A stretch of DNA of 64,000 bases. Origin: Acidobacteriota bacterium (lineage in GTDB: Bacteria > Acidobacteriota > Terriglobia > Terriglobales > Acidobacteriaceae). The translations under genes and the position numbers were made by a program. Below, piece after piece: positions 1-64,000 of this stretch (the stretch's first letter is position 1; every line of letters starts with the position of its first letter). The DNA lies in assembly GCA_003225175.1 (NCBI GenBank), contig QIBA01000043.1:1-64000 (forward strand), read 5' to 3'. The notes under the pieces are model-generated. The model saw nothing but the letters and a program-made list of their open reading frames with translations. It ran no database searches and was not told the DNA's origin.

Positions 1-161
1 TCGGAGTCGGACCTAGCAATCGGTATCCCTGAATAGCCACCACACAAATATTTTCGCTGGATGAATCAAGAGACGAGAACCACAACCTGTAGTGGTGCGG
101 TCAGTCAGCTATATTAGTACCCTAATTTGGACGTGCATGCAGGAAGTGTGTCTCCAAGTGT
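1..161. other. left-edge noncoding stretch
   Basis: I see no convincing coding frame, RNA gene or repeat here. It lies downstream of treY on the minus strand, so it could hold the end of that transcript, but no hairpin with a U-tract is obvious. Confidence 0.5.
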
Positions 162-3100
162 CTAAGCACCGGAACTAGTTGCTTTCAAGACGCACATGGG
201 AAAGCTGCTGAGCAACTCCCGACATAAGATAGTTCCATTCTTAGCCTGCACTCGTTCGCCAGTGAAGATGTTCTCAAACTCTGCGGGAGCCTGGACGGAG
301 AGGCTGATTGCCGCGTCTCCCCAGAGCTCCCCGATCGGCGGCTGAATCTTGCCGCCTGTCAGGGTGTACGAGAAACGGGGGGCAGCGACGATGGCAAACT
401 CCGAATTTCCTTCATGCTCCAGCACGCGAGCGAAGGCGCAGACGTGCTGATTGAGACTTGTAGCTTCAAGCGGAATGTAAGTTCCTAGACGGAACAAGTC
501 CGGGTGCTCACGACGGAATTCAAGGCCGCGCATGGTCAGCCAGAGCTTGATTCGACCATCCTCGTAATTGGCCAGCAGCTCTTTGCATAACTCAACAGGA
601 TCGACGCTTCTGCGCAGCTCAGAGAGCAGCTTGCGCCGTAGGCCGAAGTCCACTGGGCGACGATTGTCAGGATCCACCAGACTGAAATCCCACAGCTCGG
701 TTCCCTGGTAGATGTCGGGATTGCCCGGAGCCATCAGCTTGAGCGTCGTCTGTGCCAATGAGTTCATTGCGCCGAATAATCCGATAGACTGCACGAGCTC
801 TTCGAGGAAAAAGACGAAGTTTCTGGCGCGTGGCCGCCCTGTGATTATGCGCGACACGAACTTGCGCAGCGCTTCCACGTACTCCGGATTTGGATTTACC
901 CAGCTCAGGTTTACTTTGGCTTCGTGTACCGCTTTGGTCATGTACTCCTGCACGCGCTTCACGATCTCGGCTCGATCTTTTACATCGCGGCTGAAGCCCC
1001 ATATCCCAACCAGCGTCTGGTACAGCAAATATTCTTCATTTCCATCCGGGACAACGCGGCCATCGCTGATGGTGATTTTCTTGTTGCGGTTCAGGCGGCG
1101 AGCTCGCATTACAAAGGCTGACCACAGCTTCGGCATCTCCGAGAGTACGTTGAGCCGCGCGCGAACATCCTCGCTGCGCTTCGTATCGTGCGTGGAAGTG
1201 GCCAACATCGAGGTTGGCCAGCGCTCCGCCCGTTTCCTGTTTTCGGAATGGAACGCAGCCAGACTCATGCCAAATTGCTTTGGTGTGCCTCCCACTTCAT
1301 TCACCGAGACAAACCGGTTGTAAACGTAACAAACGGTATCCTCCAGGCCTTTGGCCATCACCGGTCCGGTGAGTTGCTGGAACTTCAGAGCGAAGTAAAG
1401 ACGTCGCCGATACATGATTTCGTCGAGCCGCCCTCCCTTCAGCAGGAGGGTGTCGTGCAGGAAATCAAAGACTCGATCCGACATTCCAGGATTCAGACGC
1501 TTAGCCTTGCGGATCGCAACCTGCACATATTCCCGGTCGCGCGCAGTGTACTCGCCGCGTTCATCGATGTAAGAGCGGTAAACCGGGAAGCAAGCGATGG
1601 TTTCACGGATACTGTCGCGCAGAGTCTTGAGCGTGAAGTCGCGGGCGCGGCGGTCGCTGGAGGAGAGTTCGCCAAGCAGGTGCGTAAGTACGTTCACCTC
1701 ACTGGCCAGCGCCGTGTGCATGATCAGTTTCTTGCTTTGGTAAATCAGCGTGTCGACATCCGCGATCTGCCCAACGCAGCGCAGGTAAATGCGGGTAAAG
1801 GCACGTTCGCTCTCCTGATTGAGGAAGATGCCGTTTACCAGATTGTTGAATTCATATCCGCTGGTGCCGTCGACCGGCCACTCTTTCGCCAGTTCCTCGC
1901 CAGGCTCGAGGATTTTCTCGACCACCACATACAGCGGATGCTTTCTTTCCAGCCAGTCGTGTTGTGCGAGGGTTTGCTGTATTTCCAAGGAAATGCCGTT
2001 TTCGCCGACAGGGTCAACCGGCTCTGGGCCGTTTACGCGAGCATCGGAGTAAAGCAGCTGCAGGCGAATCAGATATTGTCGTGGATTCAGCATGCCATCG
2101 CAGTGATCCACGCGGACGCCGGTGATCATCTTCTCTGCGAATAATCGGCGGAGCATGCGGTGGGTAGCAGTGAAGACCTGCGGGTTTTCCATGCGCAGCC
2201 CGACCAGGTCGTTAATATCAAAGAATCGGCGGTAATTGATCTCCTCGCCTGAGACGCGCCAGTGTGCAAGCCGGTACACCTGAAGTTCAAGCAGCAGATG
2301 CAGCAGATCGAAGCTGCGCGGATCCCCGGCCCTGCCGTTGATGTGCTCAAGAGCGCGCCCGGCAAGTTCCTTCACGGTGGGCGATTCCTGGAGAAGTGCT
2401 TGCCAGCGTGGGCGTAACTTCTCCCAGGCGCCACTTCGTTCGTTTCGCTGTTCCGGATCGGTACTGCTATGTTGCGGCAGGGTCCGGAGCTGCTCAATGA
2501 TCCCCGAGAATTTCTGCAGGTCTCCGTTCGCGGAGGCTTCCCCATTCGGGAGTGGCCCAAGTCCTTCGAAGATCAAAGGGAGTGTCTGCGGATCGAGGGG
2601 GAATTCGTGGTCGTAATATTTGATCACGAATTCGTCATCTTTGTTGACGACCTGCAAATGACCCTGTTCGAGTTCGTCGCCATACTGACCGCCGAGCACC
2701 GGCAGCAGAAGCTTGTTGTGCAGCTCCGGTTTGAGCGGATTCCAATCGATATCGAAGAAGTCCGCATAATTCGAGGTGCGTCCATGCTGGAGCACATCCC
2801 GCCACCACGGCGTGCTGGTGCTCACTCCCATGTGATTGGGCACGATATCGAGCACGATCGACATGCCGCGCGCGTTCAGGTCGCGGACCAGCGCGTGCAG
2901 TTCTTCTTCTGTGCCGACTTCGGGGTTCAGACGCTCGTGATTGATGATGTCGTAGCCGTGCATGCTGCCGGCGCGCGCCTCGAGAAATGGAGACGAATAG
3001 AGGTGTGAGACACCAAGATCGTGCAGGTAGTCGACGAGCTCCCGTGCTTGCTCGAGCTTGAATCCATTGTGGAACTGAATGCGATACGTCGAGAGCGGCC

Positions 3101-3203
3101 TGGTGCCGATCTCGTTAGCAATCTGTTCGAGCGCTTCGGTGAGACTGTGCGACTCAGGGAAGATAGTACGGTCGGTCACACGCATGCATCCGGTTAGATG
3201 CAT
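162..3203 (-). CDS. treY: malto-oligosyltrehalose synthase (TreY)
   Basis: GH13-family (1->4)-alpha-D-glucan 1-alpha-D-glucosylmutase, which turns the reducing end of maltodextrins into a trehalosyl unit; TreZ then releases trehalose. The 1013-residue product has the full family layout. The early motif STYRIQFH is followed by the TIM-barrel opening YLHDLGVSHLYSSPF and then DIVPNHMG. The catalytic elements are visible: GVRVDHCDG (nucleophile Asp), VVVEKIL (acid/base Glu) and STHDTKRSED (third Asp). The large insertions and the late MAPGNPDIYQGTELWDFSLVDPDNRRPVD block are TreY-specific and separate it from ordinary amylases. A second ATG at 3185 gives MRVTDRTIFPE and is an equally good start; neither has a strong ribosome-binding site. 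No treZ or treX is adjacent in the window, so the pathway partner must lie elsewhere or past the left edge. Confidence 0.95.
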   Translation of the reverse strand: MHLTGCMRVTDRTIFPESHSLTEALEQIANEIGTRPLSTYRIQFHNGFKLEQARELVDYLHDLGVSHLYSSPFLEARAGSMHGYDIINHERLNPEVGTEEELHALVRDLNARGMSIVLDIVPNHMGVSTSTPWWRDVLQHGRTSNYADFFDIDWNPLKPELHNKLLLPVLGGQYGDELEQGHLQVVNKDDEFVIKYYDHEFPLDPQTLPLIFEGLGPLPNGEASANGDLQKFSGIIEQLRTLPQHSSTDPEQRNERSGAWEKLRPRWQALLQESPTVKELAGRALEHINGRAGDPRSFDLLHLLLELQVYRLAHWRVSGEEINYRRFFDINDLVGLRMENPQVFTATHRMLRRLFAEKMITGVRVDHCDGMLNPRQYLIRLQLLYSDARVNGPEPVDPVGENGISLEIQQTLAQHDWLERKHPLYVVVEKILEPGEELAKEWPVDGTSGYEFNNLVNGIFLNQESERAFTRIYLRCVGQIADVDTLIYQSKKLIMHTALASEVNVLTHLLGELSSSDRRARDFTLKTLRDSIRETIACFPVYRSYIDERGEYTARDREYVQVAIRKAKRLNPGMSDRVFDFLHDTLLLKGGRLDEIMYRRRLYFALKFQQLTGPVMAKGLEDTVCYVYNRFVSVNEVGGTPKQFGMSLAAFHSENRKRAERWPTSMLATSTHDTKRSEDVRARLNVLSEMPKLWSAFVMRARRLNRNKKITISDGRVVPDGNEEYLLYQTLVGIWGFSRDVKDRAEIVKRVQEYMTKAVHEAKVNLSWVNPNPEYVEALRKFVSRIITGRPRARNFVFFLEELVQSIGLFGAMNSLAQTTLKLMAPGNPDIYQGTELWDFSLVDPDNRRPVDFGLRRKLLSELRRSVDPVELCKELLANYEDGRIKLWLTMRGLEFRREHPDLFRLGTYIPLEATSLNQHVCAFARVLEHEGNSEFAIVAAPRFSYTLTGGKIQPPIGELWGDAAISLSVQAPAEFENIFTGERVQAKNGTILCRELLSSFPMCVLKATSSGA

Positions 3204-3252
3204 TTTTCTTGACCAGAACAGGAAGGGCTGTGTGGAAACCGTTTAGAAATGT

Positions 3253-3282
3253 TGCGGGATCGGAGAACATCCCGATCCCGCA
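3253..3282 (-). terminator. hairpin downstream of the TonB receptor gene
   Basis: The 11-bp arms TGCGGGATCGG (3253-3263) and CCGATCCCGCA (3272-3282) are perfectly complementary with an 8-nt loop. It sits just after the stop codon of the receptor gene on the minus strand. The following minus-strand sequence is only weakly T-rich (ACATTTCTAAAC), so intrinsic termination is plausible but not certain. Confidence 0.5.
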
Positions 3283-3291
3283 TTCAACAGA

Positions 3292-6200
3292 TTAGAAACT
3301 GAGCTTGAGGCCCATTCGCATATTGCGCTGCGTCAGCGTGGCGTTGGTCTCCGAGCCATCGCCATTGCTGAAATTCAGGAAGTTCCCCTTGGCTGCGTCG
3401 CGAACGATGACGGTGGAGGCTCCTCCGCTGAGGAACGGCGCAAAGTTGAAGTTCTGGTTGTTCAGAAGATTGAAGATCTCGGCCCGATACTCCAGGCCGA
3501 CCCTCTCGGTGATCTTAAAGTTCTTGAGAATGTTCAAATGCATGGTCACGGAACCGTCGGTGTAGAGGGAGTTCCGGCGGCCAGTACGCGGGCTGTTGGG
3601 GTTGTAAGCTGCAACCTGGATCCAGCGCACATCGTTTGTCGTCACACACGCCCCCGTATCAGGATTGATCAGACCCGTGCTGCAAGTGGTGCTGATCTTT
3701 GCCCTGGAGTTAAATGGCGCATTCCAATTGCCTACTTCTGGACGATCGCCGGCCAGGGAACCATCAAGATCGCGGTCGGTACCATTGATCACCGTGTACG
3801 GCTGACCTGAGGAGACCGGGATGATGGTGGCCAAAGTCCATCCGCCAAAAGCCTGTCCCAGAATTCCGGTCTTTGGCCCCCGTACCTGCCACACGGCCGT
3901 TGTCTGCCAAACATGACGGCGGTCGTTGTCTGACGGGCCATAGTCGGCGCGCAAGCCATTCGGGAAGATAAAGGGATTTACCGCCGGGTTCGAGCTGTTC
4001 TGATTGTTAGTCACGAAGACTTCGCTGGTCTCGTCCATGTTTCGCGACCAGGTATAGGCGCTGCGGAACTCAAATCCACCCACCAGCGTTGGGATCAGGT
4101 GGTTACGGACTTCCAGCTGCATCGCATGATAGTTGGAAGTGGCTTCACTGGCCCTGATGGTGCGCGGCCCGAAAGCCGGATTCAGACGGCTTCCCGTTGA
4201 GGTCTTGGTAGCGTTCGGCAGAAAAGGGTTAGTTGAGAAATTGTTGAAGAGATGACGTCCAAGACCGCCGACGTACGAAAGATCAATGACTGTCCCGCCC
4301 GCTACTTCTCTTTGAACGCCCAAAGAGAAATGGTTATATCGCGGGTTTGTGATGTTCGGATCAAATTGGTTGGAGCTGCCGGCCAGGGGGTTCAGCGGTC
4401 CGACCGTAACCGTGGGCAGCAGAGTCTGGTTCAGTCCAGCCAGCCCGCGAGGAGCCGAGGCACTCTGAGCGCCAATAATGGGTAAGTTCGCCGGGTTATT
4501 CGGAGCACCAGCGGCCATGTTCGACAACAGATTGTTGAAGAACGTGTCATAGGTGAGCTGATAACCCCCACGAACGACGGTCTTGCCGGTGCCGCCGTGC
4601 CAAGCCAGGGGACCGCTTTGCGGGCTCCAGGCAAATCCCAGCGATGGTCCAAAGTTCTTGTTGGGTGAATGGACCTTGCTCGGCACTGTGAACTTCGCGG
4701 GATCGTCTCCCGAGTAGGCCGGGAAGGGGAAGATGTTAGCTGGCTGCCCGAAATTCTCGTAGCGCACTCCAGCATTGAGCGTGAAGGTCGGAGCCAATTG
4801 CCAGCTGTCCTGCACGAACAAAGACCAGCGGAACAGGTTTGGACGATAGATCGGGCTGCCGAACTGCTTCGCGATATTGCCTTGATCGCCGGAGAAATCG
4901 TCGATGAAGTTCGCGAACGCTTCCACACCGGTGCTTGGGTTGTAGGTCATGATGGACCGGCTATTGATCGGCGCCGACTGCTTCGCCAATTGCCGCAAGA
5001 ATTCCACTCCGGTACGGATGGAGTGTTTCCCGCGAACCATCCCAATAGTGTCCTGATACTGATAGTTGTTGGAGACGCGTCCCTGGGGGAAGGTGCTCGA
5101 GGTGCCGAATGAACTGATTCCAGACACGACGAAGCGTGGCAGCGTCGCGCCTATTCCGGGTTGGATAGGAACGTCGAGGTGAGCGCGTCCGTAGCTGAAG
5201 CGGAATTCGTTCGTGGTTTGCGAAGAGATCACATACGTGTCAGTGAAGGCGCCGCTGAGCTGTCGGTTGGTCTGACTGGCGTCGAAGGTCGGAGAGAGTC
5301 CAGCGGTTCCGGCCGTTACTCCACCATTGAAATCGATCCAGTACCAGCGGAAGCTCATGAATTGGCGGTCTGACGGGTTGTGGTCAATTCGAATCTGATT
5401 GTTGTTCGTGAGCTGAACTGAGGGGAAGGTTCGCGTGACCGGTCCCATGGGTACAGTGAGTCCAGTGCGAGGCGCGCCATTGCAGGACCCAGTCGAGTTG
5501 AAAACGGTTGCTGGAAGGGAGATATCGATCGCTCCCGAAGCGGTCGGCGCGGTGAGTCCCTGCAAGGAGTTTAGGTAGAGAGCGACGTTGGGACACTTCG
5601 CTGCCAGACCTTGGAGCACCGCGACACCTTGTGCCGTTGGGACATTGCTGAATTGTGCCTGGTCTGCGCCGGCGGAAAAACGATCCCACTGTCCAGCAGC
5701 AAAGAAGAACGTCTTATTGCGGCCATCATAAAGATGGGGAATCACCACGGGGCCGCCAATCGTGAATGCTGGAAGATTTTCCTTGAACGGTGGCTTGATT
5801 TCGTGGAGTGAAGCTCCCGGACCGGCGCCGGCGCGCTGCGGCAGAGTGGTTGCGTTGAAGACTTCGGAACGATAAACCCACGCCCCCGTCCCGTGCAGAG
5901 AATTGGTTCCCGCTTTGGTAATTTGATTTACCACAGCTCCGCCGGCGCGCCCGTACTCTGCGCTGAAATTGGAGGTCTGAATCGAGACTTCCTGAATGGC
6001 GTCGTTATTAGTAAGTGTTGCTACCGGCCCAGCCACTGAAATGTCGTTGTTGTCCATCCCATCAACCAGGAAGTTGTTGGAGCGGGCACGCGCACCGTTG
6101 ATGGATCCGATGCCGCTGTCCAACGATCCTCCCAATTCGGTCTGAACTGCCCCGGGAACGGTGGTGATCAGATTGAGCGAATTCTGCCCAACCAGGGGAA

Positions 6201-6657
6201 CGTCCTTCAGCTCAAGCTGAGAAATTGTCACGGCGCGTCGCTCTTCGGTGCGCTGTAACTCGAGTCCGGCGAGACTCCCTTCAACGTTGACAACCTCCTC
6301 CGCTGTACTGGCAAGCTTCATGCCGATCTCGACAGTTGTGGTTTTGTTCGCGGGGACGTCGACGTTTTGCAGCTTGTATGCTGCGAAGCCCTGCATGGTT
6401 GCTGTGATTTCGTACGCCCCAAGATCGACGGCGTCGAAGCGGAATGCGCCTTCATTGTTGGTATTCGCCTGACGGACGATACCCGTCGCCAGGCTTTTCA
6501 GTGATACTTGCGCGCCCCTGATGACCGCACCGCTAGGGTCGGTGATGGTCCCAGCGACGGTTCCGCGGCTAGTTTGAGCCCACAAGGAGGCTGTGACGAG
6601 CAGCGAAAAAATGATGAGCATGGCCGTAGCACGATCCGACCAGTACCTGTTCTTCAT
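3292..6657 (-). CDS. TonB-dependent receptor, Oar-like, with carboxypeptidase-regulatory N-terminus
   Basis: Outer-membrane receptor of about 1121 residues, the size typical of Acidobacteria Oar-type receptors. I place the start at the ATG at 6657, because it has AGGAG 11 nt upstream and opens a signal peptide (MKNRYWSDRATAMLIIFSLL...WAQ); the frame can be extended to 6759 but that adds no signal. After the signal comes a CarboxypepD_reg-like beta-sandwich (about residues 28-115, GTVAGTITDPSGAVIRGAQV). Next is a plug-like region with NNFLVDGMDNND and NAEYGRAGGAVVNQITKAG-type motifs. A long beta-barrel follows and ends in the terminal aromatic strand RMGLKLSF. The substrate cannot be read from sequence; peptides or oligosaccharides are common guesses. 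No TonB/ExbB genes are nearby and it appears monocistronic. Confidence 0.9.
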   Translation of the reverse strand: MKNRYWSDRATAMLIIFSLLVTASLWAQTSRGTVAGTITDPSGAVIRGAQVSLKSLATGIVRQANTNNEGAFRFDAVDLGAYEITATMQGFAAYKLQNVDVPANKTTTVEIGMKLASTAEEVVNVEGSLAGLELQRTEERRAVTISQLELKDVPLVGQNSLNLITTVPGAVQTELGGSLDSGIGSINGARARSNNFLVDGMDNNDISVAGPVATLTNNDAIQEVSIQTSNFSAEYGRAGGAVVNQITKAGTNSLHGTGAWVYRSEVFNATTLPQRAGAGPGASLHEIKPPFKENLPAFTIGGPVVIPHLYDGRNKTFFFAAGQWDRFSAGADQAQFSNVPTAQGVAVLQGLAAKCPNVALYLNSLQGLTAPTASGAIDISLPATVFNSTGSCNGAPRTGLTVPMGPVTRTFPSVQLTNNNQIRIDHNPSDRQFMSFRWYWIDFNGGVTAGTAGLSPTFDASQTNRQLSGAFTDTYVISSQTTNEFRFSYGRAHLDVPIQPGIGATLPRFVVSGISSFGTSSTFPQGRVSNNYQYQDTIGMVRGKHSIRTGVEFLRQLAKQSAPINSRSIMTYNPSTGVEAFANFIDDFSGDQGNIAKQFGSPIYRPNLFRWSLFVQDSWQLAPTFTLNAGVRYENFGQPANIFPFPAYSGDDPAKFTVPSKVHSPNKNFGPSLGFAWSPQSGPLAWHGGTGKTVVRGGYQLTYDTFFNNLLSNMAAGAPNNPANLPIIGAQSASAPRGLAGLNQTLLPTVTVGPLNPLAGSSNQFDPNITNPRYNHFSLGVQREVAGGTVIDLSYVGGLGRHLFNNFSTNPFLPNATKTSTGSRLNPAFGPRTIRASEATSNYHAMQLEVRNHLIPTLVGGFEFRSAYTWSRNMDETSEVFVTNNQNSSNPAVNPFIFPNGLRADYGPSDNDRRHVWQTTAVWQVRGPKTGILGQAFGGWTLATIIPVSSGQPYTVINGTDRDLDGSLAGDRPEVGNWNAPFNSRAKISTTCSTGLINPDTGACVTTNDVRWIQVAAYNPNSPRTGRRNSLYTDGSVTMHLNILKNFKITERVGLEYRAEIFNLLNNQNFNFAPFLSGGASTVIVRDAAKGNFLNFSNGDGSETNATLTQRNMRMGLKLSF

Positions 6658-7036
6658 GTGAAGGTCTTCTCCTGTTCTCTGGCGAAAAGTTTTTAGTCCG
6701 TCGGGAAGAGCCGACGGAATGTGATGGTTTTGCGAGAACAGGTGCAGATGGATTTCCAAATTCGGGACGAATGTTTACGAATGTAATGAATTGTGATGAA
6801 CAAGGTGCAGTGTGATGCGCGGTCGGGACAAGGTACTACCTTGGGGAATGACGTACGGCTAGTCCAAAGAGTCATTTTTCAGAGGAAATCTAAATGGACG
6901 GAGAGGAGCTACCGAAAACCATAGAGAGGTTCTCTACAAAGTATGCAGGCGAGGCTGGGATATGGTGTCTGCCTTCGAGGTCCAATGGCACCGGCGCAGG
7001 TGCCACGCATTTTGCTCTAATTCGCGGTTTGGGTTG
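6658..7036. other. intergenic region, 379 nt
   Basis: It holds the 5' leader of the receptor gene (minus strand), including its AGGAG site near 6668-6672, and the 3' end region of the lipoprotein gene. A small perfect hairpin with TGGCACC/GGTGCCA arms lies at 6984-7003 but lacks a U-tract on either strand. I see no convincing gene or RNA. Confidence 0.5.
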
Positions 7037-8272
7037 TTATGTTTTGGGGCCCACGTAGATAACGCTGGCTGCTTTGCCCACCACGTCAATGAGCGGCGTG
7101 TTGTTGTTTAAGAGCTCCTGGTTGGTCGTTAGATCGTAAATGCGGACCTCACCGCCCTCGGTTGCATATACGACCTTGCGCGGCGTGATCGCAGTAATTG
7201 ACGTGACATCGCCCTTAGCCGAATCCACTACTGCCGTGCCAGCACTTGGATCGATGATCGACATGCAGCCCTTGGAGCAGGTGCGCGCGCCAATGATGAG
7301 CTTGCTCTGAAACAGAGCGATTACCTGGTGGAATCCATCTCCAATGCCGATTGCTTTTCCCGGGGTTAGCGACGACAGAGGAAGCACGGTGGCGCTGCCG
7401 CCATTCGGTCCGGTTCCAGCGATGTACAGATTGTTTGTATCGCTCATGCCGATGGTGGCGGCATCCACGTTCACAGTTTGAGTAATCGTCAGCGCAGACG
7501 TGTCGAGGACCGAGACGCTGGCCTGCGTTCCTCCGCATTCGGAGCCGCAATTGAGGATGTAGGCTTTGCTGTCGTCTGCAGAAAAGACTGCATAGCTGGG
7601 ATGATCAAGACCCGTGCCCGTAACTGTCTTCACAGAGTTATCGGAAGTATTGATGACCTCAAACTGATTCAGGGCTTCATTGAAGACCAACAACTTGGAG
7701 TTGTTATGCGATAACACAAGCCGATGCGCGCCGGGCAGGCAGTTGTTGGTTGCGGCACAGTTTGCAGGAGTTGCCGGGATGTTGGTCACAGTGATCGGCG
7801 GGCCCGCAGTTAAGGCCACGACTGCAACTTGACTTATCGTCGGAAGGGCCGCGTAGGCGAACTTTCCGTCCGAAGATGCAACGATGCTCTCGGTATCTGC
7901 GGACAGAAAGGGAACGCATGTGACGCCAGACTGGCAGCTCGTCTCACTGGTTGCCAGGACTTCCTTGAGGTTGTCTACGATGGAAACGCTGCGGTCACCG
8001 GAGCCAAAGACCAGCGTGGTATTGTTCGCTCCCGGAATCATGAGCGAGGGCGCGGAGCCCACGTTGGAAACAGAATTGGCGGAAAGCTGATTCTTGTTTG
8101 CATCTGCGATGGGCAGACTCGAGATGCCGGAATTTTGAATGGCTATGAAGACGCGTTCATCAAGACCGCTCGCCGGAGTATTGCCGCTGCCGCCGCCTCC
8201 ACATCCGGATTGGATTACCAACAAGAGAGCAAAACTCGCGGCCAGGGCAGCGAGGCTAGCGCAACGTCTCAA
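7037..8272 (-). CDS. lipoprotein with YVTN-type beta-propeller repeats
   Basis: A 411-residue protein with an N-terminal membrane segment ending in a lipobox (LLLVIQSGCGGGG), so it is probably exported and anchored by a lipidated Cys near residue 24. The rest consists of repeated propeller-blade strands such as FAYAALPTISQVAVVAL, NSKLLVFNEALNQFEVIN, SKAYILNCGSECGGTQASVSVLD and VVYATEGGEVRIYDL. This resembles the YVTN/surface-propeller families common in Acidobacteria. Several Cys pairs (TCSKGC, NCGSEC) could form disulfides. No catalytic signature is visible and function is unknown; binding or a surface scaffold is the likely role. It stands alone on the minus strand, with udgX divergent to it. 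Confidence 0.8.
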   Translation of the reverse strand: MRRCASLAALAASFALLLVIQSGCGGGGSGNTPASGLDERVFIAIQNSGISSLPIADANKNQLSANSVSNVGSAPSLMIPGANNTTLVFGSGDRSVSIVDNLKEVLATSETSCQSGVTCVPFLSADTESIVASSDGKFAYAALPTISQVAVVALTAGPPITVTNIPATPANCAATNNCLPGAHRLVLSHNNSKLLVFNEALNQFEVINTSDNSVKTVTGTGLDHPSYAVFSADDSKAYILNCGSECGGTQASVSVLDTSALTITQTVNVDAATIGMSDTNNLYIAGTGPNGGSATVLPLSSLTPGKAIGIGDGFHQVIALFQSKLIIGARTCSKGCMSIIDPSAGTAVVDSAKGDVTSITAITPRKVVYATEGGEVRIYDLTTNQELLNNNTPLIDVVGKAASVIYVGPKT

Positions 8273-8376
8273 ATGTTTTCCTCAGAGAAGCTGATTTCAG
8301 TGCTGAATCCCATTATAAATTGCCGCTGAGGAGAAAGTTGCCACGTACCCAGTGCCCGGCATCCAATACACACGTC

Positions 8377-9027
8377 ATGGCGAAACAGCTTGCGACCTCC
8401 GCAGCCGACTTTCTTCCTGAACGCCGAACGCTCCCCAGCTTGCGCGAAGCTGCACAACACTGCAAAGGGTGTGACCTCTGGAAGCGTGGGACTCAGGCGG
8501 TATTCGGAGAGGGAAGCCCGGGAGCCGAAGTAATGTTAGTGGGGGAACAGCCGGGTGATCAGGAAGACCTGCAGGGGCGTCCATTTGTTGGGCCGGCGGG
8601 GAAGCTGCTGGACCGCGCTCTCGAGGCTGCGGGAATCGATCGCGACGATGTTTACGTAACCAACGTCGTAAAGCACTTCAAGTGGGAGCCTCGCGGCAAG
8701 AGGCGCATTCACAAGAAGCCCAGCGGGATGCAAATCGCAGCGTGCCGGCCGTGGTTCGATGAGGAAGTACGAGTCGTCAAACCCAACGTAGTGGTTTGCA
8801 TGGGGGCAACGGCCGCGCAGGCGCTCTTAGGCCGAACTTTCAAAGTCACTCAGGAGCGGGGAAGAGTGATTTCCGGCCAGGGCGGGCTACGTTTTGTCGC
8901 CACGGTCCATCCCTCTTCGATATTGCGCGCACCTGATGATGAGACGCGTCATGCGGAGATGGCAAGGTTCATAGACGATTTGCGGGTTGTGGCCGGGCAG
9001 ATAACTGGACATCGGAGGGCGGCCTAG
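8377..9027 (+). CDS. udgX: UdgX-type uracil-DNA glycosylase
   Basis: Family-4-like uracil-DNA glycosylase of the UdgX branch, 216 residues. Known UdgX (Mycobacterium smegmatis) excises uracil and then stays covalently attached to the abasic site through the His of its KRRIH loop. Here KRRIHKKPS is present with His112 as the equivalent residue. Other motifs are GEQPGDQED (57-64), GRPFVGPAG (67-75), VTNVVKHFKW (94-103) and HPSSILR (178-184). Cys29, Cys32, Cys123 and Cys141 fit the 4Fe-4S ligand pattern. I chose the ATG at 8377 because homologues begin close to this point; the frame reaches a TTG at 8320. Its TAG overlaps the TAG of the convergent GH13 gene in one CTAG (9024-9027). Confidence 0.93.
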   Translation: MAKQLATSAADFLPERRTLPSLREAAQHCKGCDLWKRGTQAVFGEGSPGAEVMLVGEQPGDQEDLQGRPFVGPAGKLLDRALEAAGIDRDDVYVTNVVKHFKWEPRGKRRIHKKPSGMQIAACRPWFDEEVRVVKPNVVVCMGATAAQALLGRTFKVTQERGRVISGQGGLRFVATVHPSSILRAPDDETRHAEMARFIDDLRVVAGQITGHRRAA

Positions 9028-10517
9028 CCGCCGATGCTCCTGACATCGAAGATATGGGCGCCAAAGCTCGCTAATTTGATAAACAGCCCCCACCGCTTCA
9101 AATCAGCCCCCTGTCTTTCGTAGCTGCGATCGTTGAGCAAGTCATCGAAGCGCAATCCAGTCCCACGGAGAATGTCGTCGCTGAAGTAGATCCGGCCGGT
9201 GGAGTTGCTTGCACCCAGATTCACGACCACAAGCTTTTGTCCTGAACTATCCCCCCATGCGTAGGCAATGAGATCGGAGTTCGTGTGATCTCCCGAGTCC
9301 TTAACTTCCAACAGTTTCCACGGCCCATTATGAAACTCGGGCGAGTCCGCGATGGTGAGAATCTTTTTGTATATGCGCTGAATTTCAGCTTCGGGACTCT
9401 CTTCCTGCGCACGTGAGAGCTGTACGATGAGCTGGTTTTGGAAGCCTTCAAACTGACCGTCATTGAAGAAGTGCATTCCCGGCACGGTTGCCGCTAGTAC
9501 CGCGACCGCCGGAAGTCTCGACTTACCAAAAACTTTCGCAGCGCGAGCTTCGTCATGATTCTCGAGAAAGCGAATGGAGCGTCGCTGGAACTCCCAATCG
9601 GCTTTCAAATGCAGGTACACGTCGCGAACAAAGCCATCGCGCAGGCGATCGTAAAGACGCTTGTCGTAGGTGAAATTAAATCCCAGCTGCTGCAGCGCCC
9701 ATTCCGAATCGCTGTAGGCCTCCGCGATCCAAATGAAGTTCGGCAATGCCTGGGTAGCTTCGTGCCAGAACTCCTCGCGCGGAGGAGTGGTTGATCCCAG
9801 CTGCGATTCCCATGTCTGATGAAAACTGTCATTCAGCATCAACATGGCCATATCGCATCGAGCCCCGTCGCAGATTTCTGCGATCCGCTTGATCTGTTCG
9901 ATCATCGCCTGACGCAACTCGGGATTGAAATAGTTGAGTTGAGCGGTATCCGTCCACGGAGCGAAGTAGGGATCGCGTCCATAGGCAATCACTTCAGCGC
10001 CGCCAGTGGAATTGTCAGCAATAAAAAAATTGCCGGGGTTTTTGCGATACTGCGCTAACGTCCCGCGAATGTAATACTCGGGATGTTCGCTCACCCAATA
10101 ATGGTCCGGACCAGTATGGTTGGGAATTACATCGAGGATCAGCCGCATGCCGAGGTCATTAAGCTGGCGATGGAGCGCGTCGAAGTCGTCCCAGCTTCCA
10201 ATGGAGGCGTCAGGTTCGTAAGCCTGAATGGAAAATGGCGAGCCGGGCACATCGTTGAGGGTCCAGCCCGGCAGGCTTTCGTCATATCGTGTGAACAGAG
10301 GAATCTGAGTGCGCGAAAGCTTTCGTCCTTCTGGGCTGCGCGTCCACACTCCCATCAAATAAATGAGGTCAATGCCGAGCGCTCTTAGCCGCTCCCACTC
10401 AGAGCGCGGCACGTCGGAGATGCCGATTGCGCGGCCGAGCTGTTTGCTCAAACGCAGGAGCCAGGGCAATGTGCTGATCTCATAGAGCTGAGGATGAGGT
10501 CTAAGCGGCGGCAGCAT
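9024..10517 (-). CDS. GH13 alpha-amylase family glycosidase
   Basis: About 497 residues from the ATG at 10517; the frame stays open to a GTG at 10691. I prefer the shorter form because the recognisable family sequence starts at HPQLYEISTLPWL, and because it leaves a 215-nt divergent promoter space to nadE. Barrel motifs are visible: LGIDLIYLMGVW, RLILDVIPNHTG (region I), GARCDMAML (region II, nucleophile Asp), IWIAEAY (region III, acid/base Glu) and RFLENHDE (region IV Asp). The calcium/secondary-site motif is reduced and no signal peptide is seen, so it probably acts in the cytoplasm on maltodextrins or glycogen. Exact specificity (hydrolase or transglycosylase) cannot be told. It is close to treY in the window but not co-transcribed with it. 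Confidence 0.85.
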   Translation of the reverse strand: MLPPLRPHPQLYEISTLPWLLRLSKQLGRAIGISDVPRSEWERLRALGIDLIYLMGVWTRSPEGRKLSRTQIPLFTRYDESLPGWTLNDVPGSPFSIQAYEPDASIGSWDDFDALHRQLNDLGMRLILDVIPNHTGPDHYWVSEHPEYYIRGTLAQYRKNPGNFFIADNSTGGAEVIAYGRDPYFAPWTDTAQLNYFNPELRQAMIEQIKRIAEICDGARCDMAMLMLNDSFHQTWESQLGSTTPPREEFWHEATQALPNFIWIAEAYSDSEWALQQLGFNFTYDKRLYDRLRDGFVRDVYLHLKADWEFQRRSIRFLENHDEARAAKVFGKSRLPAVAVLAATVPGMHFFNDGQFEGFQNQLIVQLSRAQEESPEAEIQRIYKKILTIADSPEFHNGPWKLLEVKDSGDHTNSDLIAYAWGDSSGQKLVVVNLGASNSTGRIYFSDDILRGTGLRFDDLLNDRSYERQGADLKRWGLFIKLASFGAHIFDVRSIGG

Positions 10518-10732
10518 GTCTGCACCCGCTTCGGCAGGAACTGTCGCGGTAAGTCTGTCCAGTTGAGCCAAGCAGGTTCTCGCGTTCGATCTTTGGAAGA
10601 ACAGCGGAGTGTAGAGCTTCAAGTAACGCCCGGTCAAACCATGCTTGAAAGATTTGGCGTTACCTCCCAGCTGAGGCCGAGTCTGGCACACAAAGATGAC
10701 ATCATCTTCCTCACCGTCTTACACTTAAGAAA

Positions 10733-12379
10733 ATGAAGATTGCTCTCGGCCAAATCAATCCCACGGTGGGGGACTTCTGCGGCAATGCCTCAAAGATTAT
10801 CGACTATGCCCACAGAGCAAAGGTACAGGGAGCTGATCTCATACTCTTTCCCGAATTGGCGATTTGCGGATATCCACCGCGGGATCTGGTTGAAAAGTCT
10901 TCCTTCGTCACGCAAAACGCAGAGACGCTGGAAGACATTGCGAAGCAGACGAACGGTATCGCCGTCATTTGCGGATTAGTCACGCCAGCAGAGAGCGAAA
11001 CAGGAAAATCGGTCATGAATTCCGCCGCGCTCGTCCGCGACGGGCGCCTCGAGTTCATGCAGTCGAAGATGCTCTTGCCGACGTATGACGTCTTTGATGA
11101 AGACCGCTACTTCGCGCCTGCGCGCAAGCAGGACGTTGTGAGCCTCAACGGCTCAAAGCTCGCGCTCACGATTTGCGAAGACGCCTGGAATGACAAACAT
11201 TTCTGGCATAAACGCCTTTACAGCATCGATCCCGTGGAGGAACTTGTTCGTGCCGGCGGGAATCTAGTATTGAACATCTCCGCTTCGCCATTCACAGTTC
11301 AGAAACGTGAGATCCGCAAAAAGATGCTGCAAGCGATTGCCGCCGACTTCCGAGTGCCGGTGATTATGTGCAATCAGGTTGGCGGCAATGACAGCCTGAT
11401 CTTTGACGGCTCTAGCATCGTTGTCGGCCCGGATGGCCGAGTGTTGGCGCAGGCCAAGTCGTTTGAAGAAGATCTGGTGTTCTTTAACAGCGACACTCTT
11501 GAAGGAGATTTACATGAGCAGCCGCGTGATACTGAGTCGGAGGCTTATGCAGCGCTGGTGCTGGGCACCCGAGATTACGTTCGTAAATGCGGGTTCAAAA
11601 AGATAATCGTAGGCCTGAGTGGCGGTATCGACAGCGCCTTGACCGCAGCCATCGCAGTCGATGCCCTTGGTAAAGAGAACGTAATGGGAGTTTCGATGCC
11701 GGGCCCATATTCGTCGGAGGGCAGTAAGGACGATGCAAAGGCGCTCGCGAATAATCTGGGCATTCGCTATGACATCATTCCGATCTCGCCGGTCTTTGAA
11801 GAATTCCGCAAAGCGCTTTCCCCAACATTCCGCGGCTTTCCCGAAGACTTCACCGAAGAGAACATGCAGTCACGCGTTCGCGGCTCTACCTTGATGGCTT
11901 TGGCGAACAAGTTCGGTGCCCTGGTGCTCACCACGGGAAATAAGTCGGAGATGGCGGTTGGCTATTGCACGCTCTATGGCGATATGTGCGGAGGCCTGGC
12001 GGTGATCGCTGACGTTCCAAAGACCATGGTATATCGGCTTACTGCGTACCGAAATGGGATTTCACCCGTCATCCCGGAAGCGACCATCAAGAAAGTCCCA
12101 TCAGCCGAGCTGCGTCCGAATCAGACCGATCAAGATTCGCTGCCACCGTATGAAGTTCTCGACTGCATCCTCGAAGACTATGTCGAGGACTACAAAACCG
12201 CCGAGCAGATTTGTAGCGAACGCGGATACGACTGCAAGCTCGTCAAGTCCGTTATCCGCATGATTGAGCGAAGCGAATACAAACGCCAGCAGGCAGCTCC
12301 AATCCTGAAAATCAGTCAGAAGGCATTTGGCCTGGGCCGGCGCTTTCCCATCGCCGCAAAGTACGAGGCTCAGTGCTGA
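10733..12379 (+). CDS. nadE: glutamine-dependent NAD(+) synthetase
   Basis: A 548-residue two-domain enzyme that amidates nicotinic acid adenine dinucleotide to NAD using ammonia from glutamine. The N-terminal nitrilase-like glutaminase domain has the Glu-Lys-Cys triad: Glu41 in LILFPELAICGYPPRD, Lys112 in SKMLLPTYDVFDE and Cys148 in LTICEDAW. The C-terminal synthetase domain carries the PP-loop SGGIDSA at 296-302 and the late motif LTTGNKSEMAVGYCTLYGD. The start ATG at 10733 is immediately followed by the conserved MKIALGQINPTVGD. CTTACACTTA lies just upstream (10719-10728), resembling a decamer found near two other genes in this window. The next gene begins 41 nt after the stop. Confidence 0.97.
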   Translation: MKIALGQINPTVGDFCGNASKIIDYAHRAKVQGADLILFPELAICGYPPRDLVEKSSFVTQNAETLEDIAKQTNGIAVICGLVTPAESETGKSVMNSAALVRDGRLEFMQSKMLLPTYDVFDEDRYFAPARKQDVVSLNGSKLALTICEDAWNDKHFWHKRLYSIDPVEELVRAGGNLVLNISASPFTVQKREIRKKMLQAIAADFRVPVIMCNQVGGNDSLIFDGSSIVVGPDGRVLAQAKSFEEDLVFFNSDTLEGDLHEQPRDTESEAYAALVLGTRDYVRKCGFKKIIVGLSGGIDSALTAAIAVDALGKENVMGVSMPGPYSSEGSKDDAKALANNLGIRYDIIPISPVFEEFRKALSPTFRGFPEDFTEENMQSRVRGSTLMALANKFGALVLTTGNKSEMAVGYCTLYGDMCGGLAVIADVPKTMVYRLTAYRNGISPVIPEATIKKVPSAELRPNQTDQDSLPPYEVLDCILEDYVEDYKTAEQICSERGYDCKLVKSVIRMIERSEYKRQQAAPILKISQKAFGLGRRFPIAAKYEAQC

Positions 12380-12420
12380 TTGCAGCATTTTTCTGTTCAC
12401 CTTTAAATCGAGGAAATACT

Positions 12421-13341
12421 TTGAAGAAGAGTCTCGCCCTCATGATCGCTGTTCTGTCCGTCACCGTTACGCTTGCGCAGTCAGCGCCCGCTCCCGCGAA
12501 GAAACCCGCCGCTCCAGCTAAGCCAAAGTCGGCGCCTGCCACGAGCGAACGACAGCCGAGCACGGAACAGCTCAGCGGCTTCATGCATTACATGTTTGGC
12601 TACGATCCGACAGTCAAGTGGAAGATCGAAAGTGTGAAACCATCGGAGGTTCCGGGTGTGACCGAAGTCGTCATAACGTTCGGCGATCCCGTACAGCAGC
12701 GAACACCATTTTATGTAGCCAGTGATCTGCAACATGCTTTCATAGGCGAGATTATTCCCTTTGGCGCTGACCCCTTCGGGCCTGCTCGTCGCAAACTGGC
12801 AGAAGAAGCTAAGGGCCCGGTGAAGGGCGCTGCGGATGCCCCGGTTCAGATCGTCGAGTTCAGCGATTTTCAGTGTCCGCACTGCAAGCGGGCGTGGCCG
12901 AAGGTTGAGCAGTTGATGAGTCAATCTCCCAACGCCCGGCTCGTGTTCGAGAATTTCCCGCTTTCGAACATTCATAAGTGGTCAGATCGCGCGGCTGGTT
13001 ACGCGGATTGCATCAGCCGTAAGAACCCTGATCAGTTCTGGAAATTCGCACAGGAACTCTTCGATCAGCAGGAACAGATCAACGATCAAAATGCTGTCGA
13101 GAAGCTGAATGCTATTGCTACCGATGCAGGCGCAGATGCAGCGGCAAGCGCGGCCTGTGCCGACTCCTCTGAGACGAAAGTTCGGGTCAACCAGCAATAC
13201 CAGCTCGGAGTCTCATTGGGCGTGACCGGAACGCCGACCCTGTTTCTGAACGGGCGCAAGATTGGGAATGTGAATGACACACCCATCGAAATCATGAAGC
13301 AGATGGTGGATTTCGAAGCTCAGGAGAGCGCGAAGAAGTAA
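12421..13341 (+). CDS. exported DsbA-like thioredoxin-fold protein
   Basis: About 306 residues. I choose the TTG at 12421 because AGGA lies 6-7 nt upstream and it opens a signal peptide (LKKSLALMIAVLSVTVTLAQ) followed by an Ala/Pro/Lys-rich linker. Upstream in-frame codons overlap nadE and add no signal. After a domain of about 100 residues comes the DSBA-like thioredoxin fold: VQIVEFSDFQCPHCKRAW contains the CPHC active site, and GVTGTPTLFLNGR contains the cis-Pro loop. This is the arrangement of periplasmic disulfide oxidoreductases of the DsbA/BdbD type (Thioredoxin_4). Whether it oxidises or isomerises disulfides is not visible; no dsbB/vitK reductase neighbour is present. It ends 3 nt before the convergent secretin gene. 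Confidence 0.88.
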   Translation: MKKSLALMIAVLSVTVTLAQSAPAPAKKPAAPAKPKSAPATSERQPSTEQLSGFMHYMFGYDPTVKWKIESVKPSEVPGVTEVVITFGDPVQQRTPFYVASDLQHAFIGEIIPFGADPFGPARRKLAEEAKGPVKGAADAPVQIVEFSDFQCPHCKRAWPKVEQLMSQSPNARLVFENFPLSNIHKWSDRAAGYADCISRKNPDQFWKFAQELFDQQEQINDQNAVEKLNAIATDAGADAAASAACADSSETKVRVNQQYQLGVSLGVTGTPTLFLNGRKIGNVNDTPIEIMKQMVDFEAQESAKK

Positions 13342-13344
13342 ACA

Positions 13345-15150
13345 TCACTGAGCAGGAGCGGATACAAACGCCGTCCCTGCCTCGGGATCGTGAATTGCCT
13401 CGCGTACTAAATGCGGCCGGATGGTGACGATCAGTTCAGCGTCATCAATTTGCTTGTTGCGAAGGGATGTTGCCGCGCCGAAGATCGGCAACTTCGAAAT
13501 CCCCGGAAGTCCCTGCAAGCTGAGTTGTTCGGATTTCGACAGCATGCCGGCTAATATCGCGGTTTCGCCTATGGGGATACCAATCGTTCCGTTGTACTCG
13601 CGGTTGGTAATCACCGGAACGCCGTTTAACTGCGTTGCTCCCAATCCGCGCAATTGAAACTCAAGCTTCAGAGAGACATCCCTTGATCCGTGAATGGTTG
13701 GCGTAGCCTTCAATGTCAATCCGAGATCTTCATAACTGAACGAGGGGAATGGAGCCCGGAAGCTCTGGTTGCCGAGCACCTGAGAGATCTGAGCGGTGTT
13801 GAAAATCGGAGCAAAGCTCGCGTTGAGGATGGGATAACGCGTTCCGTTTCTTATAGTGGCTGCGTCCCCCTGCGCAGCCCGCAGCATCAGGTGTTCGATA
13901 GAACGAAAAGATGACTCATTCAATGAGGCGTGGACACTCAGCGGGGGAATGATCACTCCACTCTTGGTTAGCCCGCCACCAAATGTCGCGATTGGTTGGT
14001 TAAGAATTGAGCCTTGTCCGGCCGCCAAAGCGCCGAGCAGTGCGGCAATCGACGAGCTGTTCGCCTGGTTGATTGCGCCTGACGAGATAAGCTGATTAAT
14101 CAGGTCCTGATTGGCGCCGCTCAGCAGTTTTCGAGCTTCCGTGCTGACGTTAAACAGCGTGAACTGCAGGGGAAGCGCAATGCCCAAGTCGCGCGCCAAC
14201 GTTTGCTCAACCTGATAAATATTGACGTCGAGCAATACTTGAGGTTTTCCGGAATAGAGGTCGGTAAGGATTCTGGTCGCAGCGTCGAGCAAGGCAACCG
14301 GGGCACGCACCGTGACCTGGTTGGAGGTAGCGGCGGGAGTCACATACTTGAAGTCAAAGACAGTTCGGAGAAGAGTTACGACGTCATTGATCTCCCCTTG
14401 CGAGGTGGCATCGCTGATGTAGAACGTTCGCAGAGCGAGCCGTTCAAAGTTTTTTTTATTCTCCGGGTTGTCGGAGACGATGAGGGCCTGGGTTGCCGAT
14501 ATGGGTACGTAGAAGGTCTTGGTAACTTTGGAGGCGATCTCTGTCGCCGTGGCGAAGTCGGCTCCCTCGACGTCAAATCGCAATTGTTTGCTGACGACAG
14601 AATTGTCGATCAATGGATGGATGTTGTAGGCATTCCAGAGTTGCTGCAACAGGCCGCGGCTGTCGCCTTTGTAATGGAAATCGTGCTTGGCGTCACTTGG
14701 ATAGAGCTGAATATCATCCGCGTCTCGATAGCGGATTTCTGGTTTCGTGTCGCGGGCAGGCGTGGTTTGTGCCAGGGCAGAACGGAGACCTTCCTGCGCA
14801 GCCGCATTGGATGCATCGAGAGTCAGCGCCCGGCGAAAGCCGTCGATAGCCTTTTCGGGATGATTGGCCGCGAGCTCCTGATTGGCTTGGGAAAGTCTTT
14901 CCTGAATGTCCTCCTGCCGTATCAGCTCGCGTGCCGTTAGCGCGCCCAGGTTGCGAGGATCGAGCTGCAGTGAGTCATCCAGCAGGGCTCGCGCCTTCAG
15001 CGTATTGCCCCCGCGAATCAGCTCCAACGCTTCCAGGTATTCCTTTTGTGCGCGCTTCTGATTACGCCGTTCTGCTTTGCTTAACCCGCTCTCAGCCACG
15101 GCCGGAGTGAGCAGACAAACAGCGGCGATCAAGGCGAGAAGACTGCGCAT
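13345..15150 (-). CDS. secretin-family outer-membrane protein with N-terminal TPR-like repeats
   Basis: About 601 residues. The ATG at 15150 opens a clear signal peptide (MRSLLALIAAVCLLTPAVA); a longer frame to 15243 would run into the upstream gene. Residues about 20-130 look like TPR helices (LELIRGGNTLKARALLDDSLQLDP, ANHPEKAIDGFRRALTLD). They are followed by secretin N-domains (LRFDVEGADFATATEIASKV; NQVTVRAPVALLDAATRIL) and the secretin barrel (VLLDVNIYQVEQTLARDLGI ... GIPIGETAILAGMLSKSEQ ... GISKLPIFGAATSLRNKQIDDAELIVTIRPHLV). The family forms the outer-membrane channel of type II secretion and type IV pili. No other secretion genes flank it, so it is an orphan secretin. It sits last in a minus-strand run with purC, cvpA, a Fis-like gene and a HAD gene. 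Confidence 0.88.
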   Translation of the reverse strand: MRSLLALIAAVCLLTPAVAESGLSKAERRNQKRAQKEYLEALELIRGGNTLKARALLDDSLQLDPRNLGALTARELIRQEDIQERLSQANQELAANHPEKAIDGFRRALTLDASNAAAQEGLRSALAQTTPARDTKPEIRYRDADDIQLYPSDAKHDFHYKGDSRGLLQQLWNAYNIHPLIDNSVVSKQLRFDVEGADFATATEIASKVTKTFYVPISATQALIVSDNPENKKNFERLALRTFYISDATSQGEINDVVTLLRTVFDFKYVTPAATSNQVTVRAPVALLDAATRILTDLYSGKPQVLLDVNIYQVEQTLARDLGIALPLQFTLFNVSTEARKLLSGANQDLINQLISSGAINQANSSSIAALLGALAAGQGSILNQPIATFGGGLTKSGVIIPPLSVHASLNESSFRSIEHLMLRAAQGDAATIRNGTRYPILNASFAPIFNTAQISQVLGNQSFRAPFPSFSYEDLGLTLKATPTIHGSRDVSLKLEFQLRGLGATQLNGVPVITNREYNGTIGIPIGETAILAGMLSKSEQLSLQGLPGISKLPIFGAATSLRNKQIDDAELIVTIRPHLVREAIHDPEAGTAFVSAPAQ

Positions 15151-15206
15151 AGGTAATGATTCTAATTCGACTCTGAAAGAACGAGTAGCGGGAACGATCT
15201 TGCGGG

Positions 15207-16031
15207 TCAGATTCTCAGCAGGTCCTCGCAGCACTGCACACACATCTCAGGGTCGCAGGCGACAAGTTCCTCAGTCCCGTAGATCCCGGTAGCAATCGCT
15301 ATTGCAGGCGCGTCATTGGCATGCGCCGACCGAATATCGGCCGGAGTGTCGCCGATGACGCAGACTGTTGTATCTGAGCCTTGCAACCTGCGCGCCTGTT
15401 CGATTCCGTGGGCGATGATGTCATCTCGTTTTTCCAGTTCGCCGGAGAAGCCTCCGAAGGAAAAGTATCGGCGCAGTCCACAGGCCTTAAGCTTTGCCCA
15501 TCCCACACGCTCGAGATTTCCGGAAGCAACGCCCAGCAACTTGCCCGTATCCGAGAGCCTCTGAAGAACGTCAGGAATGCCGCGACAGACCTCCGGACAA
15601 AGATCCTCCGCGTTGCGTTCGACTTCTGCGCTCATGAATTCGAGCGCCTGCGGCAAGCGAGAGCGCCATTCCGCAGCGGGCAGGCCGGCTTGCTCAAAGT
15701 AGGCACGCAGAATTCCCACATCCGTATTGCCGTGCACGGGAACCCCATCGAGCCGGAATTCGAGTCCGAACACAGTTGCTACAGCACGATGAAACGCATG
15801 GTAATGAACCGCGTCGCGGCTGTTGAGCAGAGTGCCATCGATGTCGAAGAGGTAGCAATGCGACGCGGTCCAGTCGAATCCAGGCTGGATGTATGTGAAG
15901 GATGCTGGTCCTAAGCCAGTGCGGTCGGCGCTGACCCATCCCATCTTTAACGCGGAAGGCGAGGCTTGCCCTTGAGGGTCACTGAGTTGCCGATCGCTGG
16001 TTGCCTTGCTGGCCTTTTCGCGCAGCGTCAT
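15207..16031 (-). CDS. HAD-superfamily phosphatase (Gph/PGMB-like)
   Basis: A 274-residue haloacid-dehalogenase hydrolase. Motif I is YLFDIDGTLLNS with the nucleophile Asp. The cap begins at HYHAFHRAVATVFGLEF; motif II is LLGVASGNLE, motif III Lys lies near GFSGELEKRDDIIAHGIEQA, and motif IV is VCVIGDTPADIRSAHANDAPAIAIATG. This places it with phosphoglycolate phosphatase-like enzymes, but substrate cannot be assigned. The first 50 or so residues precede the fold. I keep the start at 16031 because it lies 4 nt after the stop of the upstream Fis-like gene, suggesting translational linkage; 15944 is an alternative ATG. A Cys-rich tail (MCVQCCEDLL) is unusual. Confidence 0.85.
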   Translation of the reverse strand: MTLREKASKATSDRQLSDPQGQASPSALKMGWVSADRTGLGPASFTYIQPGFDWTASHCYLFDIDGTLLNSRDAVHYHAFHRAVATVFGLEFRLDGVPVHGNTDVGILRAYFEQAGLPAAEWRSRLPQALEFMSAEVERNAEDLCPEVCRGIPDVLQRLSDTGKLLGVASGNLERVGWAKLKACGLRRYFSFGGFSGELEKRDDIIAHGIEQARRLQGSDTTVCVIGDTPADIRSAHANDAPAIAIATGIYGTEELVACDPEMCVQCCEDLLRI

Positions 16032-16035
16032 TCAA

Positions 16036-16320
16036 TCATCGTACAGCTTTCTTCTCCAGCAGCTCAGGTTCAGGCCGGGCACTTCGGGGCGGGCGGCGGA
16101 AGCTGTTACGCAGCTCGCCGAGGTCGAGATTGAGCTCTGAGATCGTCCGGCTCAGAGTATTGCGATGCATTCCAAGTTCGCGAGCGGCTTTGCTCTGGTT
16201 TCCATGATTACGATCAAGCACATTCATGATGAAGCGCTTCTTGAATTCGCGAACTGCCTCCGAATAGAGAATGCCGGACTCGTGCATTTGAGCAACGAGC
16301 GCCTCAAGCTGGTTCTTCAC
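16036..16320 (-). CDS. small Fis-type helix-turn-helix protein
   Basis: About 94 residues. The GTG start at 16320 is well supported by GGAGG 5 nt upstream; the frame continues to 16353 without a site. The central segment (FIMNVLDRNHGNQSKAARELGMHRNTLSRTISEL) is a Fis/NtrC C-terminal HTH_8 domain, with NQSKAARELGMHRNTLSRTI as the recognition hairpin. There is no AAA+ or receiver domain, so it is a stand-alone DNA-binding unit. A basic, Pro/Arg-rich tail follows. It lies between cvpA (77 nt upstream) and a HAD phosphatase (4 nt downstream), so it is probably co-transcribed with purC-cvpA. Targets are unknown; nucleoid-associated or local regulator roles are both possible. Confidence 0.85.
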   Translation of the reverse strand: MKNQLEALVAQMHESGILYSEAVREFKKRFIMNVLDRNHGNQSKAARELGMHRNTLSRTISELNLDLGELRNSFRRPPRSARPEPELLEKKAVR

Positions 16321-16397
16321 AGAGCCTCCAAAATCACACAGAAATCGAGTCAACTACGCACAGCCACCAGGGCCGCAGGATATGAAAGGGGCGATGA

Positions 16398-16970
16398 CTA
16401 CTTAGCTGTTCCTGCCGGAGAGGTCTTCTTCTCCGAGTCGGCGCGTAAATCGGCATTCGCCTGCAAGTTGCTGATCGCCTGTGCCCCGGAGCGCACGCGA
16501 GCTCGCAATTCATAAGGCGCAACCCAGGTCGCAGTGCGGGCGGCAACAAGAAAGTAGCCTCCCATACTGGAACGGGCCAGCGCCTGATTGTCAGGAGAGA
16601 ATGCCGCAATGGCCAGCACGCCAACTGTGACGATAGCGACGCCTCGGACAAGCCCGAAGGCTCCTCCGAGAAGACGGTCAATCGAGCTCAAGCCAACTCC
16701 CTTCATTGCCCACCGGGCAATGCGCCCGATAATGCCCGCAACAATGAGCACGGCGAAGAAGATCGTCAGGAAAGCTGCGATATCCGCATATTGGGTTGCG
16801 TTTACGTAGGGGCGATAGACGTCTGAGAGGCGATGGTATCCCCAAATCGCGCTCAAGTAACCGAGAACGACTCCGGCCAGTGAGAAGATCTCGTAGAAGA
16901 ATCCCTGTGCTGCGGACATCAAGATTGAGAGAACAACCACGCCGACAATACCCCAGTCAAGGATCGTCAC
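16398..16970 (-). CDS. cvpA: CvpA-family membrane protein
   Basis: A 190-residue inner-membrane protein with four hydrophobic segments: about 6-26, 29-46, 62-85 and 100-125. It has the family start MTILDWGIVGVVVLSILMSAAQGFFYEIFSL and the motif SSIDRLLGGAFGLVRG, which is diagnostic of CvpA. CvpA is needed for colicin V export in E. coli and for envelope robustness more generally, and is often found next to purine genes, as here. Its ATG overlaps the purC stop by 4 nt (ATGA-type), so translation is probably coupled to purC. The last 40 residues are polar and cytoplasmic. Confidence 0.92.
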   Translation of the reverse strand: MTILDWGIVGVVVLSILMSAAQGFFYEIFSLAGVVLGYLSAIWGYHRLSDVYRPYVNATQYADIAAFLTIFFAVLIVAGIIGRIARWAMKGVGLSSIDRLLGGAFGLVRGVAIVTVGVLAIAAFSPDNQALARSSMGGYFLVAARTATWVAPYELRARVRSGAQAISNLQANADLRADSEKKTSPAGTAK

Positions 16971-17860
16971 AGTTCGAGTTCCTTTCCCGAAAGTTGACGA
17001 AAAGCCTGGATGTATTTCTCTCGCGTCTTGCGAACAACATCCTCGGGCAACGCGGGAGCAGGCGGGTTCTTATCCCAATGGATAGCTTCCAGGTAATCAC
17101 GAACAAATTGCTTGTCGTAAGAAGCTTGTCGTCCACCCGGGCGATAACTCTCGGCCGGCCAGAAGCGCGATGAGTCCGGGGTCAGTACTTCGTCAGCGAG
17201 AACAATTTCGCCGTTCACCAATCCAAATTCGAATTTCGTATCCGCAACGATGATTCCGCGATTGTTCGCGTGCTCAACCGCAATGCCATAAATGCGAAGT
17301 GAGAGCTCGCGAAGCCTGTCCGCGGTCGCGTTGCCAACCAGCCGTGCCATTTCACCGAATGGGATGTTTATGTCATGGCCAGCGTTGGACTTAGTAGCCG
17401 GCGTAAAAATCGGCTGCGGCAGCCGGTCCGATTCCCGAAGTCCTGCCGGCAGGGAAATGCCGCAGATCGCCTGCGTTTGTTTGTAATCCTTCCATCCAGA
17501 GCCGGAGAGGTACCCTCTAACCACGCATTCCACGGGGAACATCTTCGCCCGACGTACCAGCATCGATCGGCCGCGTAATTGATCCCGGAAGTACCGCAAA
17601 GGTTCGGGATATTGTTCTACCTGAGCGGCAATTACGTGATTCGAAATGACGTTCCGTAGATAGTCGAACCAAAACAGAGAAAGTTGCGTGAGAACCTTTC
17701 CCTTATCGGGAATCTCCGTAGCAAGAATATGATCAAAAGCCGAAATCCGATCGGAGGCCAGGAACAGCAGATCGTCTCCCGCCTCATAAATATCCCTTAC
17801 CTTGCCCCTGGCGTGCAGCGTCAACGCAGATAGGTCGGATTGGGTCAACAGTGAGCTCAA
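16967..17860 (-). CDS. purC: SAICAR synthetase (PurC)
   Basis: Phosphoribosylaminoimidazole-succinocarboxamide synthase, which joins CAIR and aspartate in purine synthesis. At 297 residues it is the longer bacterial/yeast-like form. Visible motifs are ARGKVRDIYEAGDDLLFLASDRISAFD at the N-terminus, ECVVRGYLSGSGWKDYKQT, ATKSNAGHDINIPF, GIIVADTKFEFG and LVLADEVLTPDSSRFW-like sequence (VLTPDSSRFWPAESY). The start is a TTG at 17860. A strong promoter lies 42-69 nt upstream. It heads a minus-strand run with cvpA (4-nt overlap), a Fis-like gene, a HAD phosphatase and a secretin. Confidence 0.96.
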   Translation of the reverse strand: MSSLLTQSDLSALTLHARGKVRDIYEAGDDLLFLASDRISAFDHILATEIPDKGKVLTQLSLFWFDYLRNVISNHVIAAQVEQYPEPLRYFRDQLRGRSMLVRRAKMFPVECVVRGYLSGSGWKDYKQTQAICGISLPAGLRESDRLPQPIFTPATKSNAGHDINIPFGEMARLVGNATADRLRELSLRIYGIAVEHANNRGIIVADTKFEFGLVNGEIVLADEVLTPDSSRFWPAESYRPGGRQASYDKQFVRDYLEAIHWDKNPPAPALPEDVVRKTREKYIQAFRQLSGKELEL

Positions 17861-17901
17861 GGTCGGATATTTCTACTCAAGAAGTGTAAGGAAGCATTCG
17901 T

Positions 17902-17929
17902 ATTCTAACCCTCACAGAAGTTTTGTCAA
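17902..17929 (-). promoter_or_regulatory. sigma70-type promoter of purC
   Basis: Read on the minus strand, TTGACA (17929-17924) is followed after 16 nt by TAGAAT (17907-17902), close to consensus for both boxes. It points toward purC, whose start codon is 42 nt downstream of the -10 box. Confidence 0.75.
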
Positions 17930-17942
17930 CGAGTGTGAGGGT
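17908..17942. promoter_or_regulatory. palindrome flanking the purC -35 box (possible operator)
   Basis: ACCCTCAC at 17908-17915 and GTGAGGGT at 17935-17942 are exact inverted copies, centred close to the -35 hexamer at 17924-17929. Such placement would let a dimeric regulator block RNA polymerase. The regulator is unknown; the sequence is not the E. coli PurR box. Confidence 0.4.
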
Positions 17943-18259
17943 GACTTCGTAAACATCAGCAGTGAATCCAGCGCACGCCGGAAAAAAAATTCATTGCTTC
18001 ACCAAAAAAATTCGCTCCACCACTTTTCTTTCAGAGAATCTGCAAGAAGATGTTGCAGTTTCCCTTGAAGAAAAATCCGCGGCTGTTTCTTTTTTGATGC
18101 CGCAATCCTCCGGCCAAGCTTCCACAGAATCAACAGGACTGGAAGAAATGCCGGAGAGGAAATTGCCCATTTTTATTGGACACCGGAGAAGCTGTGAGTT
18201 TTCCAGAGATGTTTGCTCAGCGCTCGAGAGAGTTGTGGCTTACAGAAGCTGATGAAGAA

Positions 18260-18694
18260 TCATGACTTGTCTCGCATCAGCTCCTCCATAGCGCGTGCGA
18301 CCGATATCCGAGTTGCGTCGAGATGCTCTGAGTCACGATATTTTTGTCGCGGCCAGAAAAATCCTTTCAGTCCGTCTCCCTTGGTTCGTGGTACCACATG
18401 CACGTGAAGGTGAGGCACACTCTGACTCACACGATTGTTGATTGCCACGAACGCGCCCTGCGCACCCAAGCCTGTTTCCATCGCAATAGCTAGCAAGCGG
18501 GCGTTTGCCGAGAGCCTCTCCAGGAGAGGCGAGGCAATCTCGTTCAGCGTCTCTACATGTTCCTTGGGTATGAGGAGGCAGTGACCGGGAAAGAGTGGTC
18601 GGTGATCCAGAAAAGCGAGCGTTAGTTGATCTTGAAAGACAATCGCGGCCGGAACTGCTTGGCTGACTATCTGACAAAAAGCGCAAGCTGGCAT
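18260..18694 (-). CDS. HIT-family nucleotide hydrolase
   Basis: A 144-residue histidine-triad protein. The start is the ATG at 18694 (MPACAFCQIVSQAVPAAIVF), which matches family N-termini. The upstream extension to 18748 is read partly from a dispersed palindrome and is not conserved-looking. The catalytic motif is SVPHLHVHVVPR, with the active His in HLHVH; the N-terminal CAFC pair could bind zinc. Family members hydrolyse dinucleoside polyphosphates or nucleoside phosphoramidates. The segment PRTKGDGLKGFFWPRQKY resembles the FHIT/galT-like extension. No operon partner is evident. Confidence 0.9.
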   Translation of the reverse strand: MPACAFCQIVSQAVPAAIVFQDQLTLAFLDHRPLFPGHCLLIPKEHVETLNEIASPLLERLSANARLLAIAMETGLGAQGAFVAINNRVSQSVPHLHVHVVPRTKGDGLKGFFWPRQKYRDSEHLDATRISVARAMEELMRDKS

Positions 18695-18733
18695 CGTATC
18701 GGGAGAATAGATTAGATGAACGTTTGTCGCACC

Positions 18734-18761
18734 GTAGAGACGCAGCATGCTGCGTCTCTAC
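18734..18761. repeat. 28-bp perfect palindrome, copy 1
   Basis: The unit starts GTAGAGACGCAGCA and its second half is the exact reverse complement. An identical copy lies at 28547-28574. It sits between the HIT gene and the phosphoesterase gene, 40 nt upstream of the HIT start codon, and looks like a dispersed intergenic repeat of REP/MITE type. Confidence 0.9.
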
Positions 18762-18776
18762 CAATGAAGTCCGCAC

Positions 18777-19724
18777 CTACTGCTGGACGAGGTCATCCTC
18801 TGCAGCAACCGCGGACGCCGGGCTGGGGCAAGCGATCCCTAAGACGGCGCAAACAGTCTTCAACGTATTTTCGTGCTTGTAGAAGTTTGCTGACTGCGCT
18901 GCTGGCTTGGCTTTGGGGCCGAAGGCAATCAGAGGCACGCGCCCACCTCCATTGCGGATGTCCGCAATATAAGACTCGTCGAAGGTAATCAAGAGCACGC
19001 CGCTCGATTGGAATCGGGGAGTGGAAAGCAACGCACTAACATTCGATTTGAGCCACTGATCTGCTCGCCCTAAGAGATCGTTGTCGCTGCAGATTGTTCC
19101 CGAGGGGCACGAATGCGCGTCGTCGATGGCATTAGGCAAGATAAAGATGAAATCGGGCAGAGTGCCGGCACTCACGTCGCTCGCTAGTTGCGCGAAAGGC
19201 ACGATCTTCGCCGCTTCGGCGGAATTATTCACAACATCGCTGAAATAAGCGAAGGGATTGTGATGCTTTTCGTAATTGCCTACTGTACCTCCCAAATATC
19301 CAGGCGATGGGAGATCTTCTGCATACACCTTCCACATCTTTCCGGCGGCTGAGAGTTCACGCGCGAGATTGTCAGCCGAGAGTGGTCCGGGAAAGTTGTT
19401 GTCGTTAGTCTGCATTGCGCCGGTTGTGAGTGCGAAATAGTTTCCGATGGAAGGATGTGTATTCGCGTAGTACTGTGTGGCCAAGGCTCCCTGCTGCGCC
19501 AGGCTGTTCAAATAAGGCATTGCAGAGTTGCCAATCACTTGTTCATAGGAATGGTTCTCCTCCGCGATCATTACGACTATGCTGTGCTGCGCAGTAGACT
19601 GCGCGGGAGTTGGTTGCGCACTCGATGCGGGTGAGCCGGCGCCTGTGCCTCCACACGCGGTGAGAAGAACAAGAGCGGAGTACAACGGCCACAACAGTAC
19701 GACGGTTCTCGCCTGCTGATTCAT
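18777..19724 (-). CDS. phosphoesterase-family lipoprotein (acid phosphatase / phospholipase C-like)
   Basis: A 315-residue exported protein with a signal peptide and lipobox (LVLLTACGG), anchored by the Cys at about residue 24. The body matches the phosphoesterase family of bacterial phospholipase C and AcpA-type acid phosphatases. Metal and active-site motifs are seen in order: VVMIAEENHSYEQVIGN (Glu-Asn), YANTHPSIGNYF (His-Pro-Ser), KVYAEDLPSPGY, FIFILPNAIDDAHSC and LLITFDES. A conserved Cys pair (HSCPSGTIC) probably forms a disulfide. Substrate is unresolved: phosphomonoesters are the most common for the short members. It is monocistronic on the minus strand. Confidence 0.85.
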   Translation of the reverse strand: MNQQARTVVLLWPLYSALVLLTACGGTGAGSPASSAQPTPAQSTAQHSIVVMIAEENHSYEQVIGNSAMPYLNSLAQQGALATQYYANTHPSIGNYFALTTGAMQTNDNNFPGPLSADNLARELSAAGKMWKVYAEDLPSPGYLGGTVGNYEKHHNPFAYFSDVVNNSAEAAKIVPFAQLASDVSAGTLPDFIFILPNAIDDAHSCPSGTICSDNDLLGRADQWLKSNVSALLSTPRFQSSGVLLITFDESYIADIRNGGGRVPLIAFGPKAKPAAQSANFYKHENTLKTVCAVLGIACPSPASAVAAEDDLVQQ

Positions 19725-19952
19725 AAGCTTGAAAACTGCTCTTAATGCAAGAGGCAGAGAGCAGGTATCGGGTTGGTACCAACAGGCAAATCTTTGTTCA
19801 GGATTTCAATTACCGGAACGGCAACTCAGAAATTAGTAACTTGGTGGATGTGACCGCCCTCAAACACTCGCCCGAGAGAATTGTGGTAGCAGATCGAGCG
19901 TCTCGATCATGTGCTGCTGATCGAGTACGCGGCTCTTCCCGGCACGGGCAGC

Positions 19953-20153
19953 TCAGGAGCGCAACCCTTCCCGCGTGGAGTCGCTTCTGAGTTCCTGCTC
20001 GCTCGAGCGGATCACCTGCTCTGCGAGATTCAGGTAGCGGCGCGCTTCACCCGGCATATCCCGCTGGAACTTGCGAGAGAATGCGTCTTCGATATTGCGA
20101 AAGAATTCCTGGAGCTCAGTGTCGTCGATGCGGGATTGCTGTCGTCTTTCCAT
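19953..20153 (-). CDS. small hypothetical protein
   Basis: A 66-residue frame starting at the ATG at 20153 with GAGGG 4 nt upstream. The sequence is charged and predicted helical (RIDDTELQEFFRNIEDAFSR; ARRYLNLAEQVIRSSEQEL), with no membrane segment or known domain. Composition looks protein-like, but I do not recognise a family. It lies alone between a phosphoesterase gene and the divergent Gfo/Idh/MocA gene. It could be spurious. Confidence 0.45.
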   Translation of the reverse strand: MERRQQSRIDDTELQEFFRNIEDAFSRKFQRDMPGEARRYLNLAEQVIRSSEQELRSDSTREGLRS

Positions 20154-20266
20154 TCGCCCTCGATTGATGCAGGTTGGTGGCTGCGGCTTATGTCTTCTCG
20201 TGCTCAGATTCAGCACTGATCTTATTATGGTTTGCCCGGCGCGACTGAACTTCTGAGGAGGAGCAG

Positions 20267-21316
20267 GTGACGATAGATGTTGGTCTAGTCGGTTTCGGCT
20301 TCGCCGGCCGAGTCTTCCACGCTCCCATCATCTCCGCCGTTCCGGGGCTTCGCCTCCGAGCCATTGTCCAGCGGAGCGCCGGTGACGCCGCAGTACTCTA
20401 TCCTCAGACGACGGTCGTGCAGTCCGTTGAGGAATTACTCGCCATCGACGAGATCAGATTAGTGGTCATTGCGACGCCGAATACTTCCCATTATGGTCTT
20501 GCGAAGCAATCCCTTCTCGCAGACAGGGACGTGGTAGTCGACAAGCCTTTTACTACAACCTATCAAGAAGCATCCGAACTCATCGGAATGGCGAAACAAC
20601 ATGGTCGGTTGCTCACGGTCTATCAGAATCTACGCAGCAATGGCGACTTCCGCACCATCCGCAACCTGGTGGAAGGACAAAGACTGGGGCGAATCGCCCT
20701 TTACGAGGCACATTTCGATCGCTATCGGCTGCAGACTCGTCCGGGAGCCTGGCGGGAGAAAGTTGAGCCGGGGAGCGGGGTATTCTTCGATCTCGGCGTC
20801 CACCTGATTGATCAGGCCATGCAGCTTTTCGGACCGCCTGCCACCATCAGTGCCGACATAAGAATTGAACGCGAAGCGGCGGTAGTAGACGATGCCTTCG
20901 ACGTCGTCTTGCATTATCCGCGCATGCGGGCGCTGCTTCGGGCCAGCATGGTCGCCATAGCTCCGGACCTACGCTTCGTAATTCGGGGCGAAAAGGCAGC
21001 ATTCGTCAAATATGGAATCGATCCGCAGGAAGAGGCTTTGAAGCGAGGCGAGATTCCGCGCGATGATAGCTGGGGCAGAGAAGCCAGAGAGAAGTGGGGA
21101 ACATTGTATTGCTCCCAGGATGCAGCCGTGACTGCTGAAACCATCGAGACGCTGCCCGGAGATTACCGGCTCTTCTATGCGAACGTGCGCGACGCGATCC
21201 TTGGCAGTGCCAGCGTGGATGTCACTCATGAACAGATGCTCGATGTAATGCATGCGCTTGAGTTGGCTCGAGAGAGCAGTGGGAGGCAGTGCACGCTCAA
21301 TTGGCGCAGTCTTTAA
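20267..21316 (+). CDS. Gfo/Idh/MocA-family NAD(P)-dependent oxidoreductase
   Basis: A 349-residue dehydrogenase. The GTG start at 20267 has GGAGGAG 4 nt upstream. The Rossmann segment VGLVGFGFAGRVFHAPII is followed by VVIATPNTSHYGLAKQSLLADRDVVVDKPFTTTYQEA, with the family's conserved E/D-K-P step (VDKPFT). The C-terminal alpha/beta domain includes GSGVFFDLGVHLIDQAMQLFGPP, with the typical D-x-G-x-H-x-x-D motif. This closely resembles E. coli YdgJ/scyllo-inositol dehydrogenase-type enzymes acting on sugars or inositols; the substrate is not readable. A cupin and a quinone oxidoreductase follow on the same strand within 65 and 25 nt, so they may share a transcript. Confidence 0.92.
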   Translation: MTIDVGLVGFGFAGRVFHAPIISAVPGLRLRAIVQRSAGDAAVLYPQTTVVQSVEELLAIDEIRLVVIATPNTSHYGLAKQSLLADRDVVVDKPFTTTYQEASELIGMAKQHGRLLTVYQNLRSNGDFRTIRNLVEGQRLGRIALYEAHFDRYRLQTRPGAWREKVEPGSGVFFDLGVHLIDQAMQLFGPPATISADIRIEREAAVVDDAFDVVLHYPRMRALLRASMVAIAPDLRFVIRGEKAAFVKYGIDPQEEALKRGEIPRDDSWGREAREKWGTLYCSQDAAVTAETIETLPGDYRLFYANVRDAILGSASVDVTHEQMLDVMHALELARESSGRQCTLNWRSL

Positions 21317-21379
21317 CAACTGAAACTGGATCTGTTGCTCCTGAGAACCCTTACATGAAAGGCTTGTTAATCTGAACTT

Positions 21380-21745
21380 ATGAAATACACCGCCTGGAAA
21401 GACGTAGAACTTGAACAGTTGAATCCTCTCCTCGACCGGCAAATGATCACCGGCGACAAGGTCATGCTGGCCCGTGTTCTCCTCAAGAAAGGTTGCGTGG
21501 TCCCCGAGCACAGTCACGAAAACGAACAGGTGACTTACGTCCTGGAAGGCGCGTTGAAATTCTGGATTGAAGATAAAGAAATCGTCGTGCGAGCTGGGGA
21601 AGTGCTGTGCATCCCCTCGAAGGTTCCGCATAAGGCGGAAGCGGTGGAGGACACGGTGGATCTTGACGTTTTCTACCCTCCACGCCAGGACTGGATTAAC
21701 AAAACCGACGGCTATCTCCGCGGAACGGCCGCTATTAAAAAATAA
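21380..21745 (+). CDS. single-domain cupin protein
   Basis: A 121-residue cupin. Motif 1 is CVVPEHSHENEQVTYVLEGALKFW, giving the metal ligands His-His-Glu (HSHENEQ), and motif 2 is EVLCIPSKVPHKAEAVED with the fourth His. It therefore probably binds one metal ion in a small beta-barrel. Small cupins of this kind include dioxygenases, isomerases and pure sensors, so function is open. It lies 63 nt after the Gfo/Idh/MocA gene and 24 nt before the quinone oxidoreductase gene. Confidence 0.9.
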   Translation: MKYTAWKDVELEQLNPLLDRQMITGDKVMLARVLLKKGCVVPEHSHENEQVTYVLEGALKFWIEDKEIVVRAGEVLCIPSKVPHKAEAVEDTVDLDVFYPPRQDWINKTDGYLRGTAAIKK

Positions 21746-21769
21746 GACACAGACGAGGAGCGTGGCGCG

Positions 21770-22732
21770 ATGAAAGCCATTCGTGTTCACCAGTTCGGCG
21801 GACCGGAAGTGCTGAAGCTCGATGAGGTTCCAGACCTGCATCCGGGAGAGGGTCAGGCAGTAGTAAAGATTCACGCTGTTGGCGTGAATCCCTTCGATAC
21901 GTACATGCGCACAGGAACGTACGCTATAAAGCCGCAACTCCCATATACGCCCGGAGCGGATGCTGCCGGCGTGGTGGCCGAAGCAGGCTCAGGCATAAGG
22001 AGATTCAAGTCAGGCGATCGCGTTTATGTTGCCGGCACGCTGAGTGGAGCCTATGCCGAACTTGCGTTATGTCAGGAGTCGCAACTTCATCCGCTTCCAA
22101 AGAGCGTTACGTTTCAGCAAGGTGCTGCTGTTGGCGTCCCATATGGGACTGCGTATCGCGCGCTGTTTGATAAAGCCCAGAGCTTCCCGGGCGAGACTGT
22201 GCTCATCCACGGCGCGAGTGGCGGTGTTGGATTAGCAGCCGTACAGTTGGCACGAGCTCATGGCATGACGGTTATCGGCACAGCGGGTACCGAAAAGGGA
22301 AAGGGTGTTGTAAAGGAGCAAGGGGCGCACCACGTTCTGGACCACACTCAGGCGGATGTTCCCGCGCAAGTAAAGAAGCTCACCGGGGATCATGGCGCAG
22401 ACGTCATCATCGAGATGCTGGCAAACAAGAACCTCGCGCAGGATCTCTCGATGCTTGCTCTCCGCGGACGGGTCGTAGTGGTGGGGAATCGCGGGACGAT
22501 AGAGATCAATCCGCGTGATGCCATGAGCCGCGACGCAGCGATCCTGTCGATGACGCTGTTCAATCTGTCTGATGCAGATCGAGCTCGCATCTATGCGGCG
22601 CTGGATGCTGCCCTGGAGAGTGGTGTGGCGCGTCCTGTCATCGGAAAGGAATTTCCGCTTGCCGAAGCGGCCCAGGCACATGAAGAAGTGATGAAGCCGG
22701 GCAGCTACGGCAAAATTGTGCTCATTCCCTAA
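21770..22732 (+). CDS. zinc-independent quinone oxidoreductase (MDR family)
   Basis: A 320-residue NADPH:quinone reductase / crotonyl-CoA-reductase-like medium-chain dehydrogenase. The GroES-like N-domain (MKAIRVHQFGGPEVLKLDEVP ... TPGADAAGVVAEAGSGIRRFKSGDRVYV) lacks the catalytic zinc Cys. The quinone-reductase signature PYGTAYRALFDKAQSFPGETVLIHGASGGVGLAAVQLA includes the NADP-binding GASGGVG loop. Close to human zeta-crystallin in layout. Probably reduces quinones or activated alkenes as a detoxification or lipid step. GAGGAG stands upstream of the ATG. The gene ends a three-gene plus-strand run and is followed by a hairpin. Confidence 0.9.
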   Translation: MKAIRVHQFGGPEVLKLDEVPDLHPGEGQAVVKIHAVGVNPFDTYMRTGTYAIKPQLPYTPGADAAGVVAEAGSGIRRFKSGDRVYVAGTLSGAYAELALCQESQLHPLPKSVTFQQGAAVGVPYGTAYRALFDKAQSFPGETVLIHGASGGVGLAAVQLARAHGMTVIGTAGTEKGKGVVKEQGAHHVLDHTQADVPAQVKKLTGDHGADVIIEMLANKNLAQDLSMLALRGRVVVVGNRGTIEINPRDAMSRDAAILSMTLFNLSDADRARIYAALDAALESGVARPVIGKEFPLAEAAQAHEEVMKPGSYGKIVLIP

Positions 22733-22753
22733 TCGCTTTTCCCACGCAGCATT

Positions 22754-22788
22754 GGAACGCCGGGCAAGGGTGCCGGGCGCTCCGTTTT
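22754..22788 (+). terminator. terminator after the quinone oxidoreductase gene
   Basis: Arms at 22754-22766 and 22771-22783 pair over 13 positions with two mismatches around a 4-nt AGGG loop, followed by GTTTT (22784-22788). It lies between convergent genes. Confidence 0.6.
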
Positions 22789-22803
22789 ATGACTTAGCGC
22801 GAA

Positions 22804-25314
22804 CTATATCGGTGGGCCTGCAGGCGCGCCTGAAGGCTTCAGCTTCGGCACATTCTGCTTAGGATCACGCATGAAGGCCTCGATGCGGCGCGCGATATTG
22901 CCGGCAGCTCCTGCGCGCGTGGTCTTGATACTGCCATAGATCTTGTTAACGGCCGTCCAGGCATGCGAACGCACTTCTGCTGTGGCGTCGTCGTTAGCAG
23001 CCAGAATCATCAATCGGTCGGCCAGTTCGTTTTGCACCACATTCGACAGGTCGTTGGAAGGCGAGCCTGCAGCGCTTCCTGCTCCTCCTGCTGCAGGCGA
23101 GGAGAACGTACTGCTGACCAGCATCGAGAGTACTTCTTCGCTGGAAGGTGACGCTGAGACGAAGTGATGGATCGAATCCATGCGGGCCAGACGCTCAGGA
23201 TCGAGAAGCCCGCCAAAAACGATCTCGGCGATTGACCGCGCCCCATCATAAGGACTGAACACATAGCCGGCGCTGGATTTGTATGCCTCTGGATCGCCTC
23301 CATCATTCTCATACTGGACCAGTCCAGCCCAAAGGCGCGCGGGAATCTCCATCTCCGCTGGGCGAAGCGCCTGCAAGCACAACGTGATGGTTTCGCGCTG
23401 AGCCTGCGGATTCCATATCTCAAACGGTTTTTGACCATCACCGGCAATGGACGGAGGAATTTTGGCGCTGCCCACTGTGTTGATCGCCGAAGCCAGCGCG
23501 TAACGATGGAAGAGGTAGACCAGAGCAAGTCGCGAGGCGAGTCTGGACTGCGGCTCTCCATTGCGCAGCTTTGCGGAACTGTATGCCGCGAGCAGAGCGT
23601 TCCGCACAGGCACGATTTGCCGCAACCAGGTCACCGGATCGGGACCATCATCGTATGCGTTCCATCGCGGATCATCGTAGTTGCCCCAGAAGATGCCCTG
23701 CTTAAGCGCCTTTTGAACTATGGCATCAAGTCGAGCTCGCTCGCGAGGATCTTGTGCTGCTGGCGCTGGCGCCGAATTGCTGGTGCTATATCCCCACTCG
23801 ATCGCAAACTTGTCGTAGCTGCCGACGCCCTGCATGTACGCGTCACTCAAGTCTGCGCTGCCGTCGTTCCGGACCAGGATTCGTGGCGCGAAGTAGTCCA
23901 TCACCGAACCCCGGTCGAAGGTGCTGGCCGCGAAGTTGTGCTCGAGGCCGAGGACGTGTCCCATTTCATGACAGGTGAGCAGAGCGATTCGGCGCACCAT
24001 CACCTCGTCTTCAGCAAGCTGCGGATCGGCGCTATCGAATTCCGCAAACAGATCCATACCCGAGTCGTCGCGTCCGGACGCAGGTGCGACAACATTCCAA
24101 TAGTTGTTGACCGTACGCATGCGGTGCGAATCGAGTTGCACGACCGCGTGCAGTATTTCGCCGGTGCGTGGATCGGTTTGCACCATGCCCACAGACCAGC
24201 CGCGTCCGCTGCGGTTTGTCCATTGGATCGTCGGATAACGGACGTCCAGGGGATCTGCCCCTTCGGGAAGATCCTCGACTACCAGCGCGTTGCGGAACCC
24301 GGCCTGCTCGAATGCCTGATTCCACCAGAGCGCCCCCCGGCGCGCGGCTGAGCGCATCGGTTCAGGAATGGCGCGGTCGAGGTAAAAGGTAATGGGCTTG
24401 ACCGGCTCGCTGACCGCGGCCGTCGCATCCTTCTTCTCCAACCGCCAGCGATCGATGTAATGCTGATTTAACGATTCCTTGTAGGCAGTGGAAAAATCCT
24501 CGAAGCGTTCGCCGAAGAATCCAACCCGCAGATCAGCGACGCGCGGCTGGTATCCCGTTTTGGGCAGAGCCAAAAGCGAGATGTGCTGGTGTACGGTGAC
24601 CACGCCCGCTTCGGGATTATTGATCGAACGTCCGGCCGAATCGCTCGCAAAGGTGAGGATGTTCTCGATCTCGGTATTCATGGGAAAGCCGCGAGTGTGA
24701 TCCAGGTCGACTGCGCTGCGCTGCTCGTCAAGCCGCCAGTTCCCAGCGTTCTCGGCCGCAGCGGGGCGAATCATGCCGCCTATCGCGCGCGATGGGCGCC
24801 GCAATTGTCCCAGCAATCCGGAGGCGTCACGTACCACTAGAGGGTTGGCGTTCACCATCACGTTCTCGCCGTCCTCCGCTTCAACCGGCAGCGAGGCGAG
24901 AACTGAAGTAGGGAAGCTGCGCTCCACAGAGTGCTTTAGCTCGGCGCTGCCATTCTCCGCTCGGAAGCGAGTGTTCTCGGCGATTATCAGTACCTTGGGC
25001 CCCGAGCGTACGAACCGGCAAAGCTGCGACCCTCCAACGCTGCTGCGATCGGCGAACATCTCGATGGAGCCAACGCCGCTGCTCAATCCGGTGAAGTAGA
25101 TGAATTGTTCGTTCAACCGCTGCGGCGAGAGCTCAAAGAGCAGAACGCCTTTTTTGGCGTCCCAATAGAAGGGAATGAAACCGTCGTTCCGCTTCAGCCC
25201 CTGAAGGCGGTTTTCATCTTTGTGCGCCTGCGGGCTTTGATTCGTGGATCGTTGACTCTCGCTTTGTGCAAACGCCAGTGAGGAAAAAAGGACTGCTAGC
25301 AGGAGGTTTTTCAT
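22804..25314 (-). CDS. secreted zinc-dependent metalloprotease (DUF5117/DUF4953 type)
   Basis: An 836-residue exported protein with signal peptide MKNLLLAVLFSSLAFA. The metzincin zinc motif HEMGHVLGLEH is at residues 449-459: three His ligands and the catalytic Glu450. A downstream Met-turn-like SVMDYFAPR completes the metzincin picture. The N-terminal half (FIPFYWDAKKGVLLFEL, VLIIAENTRFR, DLRVGFFGERF) matches the large bacterial DUF5117 proteins, whose C-terminal part contains DUF4953. Another landmark is YPTIQWTNRSGRGWSVGMVQTDPRTGEI. Likely degrades extracellular or periplasmic protein. It ends in a helical domain and a low-complexity tail. It lies downstream of galT but with a separate start, so probably transcribed independently. 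Confidence 0.88.
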   Translation of the reverse strand: MKNLLLAVLFSSLAFAQSESQRSTNQSPQAHKDENRLQGLKRNDGFIPFYWDAKKGVLLFELSPQRLNEQFIYFTGLSSGVGSIEMFADRSSVGGSQLCRFVRSGPKVLIIAENTRFRAENGSAELKHSVERSFPTSVLASLPVEAEDGENVMVNANPLVVRDASGLLGQLRRPSRAIGGMIRPAAAENAGNWRLDEQRSAVDLDHTRGFPMNTEIENILTFASDSAGRSINNPEAGVVTVHQHISLLALPKTGYQPRVADLRVGFFGERFEDFSTAYKESLNQHYIDRWRLEKKDATAAVSEPVKPITFYLDRAIPEPMRSAARRGALWWNQAFEQAGFRNALVVEDLPEGADPLDVRYPTIQWTNRSGRGWSVGMVQTDPRTGEILHAVVQLDSHRMRTVNNYWNVVAPASGRDDSGMDLFAEFDSADPQLAEDEVMVRRIALLTCHEMGHVLGLEHNFAASTFDRGSVMDYFAPRILVRNDGSADLSDAYMQGVGSYDKFAIEWGYSTSNSAPAPAAQDPRERARLDAIVQKALKQGIFWGNYDDPRWNAYDDGPDPVTWLRQIVPVRNALLAAYSSAKLRNGEPQSRLASRLALVYLFHRYALASAINTVGSAKIPPSIAGDGQKPFEIWNPQAQRETITLCLQALRPAEMEIPARLWAGLVQYENDGGDPEAYKSSAGYVFSPYDGARSIAEIVFGGLLDPERLARMDSIHHFVSASPSSEEVLSMLVSSTFSSPAAGGAGSAAGSPSNDLSNVVQNELADRLMILAANDDATAEVRSHAWTAVNKIYGSIKTTRAGAAGNIARRIEAFMRDPKQNVPKLKPSGAPAGPPI

Positions 25315-25336
25315 TTTCGCTCAGTAAGTCTTCAGT

Positions 25337-26371
25337 TCACCTCAGAGGATTCTCAGCGGCCGACCGCAGCCTTTCCGCAGCGCTCTCCGGCGTGATATCG
25401 CGCTGGGGCGCGCCCAGCATCTCATAGCCAACCATGAACTTGCGCACCGTCGCCGAACGCAGAAGTGGCGGATAGAAGTGCGCGTGGAAATGCCACTCTG
25501 AATGCTCCTCGCCGTCCGTCGGACGCTGATGGAATCCCATTGAGTAGGGAAATGGAACTGCAAAGATGTTGTCGTAGCGAGAGGTAATGCGCTTGAGAAT
25601 GTCTGCGAGTCCCTTTTGAGCATCCAGTGAAAATTGGTCCATCGCAGTGACGTGCTCGTTCGCAAGAACCAGAACCTCGAACGGCCAGAGAGCCCAGAAG
25701 GGAACTACCACGGTGAAGAAATCGTTCTGGCAAACCAGGCGAGTGGCATGCGCCCTCTCCAGGCGCAAGTACTCGCAGAGCATACATTCGCCATGAGCCT
25801 TCTTGAACTCCAGCAGGGCGCTCTGCTCAGTGGCTGGATAATTAGGAACCGTCTCGGTGGCCCAAAGCTGGCAGTGAGGATGCGGGTTACTGGCGCCCAT
25901 TATCTCGCCACGGTTCTCAAAGATTTGCACGTGGCGAACCCAGTCCGTCGCGCCTAACTCACGGTACTGCTCGCTCCATAGGCGAACGACGGTTGTAACA
26001 TCGTCGAGTCCCATATTGGAAATCGTAAGATCGTGCCGGGGAGAAAAGCAGATTACTCGACAAATCCCTCGTTCCGATTCAGCGATGATCAACGAGGATT
26101 CATTTACCCTGGCGGCTGGAGAATCGGAAAGCAGGGCTGCGTAATCGTTGTCAAAAACGAAAGTACTGCTGTAATTGGGGTTCTTGTGGCCTCCAGCGCG
26201 AGAGTTGCCCGGGCAGAGATAGCAGTTTGGATCGTATTTCGGTGTCGGCTCCGCCGCAAGTTTTTCAATGTGCCCTTGCCAGGGTCGCTGTGTGCGCTGA
26301 GGAGAAACTACCACCCAGTCGCGTAACAGTGGATTCCAGCGCCGGTGAGGTGTCTTATGGAGATCGAGCAT
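25337..26371 (-). CDS. galT: galactose-1-phosphate uridylyltransferase
   Basis: Second transferase step of the Leloir pathway: exchanges UMP between UDP-glucose and galactose-1-phosphate. The 344-residue product starts at the ATG at 26371, 5 nt beyond the galK stop. Active-site HPHCQLW has nucleophile His166 in the family HPH motif (family form is HPHGQ; Cys replaces Gly here). Zinc ligands appear as Cys50/Cys53 (CYLC) plus His113 and His164. The N-terminal RRWNPLLRDWVVVSPQRTQRPW and the C-terminal MGFHQRPTDG and HFHAHFYPP complete the fold. It is the last gene of galE-galK-galT. Confidence 0.95.
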   Translation of the reverse strand: MLDLHKTPHRRWNPLLRDWVVVSPQRTQRPWQGHIEKLAAEPTPKYDPNCYLCPGNSRAGGHKNPNYSSTFVFDNDYAALLSDSPAARVNESSLIIAESERGICRVICFSPRHDLTISNMGLDDVTTVVRLWSEQYRELGATDWVRHVQIFENRGEIMGASNPHPHCQLWATETVPNYPATEQSALLEFKKAHGECMLCEYLRLERAHATRLVCQNDFFTVVVPFWALWPFEVLVLANEHVTAMDQFSLDAQKGLADILKRITSRYDNIFAVPFPYSMGFHQRPTDGEEHSEWHFHAHFYPPLLRSATVRKFMVGYEMLGAPQRDITPESAAERLRSAAENPLR

Positions 26372-26376
26372 CAAGG

Positions 26377-27525
26377 CTATGCCACGCGGCTGGCACCATC
26401 CGCAGCGGGAGTAATGTACACGTCAGGTGCGAGCCCCGTCGCTTTTTCGTATTCCGAAGCGATGCGTTTGCGGAAGGCGTCGGCCTGTTCACTGGCAACC
26501 AGATTAATCGTGCAGCCGCCGAAGCCGCCTCCGGTCATACGCGAGCCATATGCTCCCGCTTGCTTGCTCGCGATCTCCACCATGACGTCAAGCTCGCGAG
26601 AACTTACTTCATAGTCGTCTCGCAAGCTTTTGTGGGATTCGCCCATCAGCTTACCGAAAGCGGGAAGATCATTCGCTTCAAGCGCTTCGGCGGCACTCTC
26701 CACCCGCACATTTTCGCTTACCACGTGGCGGCAGCGGCGGTAGATGACCGCGGGTAGCGCCTCGCGATGCTGCTCAAGCTGCTCGGGAGTAACGTCTCGA
26801 AGTGAACGAACGCCGGGCAGTTGTTTCCGAAGAATTCGGACGCCCTCTTCGCAGGCCGTACGCCGCTGGTTGTACTCGCCGCTGGCATGCTGGTGCTTCA
26901 CCATGGTGTTGCAGATCACCATGCGCGCACTCGGTGCGAGTGGCAGAAGCTTGAATTGCAGACTGCGGCAATCAAGCATTAACGCATGGTCACGGCGACC
27001 ATTGCAGGAGATGAATTGGTCCATAATGCCACAGCGCATGCCGACAAATTCGTTCTCGGCTCTCTGACAGAGCAACGCCAATTGCGTCCTTTCGATCGTT
27101 GAGTGTTTTGCGCTGAGCAGTGCGAATCCGACTGCAACTTCGATGGCAGCCGACGAACTTAGGCCGGCGCCAATCGGCACATCACCGCGGATCAGAATGT
27201 CCGCACCATGCAGGCATTCGCCCGAGCGCCTGATCTGGTCGATGACTCCCACCACATAGTCCGACCAGCTGTGCTTTGGCCGAAGGTCGTGGTCTAGATC
27301 AAACGAAACCGTTTCCTCGAAGCTTTGCGAACGAACGTTGACCTTTGTATCGGAGCGTGGAGCGATCGCCACGGTCGTGTAGAAGTCAATGGCAGCCGGC
27401 ATAACCAAGCCTTCGTTGTAGTCCGTGTGCTCGCCGATCAGGTTCACTCGTCCCGGAGCACGAAAAATCTGCGGTTCCTGATCATAGAGTTTGCGGAAGT
27501 CTCTCTGCAGAGCCTCGATGTCCAT
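26377..27525 (-). CDS. galK: galactokinase
   Basis: GHMP-family kinase phosphorylating galactose at C1; 382 residues. The true start is the ATG at 27525 (MDIEALQRDFRKLYDQEP), 4 nt after the galE stop. The frame runs on to 27852 but that part overlaps galE. Family motifs: APGRVNLIGEHTDYNEG (galactokinase signature), GDVPIGAGLSSSAAIEVAVGFAL (ATP loop) and MTGGGFGGCTINLV (GHMP motif 3). The catalytic Asp is in MRCGIMDQFISCNG. Tight spacing to galE and galT (4-5 nt) makes a three-gene operon almost certain. Confidence 0.96.
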   Translation of the reverse strand: MDIEALQRDFRKLYDQEPQIFRAPGRVNLIGEHTDYNEGLVMPAAIDFYTTVAIAPRSDTKVNVRSQSFEETVSFDLDHDLRPKHSWSDYVVGVIDQIRRSGECLHGADILIRGDVPIGAGLSSSAAIEVAVGFALLSAKHSTIERTQLALLCQRAENEFVGMRCGIMDQFISCNGRRDHALMLDCRSLQFKLLPLAPSARMVICNTMVKHQHASGEYNQRRTACEEGVRILRKQLPGVRSLRDVTPEQLEQHREALPAVIYRRCRHVVSENVRVESAAEALEANDLPAFGKLMGESHKSLRDDYEVSSRELDVMVEIASKQAGAYGSRMTGGGFGGCTINLVASEQADAFRKRIASEYEKATGLAPDVYITPAADGASRVA

Positions 27526-27529
27526 CGGC

Positions 27530-28531
27530 CTAAGAGGATCTCGCGCCGGCGAGTTCGGCATACCCTTGAGGATGTTGCTGCATCCACTCCCAGGCGCTGG
27601 CAACAATGTCGTCGAGCTTCGGGCGTTTGGGTTTCCATCCGAGTTCTCGCTTGATTTTTTCCGAGCTGGCAACCAGCACCGCCGGATCGCCAGGACGCCG
27701 TCCGGTTTCGACCTCCCTGATTGGTTTCCCGGTGACCCGCCGAGCGGACTCGATGACTTCGCGCACGGAGAACCCAGTCCCACTTCCCAGGTTGTAGATG
27801 AGCCGATCGCGCGAGCCGAGAGCTTCCAGGGCCAGGACATGAGCGTCGGCAAGATCGCTCACGTGGATGTAATCACGAATGCAGGTTCCATCTTTGGTCG
27901 GATAGTCCGTCCCGAAGATCGAGATCTGTTCCCGTTTTCCCGAGGCCGCCTGAAGTATCAACGGAATCAAGTGTGATTCAGGATTGTGCAGCTCACCGGT
28001 GCGTCCGTCCGAACCGGCGGCATTGAAGTACCGCAAACTCGCGTAACGCAGGCCGTGGATGCGATGGAACCAGGTAAGCATCTGCTCCACCAGCAGCTTG
28101 GACTCGCCATAGACGTTGGTAGGCTGTAGCTCGTCATCTTCCTGGATTGGAACTCGCTTCGGATTGCCATAGAGCGCCGCCGTAGAAGAAAAAATGAATT
28201 TCCCTACGCCATGAGCCAACATTGCCTCGAGGAGCGTGAGAGTGGAGGCGGAATTGTTCCGAAAATACCGTTCTGGGACCTGCATCGATTCGCCGGCTTC
28301 GATGAGTGCGGCGAAATGGAGCACCGCTTCGGGACGATGTTCGCGAAAGACGGCATCGAGCTGAGCGCGGTCAGCGATCTCTCCCCTAACGAGCTTCGCC
28401 TCTGCAGGAAGTGCCTCGGCATATCCTTTGCTTAGGTTGTCGTAGACAACTACTTTATGTCCGCTATCGAGCAGAGCCCGCACGGTGGTTGCGCCGATAT
28501 AGCCGGCGCCACCAGTCACTACGACCCTCAT
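27530..28531 (-). CDS. galE: UDP-glucose 4-epimerase
   Basis: Extended short-chain dehydrogenase of 333 residues that interconverts UDP-galactose and UDP-glucose. The ATG at 28531 has GAGGAG 6 nt upstream and opens the NAD loop VVVTGGAGYIGATTV. The frame extends ten codons upstream, but those are read from a palindromic repeat. Catalytic elements: IFSSTAALYGNP (Ser/Thr), NVYGESKLLVEQML (Tyr-x-x-x-Lys), then LRYFNAAGSDGRTGE and RDYIHVSDLADAHVLAL. The C-terminus YNLGSGTGFSVREVIE fits GalE. First gene of galE-galK-galT; the leader carries a 28-bp palindrome 15 nt from the start codon. Confidence 0.96.
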   Translation of the reverse strand: MRVVVTGGAGYIGATTVRALLDSGHKVVVYDNLSKGYAEALPAEAKLVRGEIADRAQLDAVFREHRPEAVLHFAALIEAGESMQVPERYFRNNSASTLTLLEAMLAHGVGKFIFSSTAALYGNPKRVPIQEDDELQPTNVYGESKLLVEQMLTWFHRIHGLRYASLRYFNAAGSDGRTGELHNPESHLIPLILQAASGKREQISIFGTDYPTKDGTCIRDYIHVSDLADAHVLALEALGSRDRLIYNLGSGTGFSVREVIESARRVTGKPIREVETGRRPGDPAVLVASSEKIKRELGWKPKRPKLDDIVASAWEWMQQHPQGYAELAGARSS

Positions 28532-28546
28532 GGTTTCTCCTCGGCA

Positions 28547-28574
28547 GTAGAGACGCAGCATGCTGCGTCTCTAC
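28547..28574. repeat. 28-bp perfect palindrome, copy 2
   Basis: Identical in all 28 positions to 18734-18761. Its edge is 15 nt upstream of the galE ATG, so in the galE transcript it would fold into a 14-bp hairpin beside the ribosome-binding site. Confidence 0.9.
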
Positions 28575-28687
28575 CATGCTGATTGCGCGAAGCATCTAGT
28601 CTTACACACCGTGATTATTGATCCTGGTTACGGGTTTCAGTACGCGAGACCCAGCACTCCGGAAGCCGGGCAGTTACGAAGCGGCAC

Positions 28688-28716
28688 TTGACGGCTCGCG
28701 AATTGTGCACTAGGAT
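28688..28716 (+). promoter_or_regulatory. candidate sigma70 promoter of the threonine operon
   Basis: TTGACG (28688-28693) and TAGGAT (28711-28716) are separated by 17 nt. Transcription would start near 28723, only about 6 nt before the leader ATG at 28729, so the leader peptide would be nearly leaderless. That close fit is a reason for caution; an upstream promoter is possible. Confidence 0.45.
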
Positions 28717-28728
28717 GACGAGACTTTG

Positions 28729-28812
28729 ATGAACTCCCGCCGAATTACCATGTCGATGACAACAACAGGGACAATTATGTCCACTGCTCGACCGGCGGAG
28801 GGGGATATCTAA
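28729..28812 (+). CDS. threonine-operon leader peptide
   Basis: A 27-codon frame ending in TAA at 28810, too short for usual gene calls. It contains six Thr codons (7, 11, 12, 13, 15, 19; ACA three times in a row at 28759-28767), three Ile and four Met. These are the amino acids derived from the aspartate/homoserine route that the downstream genes serve. The core is TMSMTTTGTIMST. The frame lies upstream of a strong terminator and lysC, as thrL does in E. coli, but the sequence is not a copy of thrL. The ribosome-binding site is weak (GAG 6 nt upstream). It probably acts in cis by ribosome stalling and the peptide itself has no other role. Confidence 0.8.
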   Translation: MNSRRITMSMTTTGTIMSTARPAEGDI

Positions 28813-28868
28813 GCACTAATAAGTTCTAGAGATACCAAAACCCACCGCCAAAAGGCGGTGGGTTTTTT
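28794..28868 (+). promoter_or_regulatory. transcription attenuator: antiterminator/terminator switch
   Basis: Segment 2, GGCGGAGGG (28794-28802), can pair with segment 3, CCCACCGCC (28841-28849), in 8 of 9 positions. Segment 3 can alternatively pair perfectly with segment 4, GGCGGTGGG (28854-28862), to make the terminator. Segment 2 lies inside the last codons of the leader frame. A ribosome that reaches the stop at 28810 would cover segment 2 and allow termination; one stalled on the Thr codons at 28759-28773 would leave it free to form the antiterminator. A segment 1, CCGCCG at 28737-28742, can pair with 28793-28798 and would give the default fold without translation. Confidence 0.75.
28837..28868 (+). 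terminator. intrinsic terminator ahead of lysC
   Basis: A 13-bp perfect stem (28837-28849 with 28854-28866), AAAA loop, and six T residues at 28863-28868. It lies between the leader peptide and lysC, 30 nt before the lysC start codon, so readthrough must be regulated for the operon to be expressed. Confidence 0.93.
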
Positions 28869-28898
28869 ATTTCCCGGAACTGTGAACCTGGAGTTGCC

Positions 28899-30326
28899 AT
28901 GCTGGTAATGAAGTTTGGCGGAACCTCGGTAGCTTGCGCGGAAAACATCGCTCGCATCGCGAGAATCGTGCGCGAACGGCTTCACCTCCAACCTGTGGTC
29001 GTCGTCAGTGCATTGGCCGGGGTTACCGACGGCTTGCAGAGGATGGGTGCGCTGAGTCGTGATGGCGAAGTTGAGGAGGCGTTATCGCTTCTTCAAGTCT
29101 GCGAAGATCGCCATTGCGAAGCCGCTAGAGCATTGCTCTCGAACAAGAGCGAAGCATTTTTGCAGAACGACCTGCGGCCGCTTTTTGACGAGGCTGGTGC
29201 TCTGCTCAAAGCCGTCTTCGCCGTTCAGGAGCTGACTCCGCGTACCCTCGATCGGCTGCTCGGCTTTGGCGAACGCTGGTCGAGCCGTCTGGTTGCGGAA
29301 GCATTTCGCGCTGAAGGTCTTCGCGCGGTTCACGTGAATGCCTGCGATGTCGTGATCACCGATGCGAACTATTCGCATGCCGCGCCGCTGGTGGATCTCA
29401 TCAGAGCCCGCGTAGCCACCAAGATTCGTCCGCGAGTGCAGAGCGGCTGCGTTCCCGTGCTCGGCGGATTCATCGGATCAACTGAGGACGGTATTCCCAC
29501 TACGCTAGGTCGCGGCGGCTCCGATTACACAGCATCGATTCTCGGCGCCAGCATCGACGCCGATTCCATCGAGATCTGGACCGATGTAGACGGAATGATG
29601 ACCGCCGATCCCCGCATTTGTCCGGACGCGCAAAACATTGAATCCATCAGCTTTGATGAAGCCGCCGAACTTGCGCATTTTGGAGCCAAAGTATTGCATC
29701 CGAAGACGCTGCAGCCTGCCGTGAATCGTGGCATTCCCGTTTATGTCCTTAACTCGCGGCATCCGGAGAACTGCGGGACGCGCGTGGAAGTTGCAGAGCC
29801 GAGTGAAGAAGGCCGGGTTCGATCCGTCGCCTGTAAGCGCGGCATCACTCTGGCAGAGGTATTCGCACGCCAGGGACTCGAGGCAAAACTCACCTCCGCG
29901 ATCTTCGATGCCCTCGAACGGCAGAAATGCCTCGTCGATCTCGCCGCGATGTCGCGCTCGAACCTTTCCTTGCTGTTGAACTCTCGCAGCTCGGCAGACG
30001 CGCTTTGCGAATTTCTCGAAGACAAGGCATCGGTCAACGTCGTCGATGGCAGCGCGCTGGTCTCGCTCGTTGGCCGCAACGTCGCGCGAAATCCTGCCAT
30101 CTGTGCCCGTGCTCTGAATGCCCTCCCCGACCTGCCCCTCAGGATGATCTTCCACGGCGCCTCTGACATGAATCTCAGCTTTGTCGTGGCCGAAGAAGAT
30201 GCCGATAAGGTTGTGCGCTGTCTGCATGCCGCGTTGTTCCCGCGCCAGCCTGCAGCTCGCCAAGCTGAGGCTCAGGTTCCGCCGAACAAGTCGCAAGAGC
30301 CAGCGTTAGTCCAGGCGGAGGCATAG
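28899..30326 (+). CDS. lysC: aspartate kinase
   Basis: First enzyme of the aspartate family pathway, making aspartyl phosphate; 475 residues, monofunctional (no homoserine dehydrogenase fused). The ATG at 28899 has GGAG 6 nt upstream. The kinase domain has MLVMKFGGTSVACAENI (catalytic Lys5), GFGERWSSRLVAEAFR, LGRGGSDYTASILG and EIWTDVDGMMTADPR. Residues about 310-450 hold two ACT-type regulatory domains (GITLAEVFARQGLEAKLTSAIFDAL; NLSFVVAEEDADKVVRCLHA), so feedback control by Thr or Lys is expected. It heads lysC-hom-thrC-thrB and, given the upstream Thr attenuator, is probably the Thr-responsive isozyme. A hydrophilic tail follows the last ACT domain. Confidence 0.94.
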   Translation: MLVMKFGGTSVACAENIARIARIVRERLHLQPVVVVSALAGVTDGLQRMGALSRDGEVEEALSLLQVCEDRHCEAARALLSNKSEAFLQNDLRPLFDEAGALLKAVFAVQELTPRTLDRLLGFGERWSSRLVAEAFRAEGLRAVHVNACDVVITDANYSHAAPLVDLIRARVATKIRPRVQSGCVPVLGGFIGSTEDGIPTTLGRGGSDYTASILGASIDADSIEIWTDVDGMMTADPRICPDAQNIESISFDEAAELAHFGAKVLHPKTLQPAVNRGIPVYVLNSRHPENCGTRVEVAEPSEEGRVRSVACKRGITLAEVFARQGLEAKLTSAIFDALERQKCLVDLAAMSRSNLSLLLNSRSSADALCEFLEDKASVNVVDGSALVSLVGRNVARNPAICARALNALPDLPLRMIFHGASDMNLSFVVAEEDADKVVRCLHAALFPRQPAARQAEAQVPPNKSQEPALVQAEA

Positions 30327-30330
30327 AGAC

Positions 30331-31626
30331 ATGGCAACCCAAAGCGTACTCATTGAGAAAAGCGCGCACCTGGTTGCGTCGCTGAATTCACGGAGGGTAG
30401 CAATCCTTGGATTCGGGACCGTGGGCAAGTCGGTAGCTCGCATTTTGTCGGAAGGAAGAGTGGCTGCCCTGGAACTCAGCCAGGTCTTCAACCGCAATGT
30501 TGAGAGAAAGCGTGTTCCCTGGGTGAACCGCAAGGTTCAGTGGACCGAGAACATCGACGATGTACTCGCGAGCGACGCAGAGTTTGTCGTCGAAGTCATG
30601 GGAGGTGTAGAACCCGCGAAGCAATGGGTTGAAGCCATTCTGGAATCCGGCCGATCAGTGGTTACGGCAAATAAACAACTGATTGCGCGCCATGGCGCAG
30701 AACTTTTGGAGATCGCACAGGAACACGACTGCCAATTGCTCTTTGGCGCTTCCGTAGCTGGTGGAGTTCCGGTCATCACTGCCCTTGAACACGGACTCGC
30801 AGGCGACGAGCTCCAATCTGTTTGCGGCATTCTCAATGGCACCTGCAACTACATCTTGAGCAAGATGGAAGGCGGAGAATCTTTTCGCGTTGCTTTGGAG
30901 GAAGCGCAACGGCTGGGTTACGCCGAAGCCGATCCCACTGACGACATTGCCGGATATGACACTCGCGCCAAGCTCGTAATCCTCGCGAGAGTGGCTTTGC
31001 GTACGGAAATCGCGATCGAAGAGGTTGTTTGCCAGCCGATCTCCAGCGTCGATCCAGTTGATTTCGAATACGCGCGGGAGTTGGGCTGCACCATCCGACA
31101 GATTGGACACGCCGAGCTCGAAGGAGACAGATGCTGTGCCGCCGTCGAGCCGATGCTGGTTCCCGCGAGTTCACCGCTGGCCCGAGCGCAGGGCTGTGAG
31201 AACGTGGTTCTTACCCAAGGCAAGTTTGGAGGCAGCACTGCGTTCTCTGGTCCAGGTGCTGGTGGCGACGCGACCGCGGTTGCTGTGATCTCAGACCTCG
31301 TAACTCTTGCTTCTGCATCTTCAGCTCCAGTAATTCGCAAGATGCGAGCCCTGCCTGTCTCGGGTGAATATACCGCGCCATATTTCTTGCGGTTCGTCGT
31401 CCGCGACCGGCCCGGCATCGTCGCGGCAATTGCTGCGGTTCTCGCGAAGTTTGAAATCAATGTAGACGCCGTGTTCCAGAAGCCGGGTTACGACAAAGCC
31501 CACTTACCGTTTGTAGTTACGGTTGAGCCGTGCAGCAGCGCAAAGCTTGAGGCAGCTCTTAACGAAATTGCGCGCTATGAATTCCTGGTTGAACAACCCG
31601 TCAAACTGAAGATCTTCGGACGCTGA
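30331..31626 (+). CDS. hom: homoserine dehydrogenase
   Basis: A 431-residue NAD(P)-dependent enzyme reducing aspartate semialdehyde to homoserine. It starts 4 nt after lysC. Motifs: VAILGFGTVGKSVARIL (nucleotide loop), VVTANKQLIARHGAELLEIA, the signature GASVAGGVPVITALEHGLAGDELQSVCGILNGTCNYIL (with the G-I-L-N-G-T-x-N-Y-I core), and AEADPTDDIAGYDTRAKLVILAR with the catalytic Lys. The C-terminal ACT domain (YFLRFVVRDRPGIVAAIAAVLAKF) suggests Thr feedback. About 25 residues at the N-terminus precede the Rossmann fold. Confidence 0.96.
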   Translation: MATQSVLIEKSAHLVASLNSRRVAILGFGTVGKSVARILSEGRVAALELSQVFNRNVERKRVPWVNRKVQWTENIDDVLASDAEFVVEVMGGVEPAKQWVEAILESGRSVVTANKQLIARHGAELLEIAQEHDCQLLFGASVAGGVPVITALEHGLAGDELQSVCGILNGTCNYILSKMEGGESFRVALEEAQRLGYAEADPTDDIAGYDTRAKLVILARVALRTEIAIEEVVCQPISSVDPVDFEYARELGCTIRQIGHAELEGDRCCAAVEPMLVPASSPLARAQGCENVVLTQGKFGGSTAFSGPGAGGDATAVAVISDLVTLASASSAPVIRKMRALPVSGEYTAPYFLRFVVRDRPGIVAAIAAVLAKFEINVDAVFQKPGYDKAHLPFVVTVEPCSSAKLEAALNEIARYEFLVEQPVKLKIFGR

Positions 31627-31627
31627 T

Positions 31628-32842
31628 ATGCAACTGCAATGCAGTAATCAACGCTGTGGCGAATCGCTACCCCGCGATTTTGCAGCTTTCGATTGTCCCA
31701 AGTGTGGCGACCTGCTGGAGCTTAGCTGCAATGGCTTTCGGCCTGATCCACTGCAGCTTCGGGCCTTGTGGCGCGATCGCCGTCTTTCTAACGATCCTGC
31801 GGATCGCAGCGGCGTCTGGAGGTTTCGAGAGTTCCTGCCTGATTACTCCGTTGAGCAGATAGTTTCGCTCGGCGAAGGAAATACTCCGCTCATTGCCGGG
31901 AACAAGACAGCGGCATTCGCCGGCTTAAGTAATTTGCGGTTCAAGCACCTGGGTTGGAATCCAACCGGCTCGTTCAAAGATTTAGGAATGACCGTGGCGG
32001 TGACCGAAGCGCATGCGCGAGGAGCCAAGGTCGTAGCTTGCGCGTCGACGGGCAACACCGCGGCTTCCATGGCTGCCTATGCCGCTCGAGCGGGTATCGC
32101 TGCTCGGGTCTATTTGCCAAAAGGAAGACTCTCGGCTGCCAAGGTTGCTCAGTCTCTCGATTACGGCGCTGAGATCGTTGAGGTCGAAGGAAACTTCGAC
32201 CAGGCTCTCGCAATGATGACCGAGCAAAAGAGCTCGTCAGAGTACTTCCTGAACTCCATCAATCCATTCCGCGTTGAGGGTCAGAAGACGACGATCTTCG
32301 AGCTGATGGAACAGCTCGACTGGAATCCGCCCGACTTCATTGTTGTTCCCGGAGGGAATCTGGGCAATTCTTCCGCATTTGGGAAGGCGCTTCGGGAGCT
32401 CTCTGCTGCAGGGTTGATTGATCGCGTGCCGCGGCTCGTGATCGTCCAAGCGCGAGGTGCAAATGCGCTGGTGAAAACACTGGCTGCCGGCAGCGGTGAA
32501 CTTGAAACGGTTGTCGATCCGAAGACCTGTGCCAGCGCCATTTCGATCGGCGCTCCACGATCGTGGCGCAAAGCTCTCACCGCTCTCAATTTCACGAAGG
32601 GCAACGTTCTCGACGTCAGCGACGAGGAGATCCTCGAAGCAAAGTCCGTCATCGGGCTTGACGGCATCGGATGCGAGCCCGCCTCCGCGACTACTCTCGC
32701 CGGCATCCGGCGTCTCAGGCGAACTGGAGAAATCGGCGAGCGCGACAGAGTCGTCGCCGTTCTCACCGGTCACGTTCTGAAGGATCCCGACATCATCTTG
32801 AAGACGCACAGTGAACGGCTGGCAGCGGAGGTATCAGCATGA
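31628..32842 (+). CDS. thrC: threonine synthase
   Basis: PLP enzyme converting O-phosphohomoserine to threonine; 404 residues. It begins 1 nt after the hom stop. The N-terminal zinc-ribbon-like block has Cys5, Cys10, Cys23 and Cys26 (CSNQRC, CPKC), typical of the longer bacterial threonine synthases. The PLP lysine is Lys117 in NPTGSFKDLGMT, and the phosphate-binding loop is STGNTAASMAAYAARAG. Later motifs FRVEGQKTTIFELMEQL and VPGGNLGNSSAFGKALREL match the class. It overlaps thrB by 4 nt. Confidence 0.96.
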   Translation: MQLQCSNQRCGESLPRDFAAFDCPKCGDLLELSCNGFRPDPLQLRALWRDRRLSNDPADRSGVWRFREFLPDYSVEQIVSLGEGNTPLIAGNKTAAFAGLSNLRFKHLGWNPTGSFKDLGMTVAVTEAHARGAKVVACASTGNTAASMAAYAARAGIAARVYLPKGRLSAAKVAQSLDYGAEIVEVEGNFDQALAMMTEQKSSSEYFLNSINPFRVEGQKTTIFELMEQLDWNPPDFIVVPGGNLGNSSAFGKALRELSAAGLIDRVPRLVIVQARGANALVKTLAAGSGELETVVDPKTCASAISIGAPRSWRKALTALNFTKGNVLDVSDEEILEAKSVIGLDGIGCEPASATTLAGIRRLRRTGEIGERDRVVAVLTGHVLKDPDIILKTHSERLAAEVSA

Positions 32843-33768
32843 TGTGGAGCGATTGCCTGGAAGGCGTCGAAATTAGTGTGCCGGGATCGATTGCGAACCT
32901 CGGTCCCGGCCTCGATACGTTAGCGGTAGCCGTGCAGCTTTACCTGAGAGTTCGCATTGTAGGGGTTAGCAACGCAAGACGTGGAAAGCTCGAGTTCTAT
33001 TTCGAATCGCAGACTCCGCCCGGCGAGAATCGCATCGAAACATCATTTTTCAAGCTGGCGCAGAATAACGGCGATTTTCCTTCCCTAAAGATCAGCGTCA
33101 GCAGCGACATTCCCATGGGTGCCGGACTCGGCAGCAGCGCCGCCGCGACCATCGCCGGATTTCGTCTCTATGAAGTTCTCTTTGGTAAGCAAAATGAGAA
33201 TCGACTACTCTCCGCGGCTTTGCAGTTGGAAGGACACGCTGACAATGCTGCCGCCGCGCTCCTTGGTGGGCTCTCGGTCTGCTGCCAAAAAGATGATGGT
33301 TCCGTATCTGCTTTCTCGCTTCCATGGCCGGAGTCGCTCTGCCTGGTTGTCTTAACTCCGGAGGTCCGGCTGGCAACGCAGACCTCGCGTCAGGCTCTGC
33401 CGCAGTCAGTGAGTTTGAAAGATGCCGTGGCCAACATGCAGCGAGTGTTGCTCCTGCTGCAGTCCATCCAGAGCGGCGACGATGGGGATTTGGCGGAAGC
33501 GCTTTGCGACCGCCTTCACCAACCGGCGAGAGAATCGATCGTGCCTGGGTTGAGTGCTGCGCTCAAGCTCTCACATCCCGATCTTCTCGGAGTCTTCCTT
33601 GGCGGCTCCGGGCCATCGATCGTGGCCCTGGCGCGCCAGAGTTGCGACGACATTGCCGATGTCTTGGCGGAAACCTACCGGCCGCTTGGCATTCCGTTTC
33701 GAACTTCCACGCTGAGCGTTCATAACCAGGTGAGCCTTCCTGCCTGCGCTGCGATCAGTTGCAGCTGA
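32839..33768 (+). CDS. thrB: homoserine kinase
   Basis: GHMP kinase of 309 residues that phosphorylates homoserine for ThrC. It overlaps the thrC stop by 4 nt (ATGA), indicating coupled translation. Motifs: VSVPGSIANLGPGLDTLAVAV-like N-terminus (VPGSIANLGPGLDTLA), the ATP loop SDIPMGAGLGSSAAATIAGF and the C-terminal GVFLGGSGPSIVALA. The order lysC-hom-thrC-thrB completes the route from aspartate to threonine, except for aspartate semialdehyde dehydrogenase, which is not in the window. Confidence 0.95.
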   Translation: MMWSDCLEGVEISVPGSIANLGPGLDTLAVAVQLYLRVRIVGVSNARRGKLEFYFESQTPPGENRIETSFFKLAQNNGDFPSLKISVSSDIPMGAGLGSSAAATIAGFRLYEVLFGKQNENRLLSAALQLEGHADNAAAALLGGLSVCCQKDDGSVSAFSLPWPESLCLVVLTPEVRLATQTSRQALPQSVSLKDAVANMQRVLLLLQSIQSGDDGDLAEALCDRLHQPARESIVPGLSAALKLSHPDLLGVFLGGSGPSIVALARQSCDDIADVLAETYRPLGIPFRTSTLSVHNQVSLPACAAISCS

Positions 33769-33858
33769 GTTAGACGATCTTAAAGCCGTTATCCTGAGGC
33801 GCCCTTGCCCGAAGTTTGAGGATCGAGCAACAAGTCATGTTAGCTTTTGTGTTTGCTC

Positions 33859-36507
33859 ATGAAGAACCTCGCCCTGTGGGTCTTACTGCTCAGTGCCCTA
33901 TCGTTCGCCTTCGTTCCTGATTCCACTGAAGCTCCAGCCTCGGCGCAGCGCGTGTCGCTGGAAAAGAACTGGCACCTTCAGTCCGCGTGCAAGTTGACTG
34001 ATGGCGGCGAGAAGATCTCGCGGCCGGGATACAACCTGCAGAGTTGGCTTGCCACTACGGTTCCCCATACGGTCCTCGGCGCGCAGGTGGACGCGAAGAT
34101 GTTTCCTGATCCGTTCTATGGCATGAATCTGCGGGCGATCCCAGGAACTACCTATCCCATCGGCAAACTCTTTGCCGAGCTGCCGATGCCCGACGACAGT
34201 CCGTACAAGTGCTCCTGGTGGTATCGCACCGAGTTCCATCTTGGGTCGCAGCATCAGGGAAAGAATATCTGGCTGCACTTCGATGGCATCAACTACCGTG
34301 CGAATATCTGGCTAAACGGAAAGCAGATCGCCAACAATACGCAGGTGGCGGGAGCGTATCGCACGTATGAGTTCAACCTCCGCGAGGCGGTCCACACAGG
34401 TGAGAACGCGCTTGCGGTGGAAGTATTCACCCAGACTGAGACCGATTTGGGAATCAACTTCGTCGATTGGAATCCGGCGCCGGCGGACAAAGCTATGGGC
34501 CTTTGGCGTCCCGTGTATCTCACCTTCAGTGGACCGGTTTTTGTTCGTTATCCCATGGTGAGCACGCATTTTCCAGATGATTCGCTCACCACAGCTGAGT
34601 TGACCGTGATCGGCGATGTGCAGAATGCCGGGGATCGGGAAATATCTGGAACGCTGGAAGCGACCCTCGAGGGAATCGGAACTGTCGAGCAGCAGGTAAC
34701 GCTGGCCGCGAATGAGCACAAGAGCGTCACATTCCTGCCTGATCAGTACCCGCAACTCCGCGTGAAGAATCCGAAGCTGTGGTGGCCGTATCCCCTGGGC
34801 CCGCAGAACCTCGAAACGGTGAACTTGCGTTTTCGCACCGTAGACTCGGCGTCCGACATGGCTACCGGGAAGTTCGGTATTCGCGAGATCACCGCGGAGA
34901 AGACTCCGGAAGGCTATGAGCTCTTTCGCGTTAACCACCGCAAGATCCTGATCCGCGGTGGTGGCTGGTCGCCGGATATGTTTCTGCGGGTCAACAGCGA
35001 GCGCATGCAGGACGAGATGCGCCATGTCCGCAACCTGGGGCTGAACACGATTCGGCTTGAAGGCAAGCTGGAGACCGATGAGTTCTTTGATCTGGCGGAC
35101 CGTTATGGGATTCTGGTGATGGCGGGCTGGTGCTGCTGCGATCACTGGGAACACTGGGATAAATGGAAGCCGGAAGATCACGAGATCTCGAAGGCTTCGT
35201 TGGCTAGCCAGCTAAGTCGCCTCCGCAGCCATCCCAGCCTGTTGGTGTGGCTTTATGGCAGTGATAATCCCCCGCCAGAGGACGTGGAATCGGATTATCT
35301 TGCGGTGCTGAAGGAGCGAAACTGGCCGAATCCTTATGTATCTTCAGCCAGCGCAAAGCCGACCACGGTTACCGGAGCGAGCGGAGTGAAGATGTCCGGG
35401 CCGTATGACTATGTTCCCCCTTCTTATTGGTTGCGCGATCCCGGCCAGTGGGGAGGAGCCTACGGCTTCAATACAGAGACAAGTCCCGGACCGGCGCCGC
35501 CGCTGATTGCATCGCTGCAGAAATTTATCCCAAAACAGAACTTGTGGCCGCATGACGATGTTTGGAATTTCCATGCCGGCGGTGGCGAATTCAAGCAAAC
35601 CAATATCTTCGATAACGCGATGACGGTCACGTACGGGGCGCCAATTTCCCTGGCCGATTACGAGAAGAAGGCGCAGGCGATGACGTATGACGACGAGCGC
35701 GCGATGTTCGAGGCCTACGCTCGCAATAAGTACAAGTCGACCGGAGTAATTCAGTGGATGCTCAACAACGCCTGGCCGTCGGTGATCTGGCATTTATATG
35801 ACTATTACCTCGTTCCCGGCGGGGGTTACTTTGGAGCCAAGAAGGCCAACGAGCTAGTTCACGCGCAATACTCGTACGATGACGCCTCGGTAGTGGTCGT
35901 GAACAGCCTTTATGAGGCGCAGAAAGGCCTTAAACTGCGCGTCAGAGTGTTCGATTTGGCCGCGAAAGAGCTGTTTAGTGACTCGCGAAGCGTCGATATT
36001 GACGCCGATAGCGCGGTCCGAGTGCTCACTATCCCGCAAATTAGTAGTCAAAACGCGCCTTATTTCGTGCGTTTGGAGCTCACAGACATGGCAGGGAAGA
36101 GCGTTAGCACGAACTTTTACTGGCTTCCAGCGACGCTGGAAGAGCTCGATTGGGAGAAATCTAACTGGTACATAACGCCCGCGAAGTACGCCGATATGAC
36201 CGCATTGGCGACTTTACCTGCCACAAATGTCGAGTGGAATAGTCAGTTAGAGCGTCGTAATGAGGAGCAAATCGTGCGCGTAACCCTCCATAACATAGGC
36301 ACAAACATCGCTTTCCTGGTGCATACAGAGCTCAAACGCGGGCACGGAGACGACGATATCGCGCCGATTTTGTGGGACGACAACTACATTTCGCTGCTTC
36401 CAGGCGAGTCCAGAACGCTTACTGCAGTCGTCAAATTGCGCGATTTGGGGGGTGTTGTACCGGTAATTCGTGTGGATGGATGGAATATTAAGGCGCTTGC
36501 TAAGTAA
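33859..36507 (+). CDS. GH2 exo-beta-D-glucosaminidase-like glycoside hydrolase
   Basis: An 882-residue exported GH2 enzyme with signal peptide from the ATG at 33859 (MKNLALWVLLLSALSFAFV); the frame reaches a TTG at 33847. Sugar-binding jelly roll (SWWYRTEFHLG ... GINYRANIWLNGKQIANNTQVAGAYRTYEFNL), Ig-like domain, then the TIM barrel (RVNHRKILIRGGGWSPDMFLR). Ordinary GH2 enzymes use an Asn-Glu acid/base pair; here the site is WLYGSDNPPP with Asp469. The nucleophile is Glu540 in GFNTETSPGP. This Ser-Asp pattern defines the exo-beta-D-glucosaminidase (CsxA) subfamily, so chitosan oligosaccharides or other aminosugar glycans are the likely substrates. C-terminal beta-sandwich domains follow. It begins 90 nt after thrB and is probably a separate unit. 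Confidence 0.88.
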   Translation: MKNLALWVLLLSALSFAFVPDSTEAPASAQRVSLEKNWHLQSACKLTDGGEKISRPGYNLQSWLATTVPHTVLGAQVDAKMFPDPFYGMNLRAIPGTTYPIGKLFAELPMPDDSPYKCSWWYRTEFHLGSQHQGKNIWLHFDGINYRANIWLNGKQIANNTQVAGAYRTYEFNLREAVHTGENALAVEVFTQTETDLGINFVDWNPAPADKAMGLWRPVYLTFSGPVFVRYPMVSTHFPDDSLTTAELTVIGDVQNAGDREISGTLEATLEGIGTVEQQVTLAANEHKSVTFLPDQYPQLRVKNPKLWWPYPLGPQNLETVNLRFRTVDSASDMATGKFGIREITAEKTPEGYELFRVNHRKILIRGGGWSPDMFLRVNSERMQDEMRHVRNLGLNTIRLEGKLETDEFFDLADRYGILVMAGWCCCDHWEHWDKWKPEDHEISKASLASQLSRLRSHPSLLVWLYGSDNPPPEDVESDYLAVLKERNWPNPYVSSASAKPTTVTGASGVKMSGPYDYVPPSYWLRDPGQWGGAYGFNTETSPGPAPPLIASLQKFIPKQNLWPHDDVWNFHAGGGEFKQTNIFDNAMTVTYGAPISLADYEKKAQAMTYDDERAMFEAYARNKYKSTGVIQWMLNNAWPSVIWHLYDYYLVPGGGYFGAKKANELVHAQYSYDDASVVVVNSLYEAQKGLKLRVRVFDLAAKELFSDSRSVDIDADSAVRVLTIPQISSQNAPYFVRLELTDMAGKSVSTNFYWLPATLEELDWEKSNWYITPAKYADMTALATLPATNVEWNSQLERRNEEQIVRVTLHNIGTNIAFLVHTELKRGHGDDDIAPILWDDNYISLLPGESRTLTAVVKLRDLGGVVPVIRVDGWNIKALAK

Positions 36508-36542
36508 TTATCTGCGGCCTGGAAACCTCTAAAAGGCACTTA

Positions 36543-37916
36543 ATGAGCGACTCAACAGCAGCAGTTCCAAAGCTTCGCCGCGTTCTTACCCTGTGGGATC
36601 TGGTGTTCTATGGCATCGTTTTGATCCAGCCAATCGCGCCAGTTCCGCTTTATGGCGTCGCGCAAAAGCTCTCAAACGGGCACTTTGCGACGATTATTTT
36701 GATCGCAATGTTCGCAATGATGATCACGGCAGTGAGTTATGGGCGCATGGCAGCGCTTTATCCGGCCGCCGGATCGGCTTATACCTACGTTGGACGGGGC
36801 TTAAATCCGCATTTGGGGTTCCTTGCGGGGTGGGCGATGTTCCTCGATTACCTGCTCCAACCCCTTATTAATACGATTTGGATATCTACTGCGCTGCATG
36901 AACGCTACGTCCACGCTGTGCCATTCTTTGTATGGGCGGCGATGATTGCCGGAATAATTACCTTATTGAACCTGCGTGGAATCCGCTCATCGGCGGTTGC
37001 AAACAAAGCATTATTAGCCGTTATGTCCGCAGTTGTGCTGCTGTTTATCGCGCTTGCAGTCCGATTTTTACTTAGCGCCAGGGGTGTTACGGGCCTCTTT
37101 TCGATCCAGCCTTTTTATGATCCGCGCACCTTCGATTCTCACCGGATTTGGAGCGCAACATCTTTCGCTGCTCTCACTTACATCGGCTTCGACGGCGTAA
37201 CCACTTTGGCTGAAGATGTAGAGAATCCCAAGCGCAACGTGCTGTTGGCAACTGTTCTGGTTTGCCTCTTTACCGGACTGTTTGGTGGCTTGCTGGTGTA
37301 TCTCGCACAGCTTGTTTGGCCAGACTGGCATGCATTCCCGAATCTGGAAACGGCATTCATGGACGTGTGCAGGCGGGTCGGAGGAGTCTATCTTTTCAAT
37401 GGGATGGGGCTAATTCTGATTCTTGCTGCCTTTGGTAGTGCGCTGACTGGTGGTCTTGGGGCGGCGCGTCTGCTCTTCGGCATGGGACGCGATAACGTGC
37501 TTCCGCGTCGCGTCTTCGCTTATTTGAGTCCCGGGAGCAGCACTCCGACATACAACATCCTTATCATTGGCGCTTTGAGCTTTCTCGGCGCAGTCGTGCT
37601 CAATTACATCGGCAATGCTTACGAGCATGCTGGAGAACTCCTCAATTTTGGAGCTTTTCTTGCGTTTATGGGCGTGAATTTGGCTACCTTTTGGCAGTTT
37701 GCGGTGACTCCTCGAGAGGGATATCGCAGGATGATCCTCGCCGATGTTTTGCTTCCGTTGATAGGTTTCGTCTTCTGCGCGCTGATCTGGTGGAATCTGA
37801 ATGTGCTTGCAAAAAGCATTGGCGGCATCTGGTTCGCGATTGGATTGGCCTATCTCGCTATTACTACGCAGGGTTTCCGCAAGGTCCCGGTGATGATCGA
37901 CTTCAGCGAATCGTAA
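36543..37916 (+). CDS. APC-superfamily amino acid permease
   Basis: A 457-residue polytopic membrane protein with about 12 hydrophobic segments. The N-terminus LRRVLTLWDLVFYGIVLIQPIAPVPLYGVAQKLSNGHFATIILIAM and the segment YPAAGSAYTYVGRGLNPHLGFLAGWAMFLDYLLQPL match the amino acid/polyamine/organocation family. So does FAALTYIGFDGVTTLAEDVENPKRNVLLA, with the conserved F-x-G-F-(D/E)-x-(V/T). It is closest in feel to the YhdG/PotE-like group; substrate not readable. AAGG lies about 6 nt before the ATG. It lies 35 nt after the GH2 gene. Confidence 0.9.
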   Translation: MSDSTAAVPKLRRVLTLWDLVFYGIVLIQPIAPVPLYGVAQKLSNGHFATIILIAMFAMMITAVSYGRMAALYPAAGSAYTYVGRGLNPHLGFLAGWAMFLDYLLQPLINTIWISTALHERYVHAVPFFVWAAMIAGIITLLNLRGIRSSAVANKALLAVMSAVVLLFIALAVRFLLSARGVTGLFSIQPFYDPRTFDSHRIWSATSFAALTYIGFDGVTTLAEDVENPKRNVLLATVLVCLFTGLFGGLLVYLAQLVWPDWHAFPNLETAFMDVCRRVGGVYLFNGMGLILILAAFGSALTGGLGAARLLFGMGRDNVLPRRVFAYLSPGSSTPTYNILIIGALSFLGAVVLNYIGNAYEHAGELLNFGAFLAFMGVNLATFWQFAVTPREGYRRMILADVLLPLIGFVFCALIWWNLNVLAKSIGGIWFAIGLAYLAITTQGFRKVPVMIDFSES

Positions 37917-38139
37917 GCCACGATGTCGGACTCGCTCAAGCCCCGAAACTACGTCAGTCGATTCTCCTAACCGATTCATAAATCATCTACTTACACCTGA
38001 CTTTGCTCCCGTTCCGCCATCCCGAACCGTTGAACAACGGTGTCTTTGTTTTGCCGCCCGATATACTGCTCAGTCCGCTTTTCAAACAAAACGCAGCCGG
38101 GCTGCGAGCAGGGGAATCTACAGCTCTTCACGAACCAGA

Positions 38140-40851
38140 ATGACTTCGACCGGATCGCCTCGTTTTTCGCGCAGTCTTACCCAATTCCTGCACTCTTTTC
38201 TTCTGGCGCTTCTCGTGGGTGCCCTGCAGATTCCCGCTGGCGCGGAGAAACCCGCTCTCGCACAAGATCAAGGTTACATTGCGTTGCAGCAGGAGCTGCA
38301 ACGGCTGCGAACAACTGCACGCCTGATGCATACAACCGCGCATCCAGATGACGAAGACGGCGGCATGCTCACGCTGCAGTCACGCGGCAAAGGAACAACC
38401 GCGCTGCTGTGCTCCCTCACGCGCGGACAAGGCGGACAAAATAAATCAGGCGACGCCTTCTCTGACGAGCTCGGTGTGCTTCGTACTCTAGAACTCCTCG
38501 CGGCGGATGAGTACTACGGCGTTGAGCAGCGTTTCACTCGGGTTGCCGATTTTGGCTTTTCAAAGACTCCTGAAGAGACCTTCGAAAAGTGGGGCGGACA
38601 CGACGTTGCACTGGGCGATTTAGTGCGCGTGATCCGAACCTTCCGGCCCGATGTTCTGGTTGCGCGTTTTTCGGGAACGTCGCGCGACGGACACGCGCAT
38701 CATCAGGCTTCCGCCATCGTGACTCGCGAAGCATTTCGCGCAGCGGGGGACCCCAATCGCTTTCCTGAGCAGATTAAGGAAGGCCTGCTGTCCTGGCAGC
38801 CTAAGAAGCTCTACGTCGGCAACTTTGGAGACCCTGAAGGCTCAACCTTAGGATTTGACATCGGAACTTACTCTCCCCTTTTGGGAAAGTCGTACACGCA
38901 GTTCGCCGTTGAAGGACTCGCGAGGCAGACATCGCAAGGCACAGGTGGCTTCCGTGTCTCTCCCGGACATCGCTTCACATATTACAAGCGAGTGGATTCT
39001 GTACTGGCGGGAGGAGAGGAGCACGAAAAGGACTTCTTCGAGGGCATCGATACCACACTTCCCGGATTGGCTTCCCGGCTGGGATCTGACGAGAGCAAGC
39101 TGCCGGCTCTGCGGAAAAGTTTGCAATCACTGCAGGATCTCGTGAACGAAGCCGCGGACAAGGCAAAACCTCGCGATCCATCAGATGCCGGCGCACCTCT
39201 CATCAAAGGCCTGAAGCTGACCCGCGATTTGATTAAACAAGTAGATCAATCAAGCCTTACACCGGCAGAAAAGCTTGAATTACTGACGAATCTCAAAACC
39301 AAAGAAACCCAGTTCGAGCGCGCAGCGAATCTGGCTTTGGGCGTGTTGCTCGATCTCAGTGTCGATCCTCCCGAAGCTTCGCAGGGAGGCTTCATCCGGC
39401 TGGAGCAAACATTCCAGACAGCAGTGCCGGCTCAGACGTTCACTCTCACGGCGCGTCTCTATAGCCGTGGAACGGCCGATGTCGAGCCGGAACAGATCAT
39501 GCTTGACGTCCCCGATGGCTTCACCTCGGAGATCGTAAAGCGCGATCTCAAGCCTCTTCACTCGGGCGATATGGCTTCCGTCCAATTTCGCATAACTATC
39601 CCTCAGGATGCTCAACCCACGAAACCCTATTGGGGACGTTCCAACGCATACACCGAAACGGTGGACAAATTCAGCAATCCCGCGTATTCAACGTTCGCGC
39701 TTCCGCCATGGCCGGTGCAGGCTCATGCGGTGTACAACGTCGCCGCGGGCGAGGGAGTCGCTCGCGCCATCGCCATGGCCAAATACATCGATCCCATTGC
39801 GGGACAAGGACAGCATGAGTTGGCGATCGCTCCCGCGCTGTCACTGGAATTTTCCAACACGTCTCAGATTGTGAAGGCCGATGCGGGCGAGCCTTTTCAC
39901 GTATTCGTGCGCGTTCGCAGCCAGCTGACCACTCCCGCGAATGGCAGCCTGCACCTTGACGTTCCTGCCGGATGGTCACTCAACCCGGATAATCGACCGG
40001 TTCACCTCGAGCATGAAGGCGATGTCGCCGAGCTCGAATTTGCGGTTTCGCCCAAAGCCAACGGTGAAAAGCATTACGATTTGAAAGCAGTTGCTGATTA
40101 TCTGGGCAAGCAGCTCAGCGAAGGATTCCACGTCGTCACCCGCCCAGATCTCGATACTTTTTATTACTATCGTCCCGCGAGCCTCGACGTAAGTGCGATT
40201 CGTGTGAATGTTCCGCCTGGATTACGTGTGGGCTACATCATGGGAGCCGGCGACGAAATTCCGGCCACGCTGAAACAGCTCGGTATCAACGTGGAAGTAA
40301 TCGCTCCTTCAGATCTGAAGCGGATCGATCTGTCGCGCTTTCATACATTGGTGACAGGCATTCGGGCTTATGACGTCAGCACAGACATAAGGGTTCAAAA
40401 CGGGAAACTCCTCGATTTTGTAAATGGGGGCGGAACGCTCATTCTGCAATACAACTCGAGCACGGGGGCCTTCAATGCAGGCCGTTACACGCCGTATCCT
40501 GCCACTGATAGTAATCGACGCATCACCGTGGAGGAAGCGCCGGTGGAAATTCTGGAACCGCAGAATCCCATTCTGAACTATCCCAACAAGATCTCAATGC
40601 ATGACTTCGACGGATGGGTACAGGAGCGAGGGCTCTACTTTATGAGCGATTGGGACTCGCATTTCCACCCATTGCTCGAGAGCCACGATCCCGGCGAGCA
40701 GCCACTCAAGGGTGGGTTGCTCGTTGCCCAGTATGGGAAGGGCACATATATCTACAGCGGCTATGCATTCTTTCGCCAACTACCTGCGGGCGTACCCGGG
40801 GCTGTTCGCCTATTCGTGAATCTGCTGAGCGCTGGGAGCGCAAGCCATTGA
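38140..40851 (+). CDS. large secreted PIG-L family deacetylase
   Basis: A 903-residue protein. After a signal peptide (LTQFLHSFLLALLVGALQIPAGA) comes a PIG-L/LmbE zinc-deacetylase domain: HPDDE at residues 68-72 and the second metal motif DGHAHHQASA near residue 187. The family removes acetyl groups from N-acetylglucosamine-type sugars. The middle region (about 390-660) looks like two NEW3/CARDB-type beta-sandwich domains (VQFRITIPQDAQPTKPYWGR; ELEFAVSPKANGEKHYDLKAVADY). The C-terminus (about 690-900, FHTLVTGIRAYDVSTDIR ... LLDFVNGGGTLILQYNS) resembles a class-I glutamine amidotransferase-like/ThuA fold without an obvious catalytic Cys. The nearby GH2 glucosaminidase-like enzyme would fit aminosugar use. 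Confidence 0.87.
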   Translation: MTSTGSPRFSRSLTQFLHSFLLALLVGALQIPAGAEKPALAQDQGYIALQQELQRLRTTARLMHTTAHPDDEDGGMLTLQSRGKGTTALLCSLTRGQGGQNKSGDAFSDELGVLRTLELLAADEYYGVEQRFTRVADFGFSKTPEETFEKWGGHDVALGDLVRVIRTFRPDVLVARFSGTSRDGHAHHQASAIVTREAFRAAGDPNRFPEQIKEGLLSWQPKKLYVGNFGDPEGSTLGFDIGTYSPLLGKSYTQFAVEGLARQTSQGTGGFRVSPGHRFTYYKRVDSVLAGGEEHEKDFFEGIDTTLPGLASRLGSDESKLPALRKSLQSLQDLVNEAADKAKPRDPSDAGAPLIKGLKLTRDLIKQVDQSSLTPAEKLELLTNLKTKETQFERAANLALGVLLDLSVDPPEASQGGFIRLEQTFQTAVPAQTFTLTARLYSRGTADVEPEQIMLDVPDGFTSEIVKRDLKPLHSGDMASVQFRITIPQDAQPTKPYWGRSNAYTETVDKFSNPAYSTFALPPWPVQAHAVYNVAAGEGVARAIAMAKYIDPIAGQGQHELAIAPALSLEFSNTSQIVKADAGEPFHVFVRVRSQLTTPANGSLHLDVPAGWSLNPDNRPVHLEHEGDVAELEFAVSPKANGEKHYDLKAVADYLGKQLSEGFHVVTRPDLDTFYYYRPASLDVSAIRVNVPPGLRVGYIMGAGDEIPATLKQLGINVEVIAPSDLKRIDLSRFHTLVTGIRAYDVSTDIRVQNGKLLDFVNGGGTLILQYNSSTGAFNAGRYTPYPATDSNRRITVEEAPVEILEPQNPILNYPNKISMHDFDGWVQERGLYFMSDWDSHFHPLLESHDPGEQPLKGGLLVAQYGKGTYIYSGYAFFRQLPAGVPGAVRLFVNLLSAGSASH

Positions 40852-40852
40852 T

Positions 40853-40996
40853 TCACCACGAAGGCACGGGGTCAGGGAGAACGCAGGGCTAATGAAACCA
40901 CGAAGGTATGCGAAGGCTAAAAAACCGAAGGTTTGTAGCCGATGCCTGGTTTATCCATTAGATCTTCCTTCGTGCTCCTTCCTGACCTTCGTGGGT
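40853..40996. repeat. CCACGAAGG-type intergenic repeat cluster
   Basis: CCACGAAGG occurs at 40857-40865 and 40898-40906, with an inverted copy CCTTCGTGG at 40986-40994 and a partial copy CCTTCGTG at 40967-40974. The segments between (GGTCAGGGAG and CTTCCTGACC) are also inverted. It forms a loosely palindromic intergenic element between the PIG-L gene and the next permease. Confidence 0.7.
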
Positions 40997-41016
40997 GGCT
41001 TTGGGAATTTCACCAC

Positions 41017-42495
41017 GTGCCGCGTGTCTCCGTCGTGAAAACGGAACTTCGCTCGGAGCAACGACTGATTCGCGGGATCGGTCTGCGCGAAGGAATCTCG
41101 CTCAACGTGATTGAGATGATCGGCATTGGGCCGTTCATTACCATTCCTCTGATCGTCCACGCTGCTGGTGGACCGCAGGCGATGCTGGGATGGATTTTTG
41201 GCGCTGTGCTTGCGATGTGCGATGGCATGGTCTGGGCCGAACTCGGAGCGGCGCTACCCCGAGCCGGAGGATCGTATGAGTATCTGAAGGAGATCTACGG
41301 ACCACGCAGCGTGGGTAGATGGTTATCGTTCTTATACGTATGGCAATTGATGATGAGCGCGCCACTCTCCGCGGCGTCGGGCTGCGTGGGAGTTGCACAG
41401 TACGCCGGCTTCATATTTCCATCGCTGCAAAGGGTGATTGCGGCTCACAGTGTCAATCTGGGATTCGGTGGATCACGCTTTTCCAGTGTGGGCATTACGA
41501 TAACGAATGGCACACTCGTTGCCGTGCTGGCTTGCGTGTTGGCAATTACGTTAGCGTATCGTCGCGTTGATGTAGTTGGAAGAATCTCGACCTGGCTCCT
41601 TGCCGGTGTTTTCGGAGCGATTGCCTGGATCATCTGGGCAGGCATTGCGCACTTCAACTCGGCGCGCGCATTCGATTTTCCGCCGGGAGCGTTTCACCTG
41701 AACCATGCATTCTTTCTTGGCATGGGTTCGGCGATGTTGATTGCGACCTACGATTACTGGGGCTACTACAACATCTGCTATCTCGGGGCGGAAGTGCGCG
41801 ATCCCGGACGAACGATTCCGCGTGCAATTCTCTATGCGATTCAGATCGTCGCGGCCATTTACATCATAATGAACGTCAGCATTCTCGGAGTGGTGCCCTG
41901 GCGTGAGCTGGACCAGGCAGCTGTTAGTGAATCGCGATTTTATGTGGTTTCCACCATGATGCAACGGCTCTATGGCACCCATGCTGGACAGATCGTCGCC
42001 GTGCTGATCATCTGGACTGCCTTTGCATCCATTTTTTCTGTGCTGCTTGGCGTATCGCGAATTCCATATGCCGCCGCGCTGGATGGGAACTTCTTTCAGG
42101 TATTCGGCAAGTTGAACCCACGTGGAAATTTCCCTTCCGCTGCGCTCCTGTGCATGGGAGCTCTCACGTGTGTGTTGTGCATGTTTCGATTGGCTGATCT
42201 GGTCGCCGCGCTGGTGGTAATCCGCATCATGATGCAGTTCATCCTGCAGGCGTTAGGAGTGATGATCTTCCGCGGACGGGATCCGTCGCATGAACGTCCG
42301 TTTCGCATGTGGCTCTATCCGCTGCCCGCGCTCCTTGCTCTGGCAGGATTCGTTTACATCCTTCTGATGCGAGAAAATTTCGAACGACAAGTAATACTTG
42401 CGGTAATCCTGATCATTCTCGGAACGCTGGCGTATCTAATGCGCGCTCGCACTCGCCGAGAGTGGCCGCTACTGCCCAACAGCTCTGCCCGTTAG
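41017..42495 (+). CDS. APC-superfamily amino acid permease (second)
   Basis: About 492 residues, 12 or so membrane segments. I set the start at the GTG at 41017 because the earlier frame to 40942 is read through an intergenic repeat; GTG at 41035 is the next option. The core begins RLIRGIGLREGISLNVIEMIGIGPFITIPLI, followed by LPRAGGSYEYLKEIYGPRSVGRWLSFLYVWQLMMSAP. Next comes YDYWGYYNICYLGAEVRDPGRTIPRAI, the unwound-helix region typical of APC transporters. The mid part and the ending FRMWLYPLPALLALAGFVYILLMR resemble the LAT/YfnA group. Substrate unknown. It is only distantly similar to the permease at 36543. Confidence 0.88.
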   Translation: MPRVSVVKTELRSEQRLIRGIGLREGISLNVIEMIGIGPFITIPLIVHAAGGPQAMLGWIFGAVLAMCDGMVWAELGAALPRAGGSYEYLKEIYGPRSVGRWLSFLYVWQLMMSAPLSAASGCVGVAQYAGFIFPSLQRVIAAHSVNLGFGGSRFSSVGITITNGTLVAVLACVLAITLAYRRVDVVGRISTWLLAGVFGAIAWIIWAGIAHFNSARAFDFPPGAFHLNHAFFLGMGSAMLIATYDYWGYYNICYLGAEVRDPGRTIPRAILYAIQIVAAIYIIMNVSILGVVPWRELDQAAVSESRFYVVSTMMQRLYGTHAGQIVAVLIIWTAFASIFSVLLGVSRIPYAAALDGNFFQVFGKLNPRGNFPSAALLCMGALTCVLCMFRLADLVAALVVIRIMMQFILQALGVMIFRGRDPSHERPFRMWLYPLPALLALAGFVYILLMRENFERQVILAVILIILGTLAYLMRARTRREWPLLPNSSAR

Positions 42496-42544
42496 TCCCA
42501 GATGATATCCTTTTCGGTTTCCACTTTCGTCCAGGAGAGCTACT

Positions 42545-43150
42545 GTGAAGAACATTAGAGCGATTGCGATTTTTATTATCGTGTGTTCCGTATCCTCAGT
42601 TGCTGCCTTCGCGCAAGCCAATGCCGCGGCGAAGCCGGCTGAGCCTCCAACGATTGCCTCCGTTCTGGACCGTCAGCTAAGCGGCATCGAACGCAACATA
42701 ATGGGAGCGGCGGAAGCTGTGCCCGCCGACAAGTACGATTTCTCCCCGGCGACGGCGAACATTCCCGGAGACTTCAAGACTCCGACTCCGGTACGCACGT
42801 TCGGCGAGCAGTTGAAGCACATTGGTGATGACCTGGAGGCGTTGGGGTCGGGGATCTTAGGCGAAAAGCGGGCTTCCACAGCAGATGAGAACGGCCCGAA
42901 GAACGTTAAGACCAAAGACGACGTTATCAACTATCTGAAGGCTGCCTTTGCCAAAGGCCACAGCGGGATCAAGACCATCAATCAGCAAAATGTGGTTGAA
43001 GAGATTCAAAGCCCATTCGGAAACAACAAAGTGACTCGCCTGGCCCTCGCTGTGAGCATGGTTGGACACAGCAACAATCACTATGGCCAGCTCATCGAGT
43101 ATCTCCGCATGAATGGCATGGTTCCTCCCGAGAGCCAGCCGCGTAAGTAG
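42545..43150 (+). CDS. secreted DinB-like protein
   Basis: A 201-residue protein with a signal peptide (IRAIAIFIIVCSVSSVAAFAQ). The GTG start at 42545 has AGGAG about 8 nt upstream. The mature part is a four-helix DinB-type bundle with the metal-site His pattern: FGEQLKHIGDDLEALG (first His) and VGHSNNHYGQLIEYLRMNG (His-x3-His). Most DinB/YfiT enzymes are cytoplasmic thiol-dependent transferases, so an exported version is unusual, although such genes recur in Acidobacteria. The reaction is unknown. It is followed by a hairpin. Confidence 0.85.
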   Translation: MKNIRAIAIFIIVCSVSSVAAFAQANAAAKPAEPPTIASVLDRQLSGIERNIMGAAEAVPADKYDFSPATANIPGDFKTPTPVRTFGEQLKHIGDDLEALGSGILGEKRASTADENGPKNVKTKDDVINYLKAAFAKGHSGIKTINQQNVVEEIQSPFGNNKVTRLALAVSMVGHSNNHYGQLIEYLRMNGMVPPESQPRK

Positions 43151-43161
43151 CCGAAATCCGC

Positions 43162-43187
43162 TTGGGAGGGCGCGACCGTCCTCCCAA
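43162..43187 (+). terminator. hairpin after the DinB-like gene
   Basis: TTGGGAGG (43162-43169) and CCTCCCAA (43180-43187) are perfect inverted arms 12 nt after the stop codon. No U-tract follows, so it may only protect the 3' end. Confidence 0.35.
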
Positions 43188-43340
43188 AGCTGCCCGAGTA
43201 CATCTTTAGCTAACGCCGCCAGCGCGTGCACGTCTTAATTTCGGGAACGCTCGGCATCTTTCCGCCGTATTCAGGTATGACGCGCTCCAATTCCGGTGCC
43301 GGAATTCGGTAGGTGCATAGCATCTCGCTGAGGGAAACTG

Positions 43341-44510
43341 ATGTTGGAATTGAGCAGAAAAGCGGCCGGAGTTTCCCAATCCGAGATCCGCATCATGTCA
43401 GTGGAATGCGAGAAGGCGCGCGGCATCAATCTCGCCCAGGGAATCTGCGACACCGAGGTTCCCGAACCGGTTCAGCGCGCCGCGGTCGATGCCATTCATT
43501 CACGGCAAAACTCATACACGCGGCTGGATGGAGTTGCTAATCTCCGCCGCGCGATCGCGCGCAAGATGCGCGAGTACAACCATGTTGAAGCTGACCCGGA
43601 ACGGGAAGTCGTAGTAACGGCGGGCTCGACTGGCGCCTTTTATTCGGCTTGCATGGCGTTGCTGAATCCTGGAGAGGAAGTGATCGTCTTCGAGCCGTAC
43701 TACGGTTATCACGTGAATACGCTGCGCGCTCTGGATTGCACGCCGGTATACGTGACTATGCATCCTCCAGAATGGATCTTCAGCCACGAACAACTTCGGA
43801 ACGCCGTTACGCCGAAAACGCGCGCAATTATCCTGAACTCACCGGCCAATCCGTCGGGGAAAGTCTTCACGCGCGAGGAACTCGAGTTTATTGCTGAGAT
43901 CGCGGTACAAAACGATTTGTTCGTCATCACAGACGAGATCTACGAATATTTTCTTTATGACCAGAACCAGCATGTCAGTCCGGCTTCATTGCCTGGAATG
44001 GCAGAGCGGTCGATAACCATTTCGGGATTCTCGAAAACCTACAGCATAACGGGATGGCGTATCGGATATGCCGTTTGCGATGCACGCTGGGCTCAGTCCA
44101 TCGGCTACTTCCACGATCTCGCGTACATTTGTGCTCCTTCGCCGCTCCAGCACGGAGTGGCCGCTGGCCTGGATGAACTCAAGCCAGAGTTTTACAAGGA
44201 ATTAGCGAAGGAGTACCGTGCCAAGCGGGATCTGCTCTGTACCAGTCTGGAACAGATTGGTCTTGCTCCCTCCTGGCCGCAAGGCTCCTACTATGTGCTC
44301 GCGGACGCGTCAGCGCTTCCGGGAAGCAACAGCAAAGAAAAGGCCATGTACCTGCTGGCAAATGCGGGCGTTGCCAGCGTTCCTGGAGAAGCGTTTTTCA
44401 GCGGAGGAGGAAGAAATCTGCTGCGGTTCTGCTTTGCCAAGACCGATTCCGATCTACAGGAAGCGTGCCGAAGGCTAAGTCGATTGCCGGTGCCGATCGT
44501 TTCCAGATAG
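43341..44510 (+). CDS. class I/II aminotransferase
   Basis: A 389-residue fold-type I PLP transaminase. The ATG at 43341 has GAGGG 7 nt upstream. Landmarks: GINLAQGICDTEVPEPV at the N-terminus, YTRLDGVANLRRAIA, AGSTGAFYSACMALLNPGEEVI, NSPANPSGKVF (Asn170), ITDEIYE (Asp198) and the PLP lysine Lys232 in SGFSKTYSITGWRIGY. It belongs to the aspartate/kynurenine/methionine aminotransferase group (subgroup I-gamma-like); the exact amino donor is not readable. It converges on the acyl-CoA synthetase fusion gene with a 15-nt gap. Confidence 0.92.
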   Translation: MLELSRKAAGVSQSEIRIMSVECEKARGINLAQGICDTEVPEPVQRAAVDAIHSRQNSYTRLDGVANLRRAIARKMREYNHVEADPEREVVVTAGSTGAFYSACMALLNPGEEVIVFEPYYGYHVNTLRALDCTPVYVTMHPPEWIFSHEQLRNAVTPKTRAIILNSPANPSGKVFTREELEFIAEIAVQNDLFVITDEIYEYFLYDQNQHVSPASLPGMAERSITISGFSKTYSITGWRIGYAVCDARWAQSIGYFHDLAYICAPSPLQHGVAAGLDELKPEFYKELAKEYRAKRDLLCTSLEQIGLAPSWPQGSYYVLADASALPGSNSKEKAMYLLANAGVASVPGEAFFSGGGRNLLRFCFAKTDSDLQEACRRLSRLPVPIVSR

Positions 44511-44525
44511 TACAGTTTCTATTTC

Positions 44526-47036
44526 TTAGTGGAGTGCTTTCACAAGTTCTTCCAAGTTGCGAGCGATTGCCTCCTCGCTTGTTCCATCCTGGAACTCCGC
44601 AGGGCTCCCGACAATCACTTTAATTTCCCCTCTGCGCGCGAAGCTACGATCTTCTTGCTTCAACGGGAATAAGCCGTCGATTCGCATAGGAACAATTGGG
44701 ATCCTCAGCGTCTGCCCGAGAATTCCAATACCCACACGGAATTGCGACATTTCTCCATCGTTTGTGCGCCGGCCCTCGGGGAAGATCAGGACGCTGTATC
44801 CACGGTCCACCGACTCGCCGGCGAAGGCGAAGCTCTCACGGAAGCCGGATCGTTGTGGGAGCGGGAAAACATCAAACAGCGCTGTGACCAGCCAATACGA
44901 AATCACCTCTATGGCATGCTGAAAGACATTCATGTTACCCGGTGGTTTGCGCATTGCAGTCAGCATTTCGCCTTGCATTGCAATGGCGAGACGATTTCGG
45001 TAGCGAGCGGGCATGGCGAACATCAGCAGTCCTGGGTCGATGTACGTAACGTGGTTGCTGATGAAGAGCAGAGGACCTTTGGCGTTTCGCAATCGCTCGC
45101 TGCCGATGACCGTTGGTTTTGCCATCAATAAGGTTGCAGGCCAGGTGAACAGGTAATAGATCGCAATGCGAATCCATCGCACCAGCTCAAGCTGTGCCCA
45201 GCGAGGAAAATAGTGATGAGATTCTGGAGGCCCAGCACTTGCCTGGTGCAGAATGCGTTCGATATCTGCGACTGTAGCCGCTTCGGCAAACTGGCTCTCA
45301 TCAAGCTCCACCTGATAACGCTGCTCAAGAACCGTGAGCAGGTCCACGCGGTCAACGGAACTGAGGTTTAGATCATCATCAAGTTTTGTGTTGTCACCGA
45401 CAACTTTCCGCCCCAAGCCGGCGATGGCGGCCTCTAAAGCTGTTCTGGGAACCTTGCCATTCGCGGAACTCGTCAGTTCGGCTCGGGCATAAGCCGCGAT
45501 TAGATCTTGCCGCGGCTTTTGCGTAGAGGTACGCGGAAAATCTGAGTCAGGCCACACAACCCAGCTGCGAATTTGCTGGTGAGCTCCCATTTTGGAGTTG
45601 GCTTCGGTCACCGCTTGCGATGCCTCGTCTGCCCCATCGTTGACGACCAATACTGCACACGGTTCAGCGTTTCCCCCGCGATCCACACCGATGACCATGC
45701 AATCGTGGATCGCCGGCTGTGCGCGAAGCGCAGCTTCGAGGTCCTCGGGATAGACATTCATCCCCTCAGCGGTGATGATTACGTTCTTCTTACGCCCTTT
45801 GAAATAAAGATTGCCGGTCTCGTCCAAGGCACCCAGGTCGCCTGTGCGAAACCAGTCGCCCTCGTGCGCGGCAACAGGCTTGCCATTCACCCAATAGGTC
45901 TTCGCGATACTGTCGCCACGGACAAGGATCTCGCCAGATTCGTCGAGTTTGATCTCGCGTCCGGGCAAGGCTTTGCCTATCGATCCGCGACCGAGCTTGA
46001 AGGGATGATTCAAGCTCACTAGCGAAGTCGTTTCTGTAAGCCCGTATCCTTGAATAACGGCGAACCCTAGTCGGCGCCAGAACTCTTCGTCATCCTGATC
46101 GAGGGTTGCACCGCCGCTGATGATCGCCCAGAATTTCCATCCGAATCGGGAATGAAGGCGTCGGAATCGCCACCAGCGCCAGGCAAAGTGTTCTGCGCCG
46201 GCTTTTTCCATTTGTGCGCGTAGTGCCGGCTCCCCGATCCTGGCGCGCTGCTGAATTTCGAGCATCTCTCGCATCGATCCGAGCAAGCGTGGCACGGTGA
46301 TCAAGACAGAGACACGCTCATCATGCGTTACGCTGACGACTTCCGATGGTTTGATTGATTCGAGAAATAACACTGTCGCGCCGATCAAGGGAGGAACGAA
46401 GATTCCCATGAACTGCCCGAATACATGGCTGAGCGGCAGCAGATTCAAGAAGCGTAGCGGATGGAAGATGCGCTCATAGCGCAAGTACTTCTGAATCTCG
46501 CGCTCGATGGGCTCGAGATTCGCGAGAATGTTGGCATGGGTGATCACTACCCCCTTCGGTTCTCCGGTAGTGCCTGAAGTAAAGACAATCTGAACTGCGT
46601 CGTCATTCGAGGAGGCAGCTGGCGTAAGCCACCGAGAAGAAGGAAGGGAACTGAAATCTTCGAAGTGCAGGCTGAAATCTTCCTTCGCAAGTGCCAAGCC
46701 ACGAGAGGACGCTAGCATCTTGGCGCCGACTTGCTCATAAACGCGTGCGGCAAATTCCGGAGCGGCAGTGCGATCCATGGGAACCACAACTGCGCCTTGG
46801 AGCAGCGCTCCCCAAAACGCAGCAAGCCACTCGCCACAGTTGGCTCCCCAGAGCATGATCCGGTCGCCTTTACCAACGCCACGGTCCTCAAGCAACGTTG
46901 CGAAGCGCTGCGCGCTTGCGAGCAGCTCGCCGTAACTCCAGCGGATGGTTCTGTAGCCGCGCGGAAAGACGCAGGCATGGTCACGCTGATAGCGTGAGAA
47001 ATAGGACAGATACTCAGTTACCGATGTGCGGGGCAC
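44526..47036 (-). CDS. acyl-CoA/AMP ligase - acyl carrier - PlsC acyltransferase fusion
   Basis: An 836-residue three-module protein. Residues 1-520: adenylate-forming ligase with TSGTTGEPKG (153-162), YGLTETTSLV (331-340), and GDWFRTGDLG (393-402). Residues 530-600: acyl-carrier-like domain with LNLSSVDRVDLL, Ser560 being the expected phosphopantetheine site. Residues 610-836: PlsC/LPLAT acyltransferase with HX4D (His662-Asp667) and FPEGRRTNDG (752-761). It would activate a free fatty acid, hold it on the built-in carrier and transfer it to a lysophospholipid or other acceptor, recalling E. coli Aas (PlsC plus ligase) but with reversed order and an added carrier. GTG start at 47036. No ribosome-binding site is clear, and an inverted-repeat element begins 10 nt upstream. 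Confidence 0.9.
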   Translation of the reverse strand: MPRTSVTEYLSYFSRYQRDHACVFPRGYRTIRWSYGELLASAQRFATLLEDRGVGKGDRIMLWGANCGEWLAAFWGALLQGAVVVPMDRTAAPEFAARVYEQVGAKMLASSRGLALAKEDFSLHFEDFSSLPSSRWLTPAASSNDDAVQIVFTSGTTGEPKGVVITHANILANLEPIEREIQKYLRYERIFHPLRFLNLLPLSHVFGQFMGIFVPPLIGATVLFLESIKPSEVVSVTHDERVSVLITVPRLLGSMREMLEIQQRARIGEPALRAQMEKAGAEHFAWRWWRFRRLHSRFGWKFWAIISGGATLDQDDEEFWRRLGFAVIQGYGLTETTSLVSLNHPFKLGRGSIGKALPGREIKLDESGEILVRGDSIAKTYWVNGKPVAAHEGDWFRTGDLGALDETGNLYFKGRKKNVIITAEGMNVYPEDLEAALRAQPAIHDCMVIGVDRGGNAEPCAVLVVNDGADEASQAVTEANSKMGAHQQIRSWVVWPDSDFPRTSTQKPRQDLIAAYARAELTSSANGKVPRTALEAAIAGLGRKVVGDNTKLDDDLNLSSVDRVDLLTVLEQRYQVELDESQFAEAATVADIERILHQASAGPPESHHYFPRWAQLELVRWIRIAIYYLFTWPATLLMAKPTVIGSERLRNAKGPLLFISNHVTYIDPGLLMFAMPARYRNRLAIAMQGEMLTAMRKPPGNMNVFQHAIEVISYWLVTALFDVFPLPQRSGFRESFAFAGESVDRGYSVLIFPEGRRTNDGEMSQFRVGIGILGQTLRIPIVPMRIDGLFPLKQEDRSFARRGEIKVIVGSPAEFQDGTSEEAIARNLEELVKALH

Positions 47037-47653
47037 GAGACAGTGTAGAAGAATCGGGTGATCGGGTCATCGGGGTGGTCGAGTGACGTAAAGGCGGGCA
47101 TTCGGGTCTCGTCTGTCGGTGTTCAGTCAATTAGCCCATTGGTTGGTTCCACAAGAAAGCCTACGGCCGAAAACCAACAGCTGGAAGCTGACAGCCGCGT
47201 TTCTTTACTTCACCCGATCGCCCGATGACCCGATCACCCGATTCTTCTGGTTCGTTTGATTTCCGCTTGCATCTAGAGCCGACCCCGGTTACCATTTGAG
47301 TGTCTTCCGAATGCCGCACACCCAGGTGCCGGCACCCGCGCTAACGGCCGGGAATTCCGAATTGATTCTGCTGAATCTCGAACCGGAGCGCGCTGGAACA
47401 CTAAATAGATCGCGAGCGATTTCCATAACTTAAGACTCAAAGCGAAGCTGGAGCTCCGCATTCTGACTAGAGACCGCTTGCAGGTGAAAGTAGCGAAGTT
47501 ACTCGGTGGCATCCGCTTGTTACGGATCCCAGCATTCTCAGGAATACGGCTCTAACGGAAAACGCATTAGCAAGGCCAACCGACAGAGTACATGCGCGAG
47601 CCTACAAGGCTGAGCGCCTTCAGTTTTCAAAAAAGAAGCGTTACAGGATATCG
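47037..47653. other. intergenic region, 617 nt
   Basis: The left third is the inverted-repeat element described separately. From 47249 to 47640 I find no coding frame with a ribosome-binding site, no tRNA-like fold and no strong terminator. It could hold the promoter of the downstream RG-rich gene, whose AGGA site lies at 47645-47648. Confidence 0.5.
47047..47248. repeat. about 200-bp element with 28-bp perfect inverted ends
   Basis: 47047-47074 and 47221-47248 are exact inverted copies built from the core ATCGGGTGATCGGGTCATCG. The similarity continues inward with mismatches (47075-47093 against 47203-47220). The internal part is not coding. The shape is that of a MITE-like or long-hairpin repeat. 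A related single arm occurs at 63573-63605. Confidence 0.75.
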
Positions 47654-48367
47654 ATGAATCAAGGACCTAACCAGCCTCAGCACCCCGGCAGCCGGGGACA
47701 TCGCCGTCATCGCCGCGGCAAGGGACAGCAGAAACAGCAGGGCGGTGCCCAGCACGGAATGCGTGGCCCCGGTCAGGGAGGCGGACAGAACCGTGGCCGT
47801 CGACGGCACGGAAATCCACAGTTCGTTGGTCCCATGGATCACAGCTACCGCAATGCCCAGGGAGGTGGCAATGAACTGTACCCGCAAAATGGTCGCTACC
47901 GTGGCCAGGTGCGAGGCGGTCTACAACAACCGGCTAACGGCGCTCCAGTAGAGCCGGCTCAGGCAGCAGATTCGCCTACTCGAATCGTTTGCTTCATCGA
48001 TGACCTGTTCTTCCTGGCCAAGATTCAGGAGACGGCGCGCAAGTTGGGAGTCAAGGTCGAATTCGCGAAAGCTGAAAAAGAGACCCTCGACCGGCTCACG
48101 AGCGACGATGAAGACAAGCCATCGCTTATCATCTTCGATCTCAATAACGCCAACGCCAAACCGCTCACGACGATTCCCAAACTGAAAAACAGGCTGAAAA
48201 AGCAAACGTCGATCGTCGGCTTCCTTTCGCATCTTCAGGGTGACCTCAAGGTAAAGGCCCAGGAAGCGGGATGCGACATGGTGGTACCACGCTCTGCTTT
48301 CTCGCAGAACCTTCCCGCATTGCTCCGGCGACACGGATCAGATATGCAGGATTCGAACGAGGCATAG
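47654..48367 (+). CDS. RG/Q-rich basic N-terminus fused to a receiver-like domain
   Basis: A 237-residue protein of two contrasting halves. Residues 1-95 are low-complexity, rich in Gly, Arg, Gln, His and Asn, with RG and RGG-like repeats (GQGGGQNRGRRRHGNPQ), which suggests a disordered nucleic-acid-binding tail. Residues 107-225 form an alpha/beta domain resembling a CheY-like receiver (TRIVCFIDDLFFLAKIQETARKLG ... LIIFDLNN ... TSIVGFLSHLQ ... AGCDMVVPRSAF). The acidic pocket is altered: the usual phospho-acceptor Asp position reads FDLNN, and the Lys of the KP loop is not evident. It may sense by another means. AGGA 5 nt before the ATG. It stands alone; I do not know a named family. Confidence 0.75.
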   Translation: MNQGPNQPQHPGSRGHRRHRRGKGQQKQQGGAQHGMRGPGQGGGQNRGRRRHGNPQFVGPMDHSYRNAQGGGNELYPQNGRYRGQVRGGLQQPANGAPVEPAQAADSPTRIVCFIDDLFFLAKIQETARKLGVKVEFAKAEKETLDRLTSDDEDKPSLIIFDLNNANAKPLTTIPKLKNRLKKQTSIVGFLSHLQGDLKVKAQEAGCDMVVPRSAFSQNLPALLRRHGSDMQDSNEA

Positions 48368-48425
48368 CTGCTGTCTGAAGGTCCAGCACGTAAAGCGAGC
48401 AATTAGGTGGTCCCAGATGACTGGG

Positions 48426-49265
48426 TTAATGGCTCAGTTGGCTAACTTTCTTGAATCCAGATGGAACCTGGAATAGGTTCGGATCTATGTGCTCCTCCGA
48501 GACGTCTACGACTTCCGTCGATGTGGTGAATTGATTTTTCTGCTTTTCTCCCGTTTGTAAGGCGTGGATCGCTGTGTTCGTTCTCTTCGAAGACAGAATT
48601 AAGCCCTGAGGATCCGGTCCTGAGTATTTGAATTCAGGGCGAATCTTCTCAACCGGAGTAGTGCCGTTGCCCCCGCCCCCAACGCCCACTCCAATGAAAC
48701 CGCTTCCCGGATGCGACCGTGGCGTGCAGGTCCTCGGATCCGGTATATCCAAATACCACGCGTCTTCGACGGTCTCGCTGGGTTCGAGGCCCAATTCGGG
48801 AGATGAAGTCTGCTTTGTCGTCGTAATGTAGTGCCGGGCGGTGTGGCCGAAGGCAGACTTTGTCTCCCCGGTGTCGCGTACCGTCTTTTCGATAAAGAGA
48901 TTCGGCGGGCCTTCACCTTGCTTTAATAGATTGTCCTTTGGAGATTCTCCTGGCCGGGGAAATTCACTGTATTCCTGATTATCGAGATTCAGCGTGAACA
49001 TGACATGATCCGCACAGCGCTGGATAACGACCATTTTGGCACCGGCGCGACCCGGACGAGGGCCAGACACTGGCCATTCAATACGGCTGTTAGGACCTTG
49101 CACATAAGTCGTGGTCGTTTGGTCGGAGGCATCCATTAAATGATGAGCCCCGGTTGTACGCGACACCATTTTGATCCGGAGTCCGGTTTGGCCTAGTGCC
49201 AAGGTTGCGACGAGGAAGATCATCGAGGTAAGAACGCGAAATTGGAGATTTCTTCGTGGGGCCAT
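48426..49265 (-). CDS. secreted hypothetical protein
   Basis: A 279-residue protein with an N-terminal signal peptide (RVLTSMIFLVATLALGQ) and an AGGA site before the ATG at 49265. The mature sequence is polar and beta-rich, with motifs such as GAHHLMDASDQTTTTYVQGPNSRIEW, MVVIQRCADHVMFTLNLDNQEY and GHTARHYITTTKQTSSPELGLEPSETVEDAWYLDIPD. A Gly-rich patch (GVGVGGGGNG) sits mid-protein. It resembles Acidobacteria secreted proteins of unknown function, with a fold perhaps akin to DUF4412-type lipoproteins. No catalytic motif seen. Confidence 0.75.
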   Translation of the reverse strand: MAPRRNLQFRVLTSMIFLVATLALGQTGLRIKMVSRTTGAHHLMDASDQTTTTYVQGPNSRIEWPVSGPRPGRAGAKMVVIQRCADHVMFTLNLDNQEYSEFPRPGESPKDNLLKQGEGPPNLFIEKTVRDTGETKSAFGHTARHYITTTKQTSSPELGLEPSETVEDAWYLDIPDPRTCTPRSHPGSGFIGVGVGGGGNGTTPVEKIRPEFKYSGPDPQGLILSSKRTNTAIHALQTGEKQKNQFTTSTEVVDVSEEHIDPNLFQVPSGFKKVSQLSH

Positions 49266-49503
49266 AATTCCTGCTCATTCGAGCTCAAATAGAGCGAGCA
49301 TACCTTATCAAAGTTCTCACCGAGTTGAGTTGGCTGCACATGGAAGATCAGGTTTAGTGACTCAGGAACGGGACTCACCAAGAATGCGGGCCGGAGGTCA
49401 CGATCCAGCGCCAGAGCCACGGATGTTAAGGTGTGAGGAGAATTGAGGATGCTCAGTGACGAGTTATGATCTGAGCCGCTAATCATCCACTCTCAGATAG
49501 CCA

Positions 49504-50655
49504 TTATTCCACCGTCTTGAGCGCGAGCTGAAGGGCAATCGAGGGCGCGAATTGGCCGGAAATCATGTTTTCCTGGAAGCGGGATGTTAACGCAACGGTG
49601 ATGTGACTGGAAAATCTGGAGGTCACTTCGAAGCGGCCGGCGAGCAGGTGTTCCTGGAATGGTCTTTGCGTCTGCAACTGTTCGCCGATCGTGGAGATTA
49701 GAAGCCACTCGCGAGGATACCAAAAGAGCTGCGCGTAACTGGCGTGCTGCAGGAAGCTTGTGGTGGAATTTGTGAGGCTCCGGTTCGTAATATCGTGCTC
49801 AGCTAGTACACCCCATTTTCCGAGACCCAGGCGCAGATAAGGTCCCACCATCGTGCGATGCACGGCGCTGGCCGAGCCGTGCAGAATGTTGACGCCTAAA
49901 ACGGTTGTGTGTTTCCCAAGCAAGCTGAACTCGGCGAATGAACCTGCGCCGGATTCTCTCGCAGGGGTTGGTTCGGCGCCACTCGGTCGAAATGCGTATG
50001 GTGCGATCTGGTAGTGTTTGCCCCACCAGAACATTTTGAACTGCAGCGGTGCATCGTAATATCCGTACCGGTTTCGCGCGCGAATGTATGTACTCAAATC
50101 GGGATTGTTGACTCCGCTTGGGAGTGGGTCGCGACCAGCGGAAAATTCGAGCGTGCCCTTGGGGCGATACGAGATCAGTGCGCTCGTGAGATATACGTCT
50201 TTCGGTTCTACTGGTGGTTCATAGCTGAGATCTGGGCGCTTGGCACTTCTGTTTTCACCGTTAATGACGGCTGAGATGCGCCAGCCTCTTCCCAACTCGG
50301 TCGCATTCCGGTAAAGGAACCGGGCACGAACCGTGGCAATCAAGGGTTCATCGGTAGCGGTGCTGATCTGTTCTTGCGTGACGGAGCGTAGATCCTGCGT
50401 AATGTGATCTCCCCAGCTCAGCCATCTGATAAAGCGGTTGTTCGAGGGCTGATAGTCGCCTCCTCGCAGACTCTGTGCCTGATCAATGCTTCGTCCATAT
50501 GCGTTGAGGAGGCCGCCGCCTTGGGGAGAAATGTGGCAGACAGCGCAATTGCTGTATCCCAATCGAACCATTGTGGGAAGAGCCCTGGCCGGACGAGTAA
50601 AAGCCCAAAGCACCCAAACTCCAGGTACAAGGACCCAGCAGATGTAGGGTCTCAT
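49504..50655 (-). CDS. exported protein with one haem-c motif and barrel-like body
   Basis: A 383-residue protein. The N-terminal signal (MRPYICWVLVPGVWVLWAFTRPARA) is followed at once by a single haem-attachment motif, NCAVCH, at about residues 37-42 within MVRLGYSNCAVCHISPQGGGLLNAYGR. The remaining 300 residues alternate short hydrophobic and polar strands with many aromatic residues (GKHYQIAPYAFRPSG, YLRLGLGKWGVLAEHDI, ASYAQLFWYPREWLLIST), as in outer-membrane beta-barrels. Such proteins may link periplasmic electron carriers to the surface, but this is inference. Its ATG start and the YceI gene upstream overlap as TAATG (50653-50657), so the two are co-translated. Confidence 0.78.
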   Translation of the reverse strand: MRPYICWVLVPGVWVLWAFTRPARALPTMVRLGYSNCAVCHISPQGGGLLNAYGRSIDQAQSLRGGDYQPSNNRFIRWLSWGDHITQDLRSVTQEQISTATDEPLIATVRARFLYRNATELGRGWRISAVINGENRSAKRPDLSYEPPVEPKDVYLTSALISYRPKGTLEFSAGRDPLPSGVNNPDLSTYIRARNRYGYYDAPLQFKMFWWGKHYQIAPYAFRPSGAEPTPARESGAGSFAEFSLLGKHTTVLGVNILHGSASAVHRTMVGPYLRLGLGKWGVLAEHDITNRSLTNSTTSFLQHASYAQLFWYPREWLLISTIGEQLQTQRPFQEHLLAGRFEVTSRFSSHITVALTSRFQENMISGQFAPSIALQLALKTVE

Positions 50656-51302
50656 TACTGTCGTCCAGCCCGGGTATCGAGAGCTGAGGCCGGAGTCTCG
50701 GGAAATTCGAAGTGGAGCCGAATTTCATTATCGGTTTTGACCCCGAATTGAGTTGGTTGGTCGATGCCGTATTCGCTGAGCTTGACCATGCCATCGCCGC
50801 CAGCGCGGAAGACAGGCGCGCCGGCAGCCTCACGGATTTTCAACACGACGACGAAGCTTCGTGGTGTACCGCGAATAGTCAAAGTACCTGAGACCCTGCA
50901 GCTAGCCTCGCGGCCAGGGACAATCCCAGGACAGGAGACACCCTCGCCCTCGAATTTCACGTCGGGAGTCTGTCCATCTGGGGTCCGAAAGACATGCTCA
51001 CGCATGTGCTGATCACGCAACGCTATGCCAGTGGCGAGAGTTTTGACTGGGAGTCGGGCCTCGATGCGCTCCAGCGTCACTCCATCAGCATTACGGCGTA
51101 GCTGGACGCGAGCCAGCAAGGCGTCGGACTTACCTTTAACGAACAGGCCCGGCATATTCGTCCCAACCTGGAAAGTCGCTGAGGCATGCTCGATCTGGAT
51201 GGTCTCTGGCTTGCCCGGATCGCCGGAGGGTCCCGGGGAGCTCGAGGCCGGAATTCCCAGGGTCGCGAGGAAGAGCAGAACCGCATTCCACAACCTTGGC
51301 AT
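50655..51302 (-). CDS. YceI-family lipid-binding protein
   Basis: A 215-residue exported lipocalin-like protein of the YceI family. Signal peptide MPRLWNAVLLFLATLGIPASS, then the family features: IEHASATFQVGTNMPGLFVKGKSDALLARVQLRRNADG at the start, IALRDQHMREHVFRTPDGQTPDVKFEGEG (the region D-x-H-M-R/K-x-x-x-F is typical) and SGTLTIRGTPRSFVVVLKI near the end. YceI proteins bind isoprenoids such as ubiquinone-8 precursors. Its gene lies upstream of, and overlaps, a haem-motif protein gene, so a role around quinones or periplasmic electron transfer is a reasonable inference. A Cys pair (CPGIVPGREASC) may form a disulfide. Confidence 0.88.
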   Translation of the reverse strand: MPRLWNAVLLFLATLGIPASSSPGPSGDPGKPETIQIEHASATFQVGTNMPGLFVKGKSDALLARVQLRRNADGVTLERIEARLPVKTLATGIALRDQHMREHVFRTPDGQTPDVKFEGEGVSCPGIVPGREASCRVSGTLTIRGTPRSFVVVLKIREAAGAPVFRAGGDGMVKLSEYGIDQPTQFGVKTDNEIRLHFEFPETPASALDTRAGRQ

Positions 51303-51385
51303 GGCCTTCTCTGTTGGACAGGCAAGCTTAATGTGAAAAATCGGCGGGCATCCCCGCAGGATGCCCGCTGAAACGTGAGAGTCAA

Positions 51386-51973
51386 CTAGCGATCGTCGTC
51401 GTCATTGTCGTGGTCGTTGTCACGCTCGCGCTTGAGTTGTCCGCGAATCTCTCCCCCTGGACTTCGCGAGCTGTGCACATTGGCGTAAGAGAGTCCCGCT
51501 TTGATCGCGCCCACCAGTCGCGCAAAAGCGTCTTCACCGTTGGGATTATTGGCTTCTACGCCCTGAGATGCGGGCCCGGTAATGTCGGCCGCTCTCCACG
51601 TTCCTGTTACTGCGTCATTGGGCGTACCCGGGCCGGCGGATGCTGGACACAACTTCTTTGTCGCCTCGGTATTCCCGCCGCCGCAGAAAAATACAGAAAC
51701 GCCACCTACGACAGTGGGTCGGCCGATGTGAATGTGGGCTTGGGTGACTGTGCGACCGGTGCCGGTACTACCCTCCAGGCCGTTGTAGGTGAGTTCGTAG
51801 TCGATCGATTTTTCATCATGGCTGATCGTGATCTTCGCGTGCCCAGCCGCTCCGCTGATCACGATGGGGGTTTCTCTCAGACCAGCCAATTTGGCGCTGA
51901 AGATAGTTTGGGCAAGGGCATTCGTCGTAAACAGCGCGCTTGCCACCACAGCTGCGAAAACTCTTAATTTCAT
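51386..51973 (-). CDS. secreted CHRD-domain protein
   Basis: A 195-residue exported protein. The ATG at 51973 has GGAGG about 6-8 nt upstream and opens the signal peptide MKLRVFAAVVASALFTTNALA; the longer frame to 52051 has none of these. The CHRD domain (chordin-type repeat) is seen in AKLAGLRETPIVISGAAGHAKITI, IDYELTYNGLEGS, QAHIHIGRPTVVGGVSVFFCGGG and GEDAFARLVGAIKAGLSYANVHSSRSPGGEIRGQL (terminal A-Y-x-N-V-H-x-x-x-x-P-G-G-E-I-R-G). A His/Asp-rich acidic tail (DNDHDNDDDDR) ends the protein and may bind cations. Function in bacteria is not established. Confidence 0.9.
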   Translation of the reverse strand: MKLRVFAAVVASALFTTNALAQTIFSAKLAGLRETPIVISGAAGHAKITISHDEKSIDYELTYNGLEGSTGTGRTVTQAHIHIGRPTVVGGVSVFFCGGGNTEATKKLCPASAGPGTPNDAVTGTWRAADITGPASQGVEANNPNGEDAFARLVGAIKAGLSYANVHSSRSPGGEIRGQLKRERDNDHDNDDDDR

Positions 51974-52279
51974 CAACACTCCTCCTGATTTGCCCCACTC
52001 GAGTTGTGGAATAGCCGGACGGCGACTCATCGAGGAGCGCAAGGCTAGCAAACAGGAGCAAGACGAATGTCAGAGTTCTGTCAACGAAGTGTAAGAAGTT
52101 TGCTTAGTAGGGATGAATGTGCTGGAAACTCGCCGCGTTCGGGTATCACGACTCTCATGTTACTGTTTGCTTTCCGTGCATTCTCATCTTTTTAGGATCC
52201 CTGGTTGGCTTGCCGCCTGGAGCGAGCTGAGACCGTCACAAACGCACGCCTTGCGGTATTTTGGAAGATGGAGGCTCGG
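51974..52279. other. divergent intergenic region, 306 nt
   Basis: It separates the CHRD gene (minus) from the antiporter gene (plus). At 52082-52097 it contains CTTACACTTCGTTGAC read on the minus strand, closely resembling the purC promoter block at 17924-17940. The 10-mer GAAGTGTAAG at 52088-52097 also occurs at 17881-17890. No gene or RNA is apparent. Confidence 0.5.
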
Positions 52280-53884
52280 ATGCAGGGCAGCGAAATTCAT
52301 GCGCTTGAGATCGTACTCCTGCTACTGTTGCTCTTCGTCGTCATTTTCGGCGATCTGGCCCGACGGCTAAATACGCCGTATCCAATTGTGCTCGTTGTTG
52401 CCGGCCTGCTGCTTAGTTTTATTCCGGGAATTCCCAGATTCTCGCTTAATCCCGAGGCGATCTTCTTCGTTGTTCTTCCTCCACTCCTGTTTTCGGCCGC
52501 GTGGCTCACCTCGTGGCGGGAGTTTTCGTTCAACCTGGTGAGCATATTTCTATTGGCGTTTGGGTTGGTTACATTCACCGTACTCGGGATTGCCTACGCC
52601 GCGCCGTGGTTCCTTCCTGGATTCGACTGGCGGATGGGTTTGGTTCTCGGCGCGGTAGTGGCTCCGACGGATGCCATCGCCGCGACTTCGATCGCCAAGC
52701 GCATCGGGCTACCGAAGCGTATTGTCGACATTCTCGAAGGCGAGAGCCTGGTGAATGATGCGACTTCGCTGCTCGCGCTCGAGTTTGGCCTGGCACTGCT
52801 CGCGGGGGACCAAACTCCCACGATCATCTCGGGCTTTTTGCGCGTTACTTACCTGACAGTCGCAGGGATTGCGATCGGGTTAGTCATAGGAGTGGTCGTG
52901 GATTGGATCGAGCATCGCATCGATGATGCTCCGATCGAGATCGCGCTGAGCATCCTTACTCCGTACGTGGCATACCTCACCGCTGATTCGCTCCGGGCAT
53001 CTGGCGTGCTGGCCGTAGTGGCTTGCGGACTCTACCTCAGTCGGATGAGTTCACATTTCTTCTCGGCCAGCGTTCGATTGCAGGCATGGGCAGTCTGGGA
53101 TTCGCTCACTTTTATCCTGAACGGATTTGTGTTCGTCTTGCTTGGATTGCAGCTCCCGTACGTTTTGAACGCGATTCGGGAGCACAGTCACCGCGAAGTG
53201 TTTCTCTACGGAGCTTTGTTCAGCGCGCTCTTGATTCTTTTGCGTCTAATCTGGATTTTTCCAGGTGGTTCGCTCGCTTATGTGATCCGCAAACATGTTC
53301 TGCAACAAAGAATGGACATGTTCACGCTGCGGCAAGCTCTCATCGTTGGATGGACTGGCATGCGCGGCGTTATCTCTCTCGCGGCCGCCATTGCCCTTCC
53401 GCAAACTTTCGGGGATCGTCCGTTTCCGCAGCGGAACTTGATTGTCTTTTTGGCCTTCAGCGTGATTCTCGTGACGCTTGTTCTGCAGGGACTCACGTTG
53501 CCTGCCGTGATCCGCGCTCTCGGGTTGGCCGGCGATTCGGGCGCGGATTCTGAAGAAAGAGAGGCGCGGCGACTGATTCTGGAGGCTGCGCTCGCATACC
53601 TCGAGGAAATCAGATCGAAGGACGTTTCAGAATTTGCCGAGGTCTACAACGACCTTGCACATCATTATCGGCATCGTTTGGCCACGGTGAGCGATGGTGG
53701 AGGGCTTGAGAACGATTCGGCATCGGCGCGCTATGCTCGCTCAATCGATATCTCACGCGATCTGCTCAGGGTAGAAAGACAAACGGCGGTTCGCCTCCGC
53801 AATCAGCGGCGCATAAGCGATGCAGTGCTCCGCCGGCTTGAGCGCGAACTCGATCTGAGCGAAGAACGTCTGTTTAACGGATAA
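52280..53884 (+). CDS. CPA1-family Na+/H+ antiporter
   Basis: About 534 residues with 12 or so membrane segments. The ATG at 52280 has GGAGG 5 nt upstream (52270-52274); longer frames start at 52205 and 52268 without a good site. The core transport motif is LVLGAVVAPTDAIAATSIAKRIGLPKRIVDILEGESLVNDATSLLAL, containing the conserved Asp pair of NhaP/NHE exchangers. GWTGMRGVISLAAAIALP and the final EERLFNG-like cytoplasmic helix complete the YjcE/NhaP-like form. The hydrophilic C-terminal 90 residues are probably regulatory. It ends 4 nt before the convergent GntP gene. Confidence 0.92.
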   Translation: MQGSEIHALEIVLLLLLLFVVIFGDLARRLNTPYPIVLVVAGLLLSFIPGIPRFSLNPEAIFFVVLPPLLFSAAWLTSWREFSFNLVSIFLLAFGLVTFTVLGIAYAAPWFLPGFDWRMGLVLGAVVAPTDAIAATSIAKRIGLPKRIVDILEGESLVNDATSLLALEFGLALLAGDQTPTIISGFLRVTYLTVAGIAIGLVIGVVVDWIEHRIDDAPIEIALSILTPYVAYLTADSLRASGVLAVVACGLYLSRMSSHFFSASVRLQAWAVWDSLTFILNGFVFVLLGLQLPYVLNAIREHSHREVFLYGALFSALLILLRLIWIFPGGSLAYVIRKHVLQQRMDMFTLRQALIVGWTGMRGVISLAAAIALPQTFGDRPFPQRNLIVFLAFSVILVTLVLQGLTLPAVIRALGLAGDSGADSEEREARRLILEAALAYLEEIRSKDVSEFAEVYNDLAHHYRHRLATVSDGGGLENDSASARYARSIDISRDLLRVERQTAVRLRNQRRISDAVLRRLERELDLSEERLFNG

Positions 53885-53888
53885 ACCA

Positions 53889-55232
53889 TTAAATAAGCGA
53901 CAAAGCCATCGTCAAGAGCAAACCTACCACCGAGATGATGGTTTCGCAGATGGACCAGCTCTTCATAGTGTCGGCGACGCTCATATTGAGGTACTCCTTT
54001 ACCAGCCAGAAGCCCCCATCGTTGACGTGCGAGAAGACCAGCGAACCGGCTCCGGTGGCGATAGTCAGCAGTTCCGGCCGGACTCCCGTATGAGCGGCGA
54101 TTGGGGCGATAATTCCAGACGCCATGGCCATCGCAACAGTTGCCGATCCGGTCGCGAGGCGTACCAGCGCGGCAACGAGCCAGGCGGAAAACAGAATGGA
54201 TAAATGAGCGCGCAGGGCGAGATCGACGATCGCCTGTGATGTTCCACTGTCCTGCAGAATACGCCCGAGGCCTCCGCCCGCTCCGACCAGAAGTGTGATC
54301 GTTGCAGTGGGAGCGAGACACTCGTCGGTAAATTTCAAGATTCTTTCGCGAGAGAAGCCGCGCAGCTTTCCCAAAGTGACAAAGCTGACCATCGCGGCAA
54401 TGAGCAGCGCAATATCCGCACCCCCAAGCAGGCGGAGACCTTCGTTGAATGGGCTGTGTGGCGTGGCCAGCTTGTCTGCCCAGCTGCCGATCAGCATGAG
54501 AAAGATCGGTAGCAGAATCGTGAATAGCGTCAGACTAAAGCTGGGTAAGTCGCGATTCGCAGCAGTTTCGACAAACTGCGCGGCGATGGGATTTTCGCCT
54601 ACGATGCGAATGCGAGGTGCAATGAATTTGGCATAGAGCGGGCCCGCGATGATCGCAGTGGGAATCCCAACTATCAAGGCGTAAAGGACGGTGCGGCCGA
54701 TGTCGGCCTTGTAGGCCGCAACTGCCAGCAGCGTGGCCGGATGAGGTGGAACGAGACCGTGCACGACAGAGAGTCCTGCGACCATCGGCAGCCCAACTAA
54801 GACCATCGATGTGCCAGTGCGACGGGCAACATTGAAGGCGATCGGAATCAGCAAGACGAATCCGACTTCGAAGAACACTGGCAAGCCGACCAGGAGCCCA
54901 ACCGCCATCATCGCCCAATGAATGCGTTTCTCTCCGGCGACACTGATGAGCGTAAGAGCGATGCGTTCGGCGCCGCCGGACTCCGCCATCATCTTTCCCA
55001 ACATGGTTCCGAGTGCGACTACGATCGCGATGTGCCCGAGCGTGCCTCCGACGCCTGTCTCGAAGGACTTGACGATCGTCGCAAGCGGCATTCCGCTCGC
55101 TGCGGCCAGCGCGAGCGAGACCGTCATCAGTGCGACAAACGGATTCAGTTTGAAACGCGCGATCAGGAGGATGAGGATGACAATTGCTACGAATGCAAGC
55201 AGGAGCAGGGATGCGCCATGATGGTCGGTCAT
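53889..55232 (-). CDS. GntP-family permease (gluconate / D-serine type)
   Basis: A 447-residue polytopic symporter. Family features: LIARFKLNPFVALMTVSLALAAASGMPL at the N-terminus, FETGVGGTLGHIAIVVALGTMLGKMMAESGGAERIA, LVPPHPATLLAVAAYKADIGRTVLYALIVGIPTA, VGAGGGLGRILQDSG and SLVFSHVNDGGFWLVKEYLNMS. GntP members carry gluconate, idonate or, in DsdX, D-serine. Given RidA, an N-acyl-D-amino-acid deacylase and a D-serine-dehydratase-like enzyme next to it, I lean toward a D-amino acid (DsdX-like) role, but the sequence alone does not settle it. It starts 23 nt after RidA on the minus strand. Confidence 0.9.
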   Translation of the reverse strand: MTDHHGASLLLLAFVAIVILILLIARFKLNPFVALMTVSLALAAASGMPLATIVKSFETGVGGTLGHIAIVVALGTMLGKMMAESGGAERIALTLISVAGEKRIHWAMMAVGLLVGLPVFFEVGFVLLIPIAFNVARRTGTSMVLVGLPMVAGLSVVHGLVPPHPATLLAVAAYKADIGRTVLYALIVGIPTAIIAGPLYAKFIAPRIRIVGENPIAAQFVETAANRDLPSFSLTLFTILLPIFLMLIGSWADKLATPHSPFNEGLRLLGGADIALLIAAMVSFVTLGKLRGFSRERILKFTDECLAPTATITLLVGAGGGLGRILQDSGTSQAIVDLALRAHLSILFSAWLVAALVRLATGSATVAMAMASGIIAPIAAHTGVRPELLTIATGAGSLVFSHVNDGGFWLVKEYLNMSVADTMKSWSICETIISVVGLLLTMALSLI

Positions 55233-55255
55233 TGTCTAATTGGCTTTGAAGAGAG

Positions 55256-55657
55256 TCACACCTCTCCCGATACCGGAGCTTTGTAAGCGATGGCATCGAT
55301 TTCGACCTTGCAGTCCACCACCATGCTGGAAACGACGGTGGCTCGAGCCGGAGGGTTTTCGCCGAAGTACTCTCGAAACACCTCATTGAAGACTTGGAAA
55401 TCCCGCGGATCATCGAGCCAGACTCCGCAACGTACCAGGTGTTCAGGACCATAGCCTGCTTCTTTGAGGATTCCCAGAATATTGCGAATTGCCTGATGAG
55501 CCTGAGCTACGATATTGCCTTCCATGAGTCGGCCATCCAACATCGGCACCTGACCGGAAACGTAAAGCCACCCGTTAGCCTGCACTGCACGCGCAAATGG
55601 TAGATGCTGGCCTCCTGGTCCTTTGGCGCCTTCGGCGCCATAACGCTTAATAATCAT
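55256..55657 (-). CDS. RidA-family enamine/imine deaminase
   Basis: A 133-residue RidA (YjgF/YER057c/UK114) protein. The ATG at 55657 has GAGGGG 7 nt upstream. Motifs are PFARAVQANGWLYVSGQVP at the start, AIRNILGILKEAGYG, the VVSSMVVDCKVEIDAIAY ending and the catalytic Arg105 in NPPARATVV. RidA proteins hydrolyse reactive 2-aminoacrylate and related enamines released by PLP enzymes such as serine/threonine dehydratases. That fits the divergent D-serine-dehydratase-like gene 1.6 kb away. Confidence 0.92.
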   Translation of the reverse strand: MIIKRYGAEGAKGPGGQHLPFARAVQANGWLYVSGQVPMLDGRLMEGNIVAQAHQAIRNILGILKEAGYGPEHLVRCGVWLDDPRDFQVFNEVFREYFGENPPARATVVSSMVVDCKVEIDAIAYKAPVSGEV

Positions 55658-55714
55658 TCAGTTCCCCTCGGTTGCGGTAGAGTCGTGATTGTTTCGAAGG
55701 TGCTGGCAGCATCC

Positions 55715-57160
55715 TTACGAGATCGACTGTCGTAGCAGAAACCTACCAGCTCGTTGTCCAGTAGGTGTTCCATTTCGGTAACACAGAACGCCGTTCACCC
55801 AGACCCCATAGATGCCAGCTGATGCCTGCACCGGATTGGTGAAGCTGGCCATGTCACAGATCCGCTCAGCATCGAACAGTACCAAATCAGCAAAATAGCC
55901 CTCGCGTATCCAACCTCGATGTTTCAAGCGGAAGGTTTTAGCCGGGAGACTGGTCATCTTGCGAACAGCCTCGCTTAACGAAAACAATCGTAGCTCGCGA
56001 CTGTAGCGGCCGAGTACGCGTGGAAATGTGCCCCACAGGCGCGGATGGGGCAACGGATCATTGGGCAGTCCGTCGGAGCCGATCATGGTCGCTGGATGCT
56101 TCAAGATCGCGCGCACGTCATCTTCGGAGATGCCGTGATAGATCGCTCCTGCAGGTTGCAATCTGCGCCCGGCCTCAAGCTGAGTGACTCCCCAAGCCTC
56201 CGCAATTTCAGCAAGACTTCGCCCCGCGATTTCCGGATGGGGCGTCGACCACGTGATCGTGATGAGCACGCGCTCGTCGACTTGCCGGAGATCGAGGGTG
56301 CTCGAGCTGGCGGCGTAAGGATAGCAGTCGCAGCCGACTGGCTGGGTTGTTCGCGCTCTCTCGAGTGATTGCAGTACTTCGCCACTGCCTCCCCAGTTGT
56401 CAATGCCCGCACACTTCAAGTGAGAAACTACTACTGGAACGTTGGCGTGCTTGCCGATAAGGAAGGCTTCGTCCATCGCCTGTAAGACTCCGTCGCTTTC
56501 GTTGCGTAAGTGCGTTGTATAGAGCGCGCTTGCGTTAGACAAGACCTTCGCCAAGCCTTGCACTTCGTCAGCCGAGGCGGAGTATGCCGACAAATAAGCC
56601 AATCCCGTGCTCAACCCAATCGCACCATGGTCGAGAGCCTCGCGCAGCTGGTCCTGCATGGCCGCGAGTTCAGTTCCTGTAGCAGCGCGGTCAAGGAGGT
56701 CCATGTGGTTGTTTCGCAGAGCGGTGTGACCGACGAGCGCAGCGACGTTCACCGCTGGTTCGGCCGCAGTAACGGCCGATACGTATTCAGGAAACGCGGG
56801 ATAGCGGAATGCGTCTTCCTCGCCGAGCAGATTCATCGGATCCGGAAAATTACGGGATAGTTGCACCGGAGCGGCGCTGATACCGCAATTCCCAACGATT
56901 ACGGTGGTCACTCCCTGCGAGAGCTTTGGGAGCATTTCCGGCGCCCGGATCAGGTAGAGGTCGTCATGCGTATGGACATCGATAAATCCCGGAGCGAGCA
57001 CGTGGCCGTGAGCGTCGATGTTTTCTCTTGCTGAGTAACCATCGACATCGCCAACTGCTTGAATGCGGCTATCCTCAATCGCGACCGCGCCTGCTCGAGG
57101 CTGGTTACCGCTTCCGTCCAGAATTTGTACGTTGCCAATCAGGGTGTCGCAGGTGGGCAA
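55715..57160 (-). CDS. N-acyl-D-amino-acid deacylase
   Basis: A 481-residue amidohydrolase-superfamily enzyme that frees D-amino acids from N-acyl forms. The start is a TTG at 57160 with GGAG 6 nt upstream. Metal-binding features: GFIDVHTHDDLYL (His63, His65), Cys92 in VGNCGIS (the Cys ligand characteristic of D-aminoacylases), VVVSHLKCAG (His) and catalytic Asp in MIGSDGLPNDPLPHPR. The C-terminal beta-domain (REGYFADLVLFDAERI, VWVNGVLCYRNG) closes the fold. It lies 57 nt upstream of ridA and is divergent from the D-serine-dehydratase-like gene with a gap of about 90 nt. No signal peptide, so cytoplasmic. Confidence 0.92.
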   Translation of the reverse strand: MPTCDTLIGNVQILDGSGNQPRAGAVAIEDSRIQAVGDVDGYSARENIDAHGHVLAPGFIDVHTHDDLYLIRAPEMLPKLSQGVTTVIVGNCGISAAPVQLSRNFPDPMNLLGEEDAFRYPAFPEYVSAVTAAEPAVNVAALVGHTALRNNHMDLLDRAATGTELAAMQDQLREALDHGAIGLSTGLAYLSAYSASADEVQGLAKVLSNASALYTTHLRNESDGVLQAMDEAFLIGKHANVPVVVSHLKCAGIDNWGGSGEVLQSLERARTTQPVGCDCYPYAASSSTLDLRQVDERVLITITWSTPHPEIAGRSLAEIAEAWGVTQLEAGRRLQPAGAIYHGISEDDVRAILKHPATMIGSDGLPNDPLPHPRLWGTFPRVLGRYSRELRLFSLSEAVRKMTSLPAKTFRLKHRGWIREGYFADLVLFDAERICDMASFTNPVQASAGIYGVWVNGVLCYRNGTPTGQRAGRFLLRQSIS

Positions 57161-57252
57161 GTCAGCTCCGCAAGACGAAGACTGCTGGAATTAGTTACCA
57201 TCAGCTCGGGAATAAGAGCAGTACTGCGTCTGCATATAGAAGGATGAAGCCA

Positions 57253-58548
57253 ATGAATCATACAAAGGAACGCGTGCAATATCCATTAACAGCCGAAGAG
57301 CTGAATCTGATTAATCCCTTGAATAAGGGACTTAATGCGATGAATGCCCCTCTGGCTTGCGCTGATATTCCCAAATTTGGATGGAACTTGCTGCGCGAAG
57401 ACCTGAGCCTGCCAACAGCCGTGCTGTATGAAGAAAAGCTGCAACACAACTTGCAGTGGATGCAGGCGGTTGCGAGCGGCTATTGCGCGAAGCTGGCGCC
57501 ACACGGGAAAACGACAATGGCTCCGAAGCTGTTCGCGCGCCAAATGCAAGCTGGCGCGTGGGGTATTACGCTGGCGACAGCTCATCAGACACTTGTAGCT
57601 TACTCGCACGGCGTGCGTCGCGTGCTGATGGCCAATGAGCTTATCGGCAGACAAAACCTCGAGATCGTAAGCCGCCTGCTGGAAGACGACGAATTCGATT
57701 ACTTCTGCCTGGTGGATTCGGCGGCTCAAGTTGAACTCCTGGGAAGTTTCTTCAAGGCTCGCGTGCAAAGATTGAATGTTCTGCTCGAAGTAGGAGCTGA
57801 GGATGGACGCACCGGCGTTCGCGACCACGAGCAGCTTCAGGCGACGACCGCTGCTCTTGCCAGATGGAAGAGCCAGCTTCGGCTATGCGGCGTGGAGGTC
57901 TATGAAGGCGTTTTGAGCGATGAGGCCGCGATCCGGCGGTTGCTCGAGAGAACCGTCGAGGTCGCCCGCGAACTGTCGCGGGACAATCGCTTCGGTCGCA
58001 GTCCCGTGATCCTCACCGGCGCAGGTTCAGCATGGTATGACCTGGTCGCAGAGATATTCAGTAAAGCGGACATAGGGCAGGAGAAGGAGCTAATACTGCG
58101 ACCGGGATGTTACGTGACGCATGATGTCGGCGCGTATCGCGCGGCGCAGCAGCGGATTCTAAATAGCAGTACGGTAGCCAAGAATATGGGATCTAATCTG
58201 GAACCGGCGCTGCAGATTTGGGGCTATGTGCAGTCCGTTCCAGAAAGGGAAAAGGCCATTATCAACTTCGGAAGACGCGATGCTGCGTTCGATGCCGGGC
58301 TGCCGGTTCCAGTTCTCCATTTCCGTCCGGGTGGAGCCGTACCAGTGGCCGCTCCCGAAAGCTGGAAGTTGACTCGCATTATGGATCAGCATTCCTTTCT
58401 TCATATTGATGGGGGAGACGACATTCGTCTAGGCGACATGATTGCTTTCGACATCTCGCATCCTTGTACGACGTTCGATAAATGGCGGTACTTGCCGGTG
58501 CTGGACTCGCAATATAGGGTGATTGATGTTGTGCAGACCTTCTTTTGA
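57253..58548 (+). CDS. D-serine dehydratase / D-threonine aldolase-like PLP enzyme
   Basis: A 431-residue fold-type III (alanine-racemase-like) PLP protein. The ATG at 57253 has AGAAGGA 8 nt upstream (ATG 57244 is an alternative; the frame runs back to 57028 across the divergent gene). The PLP lysine is Lys86 in KLAPHGKTTMAPKLF. The C-terminal DSD-like domain ends with FDISHPCTTFDKW, the His403-x-Cys405 pair that binds the catalytic zinc in eukaryotic-type D-serine dehydratase and D-threonine aldolase. Another His lies in MDQHSFLHI. It would convert a D-hydroxy-amino acid to a keto acid plus ammonia, or split it. It is followed 6 nt later by a lactonase-like gene. Confidence 0.87.
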   Translation: MNHTKERVQYPLTAEELNLINPLNKGLNAMNAPLACADIPKFGWNLLREDLSLPTAVLYEEKLQHNLQWMQAVASGYCAKLAPHGKTTMAPKLFARQMQAGAWGITLATAHQTLVAYSHGVRRVLMANELIGRQNLEIVSRLLEDDEFDYFCLVDSAAQVELLGSFFKARVQRLNVLLEVGAEDGRTGVRDHEQLQATTAALARWKSQLRLCGVEVYEGVLSDEAAIRRLLERTVEVARELSRDNRFGRSPVILTGAGSAWYDLVAEIFSKADIGQEKELILRPGCYVTHDVGAYRAAQQRILNSSTVAKNMGSNLEPALQIWGYVQSVPEREKAIINFGRRDAAFDAGLPVPVLHFRPGGAVPVAAPESWKLTRIMDQHSFLHIDGGDDIRLGDMIAFDISHPCTTFDKWRYLPVLDSQYRVIDVVQTFF

Positions 58549-58554
58549 GGAGGC

Positions 58555-59736
58555 ATGACAGTATTGAGAACGATGACAGGAATAACACGATTGCTTGTTC
58601 TGGCGTTTCCCATATTGGCCATGAGCTCGACGCAGGAGACCAAGATAGGCGAGTACGTGCTGTTCGTTGGCACATACACCGCAAAAGCGAGCAAGGGAAT
58701 TTACGCCTACCGTTTTGCGCCTGCCTCCAATAAGCTAATATCGTTAGGTCTCGTTGCAGATACTCCCAATCCCTCATTTCTGGCGATCGATCGAACTGGC
58801 AGATTCTTGTACGCCGTCAACGAGCTGGAGAAATACAAAGGAGAGGCCAGCGGCTCCGTCAGTGCGTTTGCCATCAATCAAGGCAACGCTAAGTTGTCAC
58901 AGCTGAACGAAGTTTCATCGCGAGGCACCGATCCCTGCTATGTGTCACTGGATCGATCCGGGAACTACGTATTCGTCGCGAACTACGGTGGGAGCGTTGC
59001 TGTATTCCCGGTGTTGAAAGACGGCAGTTTGGGCGAAGCTGTGAGTTTTGTCCAACACGCAGGCTCTGGACTAGATCGGGAAAGGCAGGAAGGACCTCAC
59101 GCGCACTGGATTGGCATCACTCCCGAGAACCGCTTTGTGATGGCTGCGGATCTCGGGATCGATAAAGTGCTCGTGTATCGCTTCATTGACAAGAACGGCG
59201 GCATCTCCCCGAACAGTCCTGCGTTCGTGAAACTAGAGCCTGGTTCGGGCCCTCGCCACTTGGATTTCCATCCAAACGCCGGGTTCGTCTATGTGCTTAA
59301 CGAATTGCAGTCCAAAATCAACGTGTTTTCATACGAGCCACAGCTGGGTGCGCTGGAGCCGTTGCAAAGCATCGCAACGGTTCCGAAGGAATTCTCGAGC
59401 ACGAATCATCCAGCCGAGATCAGAGTCCATCCGAACGGAAAGTTTCTCTTCGCGTCGAATCGCGGTCACGACAGCATCGCCGTGTTTTCCATCGACCAAA
59501 AGAGGGGAACGTTGAGTCTGGTCGGATACTTTTCTAGCCAAGGTAAGAAGCCGCGCAATTTCGAGATCGATCCTACCGGCTCGCATCTCTTCGTAGCGAA
59601 TCAGGACAGCGGCAACATCGTTATCTTCGGTATTGACGAAAAGACAGGGAAGCTTACTCCCAGCAGACAGGTACTTCATGTGGATTCGCCGGTGTGCCTT
59701 AAGTTCGTGCCTGTGAGCGGGACCAGAAAGCGCTGA
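58555..59736 (+). CDS. lactonase-family beta-propeller (YbhE/6-phosphogluconolactonase-like)
   Basis: A 393-residue seven-bladed propeller with an N-terminal hydrophobic segment (LLVLAFPILAMSSTQ) that may be a signal peptide. The ATG has GAGGAGG 1-7 nt upstream and lies 6 nt after the preceding stop, indicating an operon. Landmarks: YVLFVGTYTAKASKGIYAYRFAP, PSFLAIDRTGRFLYAVNEL, GTDPCYVSLDRSGNYVFVANYGGSVAVFPV, GPHAHWIGITPENRFVMAADLGIDKV, GSGPRHLDFHPNAGFVYVLNEL and FLFASNRGHDSIAVF. Family members hydrolyse 6-phosphogluconolactone or cyclise muconates. An exported copy beside D-amino-acid genes suggests another lactone substrate. Confidence 0.88.
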   Translation: MTVLRTMTGITRLLVLAFPILAMSSTQETKIGEYVLFVGTYTAKASKGIYAYRFAPASNKLISLGLVADTPNPSFLAIDRTGRFLYAVNELEKYKGEASGSVSAFAINQGNAKLSQLNEVSSRGTDPCYVSLDRSGNYVFVANYGGSVAVFPVLKDGSLGEAVSFVQHAGSGLDRERQEGPHAHWIGITPENRFVMAADLGIDKVLVYRFIDKNGGISPNSPAFVKLEPGSGPRHLDFHPNAGFVYVLNELQSKINVFSYEPQLGALEPLQSIATVPKEFSSTNHPAEIRVHPNGKFLFASNRGHDSIAVFSIDQKRGTLSLVGYFSSQGKKPRNFEIDPTGSHLFVANQDSGNIVIFGIDEKTGKLTPSRQVLHVDSPVCLKFVPVSGTRKR

Positions 59737-59797
59737 TCGGCAGGTTTTATACGTCTACTTCTGTCCATGGCACTTTTAGCGTGGTTCTCCTAATCAC

Positions 59798-60352
59798 TCA
59801 TATATCTTCAAGCTTTCGCGCCATCTCCAACAGTTTGGTCACGCTGTTCCAATTTCTGCCGGTTCCGGGAGTTCCCAGGACTTTCTCAATCGTCGTCCAT
59901 GGAAGTTTGGTTTTTCCCATGCCGTTGGGAAAGTAAATGTAGACCTCGCGTCCGTTCAGTTTCAGCTCCTCGGGATCAGCTTTGATGGCGAGGAGCTTTT
60001 CGCAGCTCTGCTTGCTCGGGTCGGCGGCGAGGAAAAGAACGAGAAGTTTGGCGGGTTCAATATCGCGCCGCTTTGAGAATGGGTTGCTTGTGATAGCGTC
60101 TTCGAGCTCCTTGGTCGATCGAAGAATGATCTCTGGCTTACAGCTAAAGGTTTTCTCGATTCCATTCTGAATCTTCTTTGTCAGCCTAGCGGTGTCATTT
60201 TCGCTTGTCCGGAAGACAACATTGCCGCTTTGCACGTAAGTTTGTACGTCCTTCATGCCCAGAGACTCGTAGAGCGTTCGAAGGGCTTCCATTTTGATCA
60301 TGTTGTGTCCGCCGACGTTGACTCCGCGAAGCAGTGAAATCATTACGGGCAT
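59798..60352 (-). CDS. DUF1697 family protein
   Basis: About 184 residues. I start at the ATG at 60352 (MPVMISLLRGVNVGG) because the family begins I-x-L-L-R-G-(I/V)-N-V-G-G; ATG 60343 is also possible, and the frame runs to 60442. Family marks include HNMIKMEALRTLYESLGMKDVQTYVQSGNVVF, EKTFSCKPEIILRSTKELEDAI and VYIYFPNGMGKTKLPWTTIEKVLGTPGTGRNWNSVTKL. The latter is the strongly conserved C-terminal block. No biochemical function is established for the family. Cytoplasmic, monocistronic. Confidence 0.92.
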   Translation of the reverse strand: MPVMISLLRGVNVGGHNMIKMEALRTLYESLGMKDVQTYVQSGNVVFRTSENDTARLTKKIQNGIEKTFSCKPEIILRSTKELEDAITSNPFSKRRDIEPAKLLVLFLAADPSKQSCEKLLAIKADPEELKLNGREVYIYFPNGMGKTKLPWTTIEKVLGTPGTGRNWNSVTKLLEMARKLEDI

Positions 60353-60450
60353 ACCGCAACAATATATCGCGAGATCTCCTTCCACTTGGTAGCGGCTGGG
60401 CACAAAAATGTCCAGCTTTGTGCTGGGCATAAAAGGAGGCAACGTGAGAG

Positions 60451-60897
60451 TCAGTAAGAGGAGGAGGATTGTTTGTTGTTGCAGGTTGCTGAGATGTGTT
60501 TCATTGAGGAAATGCTGAGGGTTGATTCATTGGAATTGGCAGTGCCAGAGGCCGCAGAACTCGCGCTACTGCTCGTCGCCGCCGATGAGGGGGCTGACGA
60601 CAACACATTTCCTTTGATCTGCACCTTGTGGCCGACATGCTCCTTCAACTGTCCAGTATCGCCTGTGAGTTGATACGTCTTGCCGTCGCTTGAAGTGAGT
60701 GTGTAATTTCCATTCGAGCTGCTTAGACAACCTACAACTGTCACCTGACTTCCGGTGTCTCCTGCAGCCGGCTGACCGGAGCTGGTTTGATTTGAGGTTG
60801 TGCTTGAACTCGGACTCGTGCTCGGATTTGATTGCTCTTGTGCCGCAGCCCAGGTCACGCCAAGCAGCAGCACCGCGAAGGTTAATAGTTTTCGCAT
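60451..60897 (-). CDS. small secreted Ser/Thr-rich OB-like protein
   Basis: A 148-residue exported protein. GGAGG lies about 10 nt before the ATG at 60897; signal peptide MRKLLTFAVLLLGVTWAAA. A short Ser/Thr/Asn-rich linker is followed by a compact beta domain, VTVVGCLSSSNGNYTLTSSDGKTYQLTG and LKEHVGHKVQIKGNVLS, resembling the DUF5818 / OB-fold secreted proteins of Acidobacteria. The C-terminal 50 residues are again Ser/Ala-rich, with ISSMKHISATC near the end. The two Cys may form a disulfide. Function unknown. Confidence 0.82.
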   Translation of the reverse strand: MRKLLTFAVLLLGVTWAAAQEQSNPSTSPSSSTTSNQTSSGQPAAGDTGSQVTVVGCLSSSNGNYTLTSSDGKTYQLTGDTGQLKEHVGHKVQIKGNVLSSAPSSAATSSSASSAASGTANSNESTLSISSMKHISATCNNKQSSSSY

Positions 60898-61047
60898 TAA
60901 TGTGAAGTCCTCCTGGATTCAGCGATTTTGGTTTCGGTTACTTAGAAGTTAGGAGGTTCATGAGGTTGTCCTTTTGCCGCGTCAATTTCGGCCATGGTCC
61001 GCAATAGCAGCCAGGCAGTGTAGTATCGGCGCCTTGCTGGCAACTAC

Positions 61048-61950
61048 TTATATTCCTGAGGTCTCCGGAATCGGCAAAGCGTCCACCAATTGTCGGGTGT
61101 AGGGATGGGAGGGATGCTTCAAGATTTCGCTGGTGAGCCCAACTTCGACTAACTCCCCATTGCGAAGGATGGCGATGCGATGACAAAGGGAGGAAACCGC
61201 TAAAAGGTCATGAGAGATAAAAAGGATTCCTGTTCCCATCTCTAGACTGAGCTGACGGAAGATGTTCAGTACTTCTTTTTGCGTGATTAAGTCCAGCGAA
61301 CTGGTGCATTCATCGGCAAGCAGAAGTGAAGGGCGATGCAGCACTGCCATTGCAATCAGGACGCGTTGGGCCTGGCCAACGCTGAGCTGAGCCGGTCTTC
61401 GACTCAGGAAGGCTTCTTCCACATCGAGATTCAGGCTGCGCAAGATTTCGAGAAAACGGGGAATGCATTCTCTGCGGGTGCCGGGCTGATGTGCGCGCCA
61501 CGTCTCATACATCTGCGTGCCAATTCTGAGAGCGGGATTTAGCGATGACATGGGGCTTTGCAGAATGAGTCCGATGTCGCGGCCGCGTATGCTCCGCATC
61601 TCTGATTCCGATAGGGTTGTGAGCTCGCGTCCTTTAAGCTGGATGCTCCCGGATGTTTGTCCACCTTTCAGATCAAGCAGACGCAGGATACTCAGGGCTA
61701 ACGTGCTCTTACCGGACCCACTTTCGCCTACGAGTCCGAGGATTTCTCCTGGCTGCATTTCCAAATGCAGATTGCGAAGCACGCCTGGCTTGCGCGAGTA
61801 ATCAGCAGAGAGTGATAAAGAAAGGAGTGGGGCACTGATCCTCGGGGACTCAGCTTTTGTCCTTTCACCGGGCGAGGGCGCCCGGCGCTCCGGGATCGCG
61901 TTCTTTGCTCCCATTTCGGTATCTGCTTCTCTGGTCTTCATCGTACTCAT
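61048..61950 (-). CDS. dipeptide/oligopeptide-type ABC transporter ATPase
   Basis: About 300 residues. I choose ATG 61950 because it overlaps the stop of the binding-protein gene as ATGA; the frame reaches 61980. Walker A is GLVGESGSGKST, the Q-loop lies in LILQSPMSSLNPALRIG, the signature is LSVGQAQRV (consensus LSGGQ, with Val for the first Gly), Walker B is LLLADECTSSLD, and the H-loop is FISHDL. The C-terminal HPSHPYTRQLVDALP is the oligopeptide-family extension (oligo_HPY-like). Asp is present at the Walker B end but the catalytic Glu is ADEC, as usual. It is the third gene of an operon with permease and binding protein. Confidence 0.92.
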   Translation of the reverse strand: MSTMKTREADTEMGAKNAIPERRAPSPGERTKAESPRISAPLLSLSLSADYSRKPGVLRNLHLEMQPGEILGLVGESGSGKSTLALSILRLLDLKGGQTSGSIQLKGRELTTLSESEMRSIRGRDIGLILQSPMSSLNPALRIGTQMYETWRAHQPGTRRECIPRFLEILRSLNLDVEEAFLSRRPAQLSVGQAQRVLIAMAVLHRPSLLLADECTSSLDLITQKEVLNIFRQLSLEMGTGILFISHDLLAVSSLCHRIAILRNGELVEVGLTSEILKHPSHPYTRQLVDALPIPETSGI

Positions 61951-63614
61951 TTGCTTAGCGAAAGATACTCGATGTTCCAATACGTTTGCGGAGTTAAGAC
62001 CACCGGATCTGCATTTTTAACCTTAGGCGATACGGCTACAAGCGCATTCTTGTCAACCAGATGAATCGTCGGATTCTGCTCGGTAGCGATTTCCTGCACT
62101 TTGTCGAAGGCTAGCTTTCGCCGCTTGCGATCCAAAGTTGACGCTTGCACGCGCATGTACTTGTCGATTTCAGCTTCCCATTGCGTCTCAGGAGTTTTCT
62201 GCGCGGGATTCCATTCGTGCAGATCCGCAGAGCTGAGCCACACATTCATTTGTCCATTTGGGTCAAGGTCGACATTCGTGAACCCCAGCAGAACTGCATC
62301 GTAATTAAAGGTCCTGGTCACCCGTTCAATGATCGAAGGGAAGTCCAGCGGAACAAAGTTCACACTAACACCAATCTGCTGCAGGTCCTGCTGAATCAGG
62401 CTTCCCATGCGTTCGCGCGGTTTATTTCCGGCGTTGGTAACGAGCGAGAAGCTCACGGGATGGCCGGCATTGTCCTTGAGTACATCGCCATCTTTTCGGA
62501 ACCCGTCCTGCTTCAACAGTTCGAGTGCTCCGTTTGGATCGTATGGGGTTGGCTGCAAATTCTGATTGAACCAGAACCTATTCGCCGGACTGACTATTCC
62601 AATCGAAGGGGTGGCATGCCCGCGGAGGGCTACCCGCGCCAAATCGGCTCGATTGATGGCCATCGATATGGCGCACCGGAACTTGCGCGAGCGAAGCCAG
62701 TTTTTCTTGTAGTCGGGGAGCGGAGATTTGCGGACTTCATTGAACCAGAGCTCTTCGGGTTCGACCGAGGGCCCAAGATCGCGTGCTGCGCCTGGATCTT
62801 CGCTGTGCAATTGCTCGTAAAGATCGGGCGACATGCCATTGATCAATTGAATGTCGCCCTGCCTGAATCTTATGAGTTCGGTGTCGCGGTTGGACAGCAC
62901 ATAAAGGCGGACCGCACTTAAATAGGGAAGCTGCTGCCCTGAGTCGTCCTTCTTCCAATACCGTGGATTGCGCTTTAGCAGGACGTATTCTCCAGCTTTT
63001 TGCTCGCCCACACTGAATGGTCCCAAAACGACATTTGAATCCGCTCGACCGGCCATGCGAGCCGGGGAGATAGCGATTTCGTCAAACAGCCGCTCCATGC
63101 CGGCGATGGGCTGTTCAAACTCAATACTCAGCTGATCTTTTCCGTGCGCCTGTACGATTGCAGTACCTCCAGCACGGAATGAGTCGCCCTTCGGGGAATG
63201 CAGATTTGGATCCAGAGCCGCCTTAAGAGTCGCGACTACGTCCTCGGCGCTGAAGTCACTGCCGTCGGAAAACTTTATGCCTGGGCGCAGATTCAGAGTA
63301 ATGCGGCGGCCGTTCTCATCGATCGTCCAACTCTTCGCTAATTCTGGCTCATTCTCCTGCGTTTTGCGATTCACGCGAATCAGCACTCCGCCAGTGAGAT
63401 AGCGAACTATGTCAGAAGAATCGTCCTCCGCCATCAATGGGTTGAAGGTCTTGGGATCGGCTTTGATTGCGACGCGAAGCTCGCCGCTGTTTTGGCCCGA
63501 ACGACTGCATGCCGTCAAATATAAGGCGATCGCTACAACAAAGAGGCAAAACGCGCCCATGGCCTTTGTACTTACTTCAACCGATGACCCAATGACCCGA
63601 TCACCCCATTTCAT
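61947..63614 (-). CDS. ABC transporter substrate-binding lipoprotein (SBP_bac_5)
   Basis: Family-5 extracellular solute-binding protein, about 555 residues from ATG 63614, which overlaps the permease stop as TAATG. The first 18 codons are read from a dispersed repeat. The lipoprotein signal MGAFCLFVVAIALYLTAC begins at ATG 63560, which is the alternative, shorter start (537 residues). Family features: ELRVAIKADPKTFNPLMAED, LAKSWTIDENGRRITLNLRPGIKFSDGSDFSAEDVV, YLSAVRLYVLSNRDTELIRFRQGDIQLING and CAISMAINRADLARVALRG. Binds peptides, nickel or sugars in relatives; the ligand is unknown here. Operon with permease (upstream) and ATPase (downstream). Confidence 0.92.
   Translation of the reverse strand: MKWGDRVIGSSVEVSTKAMGAFCLFVVAIALYLTACSRSGQNSGELRVAIKADPKTFNPLMAEDDSSDIVRYLTGGVLIRVNRKTQENEPELAKSWTIDENGRRITLNLRPGIKFSDGSDFSAEDVVATLKAALDPNLHSPKGDSFRAGGTAIVQAHGKDQLSIEFEQPIAGMERLFDEIAISPARMAGRADSNVVLGPFSVGEQKAGEYVLLKRNPRYWKKDDSGQQLPYLSAVRLYVLSNRDTELIRFRQGDIQLINGMSPDLYEQLHSEDPGAARDLGPSVEPEELWFNEVRKSPLPDYKKNWLRSRKFRCAISMAINRADLARVALRGHATPSIGIVSPANRFWFNQNLQPTPYDPNGALELLKQDGFRKDGDVLKDNAGHPVSFSLVTNAGNKPRERMGSLIQQDLQQIGVSVNFVPLDFPSIIERVTRTFNYDAVLLGFTNVDLDPNGQMNVWLSSADLHEWNPAQKTPETQWEAEIDKYMRVQASTLDRKRRKLAFDKVQEIATEQNPTIHLVDKNALVAVSPKVKNADPVVLTPQTYWNIEYLSLSK
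63573..63605. repeat. single arm of the ATCGGGT-type repeat
   Basis: CCGATGACCCAATGACCCGATCACCCC-like sequence closely matches the arm of the 47047-47248 element. It lies at the junction of the permease and binding-protein genes. Confidence 0.6.
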
Positions 63615-64000
63615 TAGGACGCGTACTCCTCGCCAGAGAGAATGAACTGGAACAAGCTCATCACCAGAATCAGCGAAATCAGCGGCGCCCAAAGCCAGGG
63701 ACGATGGCCAAGTGCGCCGTAGTTCTCGAGTTCGCGCAGCAGGTTTCCCCAAGACGGCAATGGCTCGGTTACGCCCAGTCCAAGCATTCCCAAATTAGCC
63801 TCTGTAAGAATAAAGAGCGGAACGGAGATCCAGAATTGGGCGATAAGAATCGGCTTCACATTTGGGAGTACGTGGCGAATGAGGAGCCGCACGGGCGGAG
63901 ATCCTGAGGCTCGTGCTTGCAGCACAAACTCGGAGTTTCGGAGGTCGCGTACCGTCGCGGCGACGATGCGCGCCGATGCCGCCCAGCCCAATGCTCCGAG
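63614..64000 (-). CDS. ABC transporter permease (DppC/OppC type), cut by window edge
   Basis: The visible 128 residues are the C-terminal part of a dipeptide/oligopeptide-type permease; the gene runs past position 64000. The EAA-loop region is seen in RNSEFVLQARASGSPPVRLLIRHVLPN, followed by membrane segments ILIAQFWISVPLFILTEANLGMLG and APLISLILVMSLFQFILSG. The sequence LGLGVTEPLPSWGNLLRE is typical of DppC/OppC. It is the first visible gene of the operon with the binding protein and ATPase; further permease (DppB-like) and ATPase genes are expected outside the window. Confidence 0.92.
   Translation of the reverse strand, partial: LGALGWAASARIVAATVRDLRNSEFVLQARASGSPPVRLLIRHVLPNVKPILIAQFWISVPLFILTEANLGMLGLGVTEPLPSWGNLLRELENYGALGHRPWLWAPLISLILVMSLFQFILSGEEYAS

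Follow-up and report, generated by a model that had tools for sequence, protein, structure and literature searches.

Putative threonine attenuation ahead of lysC-hom-thrC-thrB in an Acidobacteriota bacterium, and candidate leaders with other codons across its family

Introduction

How are the threonine genes of an Acidobacteriota bacterium controlled when they are preceded not by a known regulatory RNA but by a short, threonine-rich open reading frame and a hairpin? In E. coli, a run of Thr/Ile codons in the short leader peptide thrL is followed by an antiterminator and an intrinsic terminator that exclude each other, with the thr genes downstream. A first-pass annotation of the window (the whole 64,000-nucleotide stretch of DNA analysed here) proposed a complete threonine attenuator of this kind ahead of lysC-hom-thrC-thrB, with a leader unrelated in sequence to thrL and no described counterpart in Acidobacteria known to it.

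In 2010, according to the available portions of one survey, leader-peptide systems were known from Proteobacteria and Actinobacteria, and almost none of the attenuators predicted in Acidobacteria had an associated function (PMC2965389). The accessible part of another study suggests that the amino-acid attenuators in Rfam may have originated in γ-proteobacteria (PMC3766115). Further sources, each available in part, report leader genes in Acidobacteria from distance statistics (PMC4833913), two Acidobacteria RNA motifs labelled as not cis-regulatory (PMC2864571) and ilvB leaders that carry codons for Thr and for branched-chain amino acids (PMC10272879), while the accessible part of PMC6429828 holds nothing on Acidobacteria or threonine. 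Within the open-access literature searched, a scope that leaves aside subscription papers and above all the closest survey (Lopatovskaya 2010), we found no precedent for leader peptides or attenuation in Acidobacteria, and the annotation's remark stands uncontradicted.

Results

The leader region and its operon

The leader region is flanked by lysC and, on its other side, by a divergent gene on the minus strand (27530-28561). Together with the operon, it comprises the following features:

28688-28716, plus strand: predicted sigma-70-type promoter, TTGACG-17-TAGGAT (one found against 0.2 expected)
28729-28812, plus strand: leader ORF, 27 codons and TAA
28734-28742, plus strand: segment 1, CTCCCGCCG, paired with segment 2 in the MFE structure
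28747-28785, plus strand: regulatory stretch, from reading of the sequence
28793-28803, plus strand: segment 2, CGGCGGAGGGG, antiterminator core, from the sequence and the duplex test
28837-28868, plus strand: intrinsic terminator, a 13-pair hairpin (28837-28866) and a T run (28863-28868)
28841-28849, plus strand: segment 3, CCCACCGCC, from the sequence, terminator scan and duplex test
28854-28862, plus strand: segment 4, 3' arm of the terminator hairpin
28890-28893, plus strand: GGAG, likely Shine-Dalgarno sequence of lysC, from reading of the sequence
28899-30326, plus strand: lysC, aspartate kinase (second copy), NCBIfam
30331-31626, plus strand: hom, homoserine dehydrogenase, NCBIfam over cut-off
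31628-32842, plus strand: thrC, threonine synthase, NCBIfam over cut-off
32839-33768, plus strand: thrB, homoserine kinase, NCBIfam over cut-off

Direct reading confirms the Thr-rich frame. Its product, MNSRRITMSMTTTGTIMSTARPAEGDI-stop, contains six Thr (codons 7, 11, 12, 13, 15 and 19), three Ile and, counting the start codon, four Met, and three consecutive ACA codons occupy 28759-28767. Within the regulatory stretch, Thr codons start at 28747, 28759, 28762, 28765, 28771 and 28783, Met codons at 28750, 28756 and 28777, and an Ile codon at 28774. The promoter-like motif predicts a transcription start near 28723. The terminator hairpin has 13 pairs without mismatch, A-T pairs included, and six T directly behind it, and it lies between the leader ORF and lysC, as expected of a ribosome-mediated attenuator; on the plus strand between 28500 and 29000, the terminator scan found nothing else apart from a smaller hairpin nested in it. 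Segments 2, 3 and 4 had been placed correctly by the first-pass annotation, which called the attenuator complete; it had overlooked segment 1, which pairs with segment 2 in the predicted fold. The spacing that it considered right for attenuation, with segment 2 ending 6 nt before the leader stop codon and the ACA run 25 nt away from segment 2, is borne out by the sequence and by the masked folds in silico described below.

The operon of separate genes that it described is likewise recovered, as NCBIfam names hom, thrC and thrB and identifies the first gene as an aspartate kinase, whose product exceeds the general TIGR00657 cut-off and falls below those of the specific equivalogs. Two copies of lysC were found in the genome, the one in the window at 28899-30326 and another at G000:C40:62011-63246. 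In three genus relatives (L115, L116, L118), a gene with an asd-like end, as judged by eye, precedes the other copy, and no Thr leader was seen ahead of that copy.

Folding and chance expectation in the window

The 144-nt leader folds with an MFE of -58 kcal/mol, against -32.2 +/- 3.7 kcal/mol for shuffled sequences (z -7.0; 0 of 200 shuffles as good), into a 1:2 helix beside the 3:4 terminator. The alternative between 2:3 and 3:4 exists as annotated: the 2:3 duplex reaches -17.1 kcal/mol and beats dinucleotide shuffles (p 0.023), and the 3:4 terminator reaches -23.6 kcal/mol, so that antitermination through the weaker 2:3 pairing must be kinetic. With the segment 2 core, the 1:2 duplex reaches -16.9 kcal/mol (p 0.072 for this single locus), and p is 0.79 over longer regions. 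Among swapped segment 3 sequences, the window's own 2:3 partner ranks poorly (0.60), presumably because segment 3 differs little between loci. When the leader is masked 5' of segment 2, only 1 of 100 shuffles is as good by energy, and in the free RNA without a ribosome 2:3 does not form, as expected if 1:2 protects. At the Thr frequency of eight window genes, the probability of at least six Thr in 26 codons is 7e-4.

No Rfam family, the Thr_leader family RF00506 included, matches the window at gathering score, and RF00506 has no match in the whole genome at E<=0.001, in agreement with the earlier view that the leader is unrelated to the thrL family.

Conservation within the genus

The genus search covered six genomes including the window's own, and three of the five others carry the window lysC copy, at 89% (G100), 87% (G054) and 65% (G103) identity; G101 and G102 yielded at best lysC genes of other types (48% and 37%, respectively). 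In all three carriers, the promoter, both segments 1 and 2 and the terminator are retained, as is the open frame with its run of Thr or of Thr and Ile codons (promoter and leader frame are conserved in loci L002, L111 and L112), and GGCGGAGGG of segment 2 is invariant in the four genus members. Two of the four, L111 among them, have TTG in place of ATG at the leader start position. The frame, kept open in all four, is thus probably translated. The leader of G103, the genome with the most divergent LysC of the three, encodes MNAIRRISIEITITRTSMPTIESAEGCS, a peptide that closely resembles the E. coli thr leader in composition. The G100 upstream sequence is identical to that of a MAG contig, QIBC01000029.1 (Acidobacteria gp1 AA112; L031). 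Conservation in the genus is also good between the leader stop and the terminator (TAAGCA.TAA.AAGTT, one gap).

The first-pass annotation had proposed such a comparison, expecting conserved Thr codons and covarying arms. Terminator, Thr-rich frame and segment 2 are indeed kept, and the comparison strongly supports the threonine reading; the expectation of covarying arms did not hold within the genus, where the four-genome count gave one compensatory pair (29:80, GC/GU/AU) whose score shuffles equalled in 270 of 500 cases, so that covariation there is not demonstrated.

Leaders accompany partnered hom operons in the family

We sought hom in 150 genomes of the family, 121 of which gave a match, and scanned 80 hom regions from 79 genomes, nearly all of the strongest matches outside the genus (the regions of G148, G079, G008, G125 and G121 and weaker matches were set aside), for a terminator at most 330 nt upstream of the first gene with an ORF ending near it. 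Terminator and ORF were found in 24 of the 29 loci where hom has lysC, thrC, thrB, met or ilvE partners, and 21 of the 29 have a terminator and a leader with at least three Thr or Met in 12 residues; L175, L181 and L186 have a terminator and an ORF with two. One locus counted among the 21, L209, is doubtful, as its 'MATSGSATSTATYKLTVQ' probably belongs to the end of a coding gene upstream. Two loci (L157, L185) were missed by the script, and their leader and hairpin are evident on reading and testing; in two other partnered operons (L202, L205) no leader was seen. Among the 51 hom loci without detected partners, 44 lack the combination of terminator and ORF, seven have it with at most two Thr or Met in 12 residues, and none combines a terminator with a leader rich in Thr or Met. 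Candidate leaders of this kind are distributed over many genera.

As a control, 954 regions upstream of other genes in the window and the fetched loci were scanned, and eight had a terminator behind an ORF with at least four Thr or Met in 12 residues; these eight include L299, itself a genuine member, and one artefact read out of frame. An apparent second Thr attenuator in the window, at 51302-51400 on the minus strand (MTTTTTMTTTIAS and a terminator), was rejected: the ORF corresponds to the Asp-rich end of the gene upstream, read out of frame, and the terminator lies directly behind that gene, the two together mimicking an attenuator. In named genomes, among the best 80 of 561 lysC loci, 77 of 78 stand-alone lysC loci have no Thr leader (75 of 76 testable, since L100 and L109 have no upstream sequence), and both lysC-hom loci have a terminator, with five Thr in L031 and two in L044.

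Outside the family, 40 loci were selected from the rest of the class. Of these, 39 are hom-only, none with more than three Thr or Met in 12 residues; the sole lysC-hom locus, L299, has the leader MRSTATTTTTRTGGCG and a terminator. A phylum-wide hom search gave suggestive leaders in 2 of 11 other-family loci, L387 (MPANRTVSTTVVPTKAPATRGPRG) and L382 (ending VNVALMTLVMTCRQAVGRDGGVAPI), which suggests a wider spread in the phylum. In both, a possible Thr/Met/Val leader and a strong terminator precede a hom-thrC(-thrB) operon. A Cys-rich frame is present at the hom locus L390, from another family.

Competing pairings across 30 loci

For pairing tests we selected 30 loci with a visible leader, namely the window, L002, L111, L112, 25 family loci and L299; the set does not include L194, L202, L205 or L209. 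In 24 of the 30, 2:3 pairing is stronger than in dinucleotide shuffles at p<0.05 (combined p 5e-26); for the 1:2 helix this holds in 12 with the segment 2 core (combined p 1e-14) and in nine when long regions are used, the combined values being only indicative, as related loci are not independent. Among swapped partners, a locus's own partner has a mean rank of 0.15 for 1:2 and 0.21 for 2:3, where about 0.5 is expected. With the leader masked 5' of segment 2, segment 3 pairs with segment 2 over at least eight pairs in 30/30, an outcome that shuffles reach in 47% of cases on average; the energy of this masked fold is within the best 5% of shuffles in 23 loci. With a ribosome modelled on the leader stop, 3:4 forms in all 30. 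In 16 loci the free RNA already forms 2:3, so protection by 1:2 is not universal.

In the last 30 codons of these leaders, ACA makes up 95 of 158 Thr codons, against 29 of 206 in eight window genes, and Ile is encoded by 57 ATT, 25 ATC and 4 ATA, against 78, 144 and 15 in the window genes. As T-ending Ile codons are preferred too, the ACA bias is partly a preference for A/T and not a choice of rare codons. A 7-mer, CGAATTA, occurs in 18 of the 30 Thr-type leaders (at 28741-28747 in the window and in 17 others), although well under one is expected by frequency in the window; where the reading frame divides it into CGA ATT, third positions of codons are thereby fixed, and selection beyond the peptide may therefore act on it.

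Leader codons follow operon content

All seven lysC-hom-thrC-thrB leaders (L157, L161, L162, L166, L168, L180, L188) are of Thr/Ile type, and those of lysC-hom-thrC (L229, L231) carry Thr and Met. Where ilvE lies within the operon (lysC-ilvE-hom-thrC-thrB; ilvE of L156 named by NCBIfam), the leaders abound in Ile, Val, Leu and Thr, for example ILLRLLIVMVTATAV in L156 and STVIMTVTRIIV in L163. The three hom-metX (L172) and hom-metY-metX loci (L154, L193; metY and metX of L154 named by NCBIfam) all have a terminator behind a Met/Cys leader ORF, with RITMAMRMRFW, AMAMSMHMC and TTMAMCMHIC, respectively.

Because of these Met/Cys leaders, metY-metX operons without hom were examined as well. From 30 metX loci, three of them the hom-met loci already included and seven not chosen, we took 20 metY upstream regions (L332-L351), and 18 of these, for example those of L337 and L343, have a Met/Cys-rich leader before a terminator (15 found by script, and L340, L344 and L345 by eye), such as STMAMCICMCICGRG and GAMAMCMCMACG. 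The exceptions are L347, which is doubtful, and L350, which is cut by the contig end. The 2:3 pairing beats shuffles in 12 of the 18 Met leaders, and Rfam gave no riboswitch or T-box at gathering score in the 20 regions, only one tRNA. Among the best 30 metY loci of the class sample, a terminator behind at least four Met or Cys in 12 residues was found in 8 of the 10 family loci (L355 is cut and L356 has none; six of the ten genomes were already in the first metY set) and in none of the 20 loci from other families. By composition and position, the metY-metX leaders form a candidate methionine/cysteine attenuator, the most novel part of this study and one for which, as far as we found, the open-access literature searched holds no precedent, for Met leader attenuators in general included.

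Predicted near-leaderless starts

A promoter search (at least 8 of 12 matches, at most 40 nt allowed, best-scoring start codon of the frame taken, which favours hits) found a promoter upstream of 35 of 48 leaders, comprising the 30 Thr-type loci and the 18 Met leaders. In these 35, the end of the -10 box lies a median of 10 nt (range 3-19) from the chosen start codon, which predicts a transcription start about 4 nt before it; the start codon taken is doubtful in L162, L175, L185 and L351. In the window, the script took a TTG codon (28726) that immediately precedes the ATG. The ATG itself is 12 nt from the -10 box, with a predicted 5' UTR of about 6 nt, too short for a Shine-Dalgarno sequence.

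Discussion

Proposed mechanism and alternative explanations

We favour the reading that a ribosome-mediated transcription attenuator controls lysC-hom-thrC-thrB, to which, judging from sequence comparison and folding, we assign a probability of roughly 0.9. RNA polymerase would start near 28723, with a ribosome loading immediately on the leader start codon. Under ample charged tRNA-Thr, this ribosome would reach the stop codon at 28810 and cover segment 2, leaving 3:4 to form and transcription to end near 28868. Under Thr shortage, it would stall on the ACA codons (28759-28773), covering segment 1 and freeing segment 2, whereupon 2:3 would form ahead of the synthesis of segment 4, allowing transcription of the operon. 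If the leader were not translated, 1:2 would form and 3:4 would terminate. The charging of tRNA-Met and tRNA-Ile is probably sensed as well, the Met codons being likely extra sensors.

A different explanation would put the terminator under the control of a trans-acting factor or of an RNA that binds a ligand (a riboswitch or a target of an RNA-binding protein), with the Thr frame either incidental or encoding a functional small peptide. The conserved stop-to-terminator stretch in the genus and the recurrence of CGAATTA in the leaders speak for it, as codon sensing alone explains neither, but the Rfam results for the window and the metY regions argue against it, leader composition shifts with the end product of the operon, and the peptides of different genera share composition, not sequence, so that we regard this explanation as improbable. 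Still less credible is leader-peptide attenuation acting at translation, through a hairpin that hides the ribosome-binding site, or through Rho. The accessible part of PMC1262725 has Rho proposed for mycobacterial cys leaders; here, however, a mismatch-free 13-pair hairpin is directly followed by six T, and 23 nt separate the hairpin from the lysC GGAG at 28890. An ordinary, unregulated terminator of an upstream unit behind a frame that is Thr-rich by chance might be entertained, since short ORFs are common and the Thr count alone has a probability of only 7e-4, but it is in practice refuted by conservation, given a leader kept in 4/4 genomes found with the window lysC and associated with operon type, and the gene at 27530-28561, being on the other strand, has no transcript to end at 28868.

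Extending ribosome-mediated attenuation beyond the window, we think it rather likely that in this Acidobacteriota family it generally controls the aspartate pathway from near-leaderless starts, with codons swapped according to the operon (Thr/Ile and Met; Ile/Val/Thr with ilvE; an undescribed Met/Cys type for hom-metY-metX and metY-metX), and that the window leader senses several end products of homoserine. Classic attenuation would thereby extend to a major soil phylum, beyond Proteobacteria and Actinobacteria, and the family would offer a natural series in which the codons of one regulatory design change together with the genes of the operon, allowing the evolution of attenuator specificity to be tested directly. 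If true, the sensing of Met/Cys by a leader would represent an amino-acid specificity for which we found no earlier case, and the sensing of Met, whose codon also starts proteins, a mechanistic puzzle. The near-leaderless starts would make ribosome-polymerase coupling testable in an unusual setting.

Comparison with known systems

Leader-peptide control outside Proteobacteria includes, in the available portions of the sources, the trp and leu/ilv attenuators of Actinobacteria and the Cys leaders of the mycobacterial cys operon (PMC1262725), and the His leader of Bacillus hisS/hisZ (PMC2965389), all of which differ from the window leader in amino acids and genes. The same part of PMC1262725 reports that neither conserved RNA structures at actinobacterial thr and met operons nor terminator hairpins at its Cys leaders were observed, whereas terminators are present at the Met/Cys leaders of the window's family. 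It also treats S-box (SAM) riboswitches as RNA control of met genes (PMC1262725); at metY, where Rfam finds no riboswitch, their place is taken by a Met/Cys-rich frame.

The closest likeness in design is to thrL of E. coli, with which the window shares a Thr/Ile run in the leader, mutually exclusive antiterminator and terminator, and thr genes downstream. Having no match to the covariance model RF00506, it would work like thrL without being a member of that family. In contrast to E. coli, the window has separate lysC and hom genes, the order thrC-thrB, Met codons in the leader and a leader start codon that follows the predicted transcription start by about 6 nt, and it belongs to a different phylum.
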